A stretch of 64,000 nt of DNA, taken from Asticcacaulis sp. EMRT-3 (GTDB lineage: Bacteria; Pseudomonadota; Alphaproteobacteria; Caulobacterales; Caulobacteraceae). Under the pieces are notes generated by a model that saw only the letters and a program-made list of their open reading frames with translations, ran no database searches and was not told the DNA's origin. The translations under genes were made by a program, and so were the position numbers. The stretch covers positions 1,728,501 to 1,792,500 of the forward strand of contig NZ_JASERT010000001.1 in the NCBI RefSeq assembly GCF_030027245.1, read 5' to 3'. Positions 1 through 64,000 of this stretch are shown here, in pieces. Position 1 is the stretch's first letter. Each line of letters starts with the position of its first letter.

Positions 1-1556
1 TCGCCCGCCCCGTCCATGATGCGTTTGTAAAGTTCGGTCTGGCGGTTGAGGCGCGGCAGGTCGTCCGACACCATGAACTGGAATTCGGTGCGGAACAGGC
101 CGATGCCTTCCGCTCCCGTCTCGTTCATGATCTCGATGTCGAATTCCAGACCGGCATTCATCAGCAGGGTGATGCGCTGGCCGTCCTTGGTGATGGCGGC
201 CTGATCCTTGATCTTGACGAATTCGGCGCGGCGCTGGGCGCGCACATCCATGCGGGCCGCCGTCGCGTCGATGATGTCAGGACGCGGGCGCAGATAAGCT
301 TCGCCGGTTTCGCCATCGACAATGACCGTATCGCCCTGGGATACGCGGTCGCGCAGATTTTGCAGCCGCCCGACACACGGAATTTGCAGGGCGCGCGCCA
401 CGATGGCAGCATGGTTGGAGGCCGAGCCTTCTTCGAGCAATATGCCCTTCAGCCGCTCGCGGTCATATTCCAAAAGATCGGCAGGGCCTAAGTCACGCGC
501 CACCAGAATGGCGTTGTCCGGGATGGAACGCCGCGCCGTATTCTTGCCCGCCAGCACGCGCAGCAGGCGGTTGGCCAGGTCTTCGAGATCGTGCAGGCGT
601 TCGCGCATATAGGCGTCGCGCGCATTGTTGAGACGGGCGCGCTGTTCGTTACGCACGCGCTCGACGGCGGCTTCGGCGGTCAGACCGTTGCGCACCGCCT
701 CAACCAGATTGCGCGTCCAGCCGCGGTCATGGGCGAACATGCGGTAGGTTTCCAGCACATCGAAGGTGGGCCCGGCCAGGCCATGCTGGCCCTCGAACAT
801 CTGGTCGATCTGCTCACGCAGCTTGTCAATGGCGCCGAGCAGACGCACCTCTTCGGCGGCGGCGTCGTCACTGAGCAGGTGTTCGGGTGTGACCGGCACC
901 TCATGCAGCACCACGACGCCGAGCGTCAGGCCGTCGGCGAAGACCGAGCCTTTCAGCCGCTCCGAGCCGGTGGGTGCCAGCTCGATGTCCTTCAGTTCCT
1001 CAAGGCCGACCAGTTCGCCCGCCGTGACGATTTCGGCCAGCACCATAGCGATGATCTGGAGGTCTTCGACCTCCTCGTCCTCGTATTTGCGCGCCGCCAT
1101 ATTCTGCACGACCAGCACGCCGATGGTGCGGCCGCCGCGCAACAATGGCACGCCGAGGAAGGATTTAAACGGGTCTTCGCCGGTTTCAGGCCGATAAGAA
1201 AAGCTGGGATGGCTGGGCGCGTCCATCAGATTGAGCGGCTGGCCCAGCCGCGCCACCTCGCCGACCAGACCTTCGGACAGCCGCATCCGCGTCTTGTGGA
1301 CGGCGTCGGCATTCAGACCTTCGGTGGCGAACAGTTCCAGTTCTTCGGAGGTGCGGCGCAGGTAGATCGAGCAGACCTCGGCCACCATAGACGAGGCGAT
1401 GATGCGCACCACCGTATCGAGGCGGGCCTGAGCCGACTGGCCCTCCTCCATCGTCTCGCGGATCTGGCGCAGCAGGCCGCGCTGGCCGCGAACGGCGAAA
1501 CCGAACGGTTTCGTGCCTGTCGGAGTTTGTCCCGTCACCGAGCCTGCCTTGACCAA
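1..1556 (-). CDS. ptsP: Phosphoenolpyruvate-protein phosphotransferase of the nitrogen PTS (EI-Ntr), 3' part outside window
   Basis: Enzyme I of the regulatory nitrogen PTS: it autophosphorylates from PEP and passes the phosphate to NPr (PtsO). The 518 visible residues hold an N-terminal GAF domain (about 35-165), the feature that separates EI-Ntr from sugar EI. The PEP-utiliser region follows, with the swivelling phosphohistidine domain, where His382 sits in a SNHAAIVARA motif. The start of the PEP-binding barrel (GLFRTEFQFM) is near the cut. I chose the TTG start at 1556-1554 because a GGGGG Shine-Dalgarno lies 6 nt upstream and no ATG is better placed. The C-terminal third lies left of position 1. 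lysC is 219 nt upstream in the same orientation, a pairing common in alphaproteobacteria (known). Confidence 0.93.
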   Translation of the reverse strand, partial: MVKAGSVTGQTPTGTKPFGFAVRGQRGLLRQIRETMEEGQSAQARLDTVVRIIASSMVAEVCSIYLRRTSEELELFATEGLNADAVHKTRMRLSEGLVGEVARLGQPLNLMDAPSHPSFSYRPETGEDPFKSFLGVPLLRGGRTIGVLVVQNMAARKYEDEEVEDLQIIAMVLAEIVTAGELVGLEELKDIELAPTGSERLKGSVFADGLTLGVVVLHEVPVTPEHLLSDDAAAEEVRLLGAIDKLREQIDQMFEGQHGLAGPTFDVLETYRMFAHDRGWTRNLVEAVRNGLTAEAAVERVRNEQRARLNNARDAYMRERLHDLEDLANRLLRVLAGKNTARRSIPDNAILVARDLGPADLLEYDRERLKGILLEEGSASNHAAIVARALQIPCVGRLQNLRDRVSQGDTVIVDGETGEAYLRPRPDIIDATAARMDVRAQRRAEFVKIKDQAAITKDGQRITLLMNAGLEFDIEIMNETGAEGIGLFRTEFQFMVSDDLPRLNRQTELYKRIMDGAG

Positions 1557-1775
1557 TGGTTTCCCCCTTTTTCGCCCTCGCCCTGCTTGAGAGGACGCGC
1601 GCGCCGCTTAGAGTGTGTTGCTTTGACGCCGGTGTCTAGTCGCAAGGCACGGGCTTATGCAAGTCACGATGGGGTTATTATCACAAGCCATTAACAGTCT
1701 GAAACGATCCGCGAGCCTCAGCCGATTGTCTCGACAAAGCCGATCTCACACGCCGCCCCAGATTAACGACTGGTT

Positions 1776-3032
1776 TTAAACGCCGATCTTGTCCAGCCCA
1801 TAGGCGGCATGAAGGGCGCGCACGGCCAGTTCGGTATAGGCTTCGTCGATCAGAACGGAAATCTTGATCTCCGAGGTCGAGATGACCTGGATATTGATGC
1901 CCTTTTCCGACAGCGAGCGGAACATGGTTTCGGCCACACCGGCATGTGAACGCATACCGACGCCGACGATTGAGATTTTCGACACCGACGCATCGAGGCG
2001 AATGTCGTCGAAGCCAATTTCCTCGCGCGCGTCCTGCATGATCTGTACGGCCCGCTCCGCCTCGCGGCGGCCCACCGTGAAGATCTGGTTGGCATAGTCG
2101 CCCGAACGCTTTTCCGACTGGACAATCATATCGACATTGATATTGGCGGCGGCCAGACGGCTGAACACGGTGGCCGATACGCCGATCCTGTTGGGCAGGC
2201 CCAGAAGGGTGATCTTGGCCTCATCACGGCTGAAGGCCACGCCGGAAACGATATGCTTTTCCACGATTTCTTCCTCGTCGCACACGATGGTGCCTTGATC
2301 TAAATTTTCGCCCGGCTCGACAAAGCTGGACAGGACGCGCACCGGCATGCGCTGGCCCATAGCCAGCTCGACCGAGCGCGTTTGCAGAACCTTGGCGCCC
2401 AGAGACGCCATTTCCAGCATTTCCTCAAACGATATTTTCTTCAGGCGGCGCGCCTTGTTCTCGATGCGCGGATCGGTGGTATAAACGCCATCGACATCGG
2501 TATAGATGTCGCAGCGCACGGCCTTGATCGCCGCCGCCACGGCCACCGCCGACGTATCGGAGCCACCACGGCCCAAGGTGGTGATACGGCCCGATTCGGT
2601 GACGCCCTGAAAGCCCGGCACCACCACGATCTGACCGGCATCGAGCGCGGTTTCCAGCTTGGCGGGCGGAATATCGACGATGCGCGCCTTGCCATGCACA
2701 TCAGACGTGATGATCGGCACCTGCCAGCCCATCATGGTGACGGCATCATAGCCCATATTGCGCAGGGTCATGCTGAGCAGACCGGCTGTGACCTGCTCGC
2801 CCGACGCCACGACGACATCATATTCGTCGTCGCTTTCCATGGCCTTGCCACTTGGTTTGCCGGCCTCATCGGTCCAGCCGACCAGCTCATTGGTCTTGCC
2901 CGACATGGCCGACACCACGACCGCCACACTATGACCGGCATCGGCCTCAGCCGCCACGAGGCGGGCGGCTCTGCGGATGCGTTCGAGATCGGCCATCGAC
3001 GTGCCCCCGAACTTCATCACCAAACGCGTCAT
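1776..3032 (-). CDS. lysC: Aspartate kinase
   Basis: Phosphorylates aspartate in the first step of lysine, threonine, methionine and diaminopimelate synthesis. The 418-residue protein has full family length. It opens with the KFGGTSM kinase motif at residues 7-13 and carries the amino-acid kinase domain to about residue 245. Two C-terminal ACT domains follow (for example the IGVSATVFSRLA segment), as in the feedback-regulated monofunctional form. The start ATG is immediately before the conserved RLVMKFGG segment, so it is secure. It is divergent from ubiG across about 220 nt and upstream of ptsP on the same strand. Effector specificity (lysine alone or lysine plus threonine) cannot be read from the sequence. 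Confidence 0.97.
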   Translation of the reverse strand: MTRLVMKFGGTSMADLERIRRAARLVAAEADAGHSVAVVVSAMSGKTNELVGWTDEAGKPSGKAMESDDEYDVVVASGEQVTAGLLSMTLRNMGYDAVTMMGWQVPIITSDVHGKARIVDIPPAKLETALDAGQIVVVPGFQGVTESGRITTLGRGGSDTSAVAVAAAIKAVRCDIYTDVDGVYTTDPRIENKARRLKKISFEEMLEMASLGAKVLQTRSVELAMGQRMPVRVLSSFVEPGENLDQGTIVCDEEEIVEKHIVSGVAFSRDEAKITLLGLPNRIGVSATVFSRLAAANINVDMIVQSEKRSGDYANQIFTVGRREAERAVQIMQDAREEIGFDDIRLDASVSKISIVGVGMRSHAGVAETMFRSLSEKGINIQVISTSEIKISVLIDEAYTELAVRALHAAYGLDKIGV

Positions 3033-3253
3033 GTCTTCACTTTCTTTGCTTTACTTTAGCTCAGACGCCGCCATTCCCTTTTAAGAAAGAATGGGCTCCT
3101 CGCATAAGCTCGGGCGGCCAGTCGGCCTTGCCATGCCGTAGCATGGAAATGCCTTCACGGGCTTGCCCTTGAAACTTGCGCGGCCTATCTAGCGATGTCA
3201 GCGTCCTGCTGCAAGGAATTATCCACCGGGTACGGTGAGAAATACGGTGCGAA

Positions 3254-4060
3254 ATGTCAGAAAATCCAACCGGCTCCCTTACAGATGAAGCTCCGGCCCA
3301 CGGCGACGCCACGGGTTTTTCGATTGATGCGCGCGAGGTTGAGCAGTTTTCGGCCCTGGCCGCCAAATGGTGGGACACCAAGGGCGCATTCGCGCCGCTG
3401 CATAAATTCAACCCGACGCGGGTGAAATTTATCCGTGAAACCTGCCTTGAACATTTCAGCCTGGCCCCGCGCGAGCGCGCGCCTTTCACCGGCCTGCACC
3501 TGCTCGATGTCGGCTGCGGCGGCGGCCTGCTCAGCGAGCCGATGCACCGCATGGGCTTTAACGTTACCGGGCTTGACGCCTCGGCCAGGAATATCGGCAC
3601 GGCGAAAGCCCATGCCGATAGCGGCGGGCTCGACATTCGCTATCTCAACCAGACGGTCGAGCAATTGGCCGCTAATGGTGAGACACTGTACGACGTGGTG
3701 CTGACGATGGAGGTGATCGAGCATGTGGCCGATCCCGAAGCCTTCCTCAAGGTGTGCGCCTCGCTGGTCAAACCGGGCGGCATCCTGTTTGTGGCCACGC
3801 TCAATCGCACGTTGAAAGCGCACGCCCTGGCCATTGTCGGGGCCGAATATGTCCTGCGCTGGGTGCCGAAGGGTACGCACGACTGGAAAAAATTTCTCAA
3901 ACCCGCCGAGATTCATGGCTTTCTGGCCGATACCCGGCTGAAGGCCGAACCAGCGGTGGGCGTCAGCTACCATCCCCTCACCGGCCAGTGGGCCTTATCA
4001 GAGGATACGGATGTCAACTACATGGTGGTGGCCACCTATCCCGCCAGCGCTGCTTTTTAG
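3254..4060 (+). CDS. ubiG: Ubiquinone biosynthesis O-methyltransferase
   Basis: SAM-dependent O-methyltransferase acting twice in ubiquinone synthesis, on the 2-polyprenyl-6-hydroxyphenol and demethyl-ubiquinol intermediates. The 268 residues carry the UbiG signature in order: [20 protein letters not shown] near residues 32-50, the SAM-binding [13 protein letters not shown] loop near 84-96, and the [15 protein letters not shown] post-II segment. The MSENPTG start gives a slightly extended N-terminus relative to the core. It is divergent from lysC. The gene is followed by a long inverted repeat and then prmC on the same strand. The pairing lysC/ubiG is frequent in alphaproteobacteria (known). 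Confidence 0.96.
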
Positions 4061-4065
4061 CCTTT

Positions 4066-4179
4066 GAACCACGGAAAACACGGAAAGCACGGATAGACAC
4101 AACGCCGCTCTGGCTAAACAGTGTCTGTGTTTGGCGACATCGAACTACCTTTCCGTGTTTTCTGTGTTTTCCGTGGTTC
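4066..4179. repeat. Dispersed inverted repeat, CCACGGAAAACACGG family, copy 1
   Basis: The left arm (about 4066-4092, GAACCACGGAAAACACGG then AAAGCACGG) and right arm (about 4153-4179) are near-perfect inverted complements around 60 nt of unrelated sequence. The element starts 6 nt after the ubiG stop and ends 29 nt before prmC. The same arm occurs at 34557-34577 and 34669-34689, so this is a repeated extragenic element and not a simple terminator; there is no T-run after the right arm. Confidence 0.8.
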
Positions 4180-4208
4180 CACCTTTCCTCAACGAACAAG
4201 TTTAGCCA

Positions 4209-5057
4209 ATGACCACACTCGTTAAAGCCTGGACCGGCGCGCAAAAGCGTCTGAAAGCCGCCGGAATCGACTCGCCAGCCATCGATGCCCGCCTGCTGCT
4301 CGAAGCGGCCAGCGGGGCGACGCGCACCGACATACTGACCGATCCGCACCGCGAGCTGACGCCCGAACAGGACGCCACGTTTGAAAGCTGGCTTAACCGC
4401 CGCGAAAAGCGCGAACCGGTGGCGCGAATCTTAGGCCGTAAGGGCTTCTGGAAGCTGCTGCTCAATCTGTCAGAGCATGTGCTGATCCCGCGCCCGGAAA
4501 CCGAGTGCATCGTCGATATGATCCTGAAAGCCAGCCAGCCGGGCGACGCCTTTTCTATGGCCGATCTCGGCACCGGTTCGGGCGCGATCCTGTTGTCGGT
4601 ATTGAGCGAACGGCCCGCCGCCCGCGGGCTGGGCACCGACATCAGCGAGGACGCTCTGGCTGTGGCGCGCGATAATGCCGCCAATCTGGGTCTTGAGGGC
4701 CGCGCCGCCTTCCTGCGCACCTCATGGGGTCAGGGCCTGCATGATGGCGGCTTTGATTTCATCGCCTCCAACCCGCCCTATATTCGTTCGGATGTGATTC
4801 CCACCCTCGATCCTGAGGTGAAGAATCACGATCCGATGCTGGCACTCGATGGCGGTGAAACGGGTCTGGAAGCCTATATCGCGCTGGCGCCTGAGATTTT
4901 CCGCCTGCTGAAAACGGGGGGAAAAGCGTGGCTGGAAATTGGTTTCGATCAGTCGGAAGCCGTGGAAAACCTCATGAAATCAGCGGGATTTGCCGAGGTG
5001 GTCACCTATCTCGACCTGTCCAACCTGCCGCGCGTGGTGACAGGCTACAAACCCTGA
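4209..5057 (+). CDS. prmC: Peptide chain release factor N(5)-glutamine methyltransferase
   Basis: Methylates the GGQ glutamine of release factors RF1 and RF2, using SAM, to raise termination efficiency. The 282-residue protein has the N-terminal helical domain (about 1-85, with VARILGRKGFWKLLL), the SAM loop ADLGTGSGAILLSVL near 118-132, and the diagnostic NPPY motif at residues 188-191. The C-terminal WLEIGFDQSEAV segment is also typical. The ATG start at 4209 gives the standard HemK length. It lies on the same strand as ubiG, separated by about 150 nt of repeat. Confidence 0.96.
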   Translation: MTTLVKAWTGAQKRLKAAGIDSPAIDARLLLEAASGATRTDILTDPHRELTPEQDATFESWLNRREKREPVARILGRKGFWKLLLNLSEHVLIPRPETECIVDMILKASQPGDAFSMADLGTGSGAILLSVLSERPAARGLGTDISEDALAVARDNAANLGLEGRAAFLRTSWGQGLHDGGFDFIASNPPYIRSDVIPTLDPEVKNHDPMLALDGGETGLEAYIALAPEIFRLLKTGGKAWLEIGFDQSEAVENLMKSAGFAEVVTYLDLSNLPRVVTGYKP

Positions 5058-5364
5058 CATAAAAATCCGCTTGGCAGGAGCCGCAAGAGGCGCTAAGCAT
5101 CTTATGTCTTCATCCCCCCGCGAGCTGCAAAAGACCCCTGCCAAGGGTTTAAGCCGTTTCATCGCGTCAGGGACGTGCGAAAGCGTGAGAGATAAATGGG
5201 GCAAAACTGACCCCTGCGCTTTTCCGACAAGCCAAGACACAAGCAAGGTCGATCACCGCCACAACACACGCCATTATCCGGCCCGCCAAAGCGGAACCTT
5301 GCCATCCCAAGCACAATCGCCGCCCTGCCCACATTCAGGCGGCGCGTAGAGAGACGTAAGTTAT
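5058..5364. other. Intergenic stretch between prmC and the DUF4167 gene
   Basis: There are 307 nt with no convincing gene. A short open frame on the + strand (5071-5349) has no Shine-Dalgarno, biased composition or family signature. No clear intrinsic terminator with a T-run follows prmC. The last 30 nt must hold the ribosome-binding region of the next gene, which is weak (GAGACGTAAG). Confidence 0.5.
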
Positions 5365-6402
5365 ATGAAAGACTTTCGGGGCATGAAACGGCAACGCAGC
5401 CGTAACCGCAAACCCTCGGGCAATTCCAATAATCCCAACCGCGCCTACGAATCGAACGGGCCGGAGGGGACGAAGGCGCGCGGTAACGCCCAGACCATCT
5501 ACGAAAAGTACCAGCAACTGGCGCGTGACGCCAATTCGGCGGGCGACCGCGTGCTGGCCGAAAACCATTTGCAGCACGCCGAGCATTATTTCCGCCTGAT
5601 CCGTCAGATGCAGCCGCAGCGTCCGGTGTCCGAATTCGTGCAGCGTGACCCCTTCTCCAACGGCTTTGACGATTTCGACGACGAGATGGACGCCGAAGCC
5701 CAGGACAATCAGGAGGCCGAAACGGCTTCCGAAGACGCCTATGCCGATGAGGGGCGCGGCGACAACCGCTCTGAGAACCGCGCCGACAACCGGGATGGCC
5801 GTGACAACCGCGACCGTTACCGTAACGACCGCAACGGTAATGACCGCAGCAATGGCGACCGGGGCAATGGCGACCGGGGCAATAATGGCCGCGACCGTAA
5901 CCGCGACCGCGACCGCAACGAACCGCGCAGCTTCGAGCCGCGTAACAATGAAGGCCGCACGCCTGAACCGCGTAGTGGCGAACCGCGTGCCACGGAACCG
6001 CGCGAAAGCGAGTTCGACGCCGACGGCAATCGCCGCGAAACGCGCCGCGAACGCTATGAACGCCGCCGCGCCCAGCGTCTGAATGAGCAGGAGCAGGTTC
6101 TGAATTCAGCGCCGGGCTTCATCGCCTCCACCGAACCGCTGGGTGGTGCGCCGCGTCCCGCGTATTCTGAAACCAACCGGGCCGAAACCGCACCGGAAAC
6201 CGTGGCCGCCGAAGCGCCCGCCGCCCGCGAACCGCGTGCCCGTCGCGCCCGAACCGAAGACGACGCCTCGCACCTGCCCGCCTTCCTGCGCGCACCCGTG
6301 CCAAGCGCCGCCGCCGCCGCCGAGGCGGAAGACGCGCCGGCCAAGCCGAAACGCGCCCGCCGCCGCAAGGCCGAAGACGAGGTCAGCGCCGAACAGGCCT
6401 GA
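5365..6402 (+). CDS. DUF4167 domain-containing protein
   Basis: Conserved alphaproteobacterial protein of unknown function (345 residues). Residues about 25-95 are the DUF4167 core: RGNAQTIYEKYQQLARDANSAG, then NHLQHAEHYFRLI, a helical segment placed in this family from sequence memory. The rest is intrinsically disordered. Residues about 120-235 are a low-complexity Arg/Asn/Asp/Gly tract made of short reiterations such as NRDRDRNE and EPRSGEPRATEPR. The C-terminus is Ala/Pro-rich with KPKRARRRKA. The strongly basic N-terminus (KRQRSRNRKPSGN) and the RNR/GDR repeats suggest RNA binding (inference). An intrinsic terminator lies about 120 nt downstream. Confidence 0.88.
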   Translation: MKDFRGMKRQRSRNRKPSGNSNNPNRAYESNGPEGTKARGNAQTIYEKYQQLARDANSAGDRVLAENHLQHAEHYFRLIRQMQPQRPVSEFVQRDPFSNGFDDFDDEMDAEAQDNQEAETASEDAYADEGRGDNRSENRADNRDGRDNRDRYRNDRNGNDRSNGDRGNGDRGNNGRDRNRDRDRNEPRSFEPRNNEGRTPEPRSGEPRATEPRESEFDADGNRRETRRERYERRRAQRLNEQEQVLNSAPGFIASTEPLGGAPRPAYSETNRAETAPETVAAEAPAAREPRARRARTEDDASHLPAFLRAPVPSAAAAAEAEDAPAKPKRARRRKAEDEVSAEQA

Positions 6403-6469
6403 TGCTAGAGCAACGAGCGTTTAATTTGACTTACAAATTGAAGGCGAGATGCGGAAAAACGTAAAATGG

Positions 6470-6519
6470 AGAGCGGGTTGCATGCCTTTGACCGATTCAA
6501 TCAGAATGCAAACCGCTCT
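6470..6519. repeat. Inverted repeat with AGAGCGG/CCGCTCT arms
   Basis: The arms AGAGCGGGTTGCAT and ATGCAAACCGCTCT flank about 22 nt. The form matches a class of short extragenic palindromes common in alphaproteobacterial genomes (recollection, not searched). It sits directly before the terminator. Confidence 0.6.
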
Positions 6520-6520
6520 A

Positions 6521-6553
6521 AAAACCCCTCCGGTTTCGCCGGAGGGGTTTTTT
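6521..6553 (+). terminator. Intrinsic terminator of the DUF4167 gene
   Basis: A perfect 9-bp GC-rich stem, CCCCTCCGG/CCGGAGGGG, is extended by A-T pairs. It has a 5-nt loop and is followed by six T on the + strand. An A-run precedes it, so it can also act from the other side. Confidence 0.85.
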
Positions 6554-6570
6554 ATTGCGCGGGACGAATT

Positions 6571-6720
6571 CCCCTCTCCCCTCGTGAGGGGAGAGGACAG
6601 GAGCGAAGCAAAGCGAGCGCGACCGGGTGAGGGGCGTTCTTGATGTACTCGCCAAGCCCCTCATCCGGCCTTCACTCCGTTCAGGCCACCTTCTCCCATT
6701 GTCATGGGGAGAAGGGAAAG
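6571..6720. repeat. Dispersed ~150-bp palindromic element, copy 1
   Basis: Modular element: a CCCTCTCCCCTC...GAGGGGAGAGG hairpin, the core GACCGGGTGAGGGGC (6621-6635), the core CCCCTCATCCGGCCTTCACT (6657-6676), and a CCTTCTCCC...GGGGAGAAGG hairpin. The same modules in the opposite orientation make up 51022-51176, where the 20-nt core is identical. Confidence 0.8.
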
Positions 6721-6803
6721 GCAGGCGGCACATCCCTCCTCCCTATCGAAGATGGGGAGGTGTCGGCATAGCCGACGGAGGGTCACTTTTTAATATTTCT
6801 TAC

Positions 6804-7280
6804 CTAATTCAGCTTCTTATCAAGCTGTGCCGGTCTGGTTTCCGGTACGGGTAAGGCCCCGTCCTTCACCCCGCCGGGACTGCTGACCGGCAAGGGGGCC
6901 ACCGGCACACCCTCTTCCACCAGCGACTTCACCTCATCCTGCGTTGCCTCGCCATAGATGGGCCGGTCGGGGGCCAGGCCATGATGGATGTCGCGGGCCT
7001 CGCTGGCGAAATCGCCACCCACATAGTCATGCGTTTTTTCAACATGCTGACGCAGGCGGTGCATGGCCTCGGCCACGGCGCGCTGCGTTTTCGCTGCTGT
7101 CTCGTCGGCCTGTTTGCCGGTGCGCACCATCGGGGCCATGATCGCCTTGCTGACCATGACGGAGCCGCACATCGGACATGCGACCAGCCCTTTGGCGGTC
7201 TGGGCATCATAGCCGTCAGACGAATCAAACCAGGCCTCGAATTCGTGCCCGACATCGCATTTCAAAGCATAACGGATCAT
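6804..7280 (-). CDS. DUF1178 family protein
   Basis: Small soluble protein of unknown function, 158 residues, the normal family length. The N-terminus reads MIRYALKCDVGHEFEAWFDSS and is followed by a CPMCG knuckle near residues 36-40. With the first Cys and His this forms a probable zinc ribbon (inference from the Cys spacing). The C-terminal half has the conserved EEGVPVAPLP segment. The start ATG overlaps the stop of the upstream nitrilase-like gene by 4 nt (ATGA), so the two are translationally coupled. The set comF-like, grxC, nitrilase, DUF1178 is a conserved alphaproteobacterial neighbourhood (known). Confidence 0.92.
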   Translation of the reverse strand: MIRYALKCDVGHEFEAWFDSSDGYDAQTAKGLVACPMCGSVMVSKAIMAPMVRTGKQADETAAKTQRAVAEAMHRLRQHVEKTHDYVGGDFASEARDIHHGLAPDRPIYGEATQDEVKSLVEEGVPVAPLPVSSPGGVKDGALPVPETRPAQLDKKLN

Positions 7281-8125
7281 GTGGAATAATCCCGGTCGTG
7301 CCGAAGCTGCGGCAGGGCCTGACGGGCGGCGGCCACTTCGCCGAAATCGAGCGTGGCTTCCAGAATGGCCGGATGGTCATGATCAAGCCGGGCAATCACC
7401 TCGCCCCACGGACTGACCACCAGCGAATGGCCATAGGTGGTGCGGCCGTCTTCGTGCAAGCCGCCTTGCGCCGGGGCCAACACGAAGGCGCCGGTTTCGA
7501 TGGCGCGGGCGCGCAGCAAGACCTCCCAGTGGGCGCGGCCCGTCGGCACGGTAAAGGCGGCGGGCACAGCGATCATAGGGACGTTTTGCCGCGCCAGCGC
7601 CCGGTAAAGATGGGCAAAGCGCATGTCGTAACAGACGCTCAAGCCCAGTCCACCCCACGGGGTCTGGGCCACCACAGCCCTGTCGCCGGGGCGCATGGTG
7701 GCGCTTTCGCGGTAGGATTTGCCATCGGGCGTATCGGCGTCGAACAGGTGAATCTTGTCATAGCGCGCCGTGATGTCGCCATGACCATTGACCAGCAGGC
7801 TGCGATTGGCATTGCGCGGGGCGTCCGGCCTTTCGGCATCAGACTCGGCCTTCACAATCGCCGAACCGATCAGGATCGGCACGCGCAGGCCCTTGGCCAG
7901 TTCGCGGATACCGGCAATGAACACATCCTCATCTTCAGCGCCCACCACCTGCGCCTTGCGCTCATGGCGGCTCTCGACCAGATTGGCGCATTCGGGCAGC
8001 AGGATGAACTGCGCGCCATTACCCGCCGCCTTCAGGATCAGCGGGCGGGCGTGCTCAAGCGCGCGAACCGGATCGGCGGGGGTGCGAAGCTGCACCAAGG
8101 CGAGACTGAGCACCGTGTCGGCCAT
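7277..8125 (-). CDS. Carbon-nitrogen hydrolase, Nit1-like (probable deaminated-glutathione amidase)
   Basis: Nitrilase-superfamily amidase of 282 residues. All three catalytic positions are visible: Glu in LLPECAN (near 46), Lys in RYDKIHLFD (near 119) and Cys in LSVCYDMRF (near 154). Family resemblance is to the Nit1/YbeM group that hydrolyses deaminated glutathione (established for the family; substrate not shown here). It lies 12 nt downstream of grxC and overlaps DUF1178 by 4 nt, so it is probably co-transcribed with glutaredoxin. That fits a thiol-repair role. Confidence 0.9.
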   Translation of the reverse strand: MADTVLSLALVQLRTPADPVRALEHARPLILKAAGNGAQFILLPECANLVESRHERKAQVVGAEDEDVFIAGIRELAKGLRVPILIGSAIVKAESDAERPDAPRNANRSLLVNGHGDITARYDKIHLFDADTPDGKSYRESATMRPGDRAVVAQTPWGGLGLSVCYDMRFAHLYRALARQNVPMIAVPAAFTVPTGRAHWEVLLRARAIETGAFVLAPAQGGLHEDGRTTYGHSLVVSPWGEVIARLDHDHPAILEATLDFGEVAAARQALPQLRHDRDYST

Positions 8126-8137
8126 CGCGCGTCCGGT

Positions 8138-8392
8138 TCAGACCGCCAGCAGCGGATCAAGCCCGCCGCGTGAATCGAGCGCCACCAGATCATCGCAGCC
8201 GCCGACATGCAGATCATCAATAAAGATTTGCGGATAGGTATAGCGGCCAGAGCGCGTATTCATTTCAGCCCGTAAAGTGGGATCGTTTGACGCCACGATC
8301 TCATTGAAGGCGACGCCCTTCTTTTCGAGCAGCGACTTGGCGCGCTCGCAATAGGGGCAATAGGGCTTGGTATAGATGTCGATCTTGGCCAT
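8138..8392 (-). CDS. grxC: Glutaredoxin 3
   Basis: Small glutathione-dependent thiol reductase, 84 residues. The active-site CPYC is at residues 11-14 in YTKPYCPYCERAKSLL. The TYPQIFIDDLHVGGCDDL segment gives the cis-Pro and the glutathione-binding region. Length and motifs match dithiol GrxC. It lies between the ComF-like gene (61 nt upstream) and the nitrilase gene, all leftward. Confidence 0.96.
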   Translation of the reverse strand: MAKIDIYTKPYCPYCERAKSLLEKKGVAFNEIVASNDPTLRAEMNTRSGRYTYPQIFIDDLHVGGCDDLVALDSRGGLDPLLAV

Positions 8393-8453
8393 GAACTCAG
8401 CATTCGCAAAAAGGGTAAAAGGTCACTTACATATAGAGATGTAACAAGCGGAT

Positions 8454-9302
8454 TTAAAGAGCTTCCGCAGGTACGGCGCGCGCCAGCACACAGACATCGA
8501 CCGAAGCCGCCCCGTGGCGCAGCAATTCCAGCGCGCAGGCCTTCAGCGTGGCCCCCGTGGTGAAGACATCATCGATCAGCACGACGCGCCGGCCCGCCAC
8601 CCGCTTTTGCCCGTCAGGTGAAAGCGCAAAGGCGCCGCGCACATTTTCCCAGCGCGCCTGCGCCCCCTTGCCGCGCTGATTGGTCATGCGGGTGCGGCGC
8701 AGGGCGTGGGCCAGATAGGGCCGCCTGACATGACGCGCCACCGGACGGGCCAGTTCGGCGGCCTGGTTATAGCGCCTGTGCAGCAGGCGTAAGGGATGCA
8801 GCGGCACCGGCATGATCAGATCGGCCTCAGCCAGAATATCTGCGCCAGCGCGTTCGATCCAGCGCGTCAGCATGGGGGCCAGATCGAGCCGGTCGCCATG
8901 CTTGAAGCCGAGGATCAGCGCTTTCGAGGCGTCATCATAGAGGCAGGCCGCCCGTGCCCGCCCGAACGGAAATGGCGTTTCGCTGCAAAAGCGGCACAGC
9001 GCGCCCTCGCCTAGCCACAGCCCGCCATCGAAAGGCCGGGCACACATCTCGCAGCCGTCGTGGTCGAGGAAATGCAGGCGTGACCAGCGCCGTCGGTCGA
9101 GCCCGGCGCCGCCGGCCAGTTCGGCTGCGGCTTCGGGCATAAGATCAGATTGCGGGGCGTGCGACGGCAGTATCTGGTGCGGAAAGATCGCGTCGATCAG
9201 CCGGGCGACAGGGGCGCGCAGATAGGCCAGGCTCAGGCGATCGGCGAGATAGGCCTTAACCTCGGCGCGCAGATGACCTAAATGATGTTTCAGTTTCCGC
9301 AT
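8454..9302 (-). CDS. ComF family phosphoribosyltransferase-like protein
   Basis: A 282-residue protein. Cysteines in CEMCARPFDGG and CRFCSE form a zinc-finger-like unit near residues 80-110. The C-terminal phosphoribosyltransferase motif is VVLIDDVFTTGATLKAC. The family takes its name from competence protein ComFC; its role in non-competent alphaproteobacteria is unclear. I start it at ATG 9302-9300 (MRKLKHHLGH) instead of the further upstream 9359, because the longer form would run about 40 nt into the divergent methyltransferase gene. The shorter form leaves 18 nt between the two start codons. Confidence 0.88.
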   Translation of the reverse strand: MRKLKHHLGHLRAEVKAYLADRLSLAYLRAPVARLIDAIFPHQILPSHAPQSDLMPEAAAELAGGAGLDRRRWSRLHFLDHDGCEMCARPFDGGLWLGEGALCRFCSETPFPFGRARAACLYDDASKALILGFKHGDRLDLAPMLTRWIERAGADILAEADLIMPVPLHPLRLLHRRYNQAAELARPVARHVRRPYLAHALRRTRMTNQRGKGAQARWENVRGAFALSPDGQKRVAGRRVVLIDDVFTTGATLKACALELLRHGAASVDVCVLARAVPAEAL

Positions 9303-9320
9303 GTGAGTTTTGCCCCCCTG

Positions 9321-10253
9321 ATGTCCGACCCAACCACTACAGCCGCCAACGCGCCACAAAGCGCAACCCGGCTTTTTGATCGCGCCTTACTGGCCCATCG
9401 TCTTGATCGCGCGGCCAAGGACTTTGCGCAAGCGCAATTTCTGAAGGATCGCGTCTGCGAGGACATGCTCGACACCTTGGCGGCGATCAACCGTGATTTT
9501 CCGCTGGCCCTCGATATAGGGGCGCGCGGCGGCGTTTTTGCGCAAGCTCTGGCGAATTCACCGGTGGCCAGCAAGGTGGGGCTGCTGATCGAGGCCGATC
9601 TCTCGCAGGCCATGACGGCGCAAGGGAGAGGCGCGGCCCGACTGGTGATGGACGAAGAGGCCCTGCCGTTTGGCGATGACAGCCTCAATCTGATCGTATC
9701 GGGACTGGCCCTGCACAGCGTCAATGACCTGCCCGGCGCTCTGGTGCAGATACTGCGTGCGCTGAAACCCGACGGCCTGTTCATCGGGGCGCTGTTTGGC
9801 GGGGAGACGCTGACGGAATTGCGCGCCTGCCTGATGGAGGCCGAGATCGAGCTGCGCGGCGGCTATGGGCCGCGCATCGCACCCTTCGCCGAATGCCCTG
9901 ACCTGATCGACCTTCTGAAGCGCATCGGTTTTGCCATGCCGGTAGTCGATTCCGACCGGGTCAGCGTGTCGTATGAACATCCCTTGCGGCTGATGAACGA
10001 TCTGAAGCGCATGGGCGAGAGCAATGTGCTGATCGAACGCCCGCGCACAGGTCTGAACCGGGCCATTTTGCTGCGGGGTTCGGAGCTGTATTTCGCGCGT
10101 TTCGCCGATGATGAGGGCCGCATCACCGCCACGTTTGAGATCATCACCCTGTCGGGCTGGAAGCCGCACGAAAGCCAGCAAAAGCCGCTGCGGCCCGGAT
10201 CGGCGAAAATGCGGCTGGCCGATGCGCTGGGTGTGCCCGAAGGCAAGCTGTAG
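9321..10253 (+). CDS. SAM-dependent methyltransferase-fold protein (BioC/NDUFAF5-like)
   Basis: A 310-residue class I methyltransferase-fold protein. It starts FDRALLAHRLDRAAKDF, a segment typical of the alphaproteobacterial group related to mitochondrial NDUFAF5 and to BioC (recollection). The SAM loop ALDIGARGGVFAQAL is near residue 60, and the post-II segment LIVSGLALHSVNDLPGAL is near 130. NDUFAF5 is a complex I assembly factor; whether that applies here is inference. I use the ATG at 9321; an in-frame ATG at 9282 would overlap the divergent comF-like gene. Confidence 0.85.
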   Translation: MSDPTTTAANAPQSATRLFDRALLAHRLDRAAKDFAQAQFLKDRVCEDMLDTLAAINRDFPLALDIGARGGVFAQALANSPVASKVGLLIEADLSQAMTAQGRGAARLVMDEEALPFGDDSLNLIVSGLALHSVNDLPGALVQILRALKPDGLFIGALFGGETLTELRACLMEAEIELRGGYGPRIAPFAECPDLIDLLKRIGFAMPVVDSDRVSVSYEHPLRLMNDLKRMGESNVLIERPRTGLNRAILLRGSELYFARFADDEGRITATFEIITLSGWKPHESQQKPLRPGSAKMRLADALGVPEGKL

Positions 10254-10271
10254 GGCGAGATGGTTTAAAGT

Positions 10272-10466
10272 AAGAACCCCACCACCACTTCGCTACGCTT
10301 GTGGTCCCATGACTTGAAAAACGATTCACTGGATCGTTTTTCTGCGTCAAACCCCGGCAAGCCGGGGAGGTATAAGAATCGCGCTTTTTTATACCTCCCC
10401 AGTTTTACTGGGGAGGGGGACCGCACGAAGACGCGAAGCGGCTGAGATGTGGTGGTGGGGGTTCTT
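10272..10466. repeat. Long compound inverted repeat
   Basis: The outer arms (10272-10288, AAGAACCCCACCACCAC; 10449-10466, its complement with one extra G) enclose further hairpins: ACGATTCACTGGATCGT (about 10321-10337), CCCCGGCAAGCCGGGG, and CCTCCCCAGTTTTACTGGGGAGG (about 10397-10419). It fills the space between two convergent genes. No T-run terminator is evident. It looks like a dispersed extragenic element related in style to those at 6571 and 20089. Confidence 0.7.
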
Positions 10467-10510
10467 GCTTGATAAAACTCTTGCTGCGGCCAGCAGCTTA
10501 CATCTGTCGC

Positions 10511-10954
10511 TCAGAGAAAATCCTGCAAATAGGCCACCAGAGGCGCATCGGCGGGCGGCATGGGATAGTTGCGCATATCATTGGGGCGCACCCATTTCAG
10601 CGCCTCATGCTCCACTTTTTGCGGTTCGCCCTCCCAGCGCCGGATCAGAAACAACGGCATGAGCAGGTGAAAATCATCATAGGTGTGCGAGGCGAAAACA
10701 AACGGCGCCAGGCAGGCCTGTTTGACCGTGATCTTCAATTCTTCGTGCAATTCGCGGATCAGAGCGATTTCCGGCGTTTCGCCGGGCTCGACCTTGCCGC
10801 CGGGAAATTCCCACAGCCCCGCCAGTTGCTTGCCCTGCGGCCGCTGGGCGATGAGCACGCGGCCTTCATCATCGACAAGGGCGGCGGCCACGACAAGGAC
10901 AGTTTTCAACGGCGGAAACTCCCGATAAACACATTTTCGCCAAGCTCTTTTCAT
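10511..10954 (-). CDS. mutT: Nudix hydrolase, MutT-like (8-oxo-dGTP diphosphatase candidate)
   Basis: A Nudix-fold pyrophosphohydrolase of up to 147 residues. The Nudix box GGKVEPGETPEIALIRELHEEL is near residues 51-72 with all consensus Gly/Arg/Glu positions. It is preceded by LIAQRPQGKQLAGLWEFPGG, which is characteristic of MutT enzymes that remove 8-oxo-dGTP. Two starts are possible: the ATG at 10954, without a clear Shine-Dalgarno, or a TTG at 10909 with GGGAG upstream, right at the LKTVLVVAAAL strand. The second gives 132 residues, nearer the usual length. Confidence 0.88.
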   Translation of the reverse strand: MKRAWRKCVYREFPPLKTVLVVAAALVDDEGRVLIAQRPQGKQLAGLWEFPGGKVEPGETPEIALIRELHEELKITVKQACLAPFVFASHTYDDFHLLMPLFLIRRWEGEPQKVEHEALKWVRPNDMRNYPMPPADAPLVAYLQDFL

Positions 10955-11054
10955 AATTGCGACGGTGAGAAAACGAAAAAGCGCACCGGCAACACATTTT
11001 TAGCTGATTTGGCCGCAGCTTCGATTCACCCCCCCTCTTTATATTGTTCCTGCC

Positions 11055-12293
11055 ATGACCAGTTTTCACGCCCCACCTGATCCTTCCCGCCGCGCCGCGC
11101 TTGGCCTGATGGCCGGCGGCCTCGCGCTTGGCTCGCTGGCCGCCTGCAAGCCCAAGCCGCACAAACAGGTTGCCGTGGCTGAAAAGCCCGTGCCGCCGCT
11201 CAAGCGGGCGATCCAGCACTGGCCGACGCTCGACGCCCTGGGCGACCGGATGGTCAAGCTGCGCTTTACGCCCGGCGTCAGCCTGAGCGTGATGCACAAG
11301 GGCACCTTGCTCTATTCGCGCGGTTTCGGCGATTCCAACATGGCCGACAACAGGCCTGTAACGCCGCAGACCGGCTTTCGCATCGCCTCGGTGACCAAGC
11401 AGTTCACCGCCGCCGCCATTCTGGTGTTGCAGGAACAGGGCAAGCTGTCGGTGCATGATAAGCTGTCACGCTTCCTGCCCGATTTTCCGCAATCCGAGCG
11501 CGTCAATCTGGCCCAGATGATGAGCCATACCTCCGGCATGAATGATTATCTCAATCACCAGAGGCAGAGCGTTCTGGATGAGGCACAGCACCGCGATTAC
11601 ACATCGCCGGAACTGTTCTCGATCATCGCAGCGGTGCATCCGCCCTATTCGGCACCGCCGGGCACGCGCTGGCTCTATTCCAACTCGGCCTTCAGCCTGC
11701 TCGGCATCGCGGTCGAACGCGCGTCGGGCATGAACCTGGCCAAATTCTGCCAGACGCACCTGTTCGAACCCGCTGGCATGGCGCAGACCTCGATCGATGA
11801 ATCGTGCACGGCCTTTACCGGCTGCACCGGCTACAGGCCCAATTTCCGCGCCCACACGGGCTTTGATACCATCCTGCCGATTTCGCCCACCTTCGGCGGC
11901 GGGGCAGGCGGCATCGCTTCGACCACCGAGGATCTGGCCCGCTGGCATTCGGCCCTGCTCGGTGGCAGGATCCTGAAGGCGGCCAGCCTGAACCAGATGA
12001 TCACGCCGATGTTGCTCAACAGCGGCAAACCTGCCTGGGAAGTGGTCGGCCCTGAACGGCTCAATTACGGTTTCGGCCAGGGCATCGGCAAGCTCGATGG
12101 CCGCACCTTCATCGCCCACGGCGGGCGTCTGAACGGTTTCACCAGCCATTTGCGCAGTCTCGTTCACGAACAACTGACCGTGGCGGTTTTGTACAATTGT
12201 GATGGCACGGGCGTGCCCGGTTATACCAATGCCCAGCGCGCCCTGCGCATCGAGGCCATGCGGCTTGGTCTTGACAAGATCAGCAAGGCCTGA
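11055..12293 (+). CDS. Serine hydrolase, beta-lactamase family (class C-like/DD-peptidase fold), probable lipoprotein
   Basis: A 412-residue secreted hydrolase. Residues 10-34 are an Arg-Arg-containing signal ending in a lipobox (GSLAAC), so the mature protein probably begins at Cys34 on a membrane. The catalytic motifs of the family are present: SVTK near residue 113, YSN near 199 and HGG near 355. The substrate cannot be told from sequence; relatives include esterases, DD-peptidases and class C-like proteins. It is a lone gene, divergent from the Nudix gene by about 100 nt. Confidence 0.87.
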   Translation: MTSFHAPPDPSRRAALGLMAGGLALGSLAACKPKPHKQVAVAEKPVPPLKRAIQHWPTLDALGDRMVKLRFTPGVSLSVMHKGTLLYSRGFGDSNMADNRPVTPQTGFRIASVTKQFTAAAILVLQEQGKLSVHDKLSRFLPDFPQSERVNLAQMMSHTSGMNDYLNHQRQSVLDEAQHRDYTSPELFSIIAAVHPPYSAPPGTRWLYSNSAFSLLGIAVERASGMNLAKFCQTHLFEPAGMAQTSIDESCTAFTGCTGYRPNFRAHTGFDTILPISPTFGGGAGGIASTTEDLARWHSALLGGRILKAASLNQMITPMLLNSGKPAWEVVGPERLNYGFGQGIGKLDGRTFIAHGGRLNGFTSHLRSLVHEQLTVAVLYNCDGTGVPGYTNAQRALRIEAMRLGLDKISKA

Positions 12294-12321
12294 TGCCACA
12301 GCCCGTTTCAGGCATATGGCT

Positions 12322-12603
12322 TCAGGCAATGGCCGCCGACGGCATGGCATAGGCTTCCACCGCCCTTTGCAGGGCGCGGAAAATATCGAGCCACGGCTCG
12401 CTGCGCGATGACAGGCGCGACAGGCGATCCAGATAAAGCCGGATCGGTTTGGCCGCCTCGTCCGTCTCGCGCGTTTCAACGTGCGGCAACAAATGCGCCC
12501 GCAACAGGCGAAAGGCGGCGTCACGGTCTTCGGGCTGGCGCGCCTCCATGACGCGGCGCATCAGAATGGACAGGGACGGCAGATCAATATCGGACGGGCG
12601 CAT
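12322..12603 (-). CDS. Small hypothetical helical protein
   Basis: A 93-residue protein starting MRPSDIDLPSLSILMRRVMEARQ. It is Arg/Leu/Ala-rich with predicted amphipathic helices and no signal peptide or cysteines. I do not recognise a family. An in-frame upstream start at 12672 is possible, but the added 23 residues look non-coding. It is convergent with the serine hydrolase. Confidence 0.6.
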   Translation of the reverse strand: MRPSDIDLPSLSILMRRVMEARQPEDRDAAFRLLRAHLLPHVETRETDEAAKPIRLYLDRLSRLSSRSEPWLDIFRALQRAVEAYAMPSAAIA

Positions 12604-12732
12604 GGGAAACTCGCTTAACTGACAACAGGTGGCACTGAGAACAGATGGCGCGCAAATTAGCAGGCGCTCCATAAGAATGCCGCCACAGGTCTGACGGGAT
12701 TTATCAGGAAGTCATAAGGACAAAGCGACCGG

Positions 12733-13248
12733 TCATTGATCTTTTCGTTCGTTTTCACCCTGATGTGCGCCCGGCGGCGGGCCGCGTCCGTAGTCGCCGC
12801 GCTCGTCATGGCCATCGCCTTGCAGGCCCTTCTGACTTTCCGGCTGGGCATAGCCTTCGCGTTCAGGGTGAGTGTCGTCGATCCCGATGTCTTGTGCGCC
12901 GGGCTGGCTACCGGCATGGCGGCGTATTCCGTCCTGCCGGTCACGATCATCATTGAAATGATGCGAAGGCGCGGGTGTGGCACCTTTTGGCTGGTCACGA
13001 CGGGCGGGCTGGTCAGCGGGATCGGCCATGCCAAAGCCGCCGATACGGTTCGGGTCGTGGCTTTTGCCCGTCTGCTGCCCCGTCTGCTGTCTGGCCTGCT
13101 GTTTGGCCTGACCCGGCTGATGCGGCGCAGGCCGAGCGCCTTGCGCCGGACGGCCCTCTTGTCCGCTGTTTATCGCCCGGCCCTGCGGGGTGATGCTATC
13201 GACATGATGCACAGACGGTTTTGCGGCGGGTTTACGGGTTCGGGACAT
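12733..13248 (-). CDS. Hypothetical low-complexity hydrophilic protein
   Basis: A 171-residue protein starting MSRTRKPAAKPSVHHVDS, extremely rich in Gln, Gly, Asp, Arg, Pro and His, with no hydrophobic segment. The middle holds Gln/Thr-rich reiterations (QQARQQTGQQTG). I prefer this strand because an AGGAG Shine-Dalgarno sits 7 nt before the ATG and the disordered composition is plausible. The overlapping + strand frame (12736-13272) lacks such support. No family is recognised. It may be a disordered nucleic-acid-binding or stress protein, but that is guesswork. Confidence 0.55.
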   Translation of the reverse strand: MSRTRKPAAKPSVHHVDSITPQGRAINSGQEGRPAQGARPAPHQPGQAKQQARQQTGQQTGKSHDPNRIGGFGMADPADQPARRDQPKGATPAPSHHFNDDRDRQDGIRRHAGSQPGAQDIGIDDTHPEREGYAQPESQKGLQGDGHDERGDYGRGPPPGAHQGENERKDQ

Positions 13249-13422
13249 AAAACGCTCCTGCGGCTTTCATAAGCACACCCTATCCTGCCTGCCATAAACG
13301 CGGTGTATGAGTTGGGGCCTGTGTGACAAAGGCGAGGTAAGCGGCGCATGGCCAAGCCTATTGAAATCTTATGCCGCAGGATGGAGGCTGGGCCATCATC
13401 ACAGCCATAAGGGAAACGCATC

Positions 13423-13992
13423 ATGACACTGACTGTCCGACTGGAAGGCTTCGAGAATGGCGCCGCCATCCCGGCGCGTTTTGCCACCTGCACCGCCGAT
13501 GGTGCGGGCGGGGTGAAACCCGGCGGCAATCTCAGCCCGGCCATCCAATGGGAGGGCGCGCCCTTCGATACCCAGTCCTTTGCTTTGATCGTGGTGGACC
13601 GCGATGTGCCCGCCGATTTCGGCCCGGCCAATAAGCCCGGTCAAACCATCGCCGCCGATGCGCCGCGCCAGAGCTTTTACCACTGGCTGGTCGTCGATAT
13701 TCCGCCCGTCATCGCCCGCATCGAGCCCGGTGCCCCCGCCCCCGGCCAGGTGGGTCGCAACAGTTTCGGGGCGCGCGCTGCGGGCCATAACGGCTATGAC
13801 GGCCCCTGCCCGCCCTTCAATGACGAGCGCCTGCACACCTATCGTTTCATGGTCTATGCGCTCAACGTCACCAGCCTCGATCTCGACGAAGGCTTTACGG
13901 GCGAAGAGGCTGAAAAGGCGCTGGCCGGTTATGTGCTGGCCGAGGGCGAGGCCACCGGTGTTTACACCACAAACCCTGAACGTGTCGGCTAA
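13423..13992 (+). CDS. YbhB/YbcL family Raf kinase inhibitor-like protein (PEBP fold)
   Basis: A 189-residue PEBP-fold protein. The ligand-site strands are recognisable: GGNLSPAIQWEGAP near residues 36-49, ALIVVDRDVP near 57-66, and HWLVVDIPP followed by YDGPCPPFNDERLHTYRFMVYAL near 125-147. The bacterial function is poorly defined; the fold binds phospholipid or anionic ligands. There is no signal peptide, so it is cytoplasmic. It is monocistronic with a terminator 15 nt downstream. Confidence 0.93.
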   Translation: MTLTVRLEGFENGAAIPARFATCTADGAGGVKPGGNLSPAIQWEGAPFDTQSFALIVVDRDVPADFGPANKPGQTIAADAPRQSFYHWLVVDIPPVIARIEPGAPAPGQVGRNSFGARAAGHNGYDGPCPPFNDERLHTYRFMVYALNVTSLDLDEGFTGEEAEKALAGYVLAEGEATGVYTTNPERVG

Positions 13993-14013
13993 GGATCAGA
14001 CGCCCAAAGGCCA

Positions 14014-14045
14014 GCCGTCATTTGTAGATGGCGGCCGGCTTTTGT
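14014..14045 (+). terminator. Probable intrinsic terminator after the PEBP gene
   Basis: An 8-bp stem, GCCGTCAT/ATGGCGGC with one G-T wobble, has a 6-nt loop. It is followed by CGGC and TTTTGTT on the + strand, just past the stop at 13990-13992. Confidence 0.55.
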
Positions 14046-14065
14046 TATATCTGAGACGATGCGGA

Positions 14066-14587
14066 TCAGACCACTGCGCCGTGATGCAGCGATTTGGGGC
14101 GCGACCTGGAAGGCTTGTCGTACATATTGCCCGGCAGGGACGGATAGGCCTTCATGTCGCGCTTGACGGCGGCCATATCGTCGGCCAGTTGCTGCGCCTG
14201 AGCTTCATTGAGGCAGGCCCTGGCCTTCTTCCAGACCTCGCTCTCCTCTTCGGCGACGTGGTGGCTGACGGCGTGCTTGAATTCGCCGAAGGTTTCGATC
14301 CACGATTCATCGTGCATGTCCAGGCCGCTCAGGCGGGAAAGATAGTCGCGGATTTCCTGATGCTCGTCTTCGGCATGATCCATCTTTTCCGCAACGGGCG
14401 GGGCAGAGGACGCCTGTTCGATGGCTTTGTAAAAGGTGACTTCCTCGCTGTCGATGTGGAGCAGAAGTTCTTTGCGTATCCTGGCGAACAACTCGCGGCG
14501 GCGCTGCATGTCGCGGTCATCAAGAAGCTGCTGCATCAGGTCGGCGACGGCGCGGTGGTCTTTCTTGATATAGTCGTAAATGTCCAT
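14066..14587 (-). CDS. Hemerythrin-like (HHE cation-binding) domain protein
   Basis: A 173-residue all-helical protein. Histidines and glutamates typical of an HHE di-iron site are spaced along it: KKDHRAVADLM near 8-18, LLHIDSEEVTFYKAI near 45-59, DHAEDEHQEIRDYL near 74-87 and AVSHHVAEEESEVW near 110-123. It probably binds a di-iron centre for oxygen, nitric oxide or redox sensing (inference). The start is the ATG at 14587 with AGGAG 7 nt upstream; the longer frame to 14725 is rejected. It is convergent with the PEBP gene. Confidence 0.9.
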   Translation of the reverse strand: MDIYDYIKKDHRAVADLMQQLLDDRDMQRRRELFARIRKELLLHIDSEEVTFYKAIEQASSAPPVAEKMDHAEDEHQEIRDYLSRLSGLDMHDESWIETFGEFKHAVSHHVAEEESEVWKKARACLNEAQAQQLADDMAAVKRDMKAYPSLPGNMYDKPSRSRPKSLHHGAVV

Positions 14588-14850
14588 GAGAGGGCTCCTG
14601 TGGGAAAAGGCTGGTGCTGGGCGTTCGCGTGTGAATCCCCCCTCATGCAGCTCCGTTTTGCGGGAGGCGCGGCCCATCATGCCGCCTTGGCGAATAAGGA
14701 TAAAAGCCTGTCCGGGCCTTGCCACATAAGGCTTTTATAAACCTCCCCCGTCCTGCCTTATCCCCGCTTTACGGACACAGCCGCACTTCGCCACATCATG
14801 CTTATGGCCTGTGGCCTATAATGCCGATAAGCGCCGCCTCAGGAGGGGCT

Positions 14851-15024
14851 ATGCAGATGATGATCACAATTTTCAAAAGCTTTATCGATGGCCTCAAGGG
14901 CAAGCCCACCAGAAAGGCCTGCCTGCGTGCCGACAAGAAGATGCGCGACAATCTCGATGAAGGCCAGATCGATGAAATGGTCGATGAATCGTTTCCGGCC
15001 AGCGATCCGCCCGCCAGCTATTGA
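14851..15024 (+). CDS. Small conserved protein with C-terminal DESFPASDPPA motif
   Basis: A 57-residue protein too short for many gene callers. It has ATG at 14851 with a strong AGGAGGGG Shine-Dalgarno, then MQMMITIFKSFIDGLKG and a charged helix, ending MVDESFPASDPPASY. The DESFPASDPPA tail recurs at the end of many small alphaproteobacterial proteins of unknown function (recollection). The longer frame from 14719 is not supported. Confidence 0.72.
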   Translation: MQMMITIFKSFIDGLKGKPTRKACLRADKKMRDNLDEGQIDEMVDESFPASDPPASY

Positions 15025-15138
15025 GATTTTTGCGATAAAAAAGCGTCCGCCACGCACGCCGCTCTTGCCATCCGTCGTAATTTTGCACATGCTCACAAAT
15101 GGCTGGCGGCGCTGCTTCGCATGACCAGTCCGGGCAAT

Positions 15139-15190
15139 GCCGCCCTCAGCCGAACCGGTTTGCGCCGGTGACGGGTGGGGCGGCTTTTTT
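15139..15190 (+). terminator. Terminator-like hairpin in the nasT leader
   Basis: A two-tier hairpin: outer stem GCCGCCC (15139-15145) with GGGCGGC (15178-15184), inner stem ACCGG/CCGGT with a 6-nt loop TTTGCG (15059+100 region, 15154-15169), then six T. It ends 41 nt before the nasT ATG. It may terminate the small gene at 14851 or act as an attenuator in the nasT leader. Confidence 0.6.
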
Positions 15191-15231
15191 ATTTTGGGCA
15201 ATGCTTGCGAAAGGCCGGAACGGAACGCTGA

Positions 15232-15822
15232 ATGAACGTTCTTATCATCGACCCCGACGAGGCGCGCGCGGCGCATGTGGCCGACGGCATCCGCGCCGAA
15301 TATGCCGCTCAGGACACTGTGATCCGTCAGGGCGCGCATTTCGAGCTGCGCATGTTGCGCGATTTCGACCCCGATATGGTGATCATCGCCTGCGAAAGCC
15401 CCGACCGCGACATGCTGGAAGCCTTGCAGGTGGCCAATGAGGCCGTGCCGCGCCCGGTCGTCATGTTCGTTGACCGCTCCGATGCCAATGCCACGGCCAG
15501 GGCACTGGAAGCGGGTGTCGCCGCCTATATTGTCGATGGCTATAACCCCAACCGCATCGCTTCGATCCTGACGGTGGCGGCGCATCGTTTCAGCCTGACG
15601 CAAAACCTGCGCAAGGATCTCGACAAGGCGCGCGCCGATCTGGCGGCGCGCAAGGTCATCGACCGCGCCAAGGGCATACTGATGGCTTCGCGGGGTTTAA
15701 GCGAAGACGACGCCTACAAATTGCTGCGCAAGCACGCTATGGATACCGGTCGTCCCTTGCAGGCCGTGGCCGCCGACATCCTGGCCGTCAGCGACCTTCT
15801 GAAGCCGGGAAGCGCCTCATGA
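15232..15822 (+). CDS. nasT: NasT-type ANTAR response regulator
   Basis: An RNA-binding antiterminator regulator of nitrate/nitrite assimilation, 196 residues. Residues 1-120 form a receiver-like domain (MNVLIIDPDEARAAHVADGI) and 130-190 the ANTAR domain (ARKVIDRAKGILMASRGLSEDDAYKLLRKHAM). ANTAR dimers bind two-hexaloop RNA and prevent termination (established for the family). The stop overlaps the start of the following NasS-like gene by 4 nt, the usual nasTS coupling. No nitrate reductase or transporter genes are in the window, so the targets are elsewhere. Confidence 0.92.
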   Translation: MNVLIIDPDEARAAHVADGIRAEYAAQDTVIRQGAHFELRMLRDFDPDMVIIACESPDRDMLEALQVANEAVPRPVVMFVDRSDANATARALEAGVAAYIVDGYNPNRIASILTVAAHRFSLTQNLRKDLDKARADLAARKVIDRAKGILMASRGLSEDDAYKLLRKHAMDTGRPLQAVAADILAVSDLLKPGSAS

Positions 15823-16988
15823 AACTGACCCTCGCCTATAATCCGCTCAATGACGCCGCCCTGATCCTGATCGCCGAGGCGCTCGGCTTCTATGACAGCG
15901 AAGGGCTGGACGTTACCCTGTCGCGTGAGGCCAACTGGTCGAATATCCGCGACAAGCTGGCCTATGGTCTGATCGACGCCGCCCATATTCTGGCCCCCAT
16001 GCCGTTTGCCGCCGCCCTGGGGCAAGGGCCTTCGATGGGACGGATCATCGCGCCGATGGCGCTGGGGGCCAATGGCAATTCGGTGCTGGTGTCGTCTGAG
16101 CTGAAGCAGCGGCTCGAACAGGAGGGCGCGGTGCCGAAAACCCTGCTGGGCAGTGCCCGCCTGCTGGCGCGCGAGGTCGAACGCAGGCGCTATGCCGGGG
16201 CGGGACGGTTGGTGTTCGCCGTTCCCTTCACCTTTTCGCCGCACCATTTCATGCTGCGCCACTGGGTTGCGGCGGCGGGCCTCGATCCCGAACGGCAGAT
16301 TCAATGGGTGGTGGCACCGCCCTCGCGTATGGCCGATATGGTCAAGGACGGTGTGATCGACGGCTTCTGCTCCGGCGCGCCGTGGCCGCAGACCGCGCAA
16401 CGAAACGGACAGGGCGAAATCCTTTTCTCCGATCCCGATTTCTGGACGCTGAAACCGGAAAAAATCCTGGGGGTGCGCGCCGACTGGGCCGACAGCCACC
16501 CCGAAGCCACGATCGCCCTGACGCGCGCCCTGCTGCGCGCCGGATTATGGGCCAGTGACGCCGGACACCATGATGATCTCGTCCGCATTCTGGCGCGCAA
16601 AACCTATGTCGGGGCCACCGCCGAAGCCATAGAACTGGCGCTGCTCCCGCAGGAAACGCCGGGCGGCACGGGCCTGTGTCTCGATCCGCGCATCGCCACC
16701 TTCCCGTGGATCAGCCACGCCAAATGGTTTCTGGGCCAGATGGTGCGCTGGGGCTGGCTGTCGCCCGACCACGATTTCGACCAGTTGGCCCGGCGTGTGT
16801 ACCGGCCCGACCTGTGGCGTCAGGCGGCGGGCGGGCTGGGCCTCAACCTGCCGCTTTTCGATGAAAAGGACGAAGGCGGCCACCCGCACGACTGGCTGTT
16901 ACCGGCCAGCCCCGCCGACATCGCCATGCCGCCCGATCAGATGTTCGACGGCGGTATCTTCCGCTGCGCGGCGTCCTCGAAGATATAG
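15819..16988 (+). CDS. nasS: NasS-like nitrate sensor (NrtA/CmpA-type binding protein)
   Basis: A 389-residue protein of the NrtA/CmpA/NasS periplasmic-binding fold. It starts KLTLAYNPLNDAALILIAEALGFYDSEGLDV and includes the ligand-lobe segments AAHILAPMPFAAALG and FVAVPFTFSPHHFMLRHW-like. There is no signal peptide, so it is cytoplasmic, as expected for NasS, which holds NasT inactive until nitrate or nitrite binds (established in Azotobacter and Paracoccus systems). It is translationally coupled to nasT. The C-terminus is ordinary and no lipid or TAT signal is present. Confidence 0.9.
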   Translation: MKLTLAYNPLNDAALILIAEALGFYDSEGLDVTLSREANWSNIRDKLAYGLIDAAHILAPMPFAAALGQGPSMGRIIAPMALGANGNSVLVSSELKQRLEQEGAVPKTLLGSARLLAREVERRRYAGAGRLVFAVPFTFSPHHFMLRHWVAAAGLDPERQIQWVVAPPSRMADMVKDGVIDGFCSGAPWPQTAQRNGQGEILFSDPDFWTLKPEKILGVRADWADSHPEATIALTRALLRAGLWASDAGHHDDLVRILARKTYVGATAEAIELALLPQETPGGTGLCLDPRIATFPWISHAKWFLGQMVRWGWLSPDHDFDQLARRVYRPDLWRQAAGGLGLNLPLFDEKDEGGHPHDWLLPASPADIAMPPDQMFDGGIFRCAASSKI

Positions 16989-17061
16989 ATGTCGAGCAGG
17001 CCGTGATCGCCGCCCGCGACGAAAGGCTGTCGGATATTTAAGTGCGGTTGCCACCACAGGG

Positions 17062-17091
17062 TTGACGCGGCTTGGCGATGTTCGGCATAGA
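17062..17091 (+). promoter_or_regulatory. Candidate ugd promoter
   Basis: A TTGACGC -35 element at 17062-17068 is followed, 18 nt from the end of TTGACG, by CATAGA (17086-17091). The start codon is 38 nt further. The -35 fits the Caulobacter TTGACGS form; the -10 is poor. Confidence 0.4.
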
Positions 17092-17129
17092 CGGGTTACA
17101 GACAATCCAGCCGCGAAAGAAACGCCACT

Positions 17130-18296
17130 ATGAAAATCACCATTTCGGGCCTCGGTTATGTCGGGCTGTCCAATGCTGTTTTGCTGGCCCAGCATCATGA
17201 GGTGGTGGCGCTCGATGTGGTGGCCAGCAAGGTCGAGATGCTCAATGCGCGGCAATCGCCGATCGTCGATGCCGAGATCGAGGACTATCTTAAAAACCGC
17301 CCGCTCAATCTGCGCGCCACCCTCGACAAGGCCGACGCCTATGCCGGTGCCGATTTCGTCATTATCGCCACCCCGACCAATTACGACCCCGACAGCAATT
17401 ATTTCGACACCCGTTCGGTGCAGGCCGTCATCCGCGATGTGCTGGCCTATGTACCCTCGGCTACCATCATCATCAAATCGACCATCCCTGTCGGCTTCAC
17501 CGAAGAGATGCGCGCCCAGTTCGGCTGCGACAATCTGATCTTTTCGCCCGAATTCCTGCGCGAAGGCCGCGCGCTTTATGACAATCTGCACCCGTCGCGC
17601 ATCGTGGTGGGCGAACGCTCGAAACGTGCCGAAACCTTTGCCGGCCTGTTGCAGCAAGGCGCCATCAAGACCGATATTCCCGTCCTGTTTACCGGTTCGA
17701 GCGAGGCCGAGGCGATCAAGCTGTTCGCCAATACCTATCTGGCCATGCGCGTCGCCTATTTTAACGAGCTTGACACCTATGCCTCGCTGGCGGGCTTAAA
17801 CACGCGCGAAATCATCGACGGAGTCGGCCTCGATCCGCGCATCGGCACTCAGTACAACAACCCGTCCTTCGGTTACGGCGGCTACTGCCTGCCCAAGGAC
17901 ACCAAGCAATTGCTGGCCAATTATAACGAGGTGCCGCAAAACCTGATCCGCGCCATCGTTGACGCCAATACCACGCGCAAGGATTTCATCGCGCGCGAGG
18001 TCGTGCAGCGCAATCCGAAGATTGTCGGTGTGTATCGCCTGACCATGAAGGCCAATTCCGACAATTTCCGCGATTCCTCGATCCAGGGCGTGATGAAGCG
18101 CATCAAGGCCAAGGGGATCGAGGTGGTGATCTATGAACCCGCCCTGCATGAAGAACAATTCTTCCGTTCGCGCGTCGTGCGCGACTTAAGCGAGTTCAAA
18201 GCGATGTGCGATGTCATCCTGTCGAACCGCCTGTCGCCCGAACTGGCCGACGTGTCCGACAAGGTCTATACGCGCGACCTGTTCGGCAGCGACTGA
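17130..18296 (+). CDS. ugd: UDP-glucose 6-dehydrogenase
   Basis: Oxidises UDP-glucose to UDP-glucuronate with two NAD+, for polysaccharide or lipid decoration. The 388-residue length equals the E. coli K-12 Ugd type. The N-terminal Rossmann motif is [15 protein letters not shown] (4-18), with IIATPTNYD near 84-92. The catalytic Cys segment [16 protein letters not shown] is near 250-265. The C-terminal UDP-binding domain begins around 300. It is a single gene with a strong hairpin downstream shared with the convergent GH39 gene. Confidence 0.95.
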
Positions 18297-18310
18297 CAAA
18301 AAGACACGAA

Positions 18311-18355
18311 GCAAGGCCCGCTCCGCCCCACTGTGGAGAGCGGAGCGGGCCTTGC
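18311..18355. terminator. Convergent-gene hairpin between ugd and the GH39 gene
   Basis: A perfect 16-bp inverted repeat (18311-18326 with 18340-18355) has a 13-nt loop. It lies 15 nt after the ugd stop and 6 nt from the GH39 stop. No T-run follows on either side, so it may work as a bidirectional or 3'-end protecting structure and not as a classic intrinsic terminator. Confidence 0.7.
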
Positions 18356-18361
18356 GTCATA

Positions 18362-19927
18362 TCACGGCAGCTTATCAAACTTCGCCAGTACGATGTCATT
18401 GGCGCGCATCGCCACGGTGTAATGCGCCGTGCCGTCTGGGCCAACCACAATGGTCTTGGTGCTTTCGGGCTTGTCGGTCGTTTTCGCCTGAAGATCGGCA
18501 ATCTGCTGCGCGCTCAGATCCTTGGGTGAGCCCATATCGATATAGGCGCTGTCGGCGTCATTGGCACGGTAACCGGTGCGGAAGACGGTGACGATATAGC
18601 GTCCCGGCGTCAGGCCCTTCAGGTCAAACTGGGCGGGCGCGGCGTCGTGGGTCGGCAACAGATGGGTATAGGTCGGGCGGTTGCTTTTCGCCTGCACCGG
18701 CTGCTCGAAATCCCAGACCAGGGCGGTGACGTCATTCCCTTTGTGCGTCACATAGGCGGACGCATCATTGGTTTTCAGCTCATCCGGCCCCAGTTCGGCC
18801 AGATATTTATAGGCAAACCAGGCGGGCTTTCGGATGCCATCGCGGTTCATCAGGCCAAAACCGCCCTGAAAAGCGGCGGTCGGCGGGCCGGGTTCCTCAA
18901 ACAGATCGGAATAGGTCCAGTAGCTCATGCCCTGCACCAGTCCCTCGGATTTTTTCAGCTTGCTGAGGATATAGGGGGCCGAAATATAGGAATCGTGTAC
19001 CGGATCGCGCGGCGTATAGCTGGTGGACCATTCGGTGAAATAGAGCGGCAGGCCCGGATAGGCCGAGGCCTGAATTTCATTACGCACCTTGCGCACATCG
19101 CCGACAATCGCATCGGGCGACGGCGACAGCTTGGTATCGGACTGGCCGTTTTCATCGAGGAAGCCGCCATCGACGCCATAGGTATGGGTGGTGACGAAAT
19201 CGACCGCCGCGCCCGACGCCTTGACGTGAGCGAGGAATTCCGGCACCCAGGCCGCGCCCGCCGTTGATGGGCCGCCGACGCGCAAATCGGGATCAACCGC
19301 CTTCAGGGTGCGCGAGGTCAGGTCGAAAAGCTTGAAATAGGCGTCCTGATCGGCGCCTTCCCAGAAACCGCTAAGATTCGGCTCGTTCCACACCTCGAAA
19401 TACCAGCTTCGCACCTCATCCTTGCCGTAGCGCGCCTCGATATGGCGCGCAAAGGCATCGACCAGTCCGGCCCACAGCTTCGGATCGGGATGCGAGGTAT
19501 TGCCCTTCCAGTAGAAGATGGTCTGATCCGAGGTCTTCATCGCTTCGGGCGTGAAACCCAGTTCGACAAACGGCTTGATGCCGATCTTCAGCAGGTGATC
19601 ATAGAGATAGTCGATCTTCGTCCAGTCATAGACCGGCTGGCCATTGACGATCTTATAGGTGCCCAGCACATCATGAAAGATGGCGTGGAAGCGGATATAG
19701 CGGAAATGCAGCTCATCCTCGGCGGTCTGGAGCTGGGCCAGACTGTCATCGCGGATCAGGGTGCCCGGATAGTCGGAACCGACCGACAGATCAAAGAAAT
19801 GATCGAGCGGCCCTTTTTCCACGTGCATATCGGCGGTGATATGGCGCACCGGCGTTTCGGCACGGGCGCTCAGCGGCAGGATCAGGGCCGCGCTGGCCAG
19901 CAGGGTGATGAGATGTGACTTCAACAT
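18362..19927 (-). CDS. Glycoside hydrolase family 39, probable beta-xylosidase
   Basis: A 521-residue secreted glycosidase. Residues 1-25 are a signal peptide (MLKSHLITLLASAALILPLSARA). The TIM barrel carries the acid/base Glu182 in FEVWNEPNL and the nucleophile Glu299 in YFTEWSTSY, both in GH39 context. A C-terminal beta-rich segment follows from about 400. The likely reaction is release of xylose from xylo-oligosaccharides in the periplasm (family knowledge). The ATG at 19927 has GAGGA upstream; a longer frame to 19957 is not needed. No copy of the neighbouring LacI palindrome was seen upstream. Confidence 0.92.
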   Translation of the reverse strand: MLKSHLITLLASAALILPLSARAETPVRHITADMHVEKGPLDHFFDLSVGSDYPGTLIRDDSLAQLQTAEDELHFRYIRFHAIFHDVLGTYKIVNGQPVYDWTKIDYLYDHLLKIGIKPFVELGFTPEAMKTSDQTIFYWKGNTSHPDPKLWAGLVDAFARHIEARYGKDEVRSWYFEVWNEPNLSGFWEGADQDAYFKLFDLTSRTLKAVDPDLRVGGPSTAGAAWVPEFLAHVKASGAAVDFVTTHTYGVDGGFLDENGQSDTKLSPSPDAIVGDVRKVRNEIQASAYPGLPLYFTEWSTSYTPRDPVHDSYISAPYILSKLKKSEGLVQGMSYWTYSDLFEEPGPPTAAFQGGFGLMNRDGIRKPAWFAYKYLAELGPDELKTNDASAYVTHKGNDVTALVWDFEQPVQAKSNRPTYTHLLPTHDAAPAQFDLKGLTPGRYIVTVFRTGYRANDADSAYIDMGSPKDLSAQQIADLQAKTTDKPESTKTIVVGPDGTAHYTVAMRANDIVLAKFDKLP

Positions 19928-20243
19928 GACTTTCCTCTTTTGTCCGACCATAGCCAAACAGAGCCGTCATGCAAGCCCTGCCAGCGCGCTTTCCTGTTAT
20001 CGCTATCAAAAAACCCGGCCCAGCAGCCGCTTATCTGCGGCCTCCATTTTGCCCCTTGCATCGCGGCCATTAAGGATCATGGGCCGCGCCACCTCCCCCG
20101 CTGCGCAGGGGAGGATCATCCCTTCTCATCCTCCCTTGTAGCGCAGCGTACGGGGGAGGTGGCGAGCAAGCGCAGCGCGTCGAGCCGGAGGGGGCGGTTT
20201 CACCTCGCCGTCAACCTTCAGCCGGGCCGTACATGGCTAGCCC
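19928..20243. other. Intergenic region between GH39 and GH3 genes, with palindromic repeat
   Basis: There are 316 nt. 20089-20205 is a palindrome-rich element: CGCCACCTCCCCCGCTGC at its left, GGGGGAGGTGGCG near 20153-20165, plus inner GGGGAGGAT...ATCCTCCC. The remainder contains the GH39 promoter region, with no clear -10/-35 by eye. No gene was found. Confidence 0.65.
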
Positions 20244-22883
20244 CTATTTCACCGGACAGGTAGCGGCGTCGCCCTCATCCGAGGCCAGCTTGATACTGGA
20301 ATAGCTGATCGACAGGGCCTTACCGGAGCTGAGCGCGAACGGTACGCCCACCTTGTTCATGTCGGTGCCGGCAGCGTGCATACAGTCGAGCGTCATTTTG
20401 AGCGTGGCCCATTGCCCGACCGGTGCGGTCAGCAGCGACGAGACATCGATACCGTGAATGTGCTGCGCGTCTTCGCCCATCGCCAGCATGACCGGCCCGG
20501 CCACCGGCGCATCAAGCCGATAGGTCATGGCGAGCGTCATCTTGCCGCCCATCTGACGACTGAGATCGACCGGCTTGCCGCTGATCATCGCTTCGCCTTC
20601 GCCTGCGCCCGAAAACACCAGCGAACGACCCGCCTCCTGCTTACCGGCATCAACCGCCGACTGCTTGACGAAACCATCCGGGCTGGCAAAGGCGTCGCGG
20701 TCGCCCTTCGTCGCGCCCTTGTCGTCGCTCAGGTTCAGCGTCCACGGCGCTTTCACGCGACCGGCGTCGAAATAGTCATCGACATTGACGACATCGGCAT
20801 CGCTGACGCCGGAATCTTCCGAAAGCTGCGGCACATCGCCAATATCTTCGTAGGTCAGGCCATAACCATAGGCGAACAGAGGATCATAGCCGGGCGTGCC
20901 GACATTGAGCGGGCCCTGATTGCCCTTTTTGGGCCAGGAGAAGGTCAGCTTGCCTTTGAAATCATAGCGCGGCTTGCCATTCTGGTCGCCGATCAGCACA
21001 TCGGCGACGCCGCCGCCTTCCGAACCGGGCAGCCAGGCTTCGACAAAGGCGTCAGAAGCGTTGATATAGGGGTTGGTCCACAAGGGGCGGCCCGACAGAA
21101 AGACCGTCACCACCGGAATACCGGCCGATTTCAGCTTCTGGATCAGTTCGAGATCGGAGGTGTCGCCCTGCTTATAGATCAGGTTCGGACGATCACCCTG
21201 GAATTCGGCATAGGGGTCCTCGCCAATAACCACAATGGCTACGTCCGGCTTGGTGGTGTAGCTGCCATCAACGCTGAGATCGGCGCTGCCGCCCGCCTTT
21301 TCGACCGCTTCCTTGATGCCGCCATAGATGGACTGGCCATTGGGGAAGTCGGCATTGGTATTGCCTGTGCCCTGCCAGGTGATCGTCCAGCCACCGCACT
21401 GCTTGCCAATATTGTCGGCGCCGTCGCCCGCCACGAGGATATGCTGGGTGGGGTTGAGCGGCAGGGTGTGGTTTTCATTCTTGATCAGCACCAGCGATTC
21501 GCGCACCGCCTGCCGCGCCACGGCGCGATGGGCGGGGGAGCCTAAATCTTCCCAATGCCCCGCCAGAGGCCGGGTTTTCGGCGCGCCCTCATCGAACAGA
21601 CCGCCCTTGATCTTGGCGCGTAAGATTCGGCGGACGGCGTCATCGAGACGGCTCATCGGGATGATGCCCGATTTCACCTCGGCCAGTTCGTGGTTATACA
21701 TGCCCTTCCAGCCATCGGGGGCCATGAACATGTCGATCCCGGCATTCATGGCGGCGGGGCAGTCATCATTGCTGCATCCGGGCACCTGGCCCTGCGCATT
21801 CCAGTCGGTAATGGCGAAGCCGTCAAAATGCATACGCTGCTTGAGCGCGCCGGTGATCAGTTCCTTGTTGGCGGTCATCTTCTGGTTATTCCACGACGAG
21901 AAGGACACCATGACCGACAAAACACCCGCCTTGATGGCCGGCGGGTAACCCGCGCCATGAATGCGGGCCAGATCGGCTTCCGACATCTCGGCGTCGCCCT
22001 GATCCTTGCCGCCTTCCGTGCCGCCATCGCCTAAGAAATGCTTGGCCGACGAGATGATATGGCCGGGTTTGATACCGTCCATGCCGCCATTCACGCCTTG
22101 CAGGCCTTCCACCATGCGGCCCGCATAGGCGGCGACATCGGCGGGATTTTCCGAATAGCTTTCATAGGAGCGGCCCCAGCGCTTGTCGCGCACCACGGCC
22201 ACGGTCGGGGCAAAGGTCCAGTCCACGCCCGCCAGCGACATTTCATCGGCGGTGACTTCACCGATCTTCTGCACCAGATCGGGATCGTGGGCCGCGCCCA
22301 GACCGACATTGTGCGGGAAGATGACCGCACCGACCAGATTGGAATGGCCATGCACGGCGTCGATGCCGAACATCAGCGGTATATGCACCTTGGTGGGACG
22401 TGCCGCCGCGCCGCGCCAGTAATCGTCGGCCAGTTGCAGCCATTGGTCGGGCGTGGCGCGCTCATTGCCGCCGGGCGAGGAATTGCCACCGGCCAGAATC
22501 GAGCCAATCGGATATTCGCTGAGGTCTTTCGGCGTGATGAAATTGATGTCGGCCTGAATCGTCTGGCCAACCTTTTCCTCAAGCGTCATCTGCGCCATGA
22601 TCTTGGTGATGCGCGCCTCGGTGACCGGATCGACGATGCCGACTGGGGCCAGTTTCGGCCAGGCGGGATCGACCGGAATCACGGTGGATTTGGCGGCCGG
22701 TTTTTTGCCTGTCTTCTCGATCGTCTTGTGCGCGACCTGGTGCGGTTTCGGATGAACCCTGGCGTCGGCCTGCGGCGCGATCAGCCCCAGGCCCAGCAAA
22801 ACGCCCAGCGCGGCCCCGGCCTTGAGAGCGGACTTCAGACAAGGGAGCGTATAACGGCGCGCGCCGCGATCGGTTTTGGACAT
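20244..22883 (-). CDS. Glycoside hydrolase family 3 beta-glucosidase (ExoP/BglX-like), secreted
   Basis: An 879-residue exported beta-glucosidase or exo-1,4/1,3-beta-glucosidase. After a signal segment (about 20-45, ALGVLLGLGLIAPQADA) come the GH3 N-terminal barrel (about 75-420) and the GH3 C-terminal domain (about 450-690). Key residues are KHFLGDGGT and the nucleophile Asp360 in GFAITDWN. A galactose-binding-like C-terminal domain follows (about 720-879), as in ExoP-type enzymes. It should liberate glucose from cello- or laminari-oligosaccharides. ATG 22883 is preferred over 22922 because AAGGAAA lies upstream. LacI-type operators lie upstream, so it is probably sugar-inducible. Confidence 0.93.
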   Translation of the reverse strand: MSKTDRGARRYTLPCLKSALKAGAALGVLLGLGLIAPQADARVHPKPHQVAHKTIEKTGKKPAAKSTVIPVDPAWPKLAPVGIVDPVTEARITKIMAQMTLEEKVGQTIQADINFITPKDLSEYPIGSILAGGNSSPGGNERATPDQWLQLADDYWRGAAARPTKVHIPLMFGIDAVHGHSNLVGAVIFPHNVGLGAAHDPDLVQKIGEVTADEMSLAGVDWTFAPTVAVVRDKRWGRSYESYSENPADVAAYAGRMVEGLQGVNGGMDGIKPGHIISSAKHFLGDGGTEGGKDQGDAEMSEADLARIHGAGYPPAIKAGVLSVMVSFSSWNNQKMTANKELITGALKQRMHFDGFAITDWNAQGQVPGCSNDDCPAAMNAGIDMFMAPDGWKGMYNHELAEVKSGIIPMSRLDDAVRRILRAKIKGGLFDEGAPKTRPLAGHWEDLGSPAHRAVARQAVRESLVLIKNENHTLPLNPTQHILVAGDGADNIGKQCGGWTITWQGTGNTNADFPNGQSIYGGIKEAVEKAGGSADLSVDGSYTTKPDVAIVVIGEDPYAEFQGDRPNLIYKQGDTSDLELIQKLKSAGIPVVTVFLSGRPLWTNPYINASDAFVEAWLPGSEGGGVADVLIGDQNGKPRYDFKGKLTFSWPKKGNQGPLNVGTPGYDPLFAYGYGLTYEDIGDVPQLSEDSGVSDADVVNVDDYFDAGRVKAPWTLNLSDDKGATKGDRDAFASPDGFVKQSAVDAGKQEAGRSLVFSGAGEGEAMISGKPVDLSRQMGGKMTLAMTYRLDAPVAGPVMLAMGEDAQHIHGIDVSSLLTAPVGQWATLKMTLDCMHAAGTDMNKVGVPFALSSGKALSISYSSIKLASDEGDAATCPVK

Positions 22884-23001
22884 GGGGTTTCCTTGCGTTC
22901 TTCCACAACATTGTTTTTTCACATCTGTAGCACGCAGAGTTCCGATTGGACAGCCGCATATCCCCAGACTTCTCCCGCCTGTGCGACGGGATGACGTGTC
23001 A

Positions 23002-23031
23002 TTTATTGACAGCGCTATCAGCCAGCGTCAA
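23002..23031 (-). promoter_or_regulatory. GH3 gene promoter with LacI-type operator O1
   Basis: On the - strand a TTGACGC -35 box (23031-23025) matches the Caulobacter TTGACGS consensus. The palindrome TGACAGCGCTATCA (23007-23020) occupies the spacer towards an AT-rich -10 zone (23002-23007). A second, weaker operator, O2 (TGGAAGCGCTGTCA, 23046-23059), is just upstream. Repressor bound at O1 would block RNA polymerase. Confidence 0.6.
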
Positions 23032-23103
23032 GCCACACAAAGATATGGAAGCGCTGTCAGACAGGCTTTTTGCCATTCGCTTCCTATTTGCATTATTATT
23101 TAT

Positions 23104-23132
23104 TTGACAGCGTTGTCAGATAGCGCTAAATC
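23104..23132 (+). promoter_or_regulatory. Rightward promoter with LacI-type operator O3
   Basis: TTGACAG (23104-23110), a 14-nt spacer, then GCTAAATC (23125-23132). The latter fits GCTANAWC, the published Caulobacter housekeeping -10, at every position. The operator TGACAGCGTTGTCA (23105-23118) overlaps the -35 box. No protein gene follows on this strand. Confidence 0.6.
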
Positions 23133-23138
23133 ACAATC

Positions 23139-23330
23139 ACCCTGTTTCCTGTTGCGGTTCGCCGTGGCGGGATTGTGTTTAGAACCACATCACAGGGGCC
23201 TGGGTTTCTTTCCCTTTTTCATAACCCTGGCCTTTGGTGGTTTTAAAGCGCCTTCTTAAATGTGGCATTATTTGGAAGGCACTGGCCTTTATACCCGATG
23301 AACCGGTTTCCGGTTTGTCGGGTTTTTTTT
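23139..23330 (+). ncRNA. Candidate sugar-regulated small RNA
   Basis: The inferred transcript of about 190 nt runs from the promoter at 23104-23132 to the terminator at 23293-23330. Three stem-loops are visible. The first is 23197-23206 with 23223-23232 (one mismatch), exposing a 16-nt pyrimidine-rich loop, TCTTTCCCTTTTTCAT, that could pair with purine-rich ribosome-binding sites. The second is GCCTTC/GAAGGC (23250-23255, 23275-23280). The third is the terminator. A 23-codon GTG frame (23175-23246) exists, so a peptide-coding or dual-function RNA is not excluded. The placement and operator imply LacI control. No sequence relative is recognised. Confidence 0.45.
23293..23330 (+). terminator. 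Strong rightward intrinsic terminator
   Basis: A 14-bp stem (23293-23306 with 23310-23323, two G-T wobbles) has a 3-nt loop and is followed by eight T on the + strand. On the - strand no T-run follows, so it is not primarily the lacI terminator. Confidence 0.85.
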
Positions 23331-23338
23331 GCGCGTAT

Positions 23339-24433
23339 TTAGATCTTGCGGTCGGAATCGCGGCGTTGCAGCTCGAACGGCAGAAGTCGGCTGCGCGTAT
23401 GCAGACGCGCGCCCTCGCCGTTTTCGGCACGCGACAGCAAAAGATCAGCGGCGGCATGGGCCAGATCGGTCACCGGCTGGCGGATGGTGGTCAGGTGTGG
23501 CCAGATGATCAGCGAGCCGGGCGTATCGTCAAAACCGACCACCGACACCTGATCGGGCACACGAATGCCGGTCTGCTGGGCATAGGCCATGACGCCGAAC
23601 GCCATTTCGTCATTGCTGGCGAAAACGGCGGTGGGCAGGTCACCGGCATCGCTGAACAGGCTGCGCGCCGCCGCCTGACCTGAGGCGAAGCTGTTATAGC
23701 CCTGCGCCATATGGTTGAGGCGCGGCTTCAGGCTGGCCTCGTTCATGGCGCGGATATAGCCTTCATAGCGGCGGTGCGATGAACCGTGTTCGGGATGGCC
23801 GCGCACAAAGCCGATGTCAGTGTGGCCGCGATCGAGCAGATAGCGCGTCATATCATAGGCGGCCTGCACATCGTCCATTTCGACATAGGCCGAGCGGCCC
23901 GGAAAGGTCGAGGGCGACACGCGCACATAGGGCACACCGGCAGCCTCGACCGCATCGAGTACCTGCCCCATATCGCACAGGGGCGGAGTCAGGATCACGC
24001 CGTCGAGGCGGATGGTGGCCAGAAGGCTGGAAATCGCCCGGCCCAGATCGGGGGCCAGACTGTCCTGCGGCTCAGACAGGACGTGATAACCGCTGTCGCG
24101 GCAGCGGCTGATCACGCCTTCCTGCATGTCGATGACATAGCTCGACGACGGATTATCGTAGAGAAGCCCGATCAGAAACGAGCGCGAACCGGCCAGCGAA
24201 CGCGCCAGCAGATTGGGCCGGTAATGCAAAAGAGCGGCGGCTTCCTTGACCTTAGTGCGCGTTTCCTCACGCACATTGGGTTCATTATTCATGACCCGCG
24301 ACACGGTCTTGATCGACACGCCCGCCAGACGCGCCACATCATTGATGGTGGACACCGCATTGGCGGACGTGGATGCCGGGGCGCGGAAACCCGCCTCGCC
24401 CGTGCGCTGGCCCAAACCCTTGTTCTGCGTCAA
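23339..24433 (-). CDS. LacI family transcriptional regulator of sugar catabolism
   Basis: A 364-residue repressor. The N-terminal 28 residues are an extension. The LacI helix-turn-helix STINDVARLAGVSIKTVSRVMN is next, then the hinge helix region (YRPNLLARSLAG). A periplasmic-binding-like sensor domain runs to the end (LIGLLYDNPSSSYV; VVGFDDTPGSLIIWP). The palindrome upstream of its own gene (24507-24520), in the zwf promoter and near the GH3 gene suggests it is autoregulated and controls the Entner-Doudoroff operon and glucan hydrolase. The inducer could be glucose or an ED intermediate (inference). Proximity is the only evidence that this protein reads those sites. Confidence 0.92.
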   Translation of the reverse strand: MTQNKGLGQRTGEAGFRAPASTSANAVSTINDVARLAGVSIKTVSRVMNNEPNVREETRTKVKEAAALLHYRPNLLARSLAGSRSFLIGLLYDNPSSSYVIDMQEGVISRCRDSGYHVLSEPQDSLAPDLGRAISSLLATIRLDGVILTPPLCDMGQVLDAVEAAGVPYVRVSPSTFPGRSAYVEMDDVQAAYDMTRYLLDRGHTDIGFVRGHPEHGSSHRRYEGYIRAMNEASLKPRLNHMAQGYNSFASGQAAARSLFSDAGDLPTAVFASNDEMAFGVMAYAQQTGIRVPDQVSVVGFDDTPGSLIIWPHLTTIRQPVTDLAHAAADLLLSRAENGEGARLHTRSRLLPFELQRRDSDRKI

Positions 24434-24506
24434 GCGCGCCGTCCCTGAAATAGGCGCGCAGCTTATCGCCGGGCGCGAAAATTGGTCTGCTAAACTGCGC
24501 TGCGGA

Positions 24507-24521
24507 TGACAGCTTTGTCAA
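24507..24521 (-). promoter_or_regulatory. LacI-type operator upstream of lacI
   Basis: TGACAGCTTTGTCA (24507-24520) differs from the zwf palindrome in the central bases. On the - strand a perfect TTGACA (24521-24516) overlaps it, a plausible -35 for lacI 74 nt from the start codon. The -10 is not clear. Confidence 0.5.
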
Positions 24522-24602
24522 CTGTCATCCGCCCTGTCTTTTCAGAGGTTTAAAACCGGCCCCTGTCCGGTCTTGTCCTGCAAACCATTCCGCTGCGGCT
24601 GA

Positions 24603-25238
24603 TCAGACCTTTTTGCCAAAGGCCGCCACGGCTTCGGCCGACAGGCGGGTAATCTCGGCCCAGTTGCCCTCGGCCATCGCCCTGGACGGCGCCACCCACG
24701 AACCACCGACGCACAGGACATTATCGAGCGCCAGGAAGTCGGCGGCGTTTTTCACGTCGATGCCGCCGGTCGGGCAGAATTTCGCCTGCGGCAGGGGGCC
24801 ACCAATGCCTTTGAGGTACGGAATACCGCCCGCCGGCACCGCCGGGAAGAATTTCAGATGGGTAAAGCCCCATTCCAGCGCCTTCATCACTTCTGACGAC
24901 GTGGCCACACCGGGCAGCAAAGGCAGGGCGTCCTGCTGCGCCAAAGACTTGGTCAGGCCCGGAGAGACAAGAAATTTCGCACCGGCTTTGGCGGCCTTTT
25001 CGGCGTCCTTCGGCGTCAGAACCGTGCCCGCGCCAACCACGGCGTCGGGGCGTTCCTTGGCGATCAGCTTGATGGCGTCAAGGGCGCAATCGGTGCGCAG
25101 GGTGATTTCCAGCACCTTGATGCCGCCCGCCATCAAGGCGTCGGCCAGAGGCAGGGCCTGATCGAGCGACGGGATGACCATGACCGGCAGAACGGGGCCC
25201 ATAGTCATGAATTTCGGGATGTCGGGATGGGTGCTCAT
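24603..25238 (-). CDS. eda: 2-dehydro-3-deoxyphosphogluconate (KDPG) aldolase
   Basis: Splits KDPG to pyruvate and glyceraldehyde 3-phosphate, the last Entner-Doudoroff step. The 211 residues contain the Glu of KVLEITLRTDCAL (near 43), GAGTVLTPKDAEKA and the Schiff-base Lys in FTHLKFFPA (near 132). The ATG at 25238, with AAGGA upstream, gives normal family length; the longer frame to 25328 is rejected. It follows glk, but 150 nt containing a terminator and another hairpin separate the two, so eda may have partly independent expression. Confidence 0.96.
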   Translation of the reverse strand: MSTHPDIPKFMTMGPVLPVMVIPSLDQALPLADALMAGGIKVLEITLRTDCALDAIKLIAKERPDAVVGAGTVLTPKDAEKAAKAGAKFLVSPGLTKSLAQQDALPLLPGVATSSEVMKALEWGFTHLKFFPAVPAGGIPYLKGIGGPLPQAKFCPTGGIDVKNAADFLALDNVLCVGGSWVAPSRAMAEGNWAEITRLSAEAVAAFGKKV

Positions 25239-25271
25239 GGGCGTTATCCTTGAAGTGAAAATCTCATATTT

Positions 25272-25304
25272 CCAAATCTCAATGCTCTTCGCATTGGGAT
25301 TTGG
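25272..25304 (-). promoter_or_regulatory. Intercistronic hairpin upstream of eda
   Basis: A 14-bp stem (25272-25285 with 25291-25304, one G-T wobble) has a 5-nt loop, without a T-run. It may protect the 5' end of an eda transcript or mark RNA processing. Confidence 0.5.
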
Positions 25305-25369
25305 CAAGGGCGACCGCCCGCCGCGCATATTTGCGCGTGAGCCTGCGCGGCGACTGAGCGCACAGGCAA

Positions 25370-25403
25370 AAAATGCAGATACTGGCGGTTACGCCAGTAT
25401 CTG
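25370..25403 (-). terminator. Intrinsic terminator overlapping the glk stop codon
   Basis: A perfect 12-bp stem (25376-25387 with 25392-25403) has a 4-nt loop that includes the glk stop. On the - strand it is followed by CA and TTTTTT. It should end or attenuate the zwf-pgl-edd-glk transcript before eda. Confidence 0.75.
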
Positions 25404-26495
25404 CTGATCGGTCAGGGCGTTGGCCGAACCCAGCAGGGCGGCGTAAGGGTGGATGATGATGCTCGACGGAATGGCCGCCACCATGCCCGCCATCGGGGCC
25501 TTGGCCTCCATGCGGGCGCGGAAACGCCGTTCGTCGATATGTTTGATCAGGCGCGGCGCGATGCCGCCCGCCATGAACATGCCCGACACCGCGCCGTGCG
25601 CCAGAGCCAGATCGCCGCACACACTGGCCATGATGTCGAGGAAGGCTTCCACCGTATAACGGCAGCCCTGCGCATCATTGCCTTCGAGATGGGTAATCTG
25701 GGCAGGGGTCAGATCCTGCGCCACCTCGCCACGTATCGAGGCGATGGCCTGATAGAGATTGACAAGACCGGGGCCCGACAGCACCATTTCGACCGTGACG
25801 CGGCCATGCTTCTTGCGCAGGAAGCGCAGGATTTCGCTCTCATAATCATTGACGGGGGCGAACGAGATGTGGCCCGATTCCGTTGACAGGCAATAGGGGC
25901 CAAACGGCCCGCCCACCAGCACCGAAGCGCCGAAACCGGTGCCTGCGCCCATGACGGCATGAACATCGCCGAAGCCTTTTTTCACCGGGCCGATGATCTT
26001 GGTGTCTTCGTCGGCCAGATGCGGCAGGCAATAGGCCAGCGCCGCATAATCATTGATCAGCCTGGCCTTTTTAGCACCCGCCGTTTCGGCCAGCTTGTCT
26101 TCGCGCACTTCCCAGTCAAGATTGGTGAACTTGATCGCCCCGTCCTTGACCGGCCCGGCCACCGCCACGCAGGCATAGTCAAAGTCCGGCTTTTCGCCGA
26201 TCTCTTCGAAATAGGCTGTGAGGGCGTCGTAGAAATCCTTGTGATCCGAGGTTTCCAGCGACTTGAAATGGGTCAGGCGCGTCTTGCCCGCTCCTTCATG
26301 GGCCCCGCCTTCATGGCCGCCAGATTCATGGCCGCCCCCCGCCCTGAGGCTGGGGCGTTCAGCCACGGCAAAGCGGGCATTGGTGCCGCCAATATCGCCG
26401 ACCAGACCACGGATGATGCCATCGGAAGAAAGTTCGCCTGTTGTGATTTTACCCGGCGGTGTTTTCACCGACGTGGTTTCGAAATGCGCTGTCAT
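25389..26495 (-). CDS. glk: Glucokinase with His/Gly-rich insertion
   Basis: Phosphorylates glucose with ATP. The 368-residue protein is longer than the common 320-330. The ATP motif GLVGDIGGTNARFAV is at about 31-45, then GAGTGFGASVLVGGPFG and the glucose-binding TESGHISFAP. The extra length is an N-terminal extension of about 28 residues plus an insertion at about 49-70 reading GGGHESGGHEGGAHEGAG, which looks like a small repeat expansion in the loop after the first ATP-binding strand. The start is 4 nt after the edd stop, so it is translationally linked. Confidence 0.95.
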   Translation of the reverse strand: MTAHFETTSVKTPPGKITTGELSSDGIIRGLVGDIGGTNARFAVAERPSLRAGGGHESGGHEGGAHEGAGKTRLTHFKSLETSDHKDFYDALTAYFEEIGEKPDFDYACVAVAGPVKDGAIKFTNLDWEVREDKLAETAGAKKARLINDYAALAYCLPHLADEDTKIIGPVKKGFGDVHAVMGAGTGFGASVLVGGPFGPYCLSTESGHISFAPVNDYESEILRFLRKKHGRVTVEMVLSGPGLVNLYQAIASIRGEVAQDLTPAQITHLEGNDAQGCRYTVEAFLDIMASVCGDLALAHGAVSGMFMAGGIAPRLIKHIDERRFRARMEAKAPMAGMVAAIPSSIIIHPYAALLGSANALTDQQILA

Positions 26496-26499
26496 ATAT

Positions 26500-28314
26500 C
26501 TACCAAAAAACTGCGCCGCCCTGATCGGCAGGGCCTACCTGCCGACGCATGTGCGCAAAAAGTTCCCGTCCCACGCCATCGGCTTCTTGTGGCCGTTTGG
26601 CGTCTGTTCTTTGAGCAAACTCGGCGGCATTTCCGAGGTAGTCTATCGTCCCTTTTTCGCAGTCCACGCGCAACATGTCGCCGTTTTGCAGACGGGCGAT
26701 CGGCCCGCCCTCCATCGCTTCCGGCGTCAGGTGGATGACACCCGCCACCTTACCCGAAGCGCCCGACATGCGGCCATCCGACACCAGGGCTACCTTGCGT
26801 CCGGCATCGAGAATCGACGACAGAGACGGCGTCAGCGAATGCAGTTCGGGCATACCATTGGCTTTTGGCCCCTGGAAGCGCACAACGCAAACAAAATCGC
26901 CTTCCGGCAGTTGCTTCGCCTTGAAGGCCGCCAGAAAATCGTCCTGATCGTCAAATACCACGCACGGCGCCTCGATGATGCGATGCTCCGGCTTGACCGC
27001 CGAAATCTTGACCACAGCATGGCCGAGATTGCCGGTGACTTCGCGCAAACCGCCTTCGGGTGAGAACGGATTGGAGACGGGGCGCAGCACGTTTTCATCG
27101 AGGCTGTGTTCGGGCAGGTCGCGCCAGATCAACTGGCCACCCTCAAGCACAGGCTCTTTGGCGTACAGGCTCAAACCCTTGCCCCAGACGGTTTCGACAT
27201 CCTCATGCAGCAGGCCCGCCGACAGAAGTTCGCGGATAACAAAGCCGATGCCGCCCGCCGCGTGGAAATGGTTCACATCGGCCGAACCATTGGGATAGAC
27301 GCGCGCCAGCGATGGCACCACCTTTGACAGGTCGTTCATATCGGCCCAGGTCAGGATGATGCCCGCCGCCCGCGCCATCGCCGGCAGGTGCAGGGTGTGG
27401 TTGGTGGAACCGCCGGTAGCCAGCAGGCCGACCACGCCATTGACGAAGGCTTTTGCATCGAGCACATCGGCCAGACGGTGCGGGTCTTTGGAATTTTCAG
27501 CCGTTTTGGCGGCGCGCTCAACGGCAGCGGCGGTCAGGGCGTCGCGCAGCGGCGTGGACGGATGGACAAAGGCCGCGCCCGGCACATGCAGCCCCATCAT
27601 CTCCATCAGCATCTGGTTGGAATTGGCCGTGCCATAGAAGGTGCAGGTGCCCGCTGCGTGATAGGAGGCCATTTCGGCGGCCAGAAGCGCGTCGCGTCCG
27701 ACCTCGCCCAGCGCATAGAGGGTGCGCACCTTGGCTTTTTCCGGGTTGGGCAGGCCGGACGACATCGGGCCGGACGGCACGAAGATCACCGGCAGATGGG
27801 CAAACGACAAAGCGCCGATCACCAGACCCGGCACGATCTTGTCGCAAATGCCGAGCAGCAGGGCCGCATCGAAGGCGTCATGGCTGAGTGCAATCGCCGT
27901 GCCCATAGCGATCACATCGCGCGAGAACAGCGACAATTCCATGCCGGGGCGGCCTTGCGTCACGCCGTCGCACATGGCCGGAACGCCACCGGCGACCTGA
28001 GTCGTCGCCCCGACTTTACGGGCAAAGCCGCGCAGCTTTTCGGGATAGTCATGATAGGGCTGGTGGGCCGACAGCATGTCATTATAGGCGGTGACAATGC
28101 CGATATTGGGCACGGAATCGAGCGCCGCCTGAAGCTTTTCATCCGGCGTCGAGGCCGCCACCACATGGGCGTAATTGGCGCAGGACAGCTTCTTGCGGCG
28201 CGGCTCATCGGCCTTGTAGCGGTCGGCGCGCTTCATGAAATCGGCGCGCAGATCTTTCGAGCGTTCGATGATGCGCTGGGTGACTTCGGCGAGGACGGGA
28301 TGCAGTTCAGTCAT
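26500..28314 (-). CDS. edd: Phosphogluconate dehydratase
   Basis: An iron-sulfur dehydratase converting 6-phosphogluconate to KDPG; 604 residues, full length for Edd. The IlvD/Edd hallmarks are present: [20 protein letters not shown] near 117-136, [12 protein letters not shown] near 149-160 and [19 protein letters not shown] near 290-308. Cysteines in MCDG and GICDK lie in the cluster region. It is the third gene of the operon zwf-pgl-edd-glk, 14 nt after pgl. Confidence 0.97.
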
Positions 28315-28328
28315 AATCTGTATTTACC

Positions 28329-29093
28329 TTAGGCCGACCAGACGAAATCGACGGGAACCGGGCACTGGGCGAGGAAGGCGCCAATCGGCGAAACAAACGG
28401 ATCGCTATCGCGCGCCATCGATTTTAGCACATCCAGCTTGGCCTGACCGGTGATGAAGAACACAATCCTGCGACTGGCATTGATGGCGGGCACGGTAAGG
28501 GTGATGCGCGGCAGTTTCGGTTCGATGGAGCCGTCCGTGGCGGCCACCGGCAAAACGAGACGCGGGCCGTCATAGACGGTGGCATTGATCGGATGCTGCG
28601 GGAAGATCGAGGCATAGTGGCCATCCGGCCCCATGCCGAGCAGGGCGAAATCGAACATGACGCCTTTTGGGGGCACATCGCCATCACCCAGATCGCGCAG
28701 AACCGCCTCGGCCTTGTCGGCGCAGGCCTGTTGATCATCGAGATCCTGGATCAGGCTTTCCAGCACCAGACCGGCATCGATGGCGGGCGCAAGCGCTTCG
28801 CGCATCATGCGGGTATTGGAATCGGGGCTGTCGGTCGGCACCCAGCGCTCATCGACCTGGGCCAGGGTCACCTGCGACCAGTCGAGCACGGCTTCGTTCA
28901 GGCGCTCATAGACCGGCTTCGGCGTGGTGCCGCCGCAACCGACCCACACGGCCTGACCGCGCTCGTCCAGCGCCTGTTGCAGCGCTTCGGCGATCTGATC
29001 CGCCACAAAGGCACCGGCTTCGGCCTTGTCGGCAAATTCATGGATACGCACCGACGGCGACAGGGTTTCGATCTTCTGGGCCAACTCAGTCAT
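28329..29093 (-). CDS. pgl: 6-phosphogluconolactonase
   Basis: Hydrolyses 6-phosphogluconolactone to 6-phosphogluconate. The 254 residues include the DevB/Pgl signatures: VWVGCGGTTPKPVYERL near 48-64, QVDERWVPTDSPDSNTRMM near 80-98 and FALLGMGPDGHYASIFP near 148-164. The start codon overlaps the 3' end of zwf by 8 nt, so translation is coupled. It provides the second step of glucose 6-phosphate oxidation. Confidence 0.96.
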   Translation of the reverse strand: MTELAQKIETLSPSVRIHEFADKAEAGAFVADQIAEALQQALDERGQAVWVGCGGTTPKPVYERLNEAVLDWSQVTLAQVDERWVPTDSPDSNTRMMREALAPAIDAGLVLESLIQDLDDQQACADKAEAVLRDLGDGDVPPKGVMFDFALLGMGPDGHYASIFPQHPINATVYDGPRLVLPVAATDGSIEPKLPRITLTVPAINASRRIVFFITGQAKLDVLKSMARDSDPFVSPIGAFLAQCPVPVDFVWSA

Positions 29094-30564
29094 TCCACAT
29101 GCGCCCGTCGCGGTCCATCAGCGTGTAGGCCGATACCGGCCCGACCGTACCCGCCTGATAGGTCTGCGGCTTCATGCCGACCTCTTTCCAGCGGCGGACA
29201 ATGCCATCGACATAGACCCAGGCGGCTTCCACCTCATCGCGGCGCACGAACTGGGCGTTATTGCCGTTGAGCGCATCAAGGATCAGGCGCTCATAGGCGA
29301 TGCGGCGGCGCGGCGGCTTTTCGCCATTCGCGTCGAAAGCGCTGGCGAGCGACAAGGACAGATCGAGCGCCTGCAAATGCATACCTTCGGAGGTCAGGCC
29401 GGGGGCCTTGTTCATCAGGGTCAGCTTGATGTCTTCATCGGGTTGCAGACGGATGATCATGCGGTTGGGGCGCGCCTCGCCGCCAAAGATGGAGTGCGGC
29501 ACGGCCTTGAACTGGATGACGATTTCGGTGGCGCGCGACGGCAGACACTTGCCGGTGCGCAGGTAGAACGGCGTGCCGGCCCAGCGCCAGTTGGCGATCT
29601 CGACCTTGACCGCCACATAGGTTTCGGTATCGGACGGCGAGCCCTTTTCGGCCTCGTAACCGGCGATGCGCTCACCATCGGCAAAGCCCGGCCCGTACTG
29701 GCCGCGCGCCGTCTTGTGCAGCACGTCGTCCATCGGCTTCAGGCTTTTCAGCACCTTGACCTTTTCGTCGCGCAGGGCATCGGACGACAGACCGGCGGGC
29801 GGCTCCATCGCCGTCAGGCAAAGCAGTTGCAGCAGGTGGTTTTGCAGCATGTCGCGCACCGCGCCATACTCATCGTAATAGCCAAGACGATCCGCCGTGC
29901 CGACTGTTTCGGCGATGGTGATCTGGACGTGGTCGATCGACTGGGCGTTCCACAGGGGCTCAAACACCGTATTGCCGAAACGCAACGCGATCAGATTCTG
30001 CACCGTCTCCTTGCCGAGATAGTGGTCGATGCGGAAGATGCGCGACTCTTCAAAAGCGTGGGCAACGGCGTCATTGATCTGTTTCGAGGTTTCGAGATCG
30101 CGGCCAATCGGCTTTTCGATCACCACGCGGTTGGGCGCAGCATTGAGGCCCGCGCGGGCAATATGTTCGCAGATCGGCTTGAACAGGGTCGGCGACACCG
30201 ACAGGAAGAAGACGACATCGAGATGGGCCGTATCGCCCAGTTCGGCCTTGAGTTTCGTGCCCCAGTCATCATGGGCGGCATCGAGCGCCACATGCACGAT
30301 GCGCTTGCGAAAACGCGGCAGTGTGTCCTTTTCGAGATCCTTGCCGATGCGCTTTTTCACCGCCTCACCGATGCGGTCGACGCAGACCTCGGTGCCGCAA
30401 TCTTCGCGCGCCACGGAAATGATACGCAGGTCCTCGCTCAGGAACCCGTCCTGATCGAGCATGGCGAGCGACGGCCACAACATGCGCATGGCCAGATCGC
30501 CGGTGCCACCGACGAGGACAAAAACGGGCTGACGATGGCCAGCGGAAGCAGACGTGTTCGACAT
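29086..30564 (-). CDS. zwf: Glucose-6-phosphate 1-dehydrogenase
   Basis: Oxidises glucose 6-phosphate with NAD(P)+ and opens the Entner-Doudoroff route. The 492 residues carry the nucleotide-binding VFVLVGGTGDLAMRMLWPSL near 14-33 and the substrate/active-site RIDHYLGKETVQNLIALRF near 175-193. The C-terminal domain is normal. As the first gene of the operon it has a promoter about 55 nt upstream covered by the strongest LacI-type palindrome of the window. It is co-directional with pgl, edd and glk. Confidence 0.97.
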   Translation of the reverse strand: MSNTSASAGHRQPVFVLVGGTGDLAMRMLWPSLAMLDQDGFLSEDLRIISVAREDCGTEVCVDRIGEAVKKRIGKDLEKDTLPRFRKRIVHVALDAAHDDWGTKLKAELGDTAHLDVVFFLSVSPTLFKPICEHIARAGLNAAPNRVVIEKPIGRDLETSKQINDAVAHAFEESRIFRIDHYLGKETVQNLIALRFGNTVFEPLWNAQSIDHVQITIAETVGTADRLGYYDEYGAVRDMLQNHLLQLLCLTAMEPPAGLSSDALRDEKVKVLKSLKPMDDVLHKTARGQYGPGFADGERIAGYEAEKGSPSDTETYVAVKVEIANWRWAGTPFYLRTGKCLPSRATEIVIQFKAVPHSIFGGEARPNRMIIRLQPDEDIKLTLMNKAPGLTSEGMHLQALDLSLSLASAFDANGEKPPRRRIAYERLILDALNGNNAQFVRRDEVEAAWVYVDGIVRRWKEVGMKPQTYQAGTVGPVSAYTLMDRDGRMWND

Positions 30565-30615
30565 GTACGTGTTTCAATCCCGGACTTAAAAGCTGCCCCT
30601 TACACAGGGTCTTTG

Positions 30616-30656
30616 TATGACAGCGCTGTCATATCCCCTGTTTTACAGAAGGTCAA
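30616..30656 (-). promoter_or_regulatory. zwf operon promoter with perfect LacI-type operator
   Basis: On the - strand TTGACC (30656-30651), a 17-nt spacer and TATGAC (30633-30628) form a promoter. The 18-bp perfect palindrome TATGACAGCGCTGTCATA (30616-30633) covers the -10 and the expected transcription start. This is the best operator of the set. Confidence 0.75.
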
Positions 30657-30757
30657 CCGACAATGTACGCAAGCGGCCTGCCGCGCCGCTCTTTGGCGTC
30701 ATATAGGCCGATTGGACAACGGAAAACAAGGTTGATCGCGGGTAATTAACGCGCGAC

Positions 30758-30795
30758 ATCACCCCGTATTGCGCAAGCCCGACGCGATGCCGTTC
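30758..30795. repeat. Duplicate of the ppc 3' end
   Basis: These 38 nt match 30880-30917 with one substitution. The latter is the end of ppc (codons for NGIASGLRNTG and stop). The two copies are direct repeats flanking 84 nt of other sequence. Confidence 0.85.
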
Positions 30796-30857
30796 TGCGC
30801 TCAAGCAGCGAAGCGGTAGCGCGACAACATGCGCTCAAGCAGCGAAGCGGTAGCGCG
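30796..30857. repeat. Two tandem 28-bp units related to repeats at 51211-51268
   Basis: The identical units 30796-30823 and 30830-30857 (TGCGCTCAAGCAGCGAAGCG then GTAGCGCG), period 34 nt. Near-identical units occur inverted at 51211-51268. Each contains GCGCT/AGCGC complementary ends. Confidence 0.8.
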
Positions 30858-30880
30858 CCATAAATCGGTGAACGGCCATA

Positions 30881-33580
30881 TCACCCCGTATTGCGCAGGC
30901 CCGACGCGATGCCGTTCACCGTCAGTTGCATGGCCAGCTTGACCAGCTTGTGCTGGTTGCCGTGGCGGCGGATCGACAGAAGATAGGTCTGCAAGCGGTT
31001 GAGGCTGGCCACCAGCGGACGGGCGCGTTCGATCGAGGCGCGCAGCTTTTCCTGCGTCGATAACAGATAATCGGCGCCACGAATGCGCTTGATCAGGGCC
31101 ACCGTATCCTCGAACTCAAAACGGATGGTGGCATAGATGCGGTCGGCCTCGGTCTGGTCGGTGGCCAGATCGGCATAGGCGCGCGCCAGATCCATATCGC
31201 TGGAGGCCAGCGCCATCTCCATATTGGCGATAAAAACGTCGAAGAAGTCCCAGTTCAGCATCTCGCGCAAGGTGGCGTCCGTGGTGCCGGTTTCGCGCAC
31301 CGCCGCCGCAAAGCCATACCAGCCCGGCAGCATGAAGCGCGTCTGGGTCCACGAAAACACCCACGGGATGGCGCGCAAGTCCTCGATCTTGCCCGACGCC
31401 GTGCGCGAAGCCGGGCGCGAACCGATCTTGAGATCGGAAATCTCACCCACCGGCGTCACCGTGCGGAAAAAGTCGAGAAAGTGCGGATCATCGTAAACAA
31501 GTCCGCGATAGGCCTTGAAGGAGGCGTTGTTGATCGCGTCCATCACCGGCGTGAAGCGTTCTTCCAGCGCCCTGTCGTCTTCGGAAATAATGCCTTCCGT
31601 GCCGATGCCATCGGGCAATGACGACAGGAAGGTGGCGGCGGCGAAGGTGTCGAGCGTCTTGTGGGCGGTGATGGCATTGCCGAACTTGCGCGCAATCATT
31701 TCGCCCTGTTCGGTGACGCGAATCTGGCCGCCGACCGTGCCTTCAGGCTGGGCCAGGATGGCGGCAAAGCTGGGGCCGCCGCCGCGCCCGACCGACCCGC
31801 CGCGACCGTGGAACAGACGCAAGCTTACCCCCGCCTCGCTGCACACGGCTTTGACGGCTTTCGACGCCTTGTGCAGCGACCAGCGCGACGAGGTATAGCC
31901 GCCGTCCTTGTTCGAATCCGAATAGCCGAGCATGACCTCCTGCACGGCAGGTCTGCCCATCAGCGAGCGCACGGCGGGGAGGCCCAGCCAGCGCTTCATG
32001 ATGTCGGGCGCGGCCTCCAGATCGCCGATGGTTTCAAATAGAGGCGACACGCGGATCATGGTGTGCGGCTGCTGACCGCCCAGCACCAGTCCCGACTGCT
32101 TCATCAGCACCAGGGTTTCGAGAATGTCGGACACCGAATCGGCCTTGGAGATCACATAGGCGCCGATGGCTTCGGGGCCATAATGGCGCACGATCCCGGC
32201 GGCGGCATCGACGATCTTCAGTTCGCGGCGCGTCTCATCGGAATAGGGGGCAAACTGCCAGCGCAGGATGCGGTTATTTTTCAGCTCGGCCAGCAGTACC
32301 GAAATCCGCTCCGATTCCGACATGCTGAGATAGTCGATCAGTTCCGGTGAGTGGGTAAACAGTTCGGCGATGACGCGCTCATGCACATCGGAATTCTGGC
32401 GCAGATCGAGCGACAACAGATGGAAACCGCACGAACGCGCCACCTGAATAAGCGAGCGCAGGGTGCGCCCCACCAGCCGCTTGCCGCCATTGGCCACCAG
32501 CGAATCGCGCATAATATTCAGATCGTCGATAAAGGTCTGGATGCGCTCATAGGCCGGGGCGGCTGGCGCCGCCTTGCCCGCGCCGCGCCGCTCATCGATG
32601 CCGAGCAAAACCTGGCGCGTACCGGTCAGGCGCGCCCGGATCCAGGCGATGGCGCGACGATAGGGTTCGTCGGCACGATGCACATCGGTATTGGCAGCCT
32701 TGCGCGCCAGATCGATCAGGGCGTCGCTGACCGGCGTCAGTTCTTCTGACAGGGTCAGTTCGGTATCGAGCTTGCCCAACTGCTCCATATAGAAGCTGAG
32801 AATCAGGCGGGCCTGTTCGCGGAAGGCATAGTTGAGCGTGGTGTCGTCAACATGGGGGTGGCCGTCGCGGTCGCCGCCGATCCATGAGCCGAGCTTGAGC
32901 ACTTTCGGCAGCGGCCCGGTCAGCGGGATTTCACGGCTCCATTCGCCGTACAGCGTCAAAAGCGCCGGCAGGATCGAGCGGCTGACGGCGCTTAAGGTGT
33001 TATTGATCTCGTCCATCACCGTGATACGCTCAGGCCGGTGCAGGCGCGTATTGTAAAGCAGGGCAACGGCGCGGTAGAGGCTGTCTTCGAGCGCGCCCTT
33101 TTCCGACGGTGATCCCGCCTTTTCATAGGCCTGCAAAAGCTGGGTAATGTCGTATTCGCGCGCCACCACACTGGCGCGGCGCATTTCGGTGGGGTGGGCG
33201 GTGAAGACCGGCGAGGCGAGGATGCCATTCAGCGTCGTCTCGATTTCGGCATTATCGAGCCCGTCATGACGCGCCGAGCGGATGGCATTGACCAGTCCGA
33301 TCGGCTGCATGGTGCCGTCGCTGGCCTCAAACGTGTCGATCTGGCCAAGCTGGCCGACATCCTCGGCAATGACGCTGAGCGCCGACAGGCAGGTCATGAT
33401 GCGCGCCGCGTGGGCCGCCTCGGATTCGCTCAGGGACGAGAAATCGAAATCGGCGTTTTGCAAATCCTCGATCTTGGCCATGATGTCGGCGCGGCCGAAA
33501 TCCTGCACGGCTTCATGCAGAAAAGCCTCAAGCATGGCGATGTGCTGGCGAGCGTGATCGAGAACGGCGTCGGTCATCAT
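30881..33580 (-). CDS. ppc: Phosphoenolpyruvate carboxylase
   Basis: Anaplerotic carboxylation of PEP to oxaloacetate; 899 residues, full length. The catalytic His segment VFTAHPTEMRR is near 150-160, the GYSDSNKDGGYTSSRW loop near 557-572 and FHGRGGSVGRGGGP near 597-610. The C-terminus ends RNTG, the invariant PEPC tail. It is a single gene, divergent from a hypothetical across 359 nt. The 3' terminal 38 nt are duplicated 84 nt downstream, but the reading frame is intact. Confidence 0.97.
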   Translation of the reverse strand: MMTDAVLDHARQHIAMLEAFLHEAVQDFGRADIMAKIEDLQNADFDFSSLSESEAAHAARIMTCLSALSVIAEDVGQLGQIDTFEASDGTMQPIGLVNAIRSARHDGLDNAEIETTLNGILASPVFTAHPTEMRRASVVAREYDITQLLQAYEKAGSPSEKGALEDSLYRAVALLYNTRLHRPERITVMDEINNTLSAVSRSILPALLTLYGEWSREIPLTGPLPKVLKLGSWIGGDRDGHPHVDDTTLNYAFREQARLILSFYMEQLGKLDTELTLSEELTPVSDALIDLARKAANTDVHRADEPYRRAIAWIRARLTGTRQVLLGIDERRGAGKAAPAAPAYERIQTFIDDLNIMRDSLVANGGKRLVGRTLRSLIQVARSCGFHLLSLDLRQNSDVHERVIAELFTHSPELIDYLSMSESERISVLLAELKNNRILRWQFAPYSDETRRELKIVDAAAGIVRHYGPEAIGAYVISKADSVSDILETLVLMKQSGLVLGGQQPHTMIRVSPLFETIGDLEAAPDIMKRWLGLPAVRSLMGRPAVQEVMLGYSDSNKDGGYTSSRWSLHKASKAVKAVCSEAGVSLRLFHGRGGSVGRGGGPSFAAILAQPEGTVGGQIRVTEQGEMIARKFGNAITAHKTLDTFAAATFLSSLPDGIGTEGIISEDDRALEERFTPVMDAINNASFKAYRGLVYDDPHFLDFFRTVTPVGEISDLKIGSRPASRTASGKIEDLRAIPWVFSWTQTRFMLPGWYGFAAAVRETGTTDATLREMLNWDFFDVFIANMEMALASSDMDLARAYADLATDQTEADRIYATIRFEFEDTVALIKRIRGADYLLSTQEKLRASIERARPLVASLNRLQTYLLSIRRHGNQHKLVKLAMQLTVNGIASGLRNTG

Positions 33581-33939
33581 GCGTATCTCCGGTCAAACCA
33601 GCGCACAGACTTCCGCTCGACAGCGCCCTGAAACAAACATCAAGTTCAGTTCGTCCGACAGCGAGCAGGCTCTGCGTGGCCGGTTTTGTTATTTTTACCC
33701 TCGAAGCTTAGCGTCATTTTTTTGTGCACCGCAAGGCGCGGATTGATTTCTTTTGCAACTATGGTAGCGCTATAACAAATAAATACAACAGGTTACCTGG
33801 CGATTTCAGGGCGATATTTTTCACATCTGCTGCAAAGCAATACGCCCTGACGTGCTCTTATGGCTGGAAATGGGAAATATTAAACTTTTTCACTTAAGCT
33901 GAACGATCCAATGACCCGGAAGAATTCAGGGAAACCCCT
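33581..33939. other. AT-rich divergent regulatory region between ppc and a hypothetical gene
   Basis: There are 359 nt, clearly more AT-rich than the surroundings, with no gene. TGGTAGCGCTATAA (33762-33775) partly resembles the LacI-type operator (four mismatches). GAATTCAGGG lies just before the ATG of the rightward gene. No clear -35/-10 pair was picked by eye. Confidence 0.5.
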
Positions 33940-34515
33940 ATGGCCAAGGCTACATTTCATCGTCATCAGCGTGTTTATGTCGAACCCGTCGGCACCTGGG
34001 CCGTCGTCGATAAGGTCAATCCGGTTTGGGTAAAGGGCTTCAACGAGCCGGTCCGCGTCACCTATGATTGCGGGCTGGGCCGCGATTTCGCCGCCGAAGA
34101 ACTGGCGGCGGAAAAGGATGTCGAAGCACTTGACGCCAATGGCTTTGAGGCCAGGGCGGCCAACTGGCGGCTGATGCGGGCGCGCAACAAATGGCAGACA
34201 CCGGAAGAAAGCGCCCACCATCCTTTTCCCGGCACCTATCCGGTGATCGTCACCGACGAAAACGATTGGGGCGGCTGGCGCGTGCCGGGCGCTGAATATG
34301 AGCGCGATCCCGGCCTGATCGAAATGCAGGCCCGCCTGATCGCCAGCGCGCCGAAACTGCTCAAACTGGCGCGCGATCTGGCCGATTACGGCCGCGGCAA
34401 TGCCGACATTGACGACGAGCTGATCCAGTTGGTCAAACGCGCCGAACAGGTGCGCAAGGCGGTCGAAAACGACGGTGTCGAGACGGCCAGCCCGAAGGCA
34501 AAAACCGGGGTTTAG
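33940..34515 (+). CDS. Conserved hypothetical protein
   Basis: A 191-residue soluble protein starting MAKATFHRHQRVYVEPVGTWAVVDKV, with beta-rich N-terminal half (VNPVWVKGFNEPVRVTYDCGLGRDF) and a helical C-terminal third (LIEMQARLIASAPKLLKLARDLADYGRG). I believe similar proteins occur across Caulobacterales but I know no function. An AGGG Shine-Dalgarno-like run 8-12 nt upstream supports the ATG. It is divergent from ppc. Confidence 0.75.
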   Translation: MAKATFHRHQRVYVEPVGTWAVVDKVNPVWVKGFNEPVRVTYDCGLGRDFAAEELAAEKDVEALDANGFEARAANWRLMRARNKWQTPEESAHHPFPGTYPVIVTDENDWGGWRVPGAEYERDPGLIEMQARLIASAPKLLKLARDLADYGRGNADIDDELIQLVKRAEQVRKAVENDGVETASPKAKTGV

Positions 34516-34811
34516 GCTCTGTATCTGCGGTGTTTTGCCATCACGACCCTCGCATTTTTAACCACGGAAAACACGGACCGCCGCTTCGCGTCGTCACGGA
34601 TGCCACATGTAAATCGAGCGGGTTGGTGATGACGCGCCCTACTTCCGTGCCATGGCCACAGGCCATGATCCGTGTTTTCCGTGGTTAAATTCCTGAAATA
34701 AAGCACCGTTCCACGCCGCGCTGAAAGAAAAATCAGCGCCTATGGGTGGCGCATCCCGCGCATGAGGCCTAAATCGGTAGAACACTGATTTCAGGCCCTT
34801 CAGGATACGTC
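34516..34811. other. Intergenic region with repeat before pepN
   Basis: There are 296 nt. 34557-34689 is copy 2 of the CCACGGAAAACACGG inverted repeat; the rest (34690-34811) is the pepN leader. No gene was found. Confidence 0.6.
34557..34689. repeat. Dispersed inverted repeat, CCACGGAAAACACGG family, copy 2
   Basis: Perfect 21-bp arms (34557-34577 and 34669-34689) are separated by 91 nt. The arm core equals that of the copy at 4066-4179. An inner palindrome, CATGGCCACAGGCCATG, lies near 34651-34667. Confidence 0.82.
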
Positions 34812-37481
34812 ATGCGCACAGATACGCCCCAGCCCATCCGCCTCGCCGATTACCGCGCACCCGATTTCAGCTTTCCGGCCATCGACCTCACCTTCGATCT
34901 GCACCCGACTCAGACACGGGTGAAGGCGCGCCTGACGGTGGAACGTAAGGGGCATAAGGACGCGCCGCTGGTTTTGATGGGCGAGCGCCTGAAACTGATC
35001 TCGGTCGCGCTGGATGGCCGTCCCCTCACCCCGGCCGACTATGCGCTGAGCGACGAAAACCTGACCCTCCCGAATGTGCCGGACAGCTTCACGCTCGAAA
35101 CCGAGGTCGAGATCGACCCGTCGAACAATAAAACGCTGGAAGGCCTCTATATGTCGTCGGGCCGCTTTTGCACGCAATGCGAGGCGGAGGGCTTTCGCAA
35201 GATCACCTACAGCCTCGACCGGCCCGACAGCTTAAGCCGCTACCGGGTGCGTATCGAAGCGCCGAAGGCGGGTTTCCCGCACCTTTTATCCAACGGCAAT
35301 CTGATCGAACGCGGCAGCCTCGATGGTGATCGCCACTTTGCCCAGTGGGAAGACCCGTTTTTCAAGCCCTGCTATCTGTTCGCCCTGGTGGCTGGCGAAC
35401 TCGACATGCTGGAAGACAGTTTCACCACCATGTCGGGCCGCCGCGTGGACTTACGCATCTATGTCGATACCGGCATGAGAACACGCGCCGCCTACGCGAT
35501 GGACGCGCTCAAGCGGTCGATGAAATGGGACGAAGACACCTATGGCCGCGAATATGATCTTGACCTGTTCATGATCGTGGCCGTGCGCGATTTCAACTTC
35601 GGGGCGATGGAGAACAAGGGGCTGAACATCTTCAACGCCTCGCTGCTGCTGGCCGATCCGCACACCGCCACCGATGCCGATTATGAGCGCATCGAAAGCG
35701 TGATCGCCCACGAATATTTCCACAACTGGTCGGGCAATCGCGTTACCTGCCGCGACTGGTTCCAGCTCTGCCTGAAGGAGGGCCTGACCGTCTTCCGCGA
35801 TCAGGGCTTTTCCGCCGATCAGCGCGGTCATGCCGTGGCGCGCATCAAGGATGTGCGGGCGCTACGGGCGCGCCAGTTCGCTGAGGATTCCGGCCCGCTG
35901 GCCCATCCGGTGCGCCCATCGGCCTATGTCAAGATCGACAACTTCTACACCGCCACCATTTACGAAAAAGGCGCGGAAATCGTCGGCATGTTGAAAACCT
36001 GTGTCGGACCGGCAACCTACCGCAAGGCGCTCGATCATTATTTCGCCGCCAATGACGGCACGGCGGCCACGCTGGAGGATTTCCTCGCCAGCTTCTCGGC
36101 GGTGACCGGAGACAGCTTCACCGGCTGGCTCGACTGGTACACCCAGGCCGGCACGCCGCGCGTCGAGATAGAGACGGTCTATGATGACAAGGCGCGCACC
36201 CTGACCCTGACCGCGTGCCAGACCACCCTGCCCACGCCCGGCCAGCCCGACAAGATGCCCCTGCCGATTCCGCTGCGCTTCGGCCTGCTCGACCCCGATG
36301 GCGCGGCCATGAGCTACACACTGGATGGCGAAACGGCGACCGAAAGCCTGTATATCCTGCGCGCGCCCGAAACCGAGATCGTGCTGCATGACGTGGCGCA
36401 GGCCCCCGTGCTGTCGGCCCTGCGCCATTTTTCGGCACCCGTGATCCTGACCGTGGCGGAAGACGATGCGGCGGCCTTTGCGCGCTTTCGCGGCGACGCC
36501 GACCCGTTCAACCGCTGGGAGGCGGCACAAGGTTTGGCGCGTCAGTTGATCCTTGATCCGCACTTGCCGGAGGCGGGCGTGGCGCGCTTTGCCGATGCCT
36601 TGCGCGCCTGCCTCGAAGACGAGCGGCTCGACGCCGCTTTTCAGGCGCTGATCTTAAGCCTGCCCAGTGAATCCGATCTGGCGCAAACGCAGCGCCCGGT
36701 CGATCCCGGCTTTTTGCACTCAAACCGCAAGCGCTTCAAATCGGCCCTGTCGCTCAAGCTTGGCTCCACCTTGCGCGAACTCTATAATGCCGTGAGCCTG
36801 CCCAATGCGTTCAGCCCCGACGCCCATTCGGCCGGTTTGCGCGCCCTGAAAAACGCCCTGCTCGACCTGATCATGGCGGGCTATGCTGAGGCTGAAGACC
36901 GTGCCGAGCGGCTGGCTTTGGCTGAGGCGCATTTCGACCATGCCGACAATATGACGGATATGATCGGCGGGTTGTCAGCGCTGTCTTATGCAAGCAAGGA
37001 GGCTTATGCAAGCAAGGGGCCTTACGCGGGCGGCGACGCCTTTCAGAGCGCGCTCGACAGCTTCTATGCCCGCTTCCGCAGCGAACCGCTGGTCGTGGAT
37101 AAATGGTTCGCCCTGCAATCAGGCACGCCCAATGCCGACCCGGCCGAAACGCGCCAGCGTGTGCGCGCCCTGACGCAACATCCCGATTTCGACGCGAAGA
37201 CGCCCAATCGCTGGCGATCGGTGGTACAGGCCTTTGCCGGTAATCCCGGTGCCTTCCACGCCACTGACGGTTCGGGCTACGCCTTTCTGGTCGAACAGAT
37301 CCTGATGGTGGACGCCTTCAACCCGATGACGGCAGCGCGTTTGATCGAACCCTTGAGCCGTTATCGCGTTTACGCCTCGCCGTGGCGCGAAGCGATGCAG
37401 GCGGCGCTTGAACGGATTCGCGCCACATCCGGCCTGTCGAAAAATGTGTTCGAACTGGCCAGCAAGGCGCTGGAGGATTAG
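34812..37481 (+). CDS. pepN: Aminopeptidase N (M1 zinc metallopeptidase)
   Basis: An 889-residue cytoplasmic M1 aminopeptidase of the bacterial PepN type. The substrate-anchoring GAMENKGLNIF is at about 264-274. The zinc site is HEYFHNW (His300, Glu301, His304), with the third ligand Glu323 in LKEGLTVF. The DUF3458 Ig-like and C-terminal helical domains follow (about 440-889). An 18-bp duplication in the gene (36985-37020) gives the repeated peptide YASKEAYASKG in a C-terminal helical region, in frame and probably harmless. It is a lone gene. Confidence 0.97.
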   Translation: MRTDTPQPIRLADYRAPDFSFPAIDLTFDLHPTQTRVKARLTVERKGHKDAPLVLMGERLKLISVALDGRPLTPADYALSDENLTLPNVPDSFTLETEVEIDPSNNKTLEGLYMSSGRFCTQCEAEGFRKITYSLDRPDSLSRYRVRIEAPKAGFPHLLSNGNLIERGSLDGDRHFAQWEDPFFKPCYLFALVAGELDMLEDSFTTMSGRRVDLRIYVDTGMRTRAAYAMDALKRSMKWDEDTYGREYDLDLFMIVAVRDFNFGAMENKGLNIFNASLLLADPHTATDADYERIESVIAHEYFHNWSGNRVTCRDWFQLCLKEGLTVFRDQGFSADQRGHAVARIKDVRALRARQFAEDSGPLAHPVRPSAYVKIDNFYTATIYEKGAEIVGMLKTCVGPATYRKALDHYFAANDGTAATLEDFLASFSAVTGDSFTGWLDWYTQAGTPRVEIETVYDDKARTLTLTACQTTLPTPGQPDKMPLPIPLRFGLLDPDGAAMSYTLDGETATESLYILRAPETEIVLHDVAQAPVLSALRHFSAPVILTVAEDDAAAFARFRGDADPFNRWEAAQGLARQLILDPHLPEAGVARFADALRACLEDERLDAAFQALILSLPSESDLAQTQRPVDPGFLHSNRKRFKSALSLKLGSTLRELYNAVSLPNAFSPDAHSAGLRALKNALLDLIMAGYAEAEDRAERLALAEAHFDHADNMTDMIGGLSALSYASKEAYASKGPYAGGDAFQSALDSFYARFRSEPLVVDKWFALQSGTPNADPAETRQRVRALTQHPDFDAKTPNRWRSVVQAFAGNPGAFHATDGSGYAFLVEQILMVDAFNPMTAARLIEPLSRYRVYASPWREAMQAALERIRATSGLSKNVFELASKALED

Positions 37482-37630
37482 GCCTTCCACCGCAAAGCCC
37501 GCATTGTTTTTTCGGTGGATGTGAGCGAAACGGAGAAATCCTTAACCAATCTTAAGGATAACCGCCCTAGATTCGCGACGTGCCGGGTCTGATTTTCCGG
37601 CACGCCCACACTTCCCGTCAGGAGAGACGA

Positions 37631-38191
37631 TTGGCTGGCCTTGAACGTGTCAGGTTCCTGGTGGTGGACGACAACGCCCACATGATCAGCATCGTCAAAA
37701 CCATCTTGCGTGGTTTTGGTGCTTTGCACGTCTTCGAGGCGCGTGATGCCACCGAAGCCTTTCACCGCCTCAAGCACGACGCCATCGACATCGTGATCAC
37801 CGATTACCAGATGGACGTGCTGGATGGCGTTGAATTCGTGCAGCTTGTGCGCAATTCTTCGGACAGCCCCGACCGTTATGTGCCGATCATCATGCTGACC
37901 GCCCATTCCGAGCGCTCGCGGGTGCTGGCGGCACGCGATGCCGGTTCCAATGAATTTTGCTGCAAGCCGGTCACCGCGCTGGAGCTGCGCCGCAAGGTGG
38001 TGGCCATTGTCGATCATCCGCGCCCCTTCATCAAGACCGGCAATTATTTCGGGCCCGACCGCCGTCGCAAGATGGATCAGCATTATCAGGGCCCGGAACG
38101 GCGCGAGGGCTGGAGCGAGGATCACCAGCCGCCGCTGAACAATCGCAAGCGCCAGAGTTCCGGCAGCGCCGATGATGAGCACGTGGCCTGA
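37631..38191 (+). CDS. Single-domain response regulator with GPDRR tail
   Basis: 186 residues. The receiver domain (about 8-130) has VRFLVVDDNAHM, the phospho-Asp in DIVITDYQMDVLDG near residue 58, and the FCCKPVT switch segment near 116. No output domain follows; the C-terminal 50 residues are charged and contain NYFGPDRRRK and GPERRE, a tail shared by a family of alphaproteobacterial regulators (recollection). I chose TTG 37631 because GGAG lies upstream; the ATG at 37580 lacks one. It lies 81 nt upstream of pleC on the same strand and is a plausible partner. Confidence 0.85.
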   Translation: MAGLERVRFLVVDDNAHMISIVKTILRGFGALHVFEARDATEAFHRLKHDAIDIVITDYQMDVLDGVEFVQLVRNSSDSPDRYVPIIMLTAHSERSRVLAARDAGSNEFCCKPVTALELRRKVVAIVDHPRPFIKTGNYFGPDRRRKMDQHYQGPERREGWSEDHQPPLNNRKRQSSGSADDEHVA

Positions 38192-38233
38192 CGAGAATTC
38201 GGTTTATAAAACCTTAAGACTCTCGACAATAGG

Positions 38234-38248
38234 TTAACCCCGCGTTTA
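38234..38248 (+). promoter_or_regulatory. CtrA-box-like site upstream of pleC
   Basis: TTAA-N7-TTTA, one base off the consensus TTAA-N7-TTAA, ends 24 nt before the TTG start of pleC. Confidence 0.4.
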
Positions 38249-38272
38249 CCCTTCAGGTACAGTGCGAATCAT

Positions 38273-40897
38273 TTGGGATTATCCGTGGCGGCAGGGCGTC
38301 AAAAACAGCGCATAGAGGCGCAAGCTTCCGAATCGTCGCCCAAACCGGGCGCGTTCGCGCTTCGCCGCCCGCCGCACAAGGCGCGCTCGGCCTTCTCCAT
38401 CGCCGCCAATTACAATATCGCTATGGCCATGCCGCGCTGGGTGCGCATCGGTGCGCTCAGCCTGACGCTCGGCCTGATGCTGTTTGTCGGCCTGTCCACC
38501 ATGCAACTGGGCAACAGCATTTCCGCCGACCGTGACAGCGAGGGGCAGGCCCTGCTCAGTACGGCCAGCCTGCAAGCGGCGCGTCTCGATTCGCGCTTCA
38601 CCGCATCGGGCGTGGCGCTGGAAGCGGCCAGTGCGCAACTGGCGACGCGGCGCGACGAACCCTTAAGCGCCACCGAGACGGGCCTCAAGCTGGCGCACGG
38701 CCATTTGCTGGCGGTCAGCGCGGTCAGTGCCGGGGGCAGCCTGCTGGCGCAAAGCGGCAGCGACGATGCCGACCTGGCCGTTCAGGCCGCCGCCGCCGCG
38801 CATCGTGATCTAGACATTGTGACGGTCGCCTCAAGGCTGGTGCCGACGCCGCGCCCCTATCTTGTGCTGCGCGGCGAAAATGGCCAGCCTGACCTGGTGG
38901 GCCGCCTCGACAATTCGCTGGCCGCGCCCGGTGACAAGGTCTTGAGTCTGCTGATCGACAGCGACGGCGTGATCGTTGAGGCATCCGATGAAAGCCTGAT
39001 CGGCGCATCGCTGAAAGATGCCCTGGCCGTGACCTATGCGCAGGTGCGTGATCGCGCCGATTCGCGCAATCTCATTCAGGGCGCGCTCAAGGAAGGCGGC
39101 TTTGTCAAGATCGCCTCGGTGCGCGAAGACGCCGGGGCCGTTGTCGATAATGGCCTGATCCTGCTGCGGGCCATGCCGAGCAAACGCTTCTATTCCCCTT
39201 CCGCCGACCTGACACGCGCCATCTTTTTTGCCGGTTTCCCACTGCTGATCGGTATGCTGTTCGGTCTTCTGCTCTTTTTGCAGGCCCGCAAAAGCCGTGA
39301 CGATACCTTGCAGTTTCAGGCCAATGAACAGCGCTACAAGCTGGCCGTGGAATCGGCGCGCTGCGGTATCTGGGACTGGGATCTCGACCAGAACCTCGTC
39401 TATATGTCCGATGTGACCGGTGCCATGTTCGGCTGGGGCGGCTCAGGCGTGGCCACCACCGACGAGGTTTTGCAGCGTATTGCGCCGGAACACCGCAGCG
39501 ATGTTGTCAATGCGCTCGACGCCGCGCGTCGCAAGGGGGCGTTTGATGTGTCGTTCCGGGTGACAAGACCGGATGCACAATCTCTGTGGGTCGATGCGCG
39601 CGGCCAGTCGGTCAGCGGCAGCGCCGATGGCGGTTTCACGCGCTTGAGCGGCGTGGCGCTCGATGTCTCCGAAGAGCGTATCGCCCAGCTTCGCGCCCAG
39701 CGCGCCGAGGCCCGCCTGCGCGACGCCATCAATTCGGTGTCGGACGCCTTCGTGCTGTGGGACCGCAAGGGTCGCCTCCTGATGTGGAACGCCACCTTCG
39801 GTGACACCTTCAATATCGATGCGCGCTTCTTAAAACCCGGCACCACCCGCGACCTGATCGATCAGGTGATGCAGATCGCCATCCGCCGCCAGCAACCGGC
39901 CCAGGACGAGCGTGAGGGCGTGATCGAGGCCGAACTGAATAATGGCCGCTGGATTCAGATCTCGGAAAGTCGCACAGCCGAAGGCGGCCGCGTCCTGACC
40001 GGCGCCGACATCACCGCCGTCAAGCTTCAGGAAGAAAAGAGCCGCGAAAACGAGGAAATGCTGCAAGGCCTCGTCGAGAAACTGGAGCAGAGCCGCCATC
40101 AGCAGACGGTTCTGGCGCGTAATTACGAGATCGAAAAGCTGCGCGCCGAAGCCGCCAATCATGCCAAGAGCGAATTCCTGGCCAATATGAGCCACGAATT
40201 GCGCACGCCCCTCAATGCGATCAACGGCTTTTCGGAGATCATGGCCTCGGAAATGTTCGGCCCGCTCGGTCATGACCGTTACCGCGAATATGCCGGCGAC
40301 ATCCTCAGTTCCGGCCAGCATCTTCTGTCCCTGATCAATGACATACTCGACATGTCGAAGATCGAGGCGGGCAAGCTGACTCTGCGCCTCGAACCGGTTC
40401 TGGTCGATGAGGTGGTCGAAGACACGCTGCGTCTGGTGCGCCAGCGCGCCGAAAAGGCGGGCTTGCGGATTCGCGTCCACCTGCCGCAACTGCCGGAAAT
40501 CAGCGCCGATTTTCGGGCGCTCAAGCAGATTTTGCTTAATCTGCTGACCAATGCGGTGAAATTCACCCCGCACGGTGGCACCATTACCATTTCCGCCGTG
40601 GCCACTGATGAAAACGTCCATATCCGCGTCGCCGATACCGGCATCGGCATTGCCGAAAAGGATCTGGAGCGGCTGGCGCGTCCGTTCGAGCAGATCGAGA
40701 ACCAGTTTTCCAAAACCCGCGAAGGTACAGGGCTTGGTCTGGCCCTGACCAAGTCACTGATCGAAATGCACCACGGGCGCTTCGAGGTGGACAGCGTTCT
40801 GGGTCAGGGCACGACGGCGCAGATCATCCTGCCAATCCATCAGGCTTCGCAAGGTGCAATGGATGGCAAGGGCAGCCGCATCACCAGCGCCGCCTGA
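38273..40897 (+). CDS. pleC: PleC-like sensor histidine kinase/phosphatase
   Basis: An 874-residue membrane histidine kinase. TM1 is about 57-77 and TM2 about 314-336, enclosing a periplasmic sensor domain. PAS domains follow (about 345-465 and 475-600). The HisKA H-box is FLANMSHELRTPLNAINGFS with His about 641, then MFGPLGHDRYREYAGDIL. A HATPase domain runs to the end. The NAINGFSEIM plus MFGPLG signature is that of PleC, which controls DivK/PleD phosphorylation at the cell poles (family knowledge). The start is TTG 38273 or GTG 38285; both are non-ATG. No cell-cycle partner other than the preceding response regulator is in the window. Confidence 0.87.
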   Translation: MGLSVAAGRQKQRIEAQASESSPKPGAFALRRPPHKARSAFSIAANYNIAMAMPRWVRIGALSLTLGLMLFVGLSTMQLGNSISADRDSEGQALLSTASLQAARLDSRFTASGVALEAASAQLATRRDEPLSATETGLKLAHGHLLAVSAVSAGGSLLAQSGSDDADLAVQAAAAAHRDLDIVTVASRLVPTPRPYLVLRGENGQPDLVGRLDNSLAAPGDKVLSLLIDSDGVIVEASDESLIGASLKDALAVTYAQVRDRADSRNLIQGALKEGGFVKIASVREDAGAVVDNGLILLRAMPSKRFYSPSADLTRAIFFAGFPLLIGMLFGLLLFLQARKSRDDTLQFQANEQRYKLAVESARCGIWDWDLDQNLVYMSDVTGAMFGWGGSGVATTDEVLQRIAPEHRSDVVNALDAARRKGAFDVSFRVTRPDAQSLWVDARGQSVSGSADGGFTRLSGVALDVSEERIAQLRAQRAEARLRDAINSVSDAFVLWDRKGRLLMWNATFGDTFNIDARFLKPGTTRDLIDQVMQIAIRRQQPAQDEREGVIEAELNNGRWIQISESRTAEGGRVLTGADITAVKLQEEKSRENEEMLQGLVEKLEQSRHQQTVLARNYEIEKLRAEAANHAKSEFLANMSHELRTPLNAINGFSEIMASEMFGPLGHDRYREYAGDILSSGQHLLSLINDILDMSKIEAGKLTLRLEPVLVDEVVEDTLRLVRQRAEKAGLRIRVHLPQLPEISADFRALKQILLNLLTNAVKFTPHGGTITISAVATDENVHIRVADTGIGIAEKDLERLARPFEQIENQFSKTREGTGLGLALTKSLIEMHHGRFEVDSVLGQGTTAQIILPIHQASQGAMDGKGSRITSAA

Positions 40898-40909
40898 TCG
40901 AACACGGGT

Positions 40910-41443
40910 TTATTGCGAAGCCTGTTCGGCGTGTTGCGGGGCACCTTGCGGCGATGACGCCACCGGCTTCTGCGGCGGATGGCCGAGGCGACCGAAACGT
41001 AAGGACGGCCGCATCACCTGACTGGAGATGAAGGCGCGTTCCTTGGGCGACATGGTTTTCATACCAACGATCAGCGCATTTTCGATCTTGCAGCGCGCGC
41101 CATCCTCGGCATTGCGCGCCTGTTCCGACAATATGGCCGCCTGGGTGGCATCGTAAGGTGCCTTATTGATGATCTGGCTGGCCTGAAGGCGCAGGGTGCG
41201 CGCACGGGCCATATCGTCCTCACCCGCCAGACCCGCGCTCTTGAGCAGGCCAAACACCTGATCACGCTCGGCGGGGGTCAGTTCCTTGATGGCGGCCCGC
41301 CAGGCATTGATCCCGCGCATGGCTTTTTCATAATGATGCATATTTTGCCGAATAACCACGGCCCCGCCGCCGATCACCGCCAGCAGGAAGATATTGACCG
41401 CCACCGAGACGCCCAGCGCCCATTTCCACTTACGCGCCGTCAA
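40910..41443 (-). CDS. Periplasmic heavy-metal-sensor-like protein (Spy/CnrX-like)
   Basis: 177 residues. One N-terminal membrane segment (KWALGVSVAVNIFLLAVIGGGAVV, about 4-27) is followed by a periplasmic helical domain containing LTPAERDQVFGLLKS. Its end is MSPKERAFISSQVM with a Pro/Gln-rich tail. The pattern fits the heavy-metal-resistance/Spy-like family that monitors metals or misfolding for ECF systems. I start it at TTG 41443, which overlaps the anti-sigma stop (TTGA) and has GGAG upstream; longer frames run through the anti-sigma gene. Confidence 0.75.
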   Translation of the reverse strand: MTARKWKWALGVSVAVNIFLLAVIGGGAVVIRQNMHHYEKAMRGINAWRAAIKELTPAERDQVFGLLKSAGLAGEDDMARARTLRLQASQIINKAPYDATQAAILSEQARNAEDGARCKIENALIVGMKTMSPKERAFISSQVMRPSLRFGRLGHPPQKPVASSPQGAPQHAEQASQ

Positions 41444-41910
41444 TTGTTGTCTCCGTCGATAATCTGCACCTGAGCCAGCACGGTCTGGGCGCGCATATCG
41501 CCGATACTCATCAGGCTTAAGTGCGCCCCAACCGCCGCACCGGCCACGCAGGCGGCCAGACCGATACCCGTCCACAACCACGGCAGGCTTTGCGGCCTTG
41601 GCGCTGCACGACGCGGCGCGGGCAGGCTGACCACCTTATCGATGCCGGCATTCATGGCTGGCAGCAGGCGCGACAGGGCGCGCATTTCGGCCGCCTGATC
41701 GGCCTCGGCGCGCACATGCTCCGCCAGGCTGACACCACCCAGCAGGCCATCGGTGGCGCGCGCCTCAGCCAGCAAGCCATCCGCCAGATCGGCATGGGCC
41801 TGCATGAAAGCCAGGGCGGCTTCGCGCTCGGCCTGCGGCCAGCGCCGCGCCTCGGCACCATAGGCCGCCAGGATCGCTGCAAAACGGGTTTCGTCCATAC
41901 GCTTGTTCAT
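41440..41910 (-). CDS. Anti-sigma factor, membrane-anchored
   Basis: 156 residues. The cytoplasmic N-terminal region (MNKRMDETRFAAILAAYGAEARRWPQAERE...) has helical repeats typical of ECF anti-sigma proteins. One membrane segment lies near 115-136 (LPWLWTGIGLAACVAGAAVGAHLS). It probably sequesters the sigma factor encoded just upstream. The ATG at 41910, with GGAGG upstream, starts 1 nt after the sigma stop, and the end overlaps the metal-sensor gene. I recognise no ECF subgroup from it. Confidence 0.8.
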   Translation of the reverse strand: MNKRMDETRFAAILAAYGAEARRWPQAEREAALAFMQAHADLADGLLAEARATDGLLGGVSLAEHVRAEADQAAEMRALSRLLPAMNAGIDKVVSLPAPRRAAPRPQSLPWLWTGIGLAACVAGAAVGAHLSLMSIGDMRAQTVLAQVQIIDGDNN

Positions 41911-41911
41911 A

Positions 41912-42643
41912 TTATACCTCCCGCCCTGAGGGTCGGGTTCTTTTATCCTGTCGATGATCGTCTTTTTGACGTGTCCGTGGCGCGTGATCGGCGGTAACAT
42001 CGTTATCGCCCTGCATCAAGCCCTTCAGGCCACGGCGCGCCCGCGCCAGCAAACTTTCCAGCGCCTCGATACTGACCTCCATCATGGCCGCCGCTTCGAT
42101 ATTCGACAATTCCTGATAATAGCACAGCGTAATCGCCACCTTCTGACGCTCCGGCAGGCTATTGAGGGCCGTCTGCAAACGCTGCGCCGTCTGGGCCTGT
42201 TCGAGAAGCGCCGCAGGACCAGCGGCGCTGTCGATGATCTCGATGTCGTCGGCGCTGACATTATCGCGCCGCCTGCGCAGGCGATCATAGCAGAGATTGA
42301 GCGCCACCCGGTGCATCCAGGTATCGATGCGCGCCTTGCCGGGCACCCAGTCGCGCGCCTGCTTCCAGGTACGCAACAGGGTTTCCTGCGCCACATCCTC
42401 GGCCTCGCTGGCGTCACCGAGCAGGCGACGACCGAGCGACATCAGTCTGGGCATTTTGCGCGCCACAAAGACCGACAGGGCCGAGGCGTCACCGCGCGCT
42501 ATGCGTTCCAGCAAGAGTTCGTCGGGATCGCTGCTCAACCTGTTCCCCGGAATAACGCTCAAATGCACAGGCCGCGCCAGCGGCGCAACGTCGCTCGAAC
42601 CTTCCGGATCAGGTTCCGGCGTTATGAGCTTCAGATGCCGCAT
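41912..42643 (-). CDS. ECF RNA polymerase sigma factor
   Basis: 243 residues. Region 2 is LLERIARGDASALSVFVARK to DVAQETLLRTWKQARDW (about 45-95). Region 4 is LNSLPERQKVAITLCYYQELSNIEAAAMM (about 155-195), ending ALESLLARARRGLK. The N-terminal 40 residues are a non-sigma extension. The start is ATG 42643; an in-frame one at 42661 cannot be excluded. The gene order EF-hand protein, sigma, anti-sigma, metal sensor on one strand suggests a regulon for an envelope or metal signal. Target promoters are unknown. Confidence 0.9.
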   Translation of the reverse strand: MRHLKLITPEPDPEGSSDVAPLARPVHLSVIPGNRLSSDPDELLLERIARGDASALSVFVARKMPRLMSLGRRLLGDASEAEDVAQETLLRTWKQARDWVPGKARIDTWMHRVALNLCYDRLRRRRDNVSADDIEIIDSAAGPAALLEQAQTAQRLQTALNSLPERQKVAITLCYYQELSNIEAAAMMEVSIEALESLLARARRGLKGLMQGDNDVTADHAPRTRQKDDHRQDKRTRPSGREV

Positions 42644-42692
42644 GGTTCGCGTTCCTTGCATGGAGGCCTTTAACACAGGCCGTCACCTCTGC

Positions 42693-43175
42693 CTATGGCC
42701 TGCCGACTTCGGAGGCTTCGATGAAGCCGTCGCCATTCTTGTCCAGGGCCTTGAATTCGGCGTCGGCGGCGGCCTTGAACTCATCGGCTGAAATCGACTG
42801 GTCGCCATTGGTATCGGCGGCTTTCAGCGCATCAAGGCGCTTTTGCATCCGTTCAGCGCCGCGTCCGCCTTTGCCATTCATGCGTTGCGCCATAGCGTCG
42901 ATCTCGGCGAAGCTGATCGCGCCATTGCCGTCGGCGTCCATGCGGTTAAACATCATCTGGCGACCGGCCTCATATTCGGCGAGGCTGATCTTGCCATCAT
43001 GATCCGTATCATAACGGCCCAGCATACCGAGCGGCCCGCCACGGTCGTGCCCCCCGCCCTGGCCCATGCCCTGGCCCATGCCCTGCCCCTGGGCGAAAGC
43101 TACGCCCGCGGTCAGACCGGACGCCGTCAAGAGCACCGCCACCAGGGCGGAAGAGGTCAGTGTAATACGCGACAT
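42693..43175 (-). CDS. Secreted four-EF-hand calcium-binding protein
   Basis: 160 residues. A signal peptide ends near residue 26 (TAGVAFAQ), then a Gly/Gln/Met-rich linker (QGMGQGMGQGG). Four EF-hand loops follow: DTDHDGKISLAE, DADGNGAISFAE, DTNGDQSISADE and DKNGDGFIEASE, all with the Asp/Glu calcium ligands. It is a periplasmic or secreted calcium-binding protein. It lies about 50 nt upstream of the ECF sigma gene on the same strand and may be co-transcribed. The start could also be the ATG at 43184. Confidence 0.9.
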   Translation of the reverse strand: MSRITLTSSALVAVLLTASGLTAGVAFAQGQGMGQGMGQGGGHDRGGPLGMLGRYDTDHDGKISLAEYEAGRQMMFNRMDADGNGAISFAEIDAMAQRMNGKGGRGAERMQKRLDALKAADTNGDQSISADEFKAAADAEFKALDKNGDGFIEASEVGRP

Positions 43176-43245
43176 GAGCGTCATTCCGTAAAATGCGACG
43201 GCCACCACGGCCTGTCCTTGCTGCATTCCACGGCGCAGGCGGCCA

Positions 43246-46197
43246 CTATCCGTCGCCGGGCGTCACGATTTTCTCAAACGCCGTTCTGGCGCGGCGGCGG
43301 ATAGCCTTCAGTTTCTTCTCCAGCGTGTCGAGCCTGCGCGTATGCACGGCGCGCGCCAGCTTGCGCTGAAAGGCCTCCGGCTCATTATGCGGATCGTCGA
43401 ACTCGGTCAGGGAGACGCGCATCACCTGGGCCAGACTTTGCTGCACGCGCCAGGCGCTGATCAGGGCCTCGATCTCGGCTGTGGGGGCAAGGCCGGCGCG
43501 CTGCATGGCGGAAAGCGCTTGCAGCGTGCCGACGCGCAAGGGCCCGCTGGCCTCGGCATGGATCAGTTGCAGATATTGCGCAGCAAATTCGCAATCGACC
43601 TGACCGCCCACGCTCAGTTTAAAATCCCAGAACCCCTTGGCCGGGCGCTCCTTTTCCATCAGGGCACGCATGGCCAGCACGTCCAGCGCCGTTTCGCTGC
43701 GTGACCGCTGGCGGCGCAGCACGGTTTCGATCTTCAGCCGCACCAGATCAGCGAAATCGGCCGAGCTTGACCACACCACGCGGGCGCGGGTCAGGGCCAG
43801 GAATTCCCAGGTATCGGCCTCGCGCGTGTAATAGTTCTCGAACGCCGCCAGCGACACGGCCACCGGCCCCTTGGCGCCGGTGGGGCGCAGCTTCATGTCG
43901 ATCTCGTACAGCCGCCCTTCGTGGGTGGGGGCCGAGAGCGAAGAAATCAGCCGCTGGGTAAAGCGCGCGAACCAGGTTTCCGGTGCCCAGGTCTTGAGGC
44001 TGGAAACGCTGGACGGATCATCGGGCAGATAGATCGCCATCAGGTCGAGATCGGAGGTGGCTGTCATCTCCATCGAGCCGAGTTTGCCGAGCGCCACAAT
44101 GGCCACCTGACCGTCCAGCCGCCCGGCCTGACGCTCGATGTCCGCCAGCGCCACCGGCGCCAGATGGTTGAGACAGGCATCGGCCAGTCGCGCATAGGCC
44201 CCGCCCGCCGCCTCGGTGCTGAGGCGGCCCGACAGCACCTGCATTCCGATGCGGAACTGCTGCTCGCGGCCAACCCGGCGCAGGGCGTTCATCACCGCCT
44301 CCAGATCATCCCCGGCACGCGCAACCTCACGCGCCACAATGGCGTCCAGTTCCTCGCCGAGCGGCTCAAAAAAGCCTGCGTCGAGCATGGCGTCGAACGA
44401 GGTGGGATGGCGCGCCAGCATCTGGGCCAGGCGTGGTGAAAAGCCCATGATCTCAACGACCGTGCGAAACAGTTTCGGATTGGCCAGAAACAAAGACTGG
44501 ATCTGCACCCCGGCATTCAGGGTGGCGAAAAAGACGGCGAAGCGCGTGAAGGCGATGCTGGGCGTGCCGGTTTCGTTGAGCGCCTCCAGCAGGCGCGGCA
44601 CCAGCCGCGTGAACAGTTCGCGCCCGCGTTCGGAGCGCGTGGCCGGGATGCGGCCATGATGCCACGAACGGATGGTGGCCGACACCTGCTGAGGCTGGTC
44701 AAACCCCATGCGCGCCAGCGTCTTCAGCGTTTCGGGATCATCCTCGATACCGGTAAAGACCAGACTGCCGAACGAGGAGGACAGAGGCTCGTCCTCGGAA
44801 AACAGTTCGCCATAATGGCTGTTGACCAGACGAAGGGTGCGCGACACGGCCAGATCGAAGCGCGACAGGTTGGCAAAGCCCGACAGAGCGGCCACGCGCA
44901 TCCGCTCATCATCGGCTTCCGGCAGTTCGTGGGTCTGCTCGTCATTGAGCATCTGGACGCGGTGTTCCCAGTTGCGCAAACGGACATAGGCCTGTTTCAG
45001 CTCCTTGGCGACCGCCGGGGCCAGATGACCGGCGCGGCGCAAGGCATCCAGCGCATCCAGCGTGCGGCGTGAGCGCAAGGACGGGTCGCGTCCACCTAAG
45101 ATCAGTTGCTGGGTCTGGGCGAAAAACTCGATCTCGCGGATGCCGCCCGCCCCCAGTTTGAGATTGGCCCCCGCCGCGTCGAGCCGGTCATCGACCTTAT
45201 AGACGTGGATCTGGCGCTTGATGGCGTGGACATCGGCAATGGCCGGATAGTCGAGCGAGCGCCGCCAGATGAACGGGGCCAGATCGGCCATAAAAGCCTC
45301 GGCCTCGATCATATCGCCCGCCACAGGCCGCGCCTTGATGAAGGCGGCGCGCTCCCAGTTCTGGCCCACCGATTCATAATAGTTGAGCGCGTAGGGCACG
45401 CTGACCACGGTGGGGGTGGAGGCCGGATCGGGGCGCAGGCGCAGATCGACGCGGAACACATAGCCATCGGCCGTGCGCTCTGACAGCAGGGTGGAGACGC
45501 CGCGCGCTACCCGGTCGGCAAAGCTCTGCGCCTCGACCCCGGCGGCGATCGGCAGGCGGGTAAGCTCGGCGAAAAAGGTGATGTCGATATCGGACGAATA
45601 GTTGAGTTCGCCCGCCCCGTGCTTGCCCATAGCCAGGACGAAAAGACCGGGCAGGATGCCGCGTCCGGCAGCCTCTTCGGCGGCCGGTGTCACGATCCGC
45701 CCCTTGTCGCGTTCCTCGCGCACCATCAGGGCCAGGGCGGCGCTGGTCACGGCGTCGGCGAACCGGCTGAGCGCCGCCGTGACGTGATCAAGCCCCCACA
45801 CGTCGCCGAGATCGGCAATGGCGGTCAGCAGGTGGCAATCGGCCTTGAGGTGGCGCAGGATTTTGCGCGCCGCCTCCATATCGGGAACATCAACGGTCAG
45901 GGCCTGCTGCTCAATGGCCTCGACCGCCAGCAGGATAGCCTTCAGCCGCGCTTCCGGTGCGCTGATCAGGGTTTCGCGCAGGCGCTGCGGATCACGACGC
46001 ATCAGTCCGGCCAGATAGGGCGAGGCCGAAATCACCGGGCGCAGGGCGGGCTCGGCCTGACGCAGCACGTCGATCCAGCCCTCGGCTTGCGCCACCTCGC
46101 GCAGCGACTCGATCACATAGTCCGGACTCGAGCCCGCCAGTTCGGGGCCGCACGGATGCAGCCGGTCGAGAAGGGAGGAGAAGAGTATATCCGCCAT
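43246..46197 (-). CDS. glnE: Bifunctional glutamine synthetase adenylyltransferase/deadenylyltransferase
   Basis: 983 residues, typical GlnE length. There are two nucleotidyltransferase halves with the metal-binding Asp pairs: NYSSDIDITFFAEL in the N-terminal deadenylylase half (about 198-211) and ATSDLDLMAIY in the C-terminal adenylylase half. The enzyme switches glutamine synthetase activity by adenylylation in response to PII. The gene is leftward, about 170 nt downstream of degP, and followed by the EF-hand/ECF operon after about 70 nt. Confidence 0.97.
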   Translation of the reverse strand: MADILFSSLLDRLHPCGPELAGSSPDYVIESLREVAQAEGWIDVLRQAEPALRPVISASPYLAGLMRRDPQRLRETLISAPEARLKAILLAVEAIEQQALTVDVPDMEAARKILRHLKADCHLLTAIADLGDVWGLDHVTAALSRFADAVTSAALALMVREERDKGRIVTPAAEEAAGRGILPGLFVLAMGKHGAGELNYSSDIDITFFAELTRLPIAAGVEAQSFADRVARGVSTLLSERTADGYVFRVDLRLRPDPASTPTVVSVPYALNYYESVGQNWERAAFIKARPVAGDMIEAEAFMADLAPFIWRRSLDYPAIADVHAIKRQIHVYKVDDRLDAAGANLKLGAGGIREIEFFAQTQQLILGGRDPSLRSRRTLDALDALRRAGHLAPAVAKELKQAYVRLRNWEHRVQMLNDEQTHELPEADDERMRVAALSGFANLSRFDLAVSRTLRLVNSHYGELFSEDEPLSSSFGSLVFTGIEDDPETLKTLARMGFDQPQQVSATIRSWHHGRIPATRSERGRELFTRLVPRLLEALNETGTPSIAFTRFAVFFATLNAGVQIQSLFLANPKLFRTVVEIMGFSPRLAQMLARHPTSFDAMLDAGFFEPLGEELDAIVAREVARAGDDLEAVMNALRRVGREQQFRIGMQVLSGRLSTEAAGGAYARLADACLNHLAPVALADIERQAGRLDGQVAIVALGKLGSMEMTATSDLDLMAIYLPDDPSSVSSLKTWAPETWFARFTQRLISSLSAPTHEGRLYEIDMKLRPTGAKGPVAVSLAAFENYYTREADTWEFLALTRARVVWSSSADFADLVRLKIETVLRRQRSRSETALDVLAMRALMEKERPAKGFWDFKLSVGGQVDCEFAAQYLQLIHAEASGPLRVGTLQALSAMQRAGLAPTAEIEALISAWRVQQSLAQVMRVSLTEFDDPHNEPEAFQRKLARAVHTRRLDTLEKKLKAIRRRARTAFEKIVTPGDG

Positions 46198-46310
46198 GAC
46201 ACCGCAAGAAATAACGCGCCGGAAAGCCGCGTGAGGATTTTTATAGTTTCCTTTTAAACCTGACTCGTCCCAAATACCAAGCCCGTGATGATTCCGCCCT
46301 TCCGAACCTG

Positions 46311-46342
46311 CAAAAAGGGCCGCAACATCCGTTACGGCCCTT
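46311..46342 (-). terminator. Intrinsic terminator downstream of degP
   Basis: On the - strand the stem AAGGGCCG/CGGCCCTT (arms at 46315-46322 and 46335-46342) ends in TTTTT, about 24 nt after the degP stop. It separates degP from glnE. Confidence 0.8.
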
Positions 46343-46365
46343 CATGTACAGTGATGATCAAACGC

Positions 46366-47916
46366 CTATTTTTTGGCGCCGGCATCCGGCTTGAGCGACA
46401 GGGGCACCGGCACATTCTGACCACCGCGGCTGATCAAAAGCAGGATGGCCGGACGACCCGCCTTTTTCATATCGGCGACGATTTTGGCGAAATCGGCCTG
46501 TGTCGCCACCGGCTGATTATTGGCGCGCACAATAATATCGCCGGGCTTGAGGCCCTTTTGACCGGCATCGGAGCTGTCATCGACATCGGTGATCAACAGG
46601 CCGCTGACACTGGCATCGAGGCCATAGGCGCGGCGCGCATCGGGCGTGATCGGCTTGACGCTGAGGCCGATCACCGGTGCCGAACTGCTAACCGCACCAG
46701 GGGCCGAGCTGTCATCGGGCGCGTTCGGATTATTGAGGACGTCTTCGGACGGACGCAAGGCCGCCGTCACCGACAGATTGACCATCTGGTTATTGCGCAT
46801 CACGCCGATATTGACCTTTTCACCGACCTTGACATCGGCGATGCGCCGCGTCAGGTCGGTCGGGCTCTTGACCGTCACACCATTGACGGTTCTGACGATG
46901 TCGCCAATCTGCATCCCGGCCTTGTCAGCGGGCCCGCCCTTATTGACCTGGGTGACATAGGCGCCGTCGAGATCCTTGATGCCGAGCGCATCGGCATTAT
47001 CCTGCGTCACCGGCGCGATAGCGATGCCGACATAACCGCGCTGGATGGTAATGCCCTTCATCAGTTGCGAGGTGATCTTGGCCGCCACATCGGCCGGAAT
47101 GGCGAAGCCGACACCGGCATTGCCGCCCGACGGCGTGACGATGGCGGTATTGATGCCAATGACGCGGCCATACATATCGAAGGTGGGGCCGCCGGAATTA
47201 CCGCGATTGATGGCGGCGTCGATTTGCAGGTAATCGACGTAATCGGCCCCGCCTTCGGCCAGGTCACGGCCATAGGCCGACACAATGCCCGCCGTGGCGG
47301 TATTGGAGAAGTTGAACGGATTGCCCATCGCGATCACCCAGTCGCCGACGCGCGGCTTGTGATCCAGCTCAAAGCGCACGAACGGGAAGTCGGTGCCCTG
47401 CACCTTGAGCACAGCCAGATCGGTGGCCACATCGCGGCCCACCACGGTGGCCTTCAGTTCCTTATTGTTGGTCAGCTTGACCGTAATGTCGTCGGCACCA
47501 TCGATGACGTGGTTATTGGTGACCACATAGCCGTCAGGCGAAATAAAGAAGCCCGAACCGGCACCGTGCACCTCCTGCTCCTGCGGCTGGCCGTCGCCCT
47601 GACCGGGGAAGCTGAAGCCCGGCAGATTGGGCAGGCCGGTATCGACCTTCATCTTGCCAGTGGTTTCGATCGACACCACGGCGGGCGACACGCGCTCGAT
47701 CAGGTCGGCGAACGACATCGGCGCGCCTGCCGGCGGGGTTATCGGGGTGAGATCGGCCGTCTTCATCAGGCTGGCACCGTCAAATTTGCCGACATGCGCG
47801 CCGCCCAGACCCGAAATGGCCGCGCCCGCCACACTGGCACCGAGCGCCAGACCGACCACGCCGCCGGCCAGTACCGACTTGTTCTTCAGCATCGTTTTGA
47901 AATTCCACGTCCCCAT
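46366..47916 (-). CDS. degP: Periplasmic serine protease/chaperone, Do (HtrA) family
   Basis: 516 residues. The N-terminal membrane/signal segment (SVLAGGVVGLALGASVAGAAI, about 10-30) precedes the trypsin-like domain with triad His136 (VVTNNHVID), Asp166 (ATDLAVLKV) and Ser241 (RGNSGGPTF). Two PDZ domains follow (about 285-380 and 410-510). It degrades or refolds damaged envelope proteins. ATG 47916 has AAGGTAAAG upstream; the longer 537-residue frame is rejected. It is leftward, downstream of the ccm cluster, and has its own terminator. Confidence 0.96.
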   Translation of the reverse strand: MGTWNFKTMLKNKSVLAGGVVGLALGASVAGAAISGLGGAHVGKFDGASLMKTADLTPITPPAGAPMSFADLIERVSPAVVSIETTGKMKVDTGLPNLPGFSFPGQGDGQPQEQEVHGAGSGFFISPDGYVVTNNHVIDGADDITVKLTNNKELKATVVGRDVATDLAVLKVQGTDFPFVRFELDHKPRVGDWVIAMGNPFNFSNTATAGIVSAYGRDLAEGGADYVDYLQIDAAINRGNSGGPTFDMYGRVIGINTAIVTPSGGNAGVGFAIPADVAAKITSQLMKGITIQRGYVGIAIAPVTQDNADALGIKDLDGAYVTQVNKGGPADKAGMQIGDIVRTVNGVTVKSPTDLTRRIADVKVGEKVNIGVMRNNQMVNLSVTAALRPSEDVLNNPNAPDDSSAPGAVSSSAPVIGLSVKPITPDARRAYGLDASVSGLLITDVDDSSDAGQKGLKPGDIIVRANNQPVATQADFAKIVADMKKAGRPAILLLISRGGQNVPVPLSLKPDAGAKK

Positions 47917-48055
47917 ATTCTTTACCTTATGTCCTTGTGTGTCTGCGCACGTCCCGCAAACGTCATCTGAGCGCTTCAAAGCGCAAAAACAACCTTAAAG
48001 ACGCGCAAATTCCCTCAATCGCAACTAATCAAAGCGATACGGCAAAATCGTGACG

Positions 48056-48499
48056 TCATTCGCGGTTCTTCAGCAGTTGGTGAAGTTTTTTCTCCTCGTC
48101 GGCACTCAGCGGCGCAACATCGGGCGCATCGGGCTTTTTCCGACGTAAAAACAACAGGATAAGCCCCACCAAGGCGATCAGGGGCGGCAGACCCCACAGC
48201 AACAGATTGCTCCTGGTCAGGCGCGGACGAAACAGCACATAATCGCCATAGTGGTCATAAAGCGATGTGCGGATCTGCTGGTCGGTCATGCCATTGGCCA
48301 TATCGACGCGGATTTCGCGGCGCATCTCACCGGCGATGGGAGCGTCAGAATCGGCGATGCTCTCGCTCTGACACTGCACGCAGCGCACCTCGGCGAACAG
48401 GCGTTCGGCGCGCGCCTCGTCATGCGCCGCAGCGGGAATCGTATCGGCCAGGGCCGGAGCCGCCAGCAGCAGGAAGATCAGGCCGATCAGCCGTTTCAT
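48056..48499 (-). CDS. ccmH: Cytochrome c biogenesis protein CcmH (CycL)
   Basis: 147 residues. The signal segment (LIGLIFLLLAAPALA) is followed by the haem-lyase thiol motif VRCVQCQSESIADSDAP with the CxxC near 40-43. One membrane helix lies near 105-122 (LLLWGLPPLIALVGLILLFLRR). It reduces the apocytochrome CxxCH thiols for haem ligation at the periplasmic face. It overlaps the 3' end of ccmF by 4 nt. Confidence 0.95.
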   Translation of the reverse strand: MKRLIGLIFLLLAAPALADTIPAAAHDEARAERLFAEVRCVQCQSESIADSDAPIAGEMRREIRVDMANGMTDQQIRTSLYDHYGDYVLFRPRLTRSNLLLWGLPPLIALVGLILLFLRRKKPDAPDVAPLSADEEKKLHQLLKNRE

Positions 48500-50469
48500 A
48501 CCCTGACCTCCGCCTTTGGTCGCGCCGCCACGCCAAGGCGCAGACGACGATCACTGAGCGACAAGACCCCGCCCAGCGCCATCAGCAGCGGGCCGAAAAA
48601 GATCAGCCGCACCCACGGATTGACGAAAAAGCGTATCTGCCAGGCGGGTTTGCCGTCAGGCCCCACTGAGGGTTCGGCCATCACCACATAAAGGTCATCG
48701 AGCGGGCGGAAACACAGGGCCACCTTTGACTGCACCTCATTGGAGGCCGGATAGAAGCGCCTTTGCGGGCTGGCCCGGCAGACCAGATGGCCGGAGGGAT
48801 CGCGGATGTCGAAATGGCCGCCCTGCGCATCGTAATTCTTGCCGGTGGCCGAATAAAGACCGGTAAAACGCATATCATAATGGCCGAGATGAACGCGGTC
48901 GCCGGGGCTCATCACTTGCAGGGCGCTCAGGCGCTCATGGCCTTCCACCACCGCGCCGAGCACAAACACGCCCAGCCCCGCATGGGCCAGCATCATGCCG
49001 TAAAAGGCCAGAGGCACGCCCCTGAGGCGGCGGAATTTGAAATCCACCCGCTCGGCCAGGGTCTTGAGCGTGCCGAAGATCAGCCAGAAGCCAATCAGCA
49101 GGCCGAGGCCGAAAATGATCTCGCTCAGCCACGGCCCATGATAGAAGACGGTTCCGGTCACAGCCGCCAGAGCCGCCACGCCAAAGGCGACGGCCAGCCG
49201 CTGCACAACCCCCTTCAGATGGGCGCGCCGCCACGCCATCAGGCCTGACAGCGGCAGGATGAGCAGGGCTGCGGCCATGATCGGCACGAATACCGCCACA
49301 TAATAGGGCGCGCCGACCGACATGGTCTTGTCGAACAAGGACTGCATCAGGATCGGGTAGAGGGTGCCGAGAAACACCGAGCACAGCCCTGCCGAAATCA
49401 GCAGATTATTGAGCACCAGCACGGCCTCGCGGCTGACCGGTGCAAACAGGCCGCCCGGCGACAGGGCAGGCGCGCGCCACGCAAACAGGGCAAAGCCCGC
49501 CCCCGCCGTCACGAACAGGATAATGGCCAGCAGGATGCCGCGCGTCGGGTCAAGGGCGAAGGCGTGCACCGAGGTCAGCAGGCCGGAGCGTACCAGAAAG
49601 GCACCCAGCATCGAAAAGGTGAAGGCCAGCAGGCTTAAGAACACCGTCCACGCCTTGAGCGCGTCGCGCTTTTCCATCACGATGGCGCTGTGCAAAAGGG
49701 CGGTGGCCGCCAGCCAGGGCATGAAGGAGGCGTTTTCGACCGGGTCCCAGGCCCACCAGCCGCCCCAGCCCAGTTCATAATAGGCCCAGAAGGCACCGAG
49801 TGTAATGCCGAGGGTCAGAAAGCTCCATGCCGTCAGCACCCACGGCCGGATCCAGCGCGCCCAGGCGCGGTCGATCCGGCCCTCGATCAGGGCGGCCACG
49901 GCGAACGAAAACACCACCGAAAAGCCGATATAGCCGAGATAGAGCATGGGCGGATGGAAGGCGAGCGCCGGGTCTTGCAGGGCCGGATTGAGCGACAGCC
50001 CCTGTACCGGGGCGGGATCGAGACGGGCCAGCGGATTGGAGCTGAAAAGCGTAAAGCCGGTAAAGGCCGCGCCGAGCAGACCCTGCACACCCAGCGCCTT
50101 CAGCTTCAGCCCCTGCGGCAGGTTACGTCCCAGAAGCGTGATCAGCGCGCCATAGACGAGCAGAATCGTGCACCACAGCAGCATCGAGCCTTCGTGGCTG
50201 CCCCAGGCCCCGGCGATCTTGTAGAGGAGCGGTTTTTCGGTGTGGGAATGCTGATAGACATTCATTACCGAAAAATCGGAACGGATAAAGGCGACAATCA
50301 GAATCACGAAGCTGATCAGGATACTGAGCGCCGCCGCCAGCGACACGCCTTCGGCCCAGCGCGCGATACCACGCAACGGTTTGAACCTGTCCAGCCCCAC
50401 CAGCACGGCCTGCCCCAGTGCGAAGCAGAAGGCGAGAATCAGGCAGTAATTGCCGATTTCATCGATCAT
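48496..50469 (-). CDS. ccmF: Haem lyase subunit CcmF (CycK)
   Basis: 657 residues and about 15 membrane segments. The conserved WWD domain GWGGWWAWDPVENASFMPWL lies near 230-249. Periplasmic histidines on either side are the haem ligands of the family. With CcmH and CcmI it attaches haem to apocytochrome c. It is embedded between ccmE (19 nt upstream) and ccmH (4-nt overlap) in the leftward operon. Confidence 0.96.
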   Translation of the reverse strand: MIDEIGNYCLILAFCFALGQAVLVGLDRFKPLRGIARWAEGVSLAAALSILISFVILIVAFIRSDFSVMNVYQHSHTEKPLLYKIAGAWGSHEGSMLLWCTILLVYGALITLLGRNLPQGLKLKALGVQGLLGAAFTGFTLFSSNPLARLDPAPVQGLSLNPALQDPALAFHPPMLYLGYIGFSVVFSFAVAALIEGRIDRAWARWIRPWVLTAWSFLTLGITLGAFWAYYELGWGGWWAWDPVENASFMPWLAATALLHSAIVMEKRDALKAWTVFLSLLAFTFSMLGAFLVRSGLLTSVHAFALDPTRGILLAIILFVTAGAGFALFAWRAPALSPGGLFAPVSREAVLVLNNLLISAGLCSVFLGTLYPILMQSLFDKTMSVGAPYYVAVFVPIMAAALLILPLSGLMAWRRAHLKGVVQRLAVAFGVAALAAVTGTVFYHGPWLSEIIFGLGLLIGFWLIFGTLKTLAERVDFKFRRLRGVPLAFYGMMLAHAGLGVFVLGAVVEGHERLSALQVMSPGDRVHLGHYDMRFTGLYSATGKNYDAQGGHFDIRDPSGHLVCRASPQRRFYPASNEVQSKVALCFRPLDDLYVVMAEPSVGPDGKPAWQIRFFVNPWVRLIFFGPLLMALGGVLSLSDRRLRLGVAARPKAEVRV

Positions 50470-50488
50470 CGAACGCTTCTTACCCTCA

Positions 50489-50983
50489 TCATGAAAACGG
50501 CCTGAGCGGTGCGGCCGACTGATCCATACCGGAACCGGGCCGCCATTCGCCCTGTTCTTTCAGAGCCTTTTCGACATTTTTCGGAATGTATTTTTCATCA
50601 TGCTTGGCCAGAACCTGCGTGGCCTTCAGCGCACCCGACGCCTGCAAAACGCCTTCGCAGACCACGCCCTGACCTTCGCGGAACAGATCAGGCAGATCGC
50701 CCTTATAGCTGACCGTCGTGGCCTCCAGCTTGTCCTGTACCACAAAGGTCACCGTGCCGTCCGGCGCCTTGGCGATGGAGCCGGGTTTGACGAGGCCGCC
50801 CAGCCGGATGGTGCGGCCCGCCGGTACGTGGGCGGCGTCGAGCTGGGCCGGGGTATAGAAATAGACCACCGTGCCGCGCAGAGCATAGAGGCTCAAAGCC
50901 ACCGCCGCTGCCAGCACCGGCGCGGCGATCAGAAACACGATGAGCCTGCGTCTGGCCCGCGCCGATTTCGGTATCCAGCCCAT
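50489..50983 (-). CDS. ccmE: Haem chaperone CcmE (CycJ)
   Basis: 164 residues, full length. An N-terminal membrane anchor (RRLIVFLIAAPVLAAAVALSLYAL, about 12-35) is followed by the OB-fold with the covalent haem ligand in VLAKHDEKYIP (His about 125, Tyr about 129). The start ATG 50983 has GGGGGAG upstream; the apparent longer frame reads through repeat sequence. The upstream repeat block (50984-51266) separates it from ccmI. Confidence 0.95.
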   Translation of the reverse strand: MGWIPKSARARRRLIVFLIAAPVLAAAVALSLYALRGTVVYFYTPAQLDAAHVPAGRTIRLGGLVKPGSIAKAPDGTVTFVVQDKLEATTVSYKGDLPDLFREGQGVVCEGVLQASGALKATQVLAKHDEKYIPKNVEKALKEQGEWRPGSGMDQSAAPLRPFS

Positions 50984-51021
50984 TATAGCGCTCCCCCAGG
51001 ACAAGTGGTGGCATCGCCTGA

Positions 51022-51176
51022 CCTTCCCTTCTCCCCATAATAATGGGGAGAAGGTGGCCTGAACGCAGTGAAGGCCGGATGAGGGGCGTGGTGGCGACAC
51101 AAAGATTGCCCCTCACCCGGTCGCCTTCGCTGACGCTCGGCTCCCGTCCTCTCCCCACATGTGGGGAGAGGGGAAG
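51022..51176. repeat. Dispersed ~150-bp palindromic element, copy 2 (inverted relative to 6571-6720)
   Basis: Same modules as copy 1 in reverse: a CCTTCTCCCC...GGGGAGAAGG hairpin, AGTGAAGGCCGGATGAGGGG (51067-51086, identical 20-nt core), GCCCCTCACCCGGTC (51108-51122) and a CCTCTCCCCACATGTGGGGAGAGG hairpin. It lies inside the ccm operon between ccmI and ccmE. Confidence 0.82.
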
Positions 51177-51210
51177 AAAAGAGGTGCCCTGTGAAGTCAT
51201 CCCATTCCAA

Positions 51211-51268
51211 GGCTTCGCTCCTTGAGCGCTTGGTGTCTCGCGCTAACGCTTCGCTCCTTGAGCGCATT
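51211..51268. repeat. Two units of the GCGCTCAAGGAGCGAAGCG repeat
   Basis: Units at 51211-51230 and 51239-51268 on the - strand, close relatives of the units at 30796-30857. They end 1 nt or less from the ccmI stop. Confidence 0.7.
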
Positions 51269-52352
51269 ATAACCCCCCCGTGTTTTCCGCGCCGACCGCC
51301 TGTTGCGAACGGGCCAGAATATCGGCGGCCACGGCGGGTTTATCGCGGTAATGGGCCTGCATAGCCTGCACCGCCCTAGCCTGTCCCGCCGTGTCGCCAA
51401 GCACATTGTAAGAGCGGATCAGCCGCGCCCAGCCATCGGGATTGTCAGGGCTGGCCTTCAGTTGCGCTTCGAGCGACGCCACCATGCCGCCGATGCGCGC
51501 CTTCATGGCGTCCGCCGCCTTTTCCGCCGGAGCGACCGCATCCAGCGCCTGCTGCACCATCGGGCGGCTGGAATCGTGGGCGTCCATCGTGGCAAGCGCG
51601 GTCGTGAAATGCGTGCGCGCCGTCTCATAATCGCCTTGCGCCACCGCCTGCTGGCCGAGATAAAAATGGGCGCGCGCATCCTGCGGATCCTGCGCCAGTG
51701 CGTGCCCGAAAGCCGCCTTGGCATCATCGGTAACATTGCCATTGGCCACGAAGGTCAGGGCCTCGCCCAGTTCCGACCAGGCGGTGAAGTGCTGCGGATC
51801 GAGGGCGCGCGCCTTTTCATAGTCCTGCGCGCCCTGATAATTATTCCCGGCCAGCATGTCGATACGGCCCATGAACAGCCAGTAGGCCGGGTCTTTGGCG
51901 TGGCTGTCACGCCCCTGACGTAAGACCAGGGCCAGAGCCTCCGGCGACAAGGCATTGGGGTCGGTCTGAGCGGTATGAGTCCAGGCTTGCAGGCGCGCCT
52001 GAAAAGGCTGGTCGGGTGCCAATGGATGACCGAACAGGCCATAGAGGCCGAGACTGACCACGGCCATGATGATCAGCGCAACAAGGCCGTAAACGGGCTT
52101 GATCTGATGGTCTGGCTGCGCGGCGTCTCCGGCCCGCAGCAGGGCGCGCCCCGCCGCCGCCTTTTCCTCACTGGCCGCCTCGGCGTCGAGATCACCCGCC
52201 GCGAACCGGCGTTCAACATCGGCGACAAAGCCCTCATAGAGCGCTTGTTCCTGCGCGAGCGGCGGGCCTGAGCGCACGGCCTTTTGCCAGACCGCGGCAA
52301 GGGCGATCAGGGCGGCGGTGATCAGGGCGCAAACAAGGGCAAGCAACAGCAT
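51267..52352 (-). CDS. ccmI: Cytochrome c biogenesis TPR protein CcmI (CycH)
   Basis: 361 residues. The first membrane segment (about 2-20, LLLALVCALITAALIALAAVW) and the second (about 92-112, VYGLVALIIMAVVSLGLYGLFG) enclose a cytoplasmic loop. A periplasmic TPR region follows (about 145-340, with ALDPQHFTAWSELGEALTF and DPQDARAHFYLGQQAVAQGDYE). It presents the apocytochrome c-type polypeptide to CcmF/H. It is the first gene of the ccm cluster; the 3' end touches a repeat block. Confidence 0.93.
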   Translation of the reverse strand: MLLLALVCALITAALIALAAVWQKAVRSGPPLAQEQALYEGFVADVERRFAAGDLDAEAASEEKAAAGRALLRAGDAAQPDHQIKPVYGLVALIIMAVVSLGLYGLFGHPLAPDQPFQARLQAWTHTAQTDPNALSPEALALVLRQGRDSHAKDPAYWLFMGRIDMLAGNNYQGAQDYEKARALDPQHFTAWSELGEALTFVANGNVTDDAKAAFGHALAQDPQDARAHFYLGQQAVAQGDYETARTHFTTALATMDAHDSSRPMVQQALDAVAPAEKAADAMKARIGGMVASLEAQLKASPDNPDGWARLIRSYNVLGDTAGQARAVQAMQAHYRDKPAVAADILARSQQAVGAENTGGL

Positions 52353-52400
52353 CCATCTGACATAGACGATTTGCGATCAAAGAAAAGAGACTTTGCGCAA

Positions 52401-53762
52401 TCAGGCCACGCTTCGCGCCGGTTTCAGCCGTTCACACGATGCGACACGACGCCGCGCCGTCTGGGCCTTTTCATCACCGCACGACAGGGCCATCAGGTCG
52501 GTAACCAGATCAAAGCCCCGCATGACCAGCACCATATCGGCCGGTTCGTCGCTGTTGGCCAGGCTGAGAAGCTCGGCGAACCAGGCGTCCATATAGGCTT
52601 CCAGCGCCTGCGCCACCTTGGTGTGCAGGGTCAGGAATCCGCCCATATTGGCAATGGGGCGCGCCTTGCCGATAAAGCCGAGGGTCTGGCGGATTCGCGC
52701 CTCAAGCACTGCATCGGGCAGGCGTTCGAGATCGGGCACCTCGCGCTTGATCCGTCCGTTGCGGCGCTCGTTTTTCATGATAAGCGCCTGTTCGAGCAGT
52801 TTTTCCGCGCCATTCAACGGCTGTTCGACCAGCGCGGCCAGATGTTGGCGTGCCGCCATCACACGCTTGCCCCACAGGCCGTCGCGCGACAATTCGATAT
52901 AGTGTTCGAACGCCTGCAACTGGCCAAACCCCTGCGCCACCTGCTCGGCGGCCTTGTCGAGGTTATCGCCGTGGCGATCCTCCATATCATGCTTGAGCAC
53001 GCCAATGCGCGCCTCGATCTGATCGAGAATACGTTCGCCAAAGATGGCCATTTCCGATTCGGCCAGAAAGCGATCCTTGGGGCGATCAGAAACCGTGGCC
53101 ACGAATTTGATAATCTGCGCCCCGTCTTCGAGATTGGCGAAAATCAGTTCGAGAAAACGATAACCGCTGGCCGGATCGAGCGCCGAAGCGTCACCAAACA
53201 TGACACGCAGGGCGGCGGCTTTTTCGGCGTCCATCCGGCCCAGAAATTCGGGCAGGCGCGCCAGGGTCTGGCGCATCAGCCTGTGCAGGTCGAGATAGGC
53301 GGCGAATTCGCCAACCGTCACCATATCGGTTTCTGCGCCATTGACGGGCGCTATATCCTGCGGTGCTTCCCGGCATATATCGGCCGCCGCCTTGACGAGG
53401 CGGAAAAAGACCACCGGCGTCGGGTCTTCGGTACGCAAGACGCGCAGCGCCTGCGCCGCCTCTGTGCACAATGGCGCTTGGTTTTGCTCCAGCCAGCTCC
53501 ACAGGCGATACAGAAGCCAGCGCGGAAAACGCATCGCATCCAGACCATCGGCGCGCGCCTCGAACATGGGCGTGAAGGGCAGAAAAACGCTGTCACGCAG
53601 ATGGCGGGTCTCGATCTCGGCCGTCACAAGGGCGCGCACCTCGATCAGCAGCGCGTCGTTCGTCATGCCAAGCGCCATTTCGAGCGAACGCAGCGGCGCA
53701 GGCGGCAGGGTGTTGATCAAACCCTTCAGCAGAGTCATGCGGCTGACAGCGATCGAAGCCAT
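52401..53762 (-). CDS. Conserved hypothetical protein
   Basis: 453 residues starting MASIAVSRMTLLKGLINTLPP, soluble, without signal or membrane segments. It is alpha-helical throughout (for example LDKAAEQVAQGFGQLQAFEHYIEL) and I recognise no enzyme motif. It may be a Caulobacterales-specific family (inference). Non-ATG starts slightly upstream (53804) are possible; no strong Shine-Dalgarno decides. It lies between the FeuQ-like kinase and ccmI, same strand, with about 50 nt to ccmI. Confidence 0.8.
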   Translation of the reverse strand: MASIAVSRMTLLKGLINTLPPAPLRSLEMALGMTNDALLIEVRALVTAEIETRHLRDSVFLPFTPMFEARADGLDAMRFPRWLLYRLWSWLEQNQAPLCTEAAQALRVLRTEDPTPVVFFRLVKAAADICREAPQDIAPVNGAETDMVTVGEFAAYLDLHRLMRQTLARLPEFLGRMDAEKAAALRVMFGDASALDPASGYRFLELIFANLEDGAQIIKFVATVSDRPKDRFLAESEMAIFGERILDQIEARIGVLKHDMEDRHGDNLDKAAEQVAQGFGQLQAFEHYIELSRDGLWGKRVMAARQHLAALVEQPLNGAEKLLEQALIMKNERRNGRIKREVPDLERLPDAVLEARIRQTLGFIGKARPIANMGGFLTLHTKVAQALEAYMDAWFAELLSLANSDEPADMVLVMRGFDLVTDLMALSCGDEKAQTARRRVASCERLKPARSVA

Positions 53763-53840
53763 GAATGCGGGACGTCCTTGCGCGACAAGTGTCTGGTGCA
53801 ACAAGTCTTGGGTAAACTGGTTAATTTTCCCTGATGAGGC

Positions 53841-55319
53841 TCAATCCGCCAGCAGATTAGCCGGCAAACGCGCTGTTATTTTCAATCCGCCCATGCCGGA
53901 TCGGTCGAGATGCAGGGCTCCGCCATAGGCGCGCACCAGTTCATCGACGATCGACAGGCCAAGCCCCGAACCCGGCACGCTTTCATCGAGACGTGCGCCG
54001 CGCTTCAGCACCTCATCAAAGCGCGCCGCATCGAGGCCCGGCCCGTCATCCTCGATGCTCATATCGAGCATCTGAACGTCAGCATGAAATTCGGCATTGA
54101 TCCTGACCTGGCGCTTGCACCAGATGCAGGCATTTTCGAGCAGATTGCCCGCGATTTCCTGCAAATCCTGACGCTCACCGCGAAAAGCCAGATGATCGGG
54201 GACGCGCCAGTCGATGATCACCCCCTTGTCCTGAAACACCTGCTCCAGCATCACGGCCAGTTCGTCAAACACCGGCTCGACCGGCGTGCGTTCGCCCATC
54301 GCCTGAGAGCGGGCGGCGGCGCGGGCGCGGCGCAGATGGTGATCGACCTGGGCGCGCATAGTTTCGGCCTGCTTGCGCACCGTCTCCGGCAAGGGGCCAT
54401 CGGCGTCGCCCGCCCCTTCCTCGCGCGCCGCCGTCATCAGCACCGAAAGCGGGGTCTTGAGCGCGTGGGCCAGATTGCCAACGTGCATCCGCTGGCGCTC
54501 CACCACCTCCTGCGCATAGTCGAGAAAAGCATTGAGCTGGCGCGCCACAGGGCGGATTTCCGCCGGATAGGTCTTGGTCAGGCGCTGCTGAAAGCCGCCC
54601 TGCACATGGGAAATCTCGTCGGTCAGATCAAACAAAGGCCGCAAACCGACGCGCACCTGAATGAAGATCGCCGCCAGCGAGCCGAGCGCCAGAATGAACA
54701 GAGCCCCCGCCGTCAGCAGGGCGAAGGTGCGTACATCGTGGGCGACCGGGCTGGCATCCTCGCCGGCCATGAAGACATAGGCGTGCTGATCGACCATCGA
54801 ATAGATGACCGCCACGCGCAGCGGTTCGCCCACGGGGCCGGTGCCATCATAAAAGACGCTGGTGCCGCTATGGGCCCTGGCCTGCGCCAGCACTTCGGGC
54901 GGCAGGGGCAATTGCTCGTTCCACAAAGAACGCGATGTCACGGGGGCGCTGATCTGCCCCTGCCCGTCCACCATCCCCACCTGCCAATAGAGGCCAGAAT
55001 GGATAATGCTGGCGCGCGCATCAACGAAGCGGCTGGTATCAATGCCTTCAGGGTCAATATCGGTAACAGAATACAGGCTGTCGGCGATCTGGCCCACACG
55101 CTCCTGAAAGCGGTGCATGGTGACTTCATGGAAATAGGTGGTCAGCACGATGCCGGTAAGGACAAGGGCGAAGATGAACCAGGCCGAGGCCAGACGGATC
55201 AGCCGCCCCACCAGTGAATCGCGCGCGCTGACCCGCCGCCATAGCCGCAGCAAAAAGGCGTCATGGTCGCGCGGCGACACCAAGCCTGACCCGGCCTTGT
55301 TCGCCTCTGCTTGGCTCAC
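53841..55319 (-). CDS. Sensor histidine kinase (PhoQ/FeuQ-like)
   Basis: 492 residues. TM1 is about 38-60 and TM2 about 190-213, around a periplasmic sensor domain, followed by a HAMP-like linker (to about 270). The H-box NLAHALKTPLSVLMTAARE, the form seen in PhoQ and FeuQ kinases, is near residue 283. A HATPase with DDGPGLDAARFDEV and GSGLGLSIV follows. The start overlaps the response-regulator stop by 4 nt. With the PepSY protein upstream it forms a Mg/Fe or envelope-sensing system (inference from FeuPQ resemblance). Confidence 0.92.
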   Translation of the reverse strand: MSQAEANKAGSGLVSPRDHDAFLLRLWRRVSARDSLVGRLIRLASAWFIFALVLTGIVLTTYFHEVTMHRFQERVGQIADSLYSVTDIDPEGIDTSRFVDARASIIHSGLYWQVGMVDGQGQISAPVTSRSLWNEQLPLPPEVLAQARAHSGTSVFYDGTGPVGEPLRVAVIYSMVDQHAYVFMAGEDASPVAHDVRTFALLTAGALFILALGSLAAIFIQVRVGLRPLFDLTDEISHVQGGFQQRLTKTYPAEIRPVARQLNAFLDYAQEVVERQRMHVGNLAHALKTPLSVLMTAAREEGAGDADGPLPETVRKQAETMRAQVDHHLRRARAAARSQAMGERTPVEPVFDELAVMLEQVFQDKGVIIDWRVPDHLAFRGERQDLQEIAGNLLENACIWCKRQVRINAEFHADVQMLDMSIEDDGPGLDAARFDEVLKRGARLDESVPGSGLGLSIVDELVRAYGGALHLDRSGMGGLKITARLPANLLAD

Positions 55320-55996
55320 AGGCTTTCTATCTCATCATGCAGCGGCTTGAGACGGTAGCCAAGGCCGCGCACGGTTTCGATGCGCTCCGTGCCGATCTTT
55401 TTGCGCAGACGGCCCATAAAGACCTCGATCGTGTTGGAATCGCGGTCGAAATCCTGATCATAGAGGTGCTCCACCAGTTCGGTGCGCGAAATGACGCGGT
55501 TCTGGTGCATCATCAGATAGTGCAGCAGCCGGTATTCGAGTGAGGTCAGGCGTAAGGGTTCACCGCTGACCGAGGCGCGCGCCGCGCTGGGATCAAGGCG
55601 TAAGCCGCCGCAGGTCAGAAGGGGCTGGGCATGACCGGCGGCGCGGCGCACCAGAGCGCGCAGGCGGGCCAGCAATTCCTCGGTATGAAACGGCTTGGTC
55701 AGATAATCATCGGCCCCGGCGTCGAAGCCCGCCACCTTGTCGCTCCACGCACCACGCGCCGTCAGGATCAGCACCGGCGTGGAACGGCCTTCGCGCCGCC
55801 AGCGTTCCAGAACCGAAACGCCGTCGATCTTCGGCAGGCCGAGATCGAGGATGATGCAGTCATAGGGTTCGGTGTCGCCAAGAAAATGCGCCTCTTCACC
55901 ATCAGGCGCGTGATCGACCACATAGCCCGCATCGGCCAGCGACGCCTTCAGTTGCCGTGACAGGTCGGGATCGTCTTCAGCCAGAAGCAGTCTCAC
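55316..55996 (-). CDS. OmpR-type response regulator (FeuP-like)
   Basis: 226 residues. The receiver domain has MRLLLAEDDPDLS, phospho-Asp in CIILDLGLPKIDG near 51 and the TKPFHTEELLARLRA region near 100. The winged-helix output has LTSLEYRLLHYLM, VEHLYDQDFDRDSNTIEVFMGRLRKKIG. The start is GTG at 55996, its G shared with the stop codon of the PepSY gene, so the two are tightly coupled. It is followed by its cognate kinase with a 4-nt overlap. Confidence 0.95.
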   Translation of the reverse strand: MRLLLAEDDPDLSRQLKASLADAGYVVDHAPDGEEAHFLGDTEPYDCIILDLGLPKIDGVSVLERWRREGRSTPVLILTARGAWSDKVAGFDAGADDYLTKPFHTEELLARLRALVRRAAGHAQPLLTCGGLRLDPSAARASVSGEPLRLTSLEYRLLHYLMMHQNRVISRTELVEHLYDQDFDRDSNTIEVFMGRLRKKIGTERIETVRGLGYRLKPLHDEIESL

Positions 55997-56367
55997 TATT
56001 TTTCTCCCACTATGCGGCCGGAATTCGCATCGACCAGCAGATCGACGCGGCCATGACCTGTATCGACACGCACCCAGAAGACCGATCCGCCCTGCGATCC
56101 GGCATCGAGCACCCGCCCGCGCGACCGGGCCACGGAAATAGCGCGGTTGATGCGGTCATCACGCGGCCCGGCACCACGGCCTTCGGGGGCATCGCGGCGA
56201 TAGGCAGGCGGCGCATCGGGAGCATTACGGTACGCATTGTCATCGCGGCTGTCGTTCTGATGATGCCTGTCGCGATACGGATCGGCTGAGGCGCAACTGG
56301 CCCATCCGGTCGCAAGGAGCGGGCCAGTCATCAGGGCAAGACAGAAAATGAGCGCGGTGCGTTTCAT
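55996..56367 (-). CDS. Secreted PepSY-domain protein
   Basis: 123 residues. The signal peptide (MKRTALIFCLALMTGPLLATGWASCASA) is followed by a charged linker (RDRHHQNDSRDDNAYRNA) and a C-terminal PepSY unit near 72-120: RINRAISVARSRGRVLDAG, VFWVRVDTGHGRVDLLVDANSGRIVG. PepSY proteins often sit beside FeuP/PhoP-type regulators. It probably acts in the periplasm as a modulator of the two-component pair. The stop shares a base with the regulator GTG start. Confidence 0.82.
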   Translation of the reverse strand: MKRTALIFCLALMTGPLLATGWASCASADPYRDRHHQNDSRDDNAYRNAPDAPPAYRRDAPEGRGAGPRDDRINRAISVARSRGRVLDAGSQGGSVFWVRVDTGHGRVDLLVDANSGRIVGEK

Positions 56368-56439
56368 AAGCTTCGGTATAGCGGCAAAGACCTGAACCTT
56401 AGCTGAACGAACATATCAAGCTTGTCAAATATTGGCTTG

Positions 56440-57432
56440 CTATTTGCGCCGCGCCGGCATGACCGGCGTATAATCGGCCTGCTGACGCCATTTTTCAGCC
56501 AGGGTAAGCAGTTCCTGATAGAGACCGTCCGGCATACCGCCCGGCACTTTATCGGGCAGGGCGATGACGATATGGGCGAACAGATCGCCGCGCGTGCCGC
56601 CCTTGGCCTCATAGGCGCCGCGCCCCTTCAGGCGCAGAATCGCGCCGGAATTAGAGCCTTTCGCCAGACTGACACTGACCGGCCCGTCAGGGGTCGGGGC
56701 CTGCACCTTGCCGCCCAGCAGGGCGTCGGGCAGGGAGACATACAGGTCCATATGCAGGTCATGGCCTTCGAGGCGGAAGACCGGGTGCGGTTTCAGATGC
56801 AGCTCGGCCAGGGCGTCGCCATGCGGGCCGCGACCATTCGGCGAAGGCGCGCCCTGCCCTTTCAGGCGCAGCACCTGACCGTCATGCGCGCCCTTGGGGA
56901 TATTGATATCGACCGTGCGACCATCCGACAGCAAAACGCGGCGCGTATTGCCGACAATCGTATCGAGCAGGTCGATATCAAGCTTGATGCGCAGGTCGCT
57001 GCCCTTTTGCGGCGCGCTGTTAAAGCCAGCCCCGCGCCGGCCTGCTGCCGCGCCGCCACCAAACATGCCCATAATGTCGTCGAGATCGATGCCGTCGAAC
57101 TGCGTACCGCCAAAGCCTGCGCCACCGCCTGCGCCAAACGGCGATCCACCGGCCTGACGCCCACCACCGGCACCGGCACCGGCACCGCCAAAACCGCGAA
57201 ACGTCTCGCGGCCATCGGCGTCGATTTCGCCACGGTCAAAGCGCTTGCGCTTGTCGGCGTCCTTCAGGAAATCATAGGCCGCCGTAATGCGCTTGAAACG
57301 CTCTTCCGAGGCCGCATTGCCCTTGTTCTGGTCAGGATGCAGCTCCTTGGCCAGTTTGCGGAACGCCTTCTGAATCTCGGCATCGCTGGCGCCGCGTTTG
57401 ACGCCCAGTTCCTGATACGGATCACTTGCCAC
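56440..57432 (-). CDS. DnaJ-family co-chaperone (CbpA-like type B)
   Basis: 330 residues. J-domain residues 4-70 with HPDQ (about 32-35). A Gly/Phe-Gly-rich linker (about 75-120, [24 protein letters not shown]) follows, then the DnaJ C-terminal substrate domains, including [22 protein letters not shown] and [16 protein letters not shown]. There is no CxxCxGxG zinc-finger region, so this is the CbpA-like class. It assists DnaK. It is leftward; the preceding GTA gp15 gene ends about 190 nt upstream. Confidence 0.92.
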
Positions 57433-57623
57433 TGAAATTCAACCTCCAAAACGCAGAGGTGTGTCCTACAGGCTCTCATTTCAAGGTGCAAGCGCTGGCC
57501 TGCGCCAACAGCGTCCATGCTCGTTAATATGACAATACACCGGGTTGCGATGATCTTCTTATCGCAACCCGGCAAGCGCGACTGCGCGCCCGAGCGGATG
57601 CGAGGAGCCATGCGGCGTTTGAG

Positions 57624-60600
57624 CTACAAAAATGCCAGCGACAAAACCGCGCCATAGCCATAGATCTGCGACATCTGCGCGATCTCGATGCGCGCCCCGG
57701 CGCTAAAACCGCCCGGAAAGTCCATGCCCTGCATCGCCGCCGCATAGACAAAGGGCGAGGCCGCCACCTCGACCGACCGCTTCAGGCCCGCATCGTCCAG
57801 CACCTGCACGCGATAGGCCTCCGCCTCCTCGCACAGGGGCGGCTCGCCCTCCCAGCTATCGCCGCCATAACGCGGCGAACGCAGCCAGCTTACCGTCAGG
57901 TCGCCAGTGCCCGTGATTTGGCCCGTGATACGCCCGTAAACCGGGGCGCGCGGCCGCAGGGCCAGTCCGCTCCAGGTGGCGCTGACATCGAGCGCGCCCC
58001 CGGCCACCGCCCCGAAACCGCGCTTACCTGTGCGGAAAAGGCGGCTGAGGCCCCGTTCCTCGCTGGACATATCAGCGCGCACAAAACCAGACGGCAGGCT
58101 GATCAGCGAAGCCCCGGCCACTATCCCCGAAGCCAGGGCCTGTTCCGACCCCCACTGGCCGCGCACCAGCCCCGACAGGCGGTAGCGATCCGTATCGAGC
58201 GCCGTCACGTTCAGATATTGCACGATCTCCCATTCACCACTGGCTGCCTGAACGCACAGGAAATTGCCGCCCGCATACAGGGTGTCGAGATCGCACGAAA
58301 CGGGGGCCTCGCCTTCGAGATAGATGTCGAGAAAGGCCTGTTCGAGCAGATAGTTGCGCCTCTGGGCAGGCAGGCTGTTTAAGGCCGTGCCGATGCCCGC
58401 CTGCGCCATCACGCTGCCGCGCAGTTTCAGGCTTGAGGCACCCGCTCCGGCATAGACATCGCAGCCCAGCCACGGATCGGCGGATGGCACGAGAATGGGC
58501 CGCACATCGCTTTCATCCGTGCCGAAACACGGCAGTTCGAGCAGGATAAAACCGGTGATCAGCGTCATGGCCACGCTTGGCGGCACAGCGCCCGACAGCG
58601 ACGGATCCTGCGCTGTCAGCTCGCGCGGCACAGGGGCGGGCTGCAAGGTCACGGTCGGGGTTTCGCTGAGATCGAGGCCGGTGACGCGATAGGCGGTGGC
58701 GTCGTTTTCCAGCCTGACGCCATCGCCCGCCTCGATCTGCAACAGCATCAGAGGATCGCCGTCCAGGGTCAGGGTGTGGCGCACGGTCTGGGCGGCCTGC
58801 AACAGATAGGCGGCATAGGTTTCAGCCTGACCGGCGCTCAAAACCAGCGGCAGATCCACCGCCATCTGGTCAGCGCCCGCGCGGTCGGTGCGCACCGTGA
58901 CCGACTGCAACTGGTAATCATGGTCGGGGTCGTAACAGCGTAAACTCAGGCTGGCGGGCACACTGACCAGATCGCGCCGCACCTTGAGCGGGCTGTGATC
59001 CTGATAGGCCATCTGATCGAGACTCAGGCTCAGGTCGCTGGCGTGATCGCTGGCCACAAAGCGCACAACCGTGCCGCTTTCCGCCGCCTCCAGTCCCAGC
59101 CAGGCCAGAACCGGCGTCAGGGCGTCGGCGGCGGTCATCGGCTGACTGACGACATAGCCGTCAATCGCGCCCGTCACCTCGTCGAGATCGAGCTGATCGG
59201 GGCCAAGGCCCGCCTGTCCGGCCAGTTCGATCAGGATATTGCGCGCATCGCCCATGCCCACGCGCCCGTTCAGCCAGTGGCCGGTGCGCCAGTTGGCCGT
59301 ATCACCCCACACATCGCTCAGTTGTGGAAAATACGGATAGGGCCGCGCGTCCCAGCACCAGACCGCCATATCGGCCAGCATCGGCCCGCCATAGACGCTG
59401 CTGACCGGATTATTCGCCGCATAATAGCTGTGAAAAGCACTCAGATAGGCGCGCTGCGCCCGGTCGTCGCGCACACCGTTTGAGAAGGGCGGAATGGCGC
59501 TTTCGCTGCTCTTCGGATCGAGGAACAGATTGGGCGCGTTCGGCCCCTTGTCGATGGCCGCACAGCCGATCTCGATCAGGCGGATCGGCTTTGATTGCGC
59601 CACCCAGGCCGTCGGCGTGGCGATGCGCACACCATTTGGCCGGTCATGATGCAGGTTCGACCACCAGCCGAAAATGTCCTTGGGCCGGAACATCCAGTCC
59701 TCACCATAGGCCCCGTCATGGATCGGTGTGCGCACCTGCGCCTCCCGATCCGCCGAACTGGCATAGTACCAGTCATAGTCCTCACCGGCATGGATGCGGC
59801 CTTGCAGATAGGCCGGATCATAGATGGAGGCGAAGCCTGCCTGCGCATCAAGATGGTCCGTGCCGTCGCGCCAGTCGGTCAGCGGCGCGTACCAGTCGAT
59901 GCCAACGAAATCGATATGATCATCGGCCCACAAAGGATCGAGATGAAAGACGGCATGGCCGGTGCCATCGGCGGGCTGGTGGCCGAAATATTCGCTCCAG
60001 TCCGCCCCATAGCCGATCTGCGTGCCTGCGCCCACCAGCGTGCGCACCTGCGCCGCCAGATCGCGCAAGGCCGTCACCATCGGATAGGTATTGACCGCGC
60101 TCCTCACCGTCGTCAGGCCACGCAGTTCCGAGCCCAGCACGATGGCCGTCACCCCGCCCGCCCGCTGGCCCAAAGCCGCCACATGCAGGATGAACCGGCG
60201 CAAACCCCATTCATCGGGGCCGCTATAGGTGACAGCCTCCGCCGAGACCGTAAAATCCGCCGCGGCCGCCGTGCCCATGATGTGTGCAATATCGTCCGCC
60301 GCCGCCGCGCTCATATCGTGGTTTGAGGTGATGCGACCGCGCCACGGATAGCCCGCGCAATCCATCAGGATGAACGGGATCAGCGTCACCTGATAGCCGC
60401 GCGCCTTCAGGGCCGTGATCGCCGCCGCCACCACATCATCGGAGGGCGTGCCGCCATAGGCCGGACGGCCCTCCACCTGACTGACCAGATGGGCCGTGTC
60501 GCGCGCAATCCCCGCCACCGACCAGACCAGGGGCTCGGTGACGCGCGTGCGTCCCTCGACGCCGGGCATGATGGTGCAGGCCCCCGCATCGAGACTTGTT

Positions 60601-61403
60601 CCGAACCAGCTCACCACCAGATTGACGCGCTTCACATTGGGCAATTGCGCCTGCAACTGATCGAGCGCCACGGTGAAATCGGTGCGGCCATCGCCCGTAT
60701 GCTGCGTCTCGAAGCTGGCGCGCGTCAGGCCCGAACGCAGGGCATTCGGTTCGGTGGCGTAGATGAATTCGCCCGCCCCCGGAATCAGGCACACGCCTTC
60801 GATCTGGCTTTCCATATCGGCAAAGGTGCCGCGCGGACGACGAAACACCTCGACCGACAGATTGGGCGGGCGGTTGCCGAAAGGGGTAATATCGAGATCC
60901 TCGAACAGCAGATAGGCGACGCCGCGATAGGCGGGCGCGCTGCCCTCGATGGCGCTGATCAGACTATCGGGCGTCTGGTCTTCCGTGCCCGGATACAGGC
61001 GGTAAGCGATCTGCGACTGATCGAGCAATTGCCCGTCGGCCCACAGGCGGCCAATGCCGTCGATCGGCCCTTCGCACAGCGCCACGGCAAACGACAGGCT
61101 GTAGCTGTAACTCTCGGTCTTCGGGCTCGATTTGCTGGCGCGCGTGGTCGAGCGGTTTTCTTTCAGCCGTGCCGCCCAGATGACCGTGCCCGCCACGCGC
61201 ATCCTGCCGAACACCTGCGCCACAGGATCGCCCTGCGCGCTTTGCGTCAGTTGCAGACCGGTCAGGCGCGGCCCGACCTGCCGCGCCGGCATCAGGCTGT
61301 TGACGACGGTGCGGTCGATGGCGGCGCCAATCTGATGGCCGATAAAGCCGCCAATGGGGCCGCCCAGCGCCGTGCCCGCCGCGCTCAAAATCACCTGCGC
61401 CAT
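57624..61403 (-). CDS. GTA tail fibre/host-specificity protein gp15 (TIM-barrel, 'megatron')
   Basis: 1259 residues. The N-terminus is helical with Gly-rich membrane-like stretches (AAGTALGGPIGGFIGHQIGAA). A TIM-barrel-like GTA domain occupies about 430-730 (GYGADWSEYFGHQPADGTGH; FVGIDWYAPLTDW). A long beta-rich region at the end is typical of RcGTA gp15, which sits at the tail tip and recognises cells. The order with gp14, gp13, gp12 and gp11 downstream-to-upstream identifies the cluster. It is the most distal gene and has no transposon or phage head genes around it, as expected for a GTA at its end. Confidence 0.93.
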   Translation of the reverse strand: MAQVILSAAGTALGGPIGGFIGHQIGAAIDRTVVNSLMPARQVGPRLTGLQLTQSAQGDPVAQVFGRMRVAGTVIWAARLKENRSTTRASKSSPKTESYSYSLSFAVALCEGPIDGIGRLWADGQLLDQSQIAYRLYPGTEDQTPDSLISAIEGSAPAYRGVAYLLFEDLDITPFGNRPPNLSVEVFRRPRGTFADMESQIEGVCLIPGAGEFIYATEPNALRSGLTRASFETQHTGDGRTDFTVALDQLQAQLPNVKRVNLVVSWFGTSLDAGACTIMPGVEGRTRVTEPLVWSVAGIARDTAHLVSQVEGRPAYGGTPSDDVVAAAITALKARGYQVTLIPFILMDCAGYPWRGRITSNHDMSAAAADDIAHIMGTAAAADFTVSAEAVTYSGPDEWGLRRFILHVAALGQRAGGVTAIVLGSELRGLTTVRSAVNTYPMVTALRDLAAQVRTLVGAGTQIGYGADWSEYFGHQPADGTGHAVFHLDPLWADDHIDFVGIDWYAPLTDWRDGTDHLDAQAGFASIYDPAYLQGRIHAGEDYDWYYASSADREAQVRTPIHDGAYGEDWMFRPKDIFGWWSNLHHDRPNGVRIATPTAWVAQSKPIRLIEIGCAAIDKGPNAPNLFLDPKSSESAIPPFSNGVRDDRAQRAYLSAFHSYYAANNPVSSVYGGPMLADMAVWCWDARPYPYFPQLSDVWGDTANWRTGHWLNGRVGMGDARNILIELAGQAGLGPDQLDLDEVTGAIDGYVVSQPMTAADALTPVLAWLGLEAAESGTVVRFVASDHASDLSLSLDQMAYQDHSPLKVRRDLVSVPASLSLRCYDPDHDYQLQSVTVRTDRAGADQMAVDLPLVLSAGQAETYAAYLLQAAQTVRHTLTLDGDPLMLLQIEAGDGVRLENDATAYRVTGLDLSETPTVTLQPAPVPRELTAQDPSLSGAVPPSVAMTLITGFILLELPCFGTDESDVRPILVPSADPWLGCDVYAGAGASSLKLRGSVMAQAGIGTALNSLPAQRRNYLLEQAFLDIYLEGEAPVSCDLDTLYAGGNFLCVQAASGEWEIVQYLNVTALDTDRYRLSGLVRGQWGSEQALASGIVAGASLISLPSGFVRADMSSEERGLSRLFRTGKRGFGAVAGGALDVSATWSGLALRPRAPVYGRITGQITGTGDLTVSWLRSPRYGGDSWEGEPPLCEEAEAYRVQVLDDAGLKRSVEVAASPFVYAAAMQGMDFPGGFSAGARIEIAQMSQIYGYGAVLSLAFL

Positions 61404-61416
61404 ATATTCCTCCGGT

Positions 61417-61854
61417 CTAAATCAAGGGAAAGCGGAAAGCGCCCACGACGCGCTGCCGCCAGAAGGGGTTAAGCCAGCTCTCGACCACGGCATGACCCCA
61501 ATAGGCGTGGATCAGGCGCGCATCGGAGGCCGCTAGCCCGCCTGCGCTCAAAATGGCGGCGTGCTTGGCCAGCGCCCCCGGCTTCATGCGAAAGGCGATC
61601 ACGTCACCGGCCTGCGCCTGCCCCACACTGACCGGCTGAAAATGCGCGCCTAAGCCCGCCAGCAGCCAGTCCTGACCGCACACCTCGGCCCAGTCCGGGC
61701 TATAGGGCGGCAGGCTTGCAGGCTCCGGCCCGACCACTTCGCGCCAGACGCCACGCACCAGACCGATGCAATCGCAACCGACGCCTTTCAGGCTCATCTG
61801 GTGGCGATAGGGCGTGCCGAGCCAGGTGCGCGCCTCGGCTACAATCCGGCTCAT
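61417..61854 (-). CDS. GTA NlpC/P60 tail-associated peptidase gp14
   Basis: 145 residues. The catalytic Cys in LKGVGCDCIGLVRGVW near 25-38, a His in LAKHAAILSAGG near 92-103 and a third polar residue form the NlpC/P60 site. It probably cleaves peptidoglycan during DNA injection. The start overlaps the stop of gp13 by 4 nt (ATGA). Confidence 0.93.
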   Translation of the reverse strand: MSRIVAEARTWLGTPYRHQMSLKGVGCDCIGLVRGVWREVVGPEPASLPPYSPDWAEVCGQDWLLAGLGAHFQPVSVGQAQAGDVIAFRMKPGALAKHAAILSAGGLAASDARLIHAYWGHAVVESWLNPFWRQRVVGAFRFPLI

Positions 61855-62540
61855 CGCCCGGAACTTTGGCCGCTCGATCCGCCATCGAGCACATCGCCGT
61901 CACGCGGATAGAGGGTGAGGAAATCCTCACCGGGCAAATCAGGAAAGCCACGAAAATTCAGCGTGTTGGAAAATGTGCCGTTGCAGGTGCGGTAGCGTTT
62001 GTCGCAAACCGTCACCGCCAATCCCGCCAGATCGAGCCCGCAGCGCGCATCACCGAGCGCCGCATCGCACAGAAAGCCGAACCGGCGACCGATCACGCGG
62101 TCGAGCCGTGACGCCACCCCCTCGACATGGGCCACGAACACGCCTTGCGCATCGTCGATGCCGCCCGTGGCGTCGAGCTGCGCCAGATAGCCCGCGCCCG
62201 TCTCGACATACTGATCGGGCGCGGTCCAGTCGATGACATAGGTGCGCAGTTCCGCCCCGTCATAAAGCCCCGCCTCGATGTCCGCCGCCGCCAGTCCATC
62301 GGCGCTGATAATGCCGGATATGGCCAGACTGCCCGGCTGATCGAGGCCGATGTCTTGCATCGCCGCGCCTTGGGTCAAGCCGCTCTGCGCCTGACAGGTG
62401 ACGCCGAGAAACTGAATATCCGCATCGTGGTCGGTAAAGCCCAGCACCGCGCCATCGCCGCGCGTCAACAGCCAGACATGGCAAAACTTCGCCGCCCCCG
62501 ACGCCAGCGCCGCGGTCATGGCTTCTGAAATATGTCGCAT
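61851..62540 (-). CDS. GTA protein gp13 (DUF2163)
   Basis: 229 residues. The N-terminal KFCHVWLLTRGDGAVLGFTDHDADI is characteristic, as are FVAHVEGVASRLDRVIGRRFGFLCDAALGD near 135-163 and a C-terminal beta region. It is part of the GTA distal tail/baseplate. ATG 62540 is preferred (AGGG upstream) over a longer frame that runs into a short repeat-like insertion upstream. There are 76 nt between gp12 and this start. Confidence 0.92.
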   Translation of the reverse strand: MRHISEAMTAALASGAAKFCHVWLLTRGDGAVLGFTDHDADIQFLGVTCQAQSGLTQGAAMQDIGLDQPGSLAISGIISADGLAAADIEAGLYDGAELRTYVIDWTAPDQYVETGAGYLAQLDATGGIDDAQGVFVAHVEGVASRLDRVIGRRFGFLCDAALGDARCGLDLAGLAVTVCDKRYRTCNGTFSNTLNFRGFPDLPGEDFLTLYPRDGDVLDGGSSGQSSGR

Positions 62541-62616
62541 ATTTCGCCCTTTTAATTTTTGCTGTGTCGCTCTTTCTGATCCAAAACGTGGAACCACTTT
62601 TTGGGAAAACGCTCCG
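62541..62616. repeat. Short extragenic element between GTA gp12 and gp13
   Basis: The sequence AAACGTGGAACCACTTTTTGGG with flanking CGCTCTTTC...CGCTC resembles alphaproteobacterial dispersed repeats. Other genes of this GTA cluster are separated by 0-10 nt. No second copy of this element was seen in the window, so family membership is inferred. Confidence 0.4.
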
Positions 62617-63231
62617 CTAAACCCGGATTTCGACCATCGCCACCGCCGTCACCCGCCCGGCGTCAAAACTCTCCAGCGTCAGGTCGATGCGGTCGCTGTC
62701 GAAACGCACCGGCGTGTCGAAGACAAAGCCCGCCGTGACGGCTGCGCCTGAAGCGGGCGGCGTGGCCAGCGTCATAAGCCCGGTCGTGTCATCAAGGGTG
62801 AAGGCCGTCGTCTCGACGCCCCCCACCGCCACGCGCGCCGTGCCGGCCACCGGCTTGGCAACCGGTCGCCACACCGCGCCGTAAGCCTTGCGCAGGGCAA
62901 ATTGCGCCGTCGCGCCATCGCCCGTGCCCAGAAGCTGATCGAGCGGCCCCGGCGTCAGATTGAGCGCGCAGCTTTTGCAATCGGCGAAATCGCGGAAACG
63001 AAAACCGTAAAGCTGACCCTCGCGCGCCTCGAAAAAACTGAGCAATTCGGTGGCATCGACCAGCGAGCGGATACCCGCCCCGACCAGATAATGGCGACGG
63101 CCCAAAGCCCACGGGCTGATCCGGCGCTCATAGCCTGAAGCGAGGGCGGTGATCTCGGTGCGGCGTTCAATGCCCGCGCCGGAGCCAAAGGCCAGACGCG
63201 CCGGAAACGACACTTCATGAAAACCCGACAT
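62617..63231 (-). CDS. GTA protein gp12 (DUF2460)
   Basis: 204 residues starting MSGFHEVSFPARLAFGSGAG, the DUF2460 opening, then ERRTEITALASGYERRISPW and FFEAREGQLYGFRFRDFAD. It is a distal tail protein. Its start is directly after the gp11 stop. Confidence 0.93.
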   Translation of the reverse strand: MSGFHEVSFPARLAFGSGAGIERRTEITALASGYERRISPWALGRRHYLVGAGIRSLVDATELLSFFEAREGQLYGFRFRDFADCKSCALNLTPGPLDQLLGTGDGATAQFALRKAYGAVWRPVAKPVAGTARVAVGGVETTAFTLDDTTGLMTLATPPASGAAVTAGFVFDTPVRFDSDRIDLTLESFDAGRVTAVAMVEIRV

Positions 63232-63765
63232 TTATCTCACCCCCATGCGGGCGGCGCGGTTGAGCGCCGCCGCCACCTGCGCTTCGGAGCGCACCAATGC
63301 TTGCGCCCCACCCGTCACCATGACATTGACGCTGACATTCGGCCCTGCCGTACCCGCCGCCTCAATCGTGCCGCCCGTACTGGGCCGGAAGACTTCCGGG
63401 CCGCGTTCACCGACCAGATAGCCGCCGCCCGCACTGACTGGCCCACCATCGGCGCGCGCCCCCGAAAAGCTGGAAACGGCCTGCGAAATCGCCGCGCTTA
63501 AGCCGCTGCCGCTGTTGCCGCCGCCCATCGCCTGATCGACGGCGGTAATCAGGGCCGAGGCCAGTTCCGACAGGCTGATCTTGCCATCCGAAGCGGCCCT
63601 GGCCAGCGATTTGGCCAGACTGTCGCCCGCCTTTGAAAAGGCCTGATCAATGGCGTCAGCGGCGTCGCTGGCCGGGGCCTTCAGGCTGGACAGCGCCGCC
63701 GCCGTCTCGGCCACGCGGCTGTCCATGCCGCCCAGGGCCGTCGTTTCAGAAAATGGATCGCTCAT
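63232..63765 (-). CDS. GTA tail tape measure protein gp11
   Basis: 177 residues, short like other GTA tape-measure proteins (RcGTA about 220). Ala/Ser-rich helical N-terminal half (MDSRVAETAAALSSLKAP...), a Gly/Ala core and the C-terminal GGYLVGERGPEVFRPSTGGTI tape-measure signature near 113-133. The shorter length is in keeping with the short GTA tail. The stop of gp10.1 overlaps its ATG by 4 nt. Confidence 0.9.
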   Translation of the reverse strand: MSDPFSETTALGGMDSRVAETAAALSSLKAPASDAADAIDQAFSKAGDSLAKSLARAASDGKISLSELASALITAVDQAMGGGNSGSGLSAAISQAVSSFSGARADGGPVSAGGGYLVGERGPEVFRPSTGGTIEAAGTAGPNVSVNVMVTGGAQALVRSEAQVAAALNRAARMGVR

Positions 63766-63947
63766 TGTCCCTCATCCGGAAATTGCCGCTGCATCTCGTC
63801 GAAATCCGCCCGGTCGAGCGGCCTTGCCATCGTCTGTGGCGCACTGTTCAGCATCACCCATTCGCGCCAGCTTAAGCGCCAGAAGACCTCCGGCGTCAGG
63901 CCGATGTGCAGGGCGCGCCGCAGCATGACCGCCCACGGGCTGCTCAT
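63762..63947 (-). CDS. GTA tail assembly chaperone gp10.1 (DUF2376)
   Basis: 61 residues, MSSPWAVMLRRALHIGLTPEVFWRLSWREWVML, with the conserved FWRLSWREW segment of the phage-tail assembly chaperone family. It is coupled to gp10 upstream and gp11 downstream by 4-nt overlaps at each side. Confidence 0.88.
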   Translation of the reverse strand: MSSPWAVMLRRALHIGLTPEVFWRLSWREWVMLNSAPQTMARPLDRADFDEMQRQFPDEGQ

Positions 63948-64000
63948 GGATTCATCGCCGCAAAAGCCAGCACCACGGCGCGCATGGCTTCGTTCAGGCC
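63944..64000 (-). CDS. GTA protein gp10, C-terminal end only
   Basis: Only 18 codons plus stop are in the window (GLNEAMRAVVLAFAAMNP). The TGA overlaps the gp10.1 ATG by 3 nt (ATGA). The identity rests on position in the GTA order and the short C-terminal match to the family ending in an Ala-rich helix with Asn-Pro (inference). The rest of the gene, and gp9 and the head genes, lie right of 64000. Confidence 0.6.
   Translation of the reverse strand, partial: GLNEAMRAVVLAFAAMNP

Follow-up and report, generated by a model that had tools for sequence, protein, structure and literature searches.

A Conserved Small RNA Gene of Asticcacaulis, Probably Under a LacI-Type Sugar Repressor and Predicted to Target ppdK

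Main finding

Positions 23139-23330 (+) of a 64,000-nucleotide stretch of the Asticcacaulis sp. EMRT-3 genome (hereafter the window) almost certainly constitute a gene for a small RNA (sRNA). The best reading is a stand-alone Asticcacaulis gene whose small RNA acts in trans. The fuller proposal, which is held with moderate confidence, is that the RNA would be repressed by the LacI-family regulator GluR, induced by sugar, and would block translation of ppdK and of some receptors. The gene and its immediate flanks comprise the following features.

20244..22922 (-): GH3 glycosidase gene, divergent neighbour, from its reading frame and domain
23104..23132 (+): predicted promoter, with TTGACAG at 23104-23110, a 14-nt spacer and GCTAAATC at 23125-23132, read from the sequence
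23105..23118: LacI/GluR-type operator TGACAGCGTTGTCA over the -35 element of the sRNA promoter, from pattern search and homologues
23139..23330 (+): predicted sRNA transcript, its start placed from the promoter
23147..23172 (+): 5' hairpin that varies among species, from fold and alignment
23177..23249 (+): hairpin 1, a covarying stem presenting the open loop, from alignment and covariation
23207..23221 (+): loop UCUUUCCCUUUUUCA, predicted seed, 15 nt and pyrimidine-rich, from unpaired probability and alignment
23250..23280 (+): hairpin 2, a covarying stem with constant UGGCAUU, from alignment and covariation
23293..23330 (+): intrinsic terminator, a 14-pair stem (23293-23323) followed by eight T to 23330, from the sequence
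23339..24433 (-): LacI-family repressor gene, gluR by position, following the definition in PMC4052901

Anatomy of the sRNA gene

An earlier note on this DNA had described a rightward promoter, a LacI-type operator over its -35 element and a terminator about 190 nt further on, and each of these was found at the positions listed above. The flanking GH3 and LacI-family genes both point leftward, as the note had said, with the rightward unit between them and its end 9 bp from the gluR stop codon. The region 23137-23330 folds at -82.8 kcal/mol, compared with a mean of -54.9 (sd 4.5) for 200 shuffled sequences, none of which folds as well (z -6.26). The hairpin with a 16-nt pyrimidine loop that the note had drawn is present in the minimum-energy fold, and the fold computation gives UCUUUCCCUUUUUCA an unpaired probability of at least 0.99. 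The gene therefore combines several general attributes of an sRNA: it has its own promoter and an intrinsic terminator, lacks a conserved reading frame, and encodes a conserved structure with compensatory change. With the fold statistics, the conservation and the compensatory changes, the note's central observation of a small RNA gene between GH3 and lacI is confirmed.

When Rfam covariance models were run against the window, none, Spot 42 included, matched at its gathering score, and only weak, unrelated matches appeared at E <= 10. Assignment to a known RNA family was rejected on this basis. The RNA was also not found among the titles listed in a search of the open-access literature on Asticcacaulis and Caulobacter sRNAs and sugar control.

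Distribution and structural conservation

In a sample of 149 genomes of the family (23 of them Asticcacaulis), a DNA comparison with positions 23100-23335 as the query matched 21, all of which belong to Asticcacaulis. Under the strict filters used for counting by genus and family, a covariance model built from 23 sequences detected the RNA in 23 of 25 Asticcacaulis genomes and in none of 224 genomes from other genera of the family. Laxer filters added 18 genomes of other genera together with the two Asticcacaulis genomes G104 and G137, the best match having an E-value of 0.157; these matches, all at E >= 0.157, were rejected as not credible. An exact motif scan of genome contigs, which would miss diverged copies, returned 15 stretches, again all from Asticcacaulis.

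The two genomes without a detectable copy differ in context. In G137, gluR is kept and its flank in L172 contains neither the sRNA motif nor the operator; the place downstream of gluR that the sRNA and GH3 occupy in other genomes holds a frame (L172, 900-1520) that we take to encode a sodium/solute symporter from its resemblance. In G104, neither a close gluR nor the sRNA was found in an assembly of 370 contigs, and because of this fragmentation the absence may be a gap.

Among the 23 aligned homologues, the constant parts are the operator, the loop and the second hairpin. The loop UCUUUCCCUUUUUCA is identical in 21 of the 23, and the UGGCAUU of hairpin 2 is kept in all of them. Two-sided compensatory change affects 22 of 35 base pairs, compared with 13.0 +/- 1.7 in shuffled alignments (0/500 as high), while 97.6% of alignment cells pair. 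In addition, sliding the partners by one to three columns lowers the covariation score from 0.494 to at most 0.126. These patterns in the alignment indicate that this is a structured RNA under selection. Conservation in relatives that keep the gene order, which the earlier note had named as a check, thus extends to structure, operator and terminator, with a less uniform -10 element. The note's interpretation, which a lack of such conservation would have refuted, withstood this check and is supported.

ppdK as a predicted target

The earlier note had suggested that the loop could pair with Shine-Dalgarno sequences. For this idea there is now a specific predicted target, ppdK, and some TonB-dependent receptors may form a class of further targets. 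The complement of the loop, with up to two mismatches, occurs at eight sites in the organism's own genome, compared with one for the reversed pattern. One of the eight is the sRNA itself, and among the other seven only the ppdK site has the start of a frame longer than 60 amino acids within about 65 nt downstream. There, TGAAAAAGGGAAAG, 3 nt before the ppdK ATG and at the ribosome-binding site, can form 14 consecutive pairs with the loop.

This pairing stands out from that of other genes. With the 15-nt loop, ppdK reaches -19.4, while the best of 930 genes sampled from three species, whose start codons are approximate because the gene finder was a simple script, reaches -18.7. None of 337 sampled genes of the own genome pairs as well as ppdK, which ranks first there, is tied best of 291 in G085 and is second to one of 290 in G109, although one set of these rank counts compares the 15-nt loop with a background computed with 19 nt. 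The median pairing is -15.3 at the 25 Asticcacaulis ppdK sites and -8.4 in 17 genomes of other genera, with a P value (7e-8) that is not to be taken at face value because the 25 genomes are related. Furthermore, when the loop was shuffled 1000 times, only one of the shuffled versions equalled its pairing with the 25 ppdK sites. Pairing is weaker in five genomes of one subclade (-12.0) and in G089 (-10.8), and about 4 kcal/mol is needed to open the ppdK site, which counts against its being a target. On this complementarity, ppdK is a firm prediction among the candidate targets, and its repression through the loop is likely.

A different reading of the same RNA deserves the most weight among the alternatives. 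It accepts a real, repressor-controlled RNA that acts mainly as a sponge for purine-rich RNA, or through hairpin 2 and its UGGCAUU, in which case the ppdK pairing would be a by-product of a purine-rich ribosome-binding site. Sites of this kind pair with any pyrimidine loop, and hairpin 2 varies no more than the loop does. Additionally, G137 and G104 retain ppdK sites like those of their sRNA-bearing relatives, and in Caulobacter the sponge CrfA pairs with anti-Shine-Dalgarno sRNAs (PMC12559287). What this reading does not account for is the best or near-best rank of ppdK among the genes sampled in three species, or the rarity of shuffled loops that perform equally; moreover, one short look through the own-genome sample gave no good target for hairpin 2. 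We consider it unlikely, and repression of ppdK through the loop is the preferred reading.

TonB-dependent receptors and other candidates

The pattern AGGGAAAG-N(2-8)-ATG gives 196 matches in the 25 genomes and 56 for the reversed control, a bias that is common to any purine-rich ribosome-binding site. The 112 loci examined are part of the places behind these matches, and some were picked, before their genes were known, for a spacer recurring between genomes. After frames shorter than 70 amino acids were dropped, 54 rows from the 112 loci remained (L242 and L246 being the same place). Twelve of the 54 open a TonB-dependent receptor gene, in three clusters whose scanned members contain plug or TonB-receptor domains. 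This share compares with 8 of 930 background genes in a count that includes related genomes and was made without a control seed. An A after AGGGAAAG, which extends the pairing, is found in all 12 receptors and in 11 of the 42 others.

As a class, TonB receptors (eight receptors) pair no better than other genes in the background samples (P 0.11, 0.23 and 0.41), so at most a subset of them would be targets. That such a subset exists is possible to likely, and for control of several receptors the chances appear to be even. Further candidates from the same complementarity are pntB, a GH31-type protein and a Gfo/Idh dehydrogenase. The gene pntB (transhydrogenase beta; L110:4303-5721, minus strand, own genome) is the only one among the 930 sampled genes with AGGGAAAG before its ATG.

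Operator, regulator and gene neighbourhood

Control of the sRNA is suggested by its operator, which recurs among the following features of the window.

23007..23020: second operator-like site, between the sRNA promoter and GH3, from pattern search
23092..23119 (-): sigma-70-like promoter towards GH3, sharing the sRNA operator, from consensus match only
24507..24520: operator-like site before gluR, one mismatch, from pattern search
24603..30564 (-): zwf-pgl-edd-glk-eda cluster ending in gluR, from reading frames and domains
30618..30631: operator before zwf, from pattern search

In Caulobacter, GluR is the LacI regulator encoded downstream of zwf-pgl-edd-glk, as described by Ravcheev et al. (2014; PMC4052901), who proposed glucose as its signal and called the effector unknown. 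The LacI gene next to the sRNA would be gluR by its position at the end of zwf-pgl-edd-glk-eda. Allowing up to two mismatches, the operator pattern gives seven strand matches at four places in the window, where 0.19 would be expected, and the pattern TGACARCGYTRTCA has seven distinct sites in the own genome, including that of zwf and two in the sRNA/GH3 region. The sRNA promoter thus contains what appears to be a GluR-regulon operator, its type being judged from the sites before zwf and gluR.

Further own-genome sites of the pattern lie in L036, L037, L038 and L042 (near position 1501), and the frames near those of L036 and L037 presumably encode glycosidases, which they resemble. Within the zwf cluster itself, a strong 13-pair hairpin followed by ATTTTTT (25375-25404, minus strand) stands between glk and eda and may mark the end or attenuation of transcription before eda and gluR. 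Adjoining zwf is a long gene (30881-33580, minus strand) that we take, from its resemblance, to encode PEP carboxylase, another enzyme of the PEP node.

A LacI-type operator is found upstream of the sRNA in all 23 homologous loci; the TTGACAG element of the promoter lies inside it, and the motif TTGACAGCG(T/C)TGTCA begins 73-113 nt upstream of the conserved core in every case. The GH3 gene is divergent from the sRNA in all 23. Judged from coordinates, 22 of the 23 loci have a convergent gluR no more than 3 kb away, and in G080 it lies about 10 kb off and is not convergent. In nine of the 23 loci gluR is displaced by at least 1 kb (1-10 kb), with the RNA unchanged. Because GH3 is constant and gluR is displaced in these nine, the RNA is linked less closely to the gluR 3' end than to the operator and GH3. 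In combination, the operator and the gene order make it very probable that GluR or a close LacI paralogue controls the sRNA.

Whether GluR itself reads the operator bears on the signal. Another LacI paralogue could do so, such as BglR for beta-glucosides, and the signal would then be cellobiose-like rather than glucose. BglR1-3 are close to GluR in Caulobacterales (PMC4052901), and the own genome contains five matches to the GluR protein at E <= 1e-40, itself included. A GH3 glycosidase as the constant divergent neighbour and the distant gluR of G080 would also fit a paralogue. The same operator pattern before zwf, the one-mismatch site before gluR, and the convergent gluR in nearly all loci point instead to GluR, making a paralogue rather improbable.

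The position of the sRNA end so near the gluR stop codon, with the two units converging in the window, might also suggest an RNA acting antisense on the 3' end of gluR, or a mere transcription-insulating terminator between convergent genes. Neither role needs base-level constancy of the loop and hairpins, and the RNA persists unchanged where gluR has been displaced, so that this explanation is very improbable. Least probable of all is that the transcript serves as a short mRNA encoding a small peptide, or as the leader of a downstream gene: the 23-codon GTG frame of the earlier note exists, and a rightward frame follows the terminator in G133 and G145, but a GTG frame of 22-23 codons occurs at that place in only five of 23 homologues, the window included, and nine loci checked share no common rightward gene, apart from that sister pair. 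A conserved peptide was rejected, since six of the 23 homologues lack any frame of at least 15 codons, as was a cis-acting leader or riboswitch, given no conserved same-strand downstream gene in the nine loci and the convergent gluR.

With GluR as the favoured regulator, its connection to ppdK can be considered. The predicted Caulobacter GluR regulon includes ppdK (PMC4052901). In Asticcacaulis, 23 of 25 genomes have no GluR site before ppdK that outdoes the best of 20 shuffles, and the other two (L082 and L092) have three-mismatch sites that do; the link from GluR to ppdK may therefore run through the sRNA. In other genera, no GluR operator was seen before ppdK in 14 of 17 genomes, the exceptions being L197 (two mismatches) and L198 and L210 (three mismatches each). 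Because the null result extends to those genera, a switch from direct to sRNA-mediated control of ppdK is possible, not more.

Comparison with known systems

The nearest functional relatives are SisA-D (alphaR8) of Caulobacter crescentus, anti-Shine-Dalgarno sRNAs that repress TonB receptors in carbon-rich conditions and are sponged by CrfA (PMC12559287). Like them, the Asticcacaulis sRNA has an anti-Shine-Dalgarno character and a terminator, and repression of TonB receptors is predicted for it too. Membership in alphaR8 was nevertheless rejected, as the 10-nt core UUUCCUCCCU given in PMC12559287 is absent from all 23 homologues. In alphaR8 this core lies in a single-stranded stretch, whereas the predicted seed of the Asticcacaulis sRNA lies in a closed hairpin loop. 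The typical single-copy member, sisA, is linked to an N-formylglutamate amidohydrolase gene, in contrast to the GH3 and gluR (22/23) neighbours found here. SisA is also described as nearly constitutive and controlled by a sponge (PMC12559287), while transcriptional derepression by sugar through the operator is predicted for the Asticcacaulis sRNA. CrfA, which is starvation-induced, sponges SisA through a G/A-rich loop, unlike the pyrimidine-rich loop of this RNA.

The GluR regulon of Caulobacter likewise involves a LacI regulator downstream of zwf-pgl-edd-glk, with ppdK as a predicted member, but its members as listed are protein genes, and the phrase 'small rna' occurs 0 times in the available text of PMC4052901.

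The logic of the proposal is also that of Spot 42, which is under CRP-cAMP control; the Asticcacaulis sRNA differs in its LacI-type operator and in having no Rfam match. In enterobacteria and Vibrionaceae, Spot 42 is an sRNA of glucose-replete conditions that pairs with mRNAs of carbon metabolism (PMC3295665).

Proposed circuit and significance

From the anatomy, the conserved structure, the conserved operator, the conserved loop and the ppdK complementarity, all read from sequence, we infer transcription, GluR binding, a glucose signal, mRNA binding and repression as the steps of a circuit. Without sugar, GluR would occupy the operator over the -35 element and silence the sRNA, and it would keep the divergent GH3 gene and the zwf cluster off as well. 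Release of GluR by glucose, or by an effector derived from it, would let the sRNA be transcribed up to its own terminator. Hairpin 1 would then present the open loop UCUUUCCCUUUUUCA to the ribosome-binding site of the ppdK mRNA and block its translation, and the same loop may pair with some TonB-dependent receptor mRNAs to the same effect. As proposed, sugar entering through the Entner-Doudoroff route would thereby halt gluconeogenesis from pyruvate to PEP and switch off some other uptake systems.

A broader interpretation is tentative and, in our estimate, somewhat more likely to fail than to hold: the sRNA may be a carbon catabolite device of Asticcacaulis' own, by which GluR controls gluconeogenic ppdK, along with a set of TonB receptors, by way of an RNA specific to the genus, a single constant loop masking ribosome-binding sites while the Entner-Doudoroff route is on. 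It would act in the manner of Spot 42 under a LacI-type repressor, in parallel to SisA/CrfA, and would replace the direct GluR control of ppdK predicted in Caulobacter.

The sRNA family described here is uncatalogued, and the evidence for its structure is strong; its regulator and its signal are probable, and a single specific target is predicted for it. If the proposal is true, an alphaproteobacterium would use a LacI-type sugar repressor to regulate the PEP-pyruvate node and outer-membrane receptors at the post-transcriptional level. Since Caulobacter uses the constitutive SisA and a starvation-induced sponge, Asticcacaulis and Caulobacter would then offer a direct comparison of how carbon-control circuits evolve.
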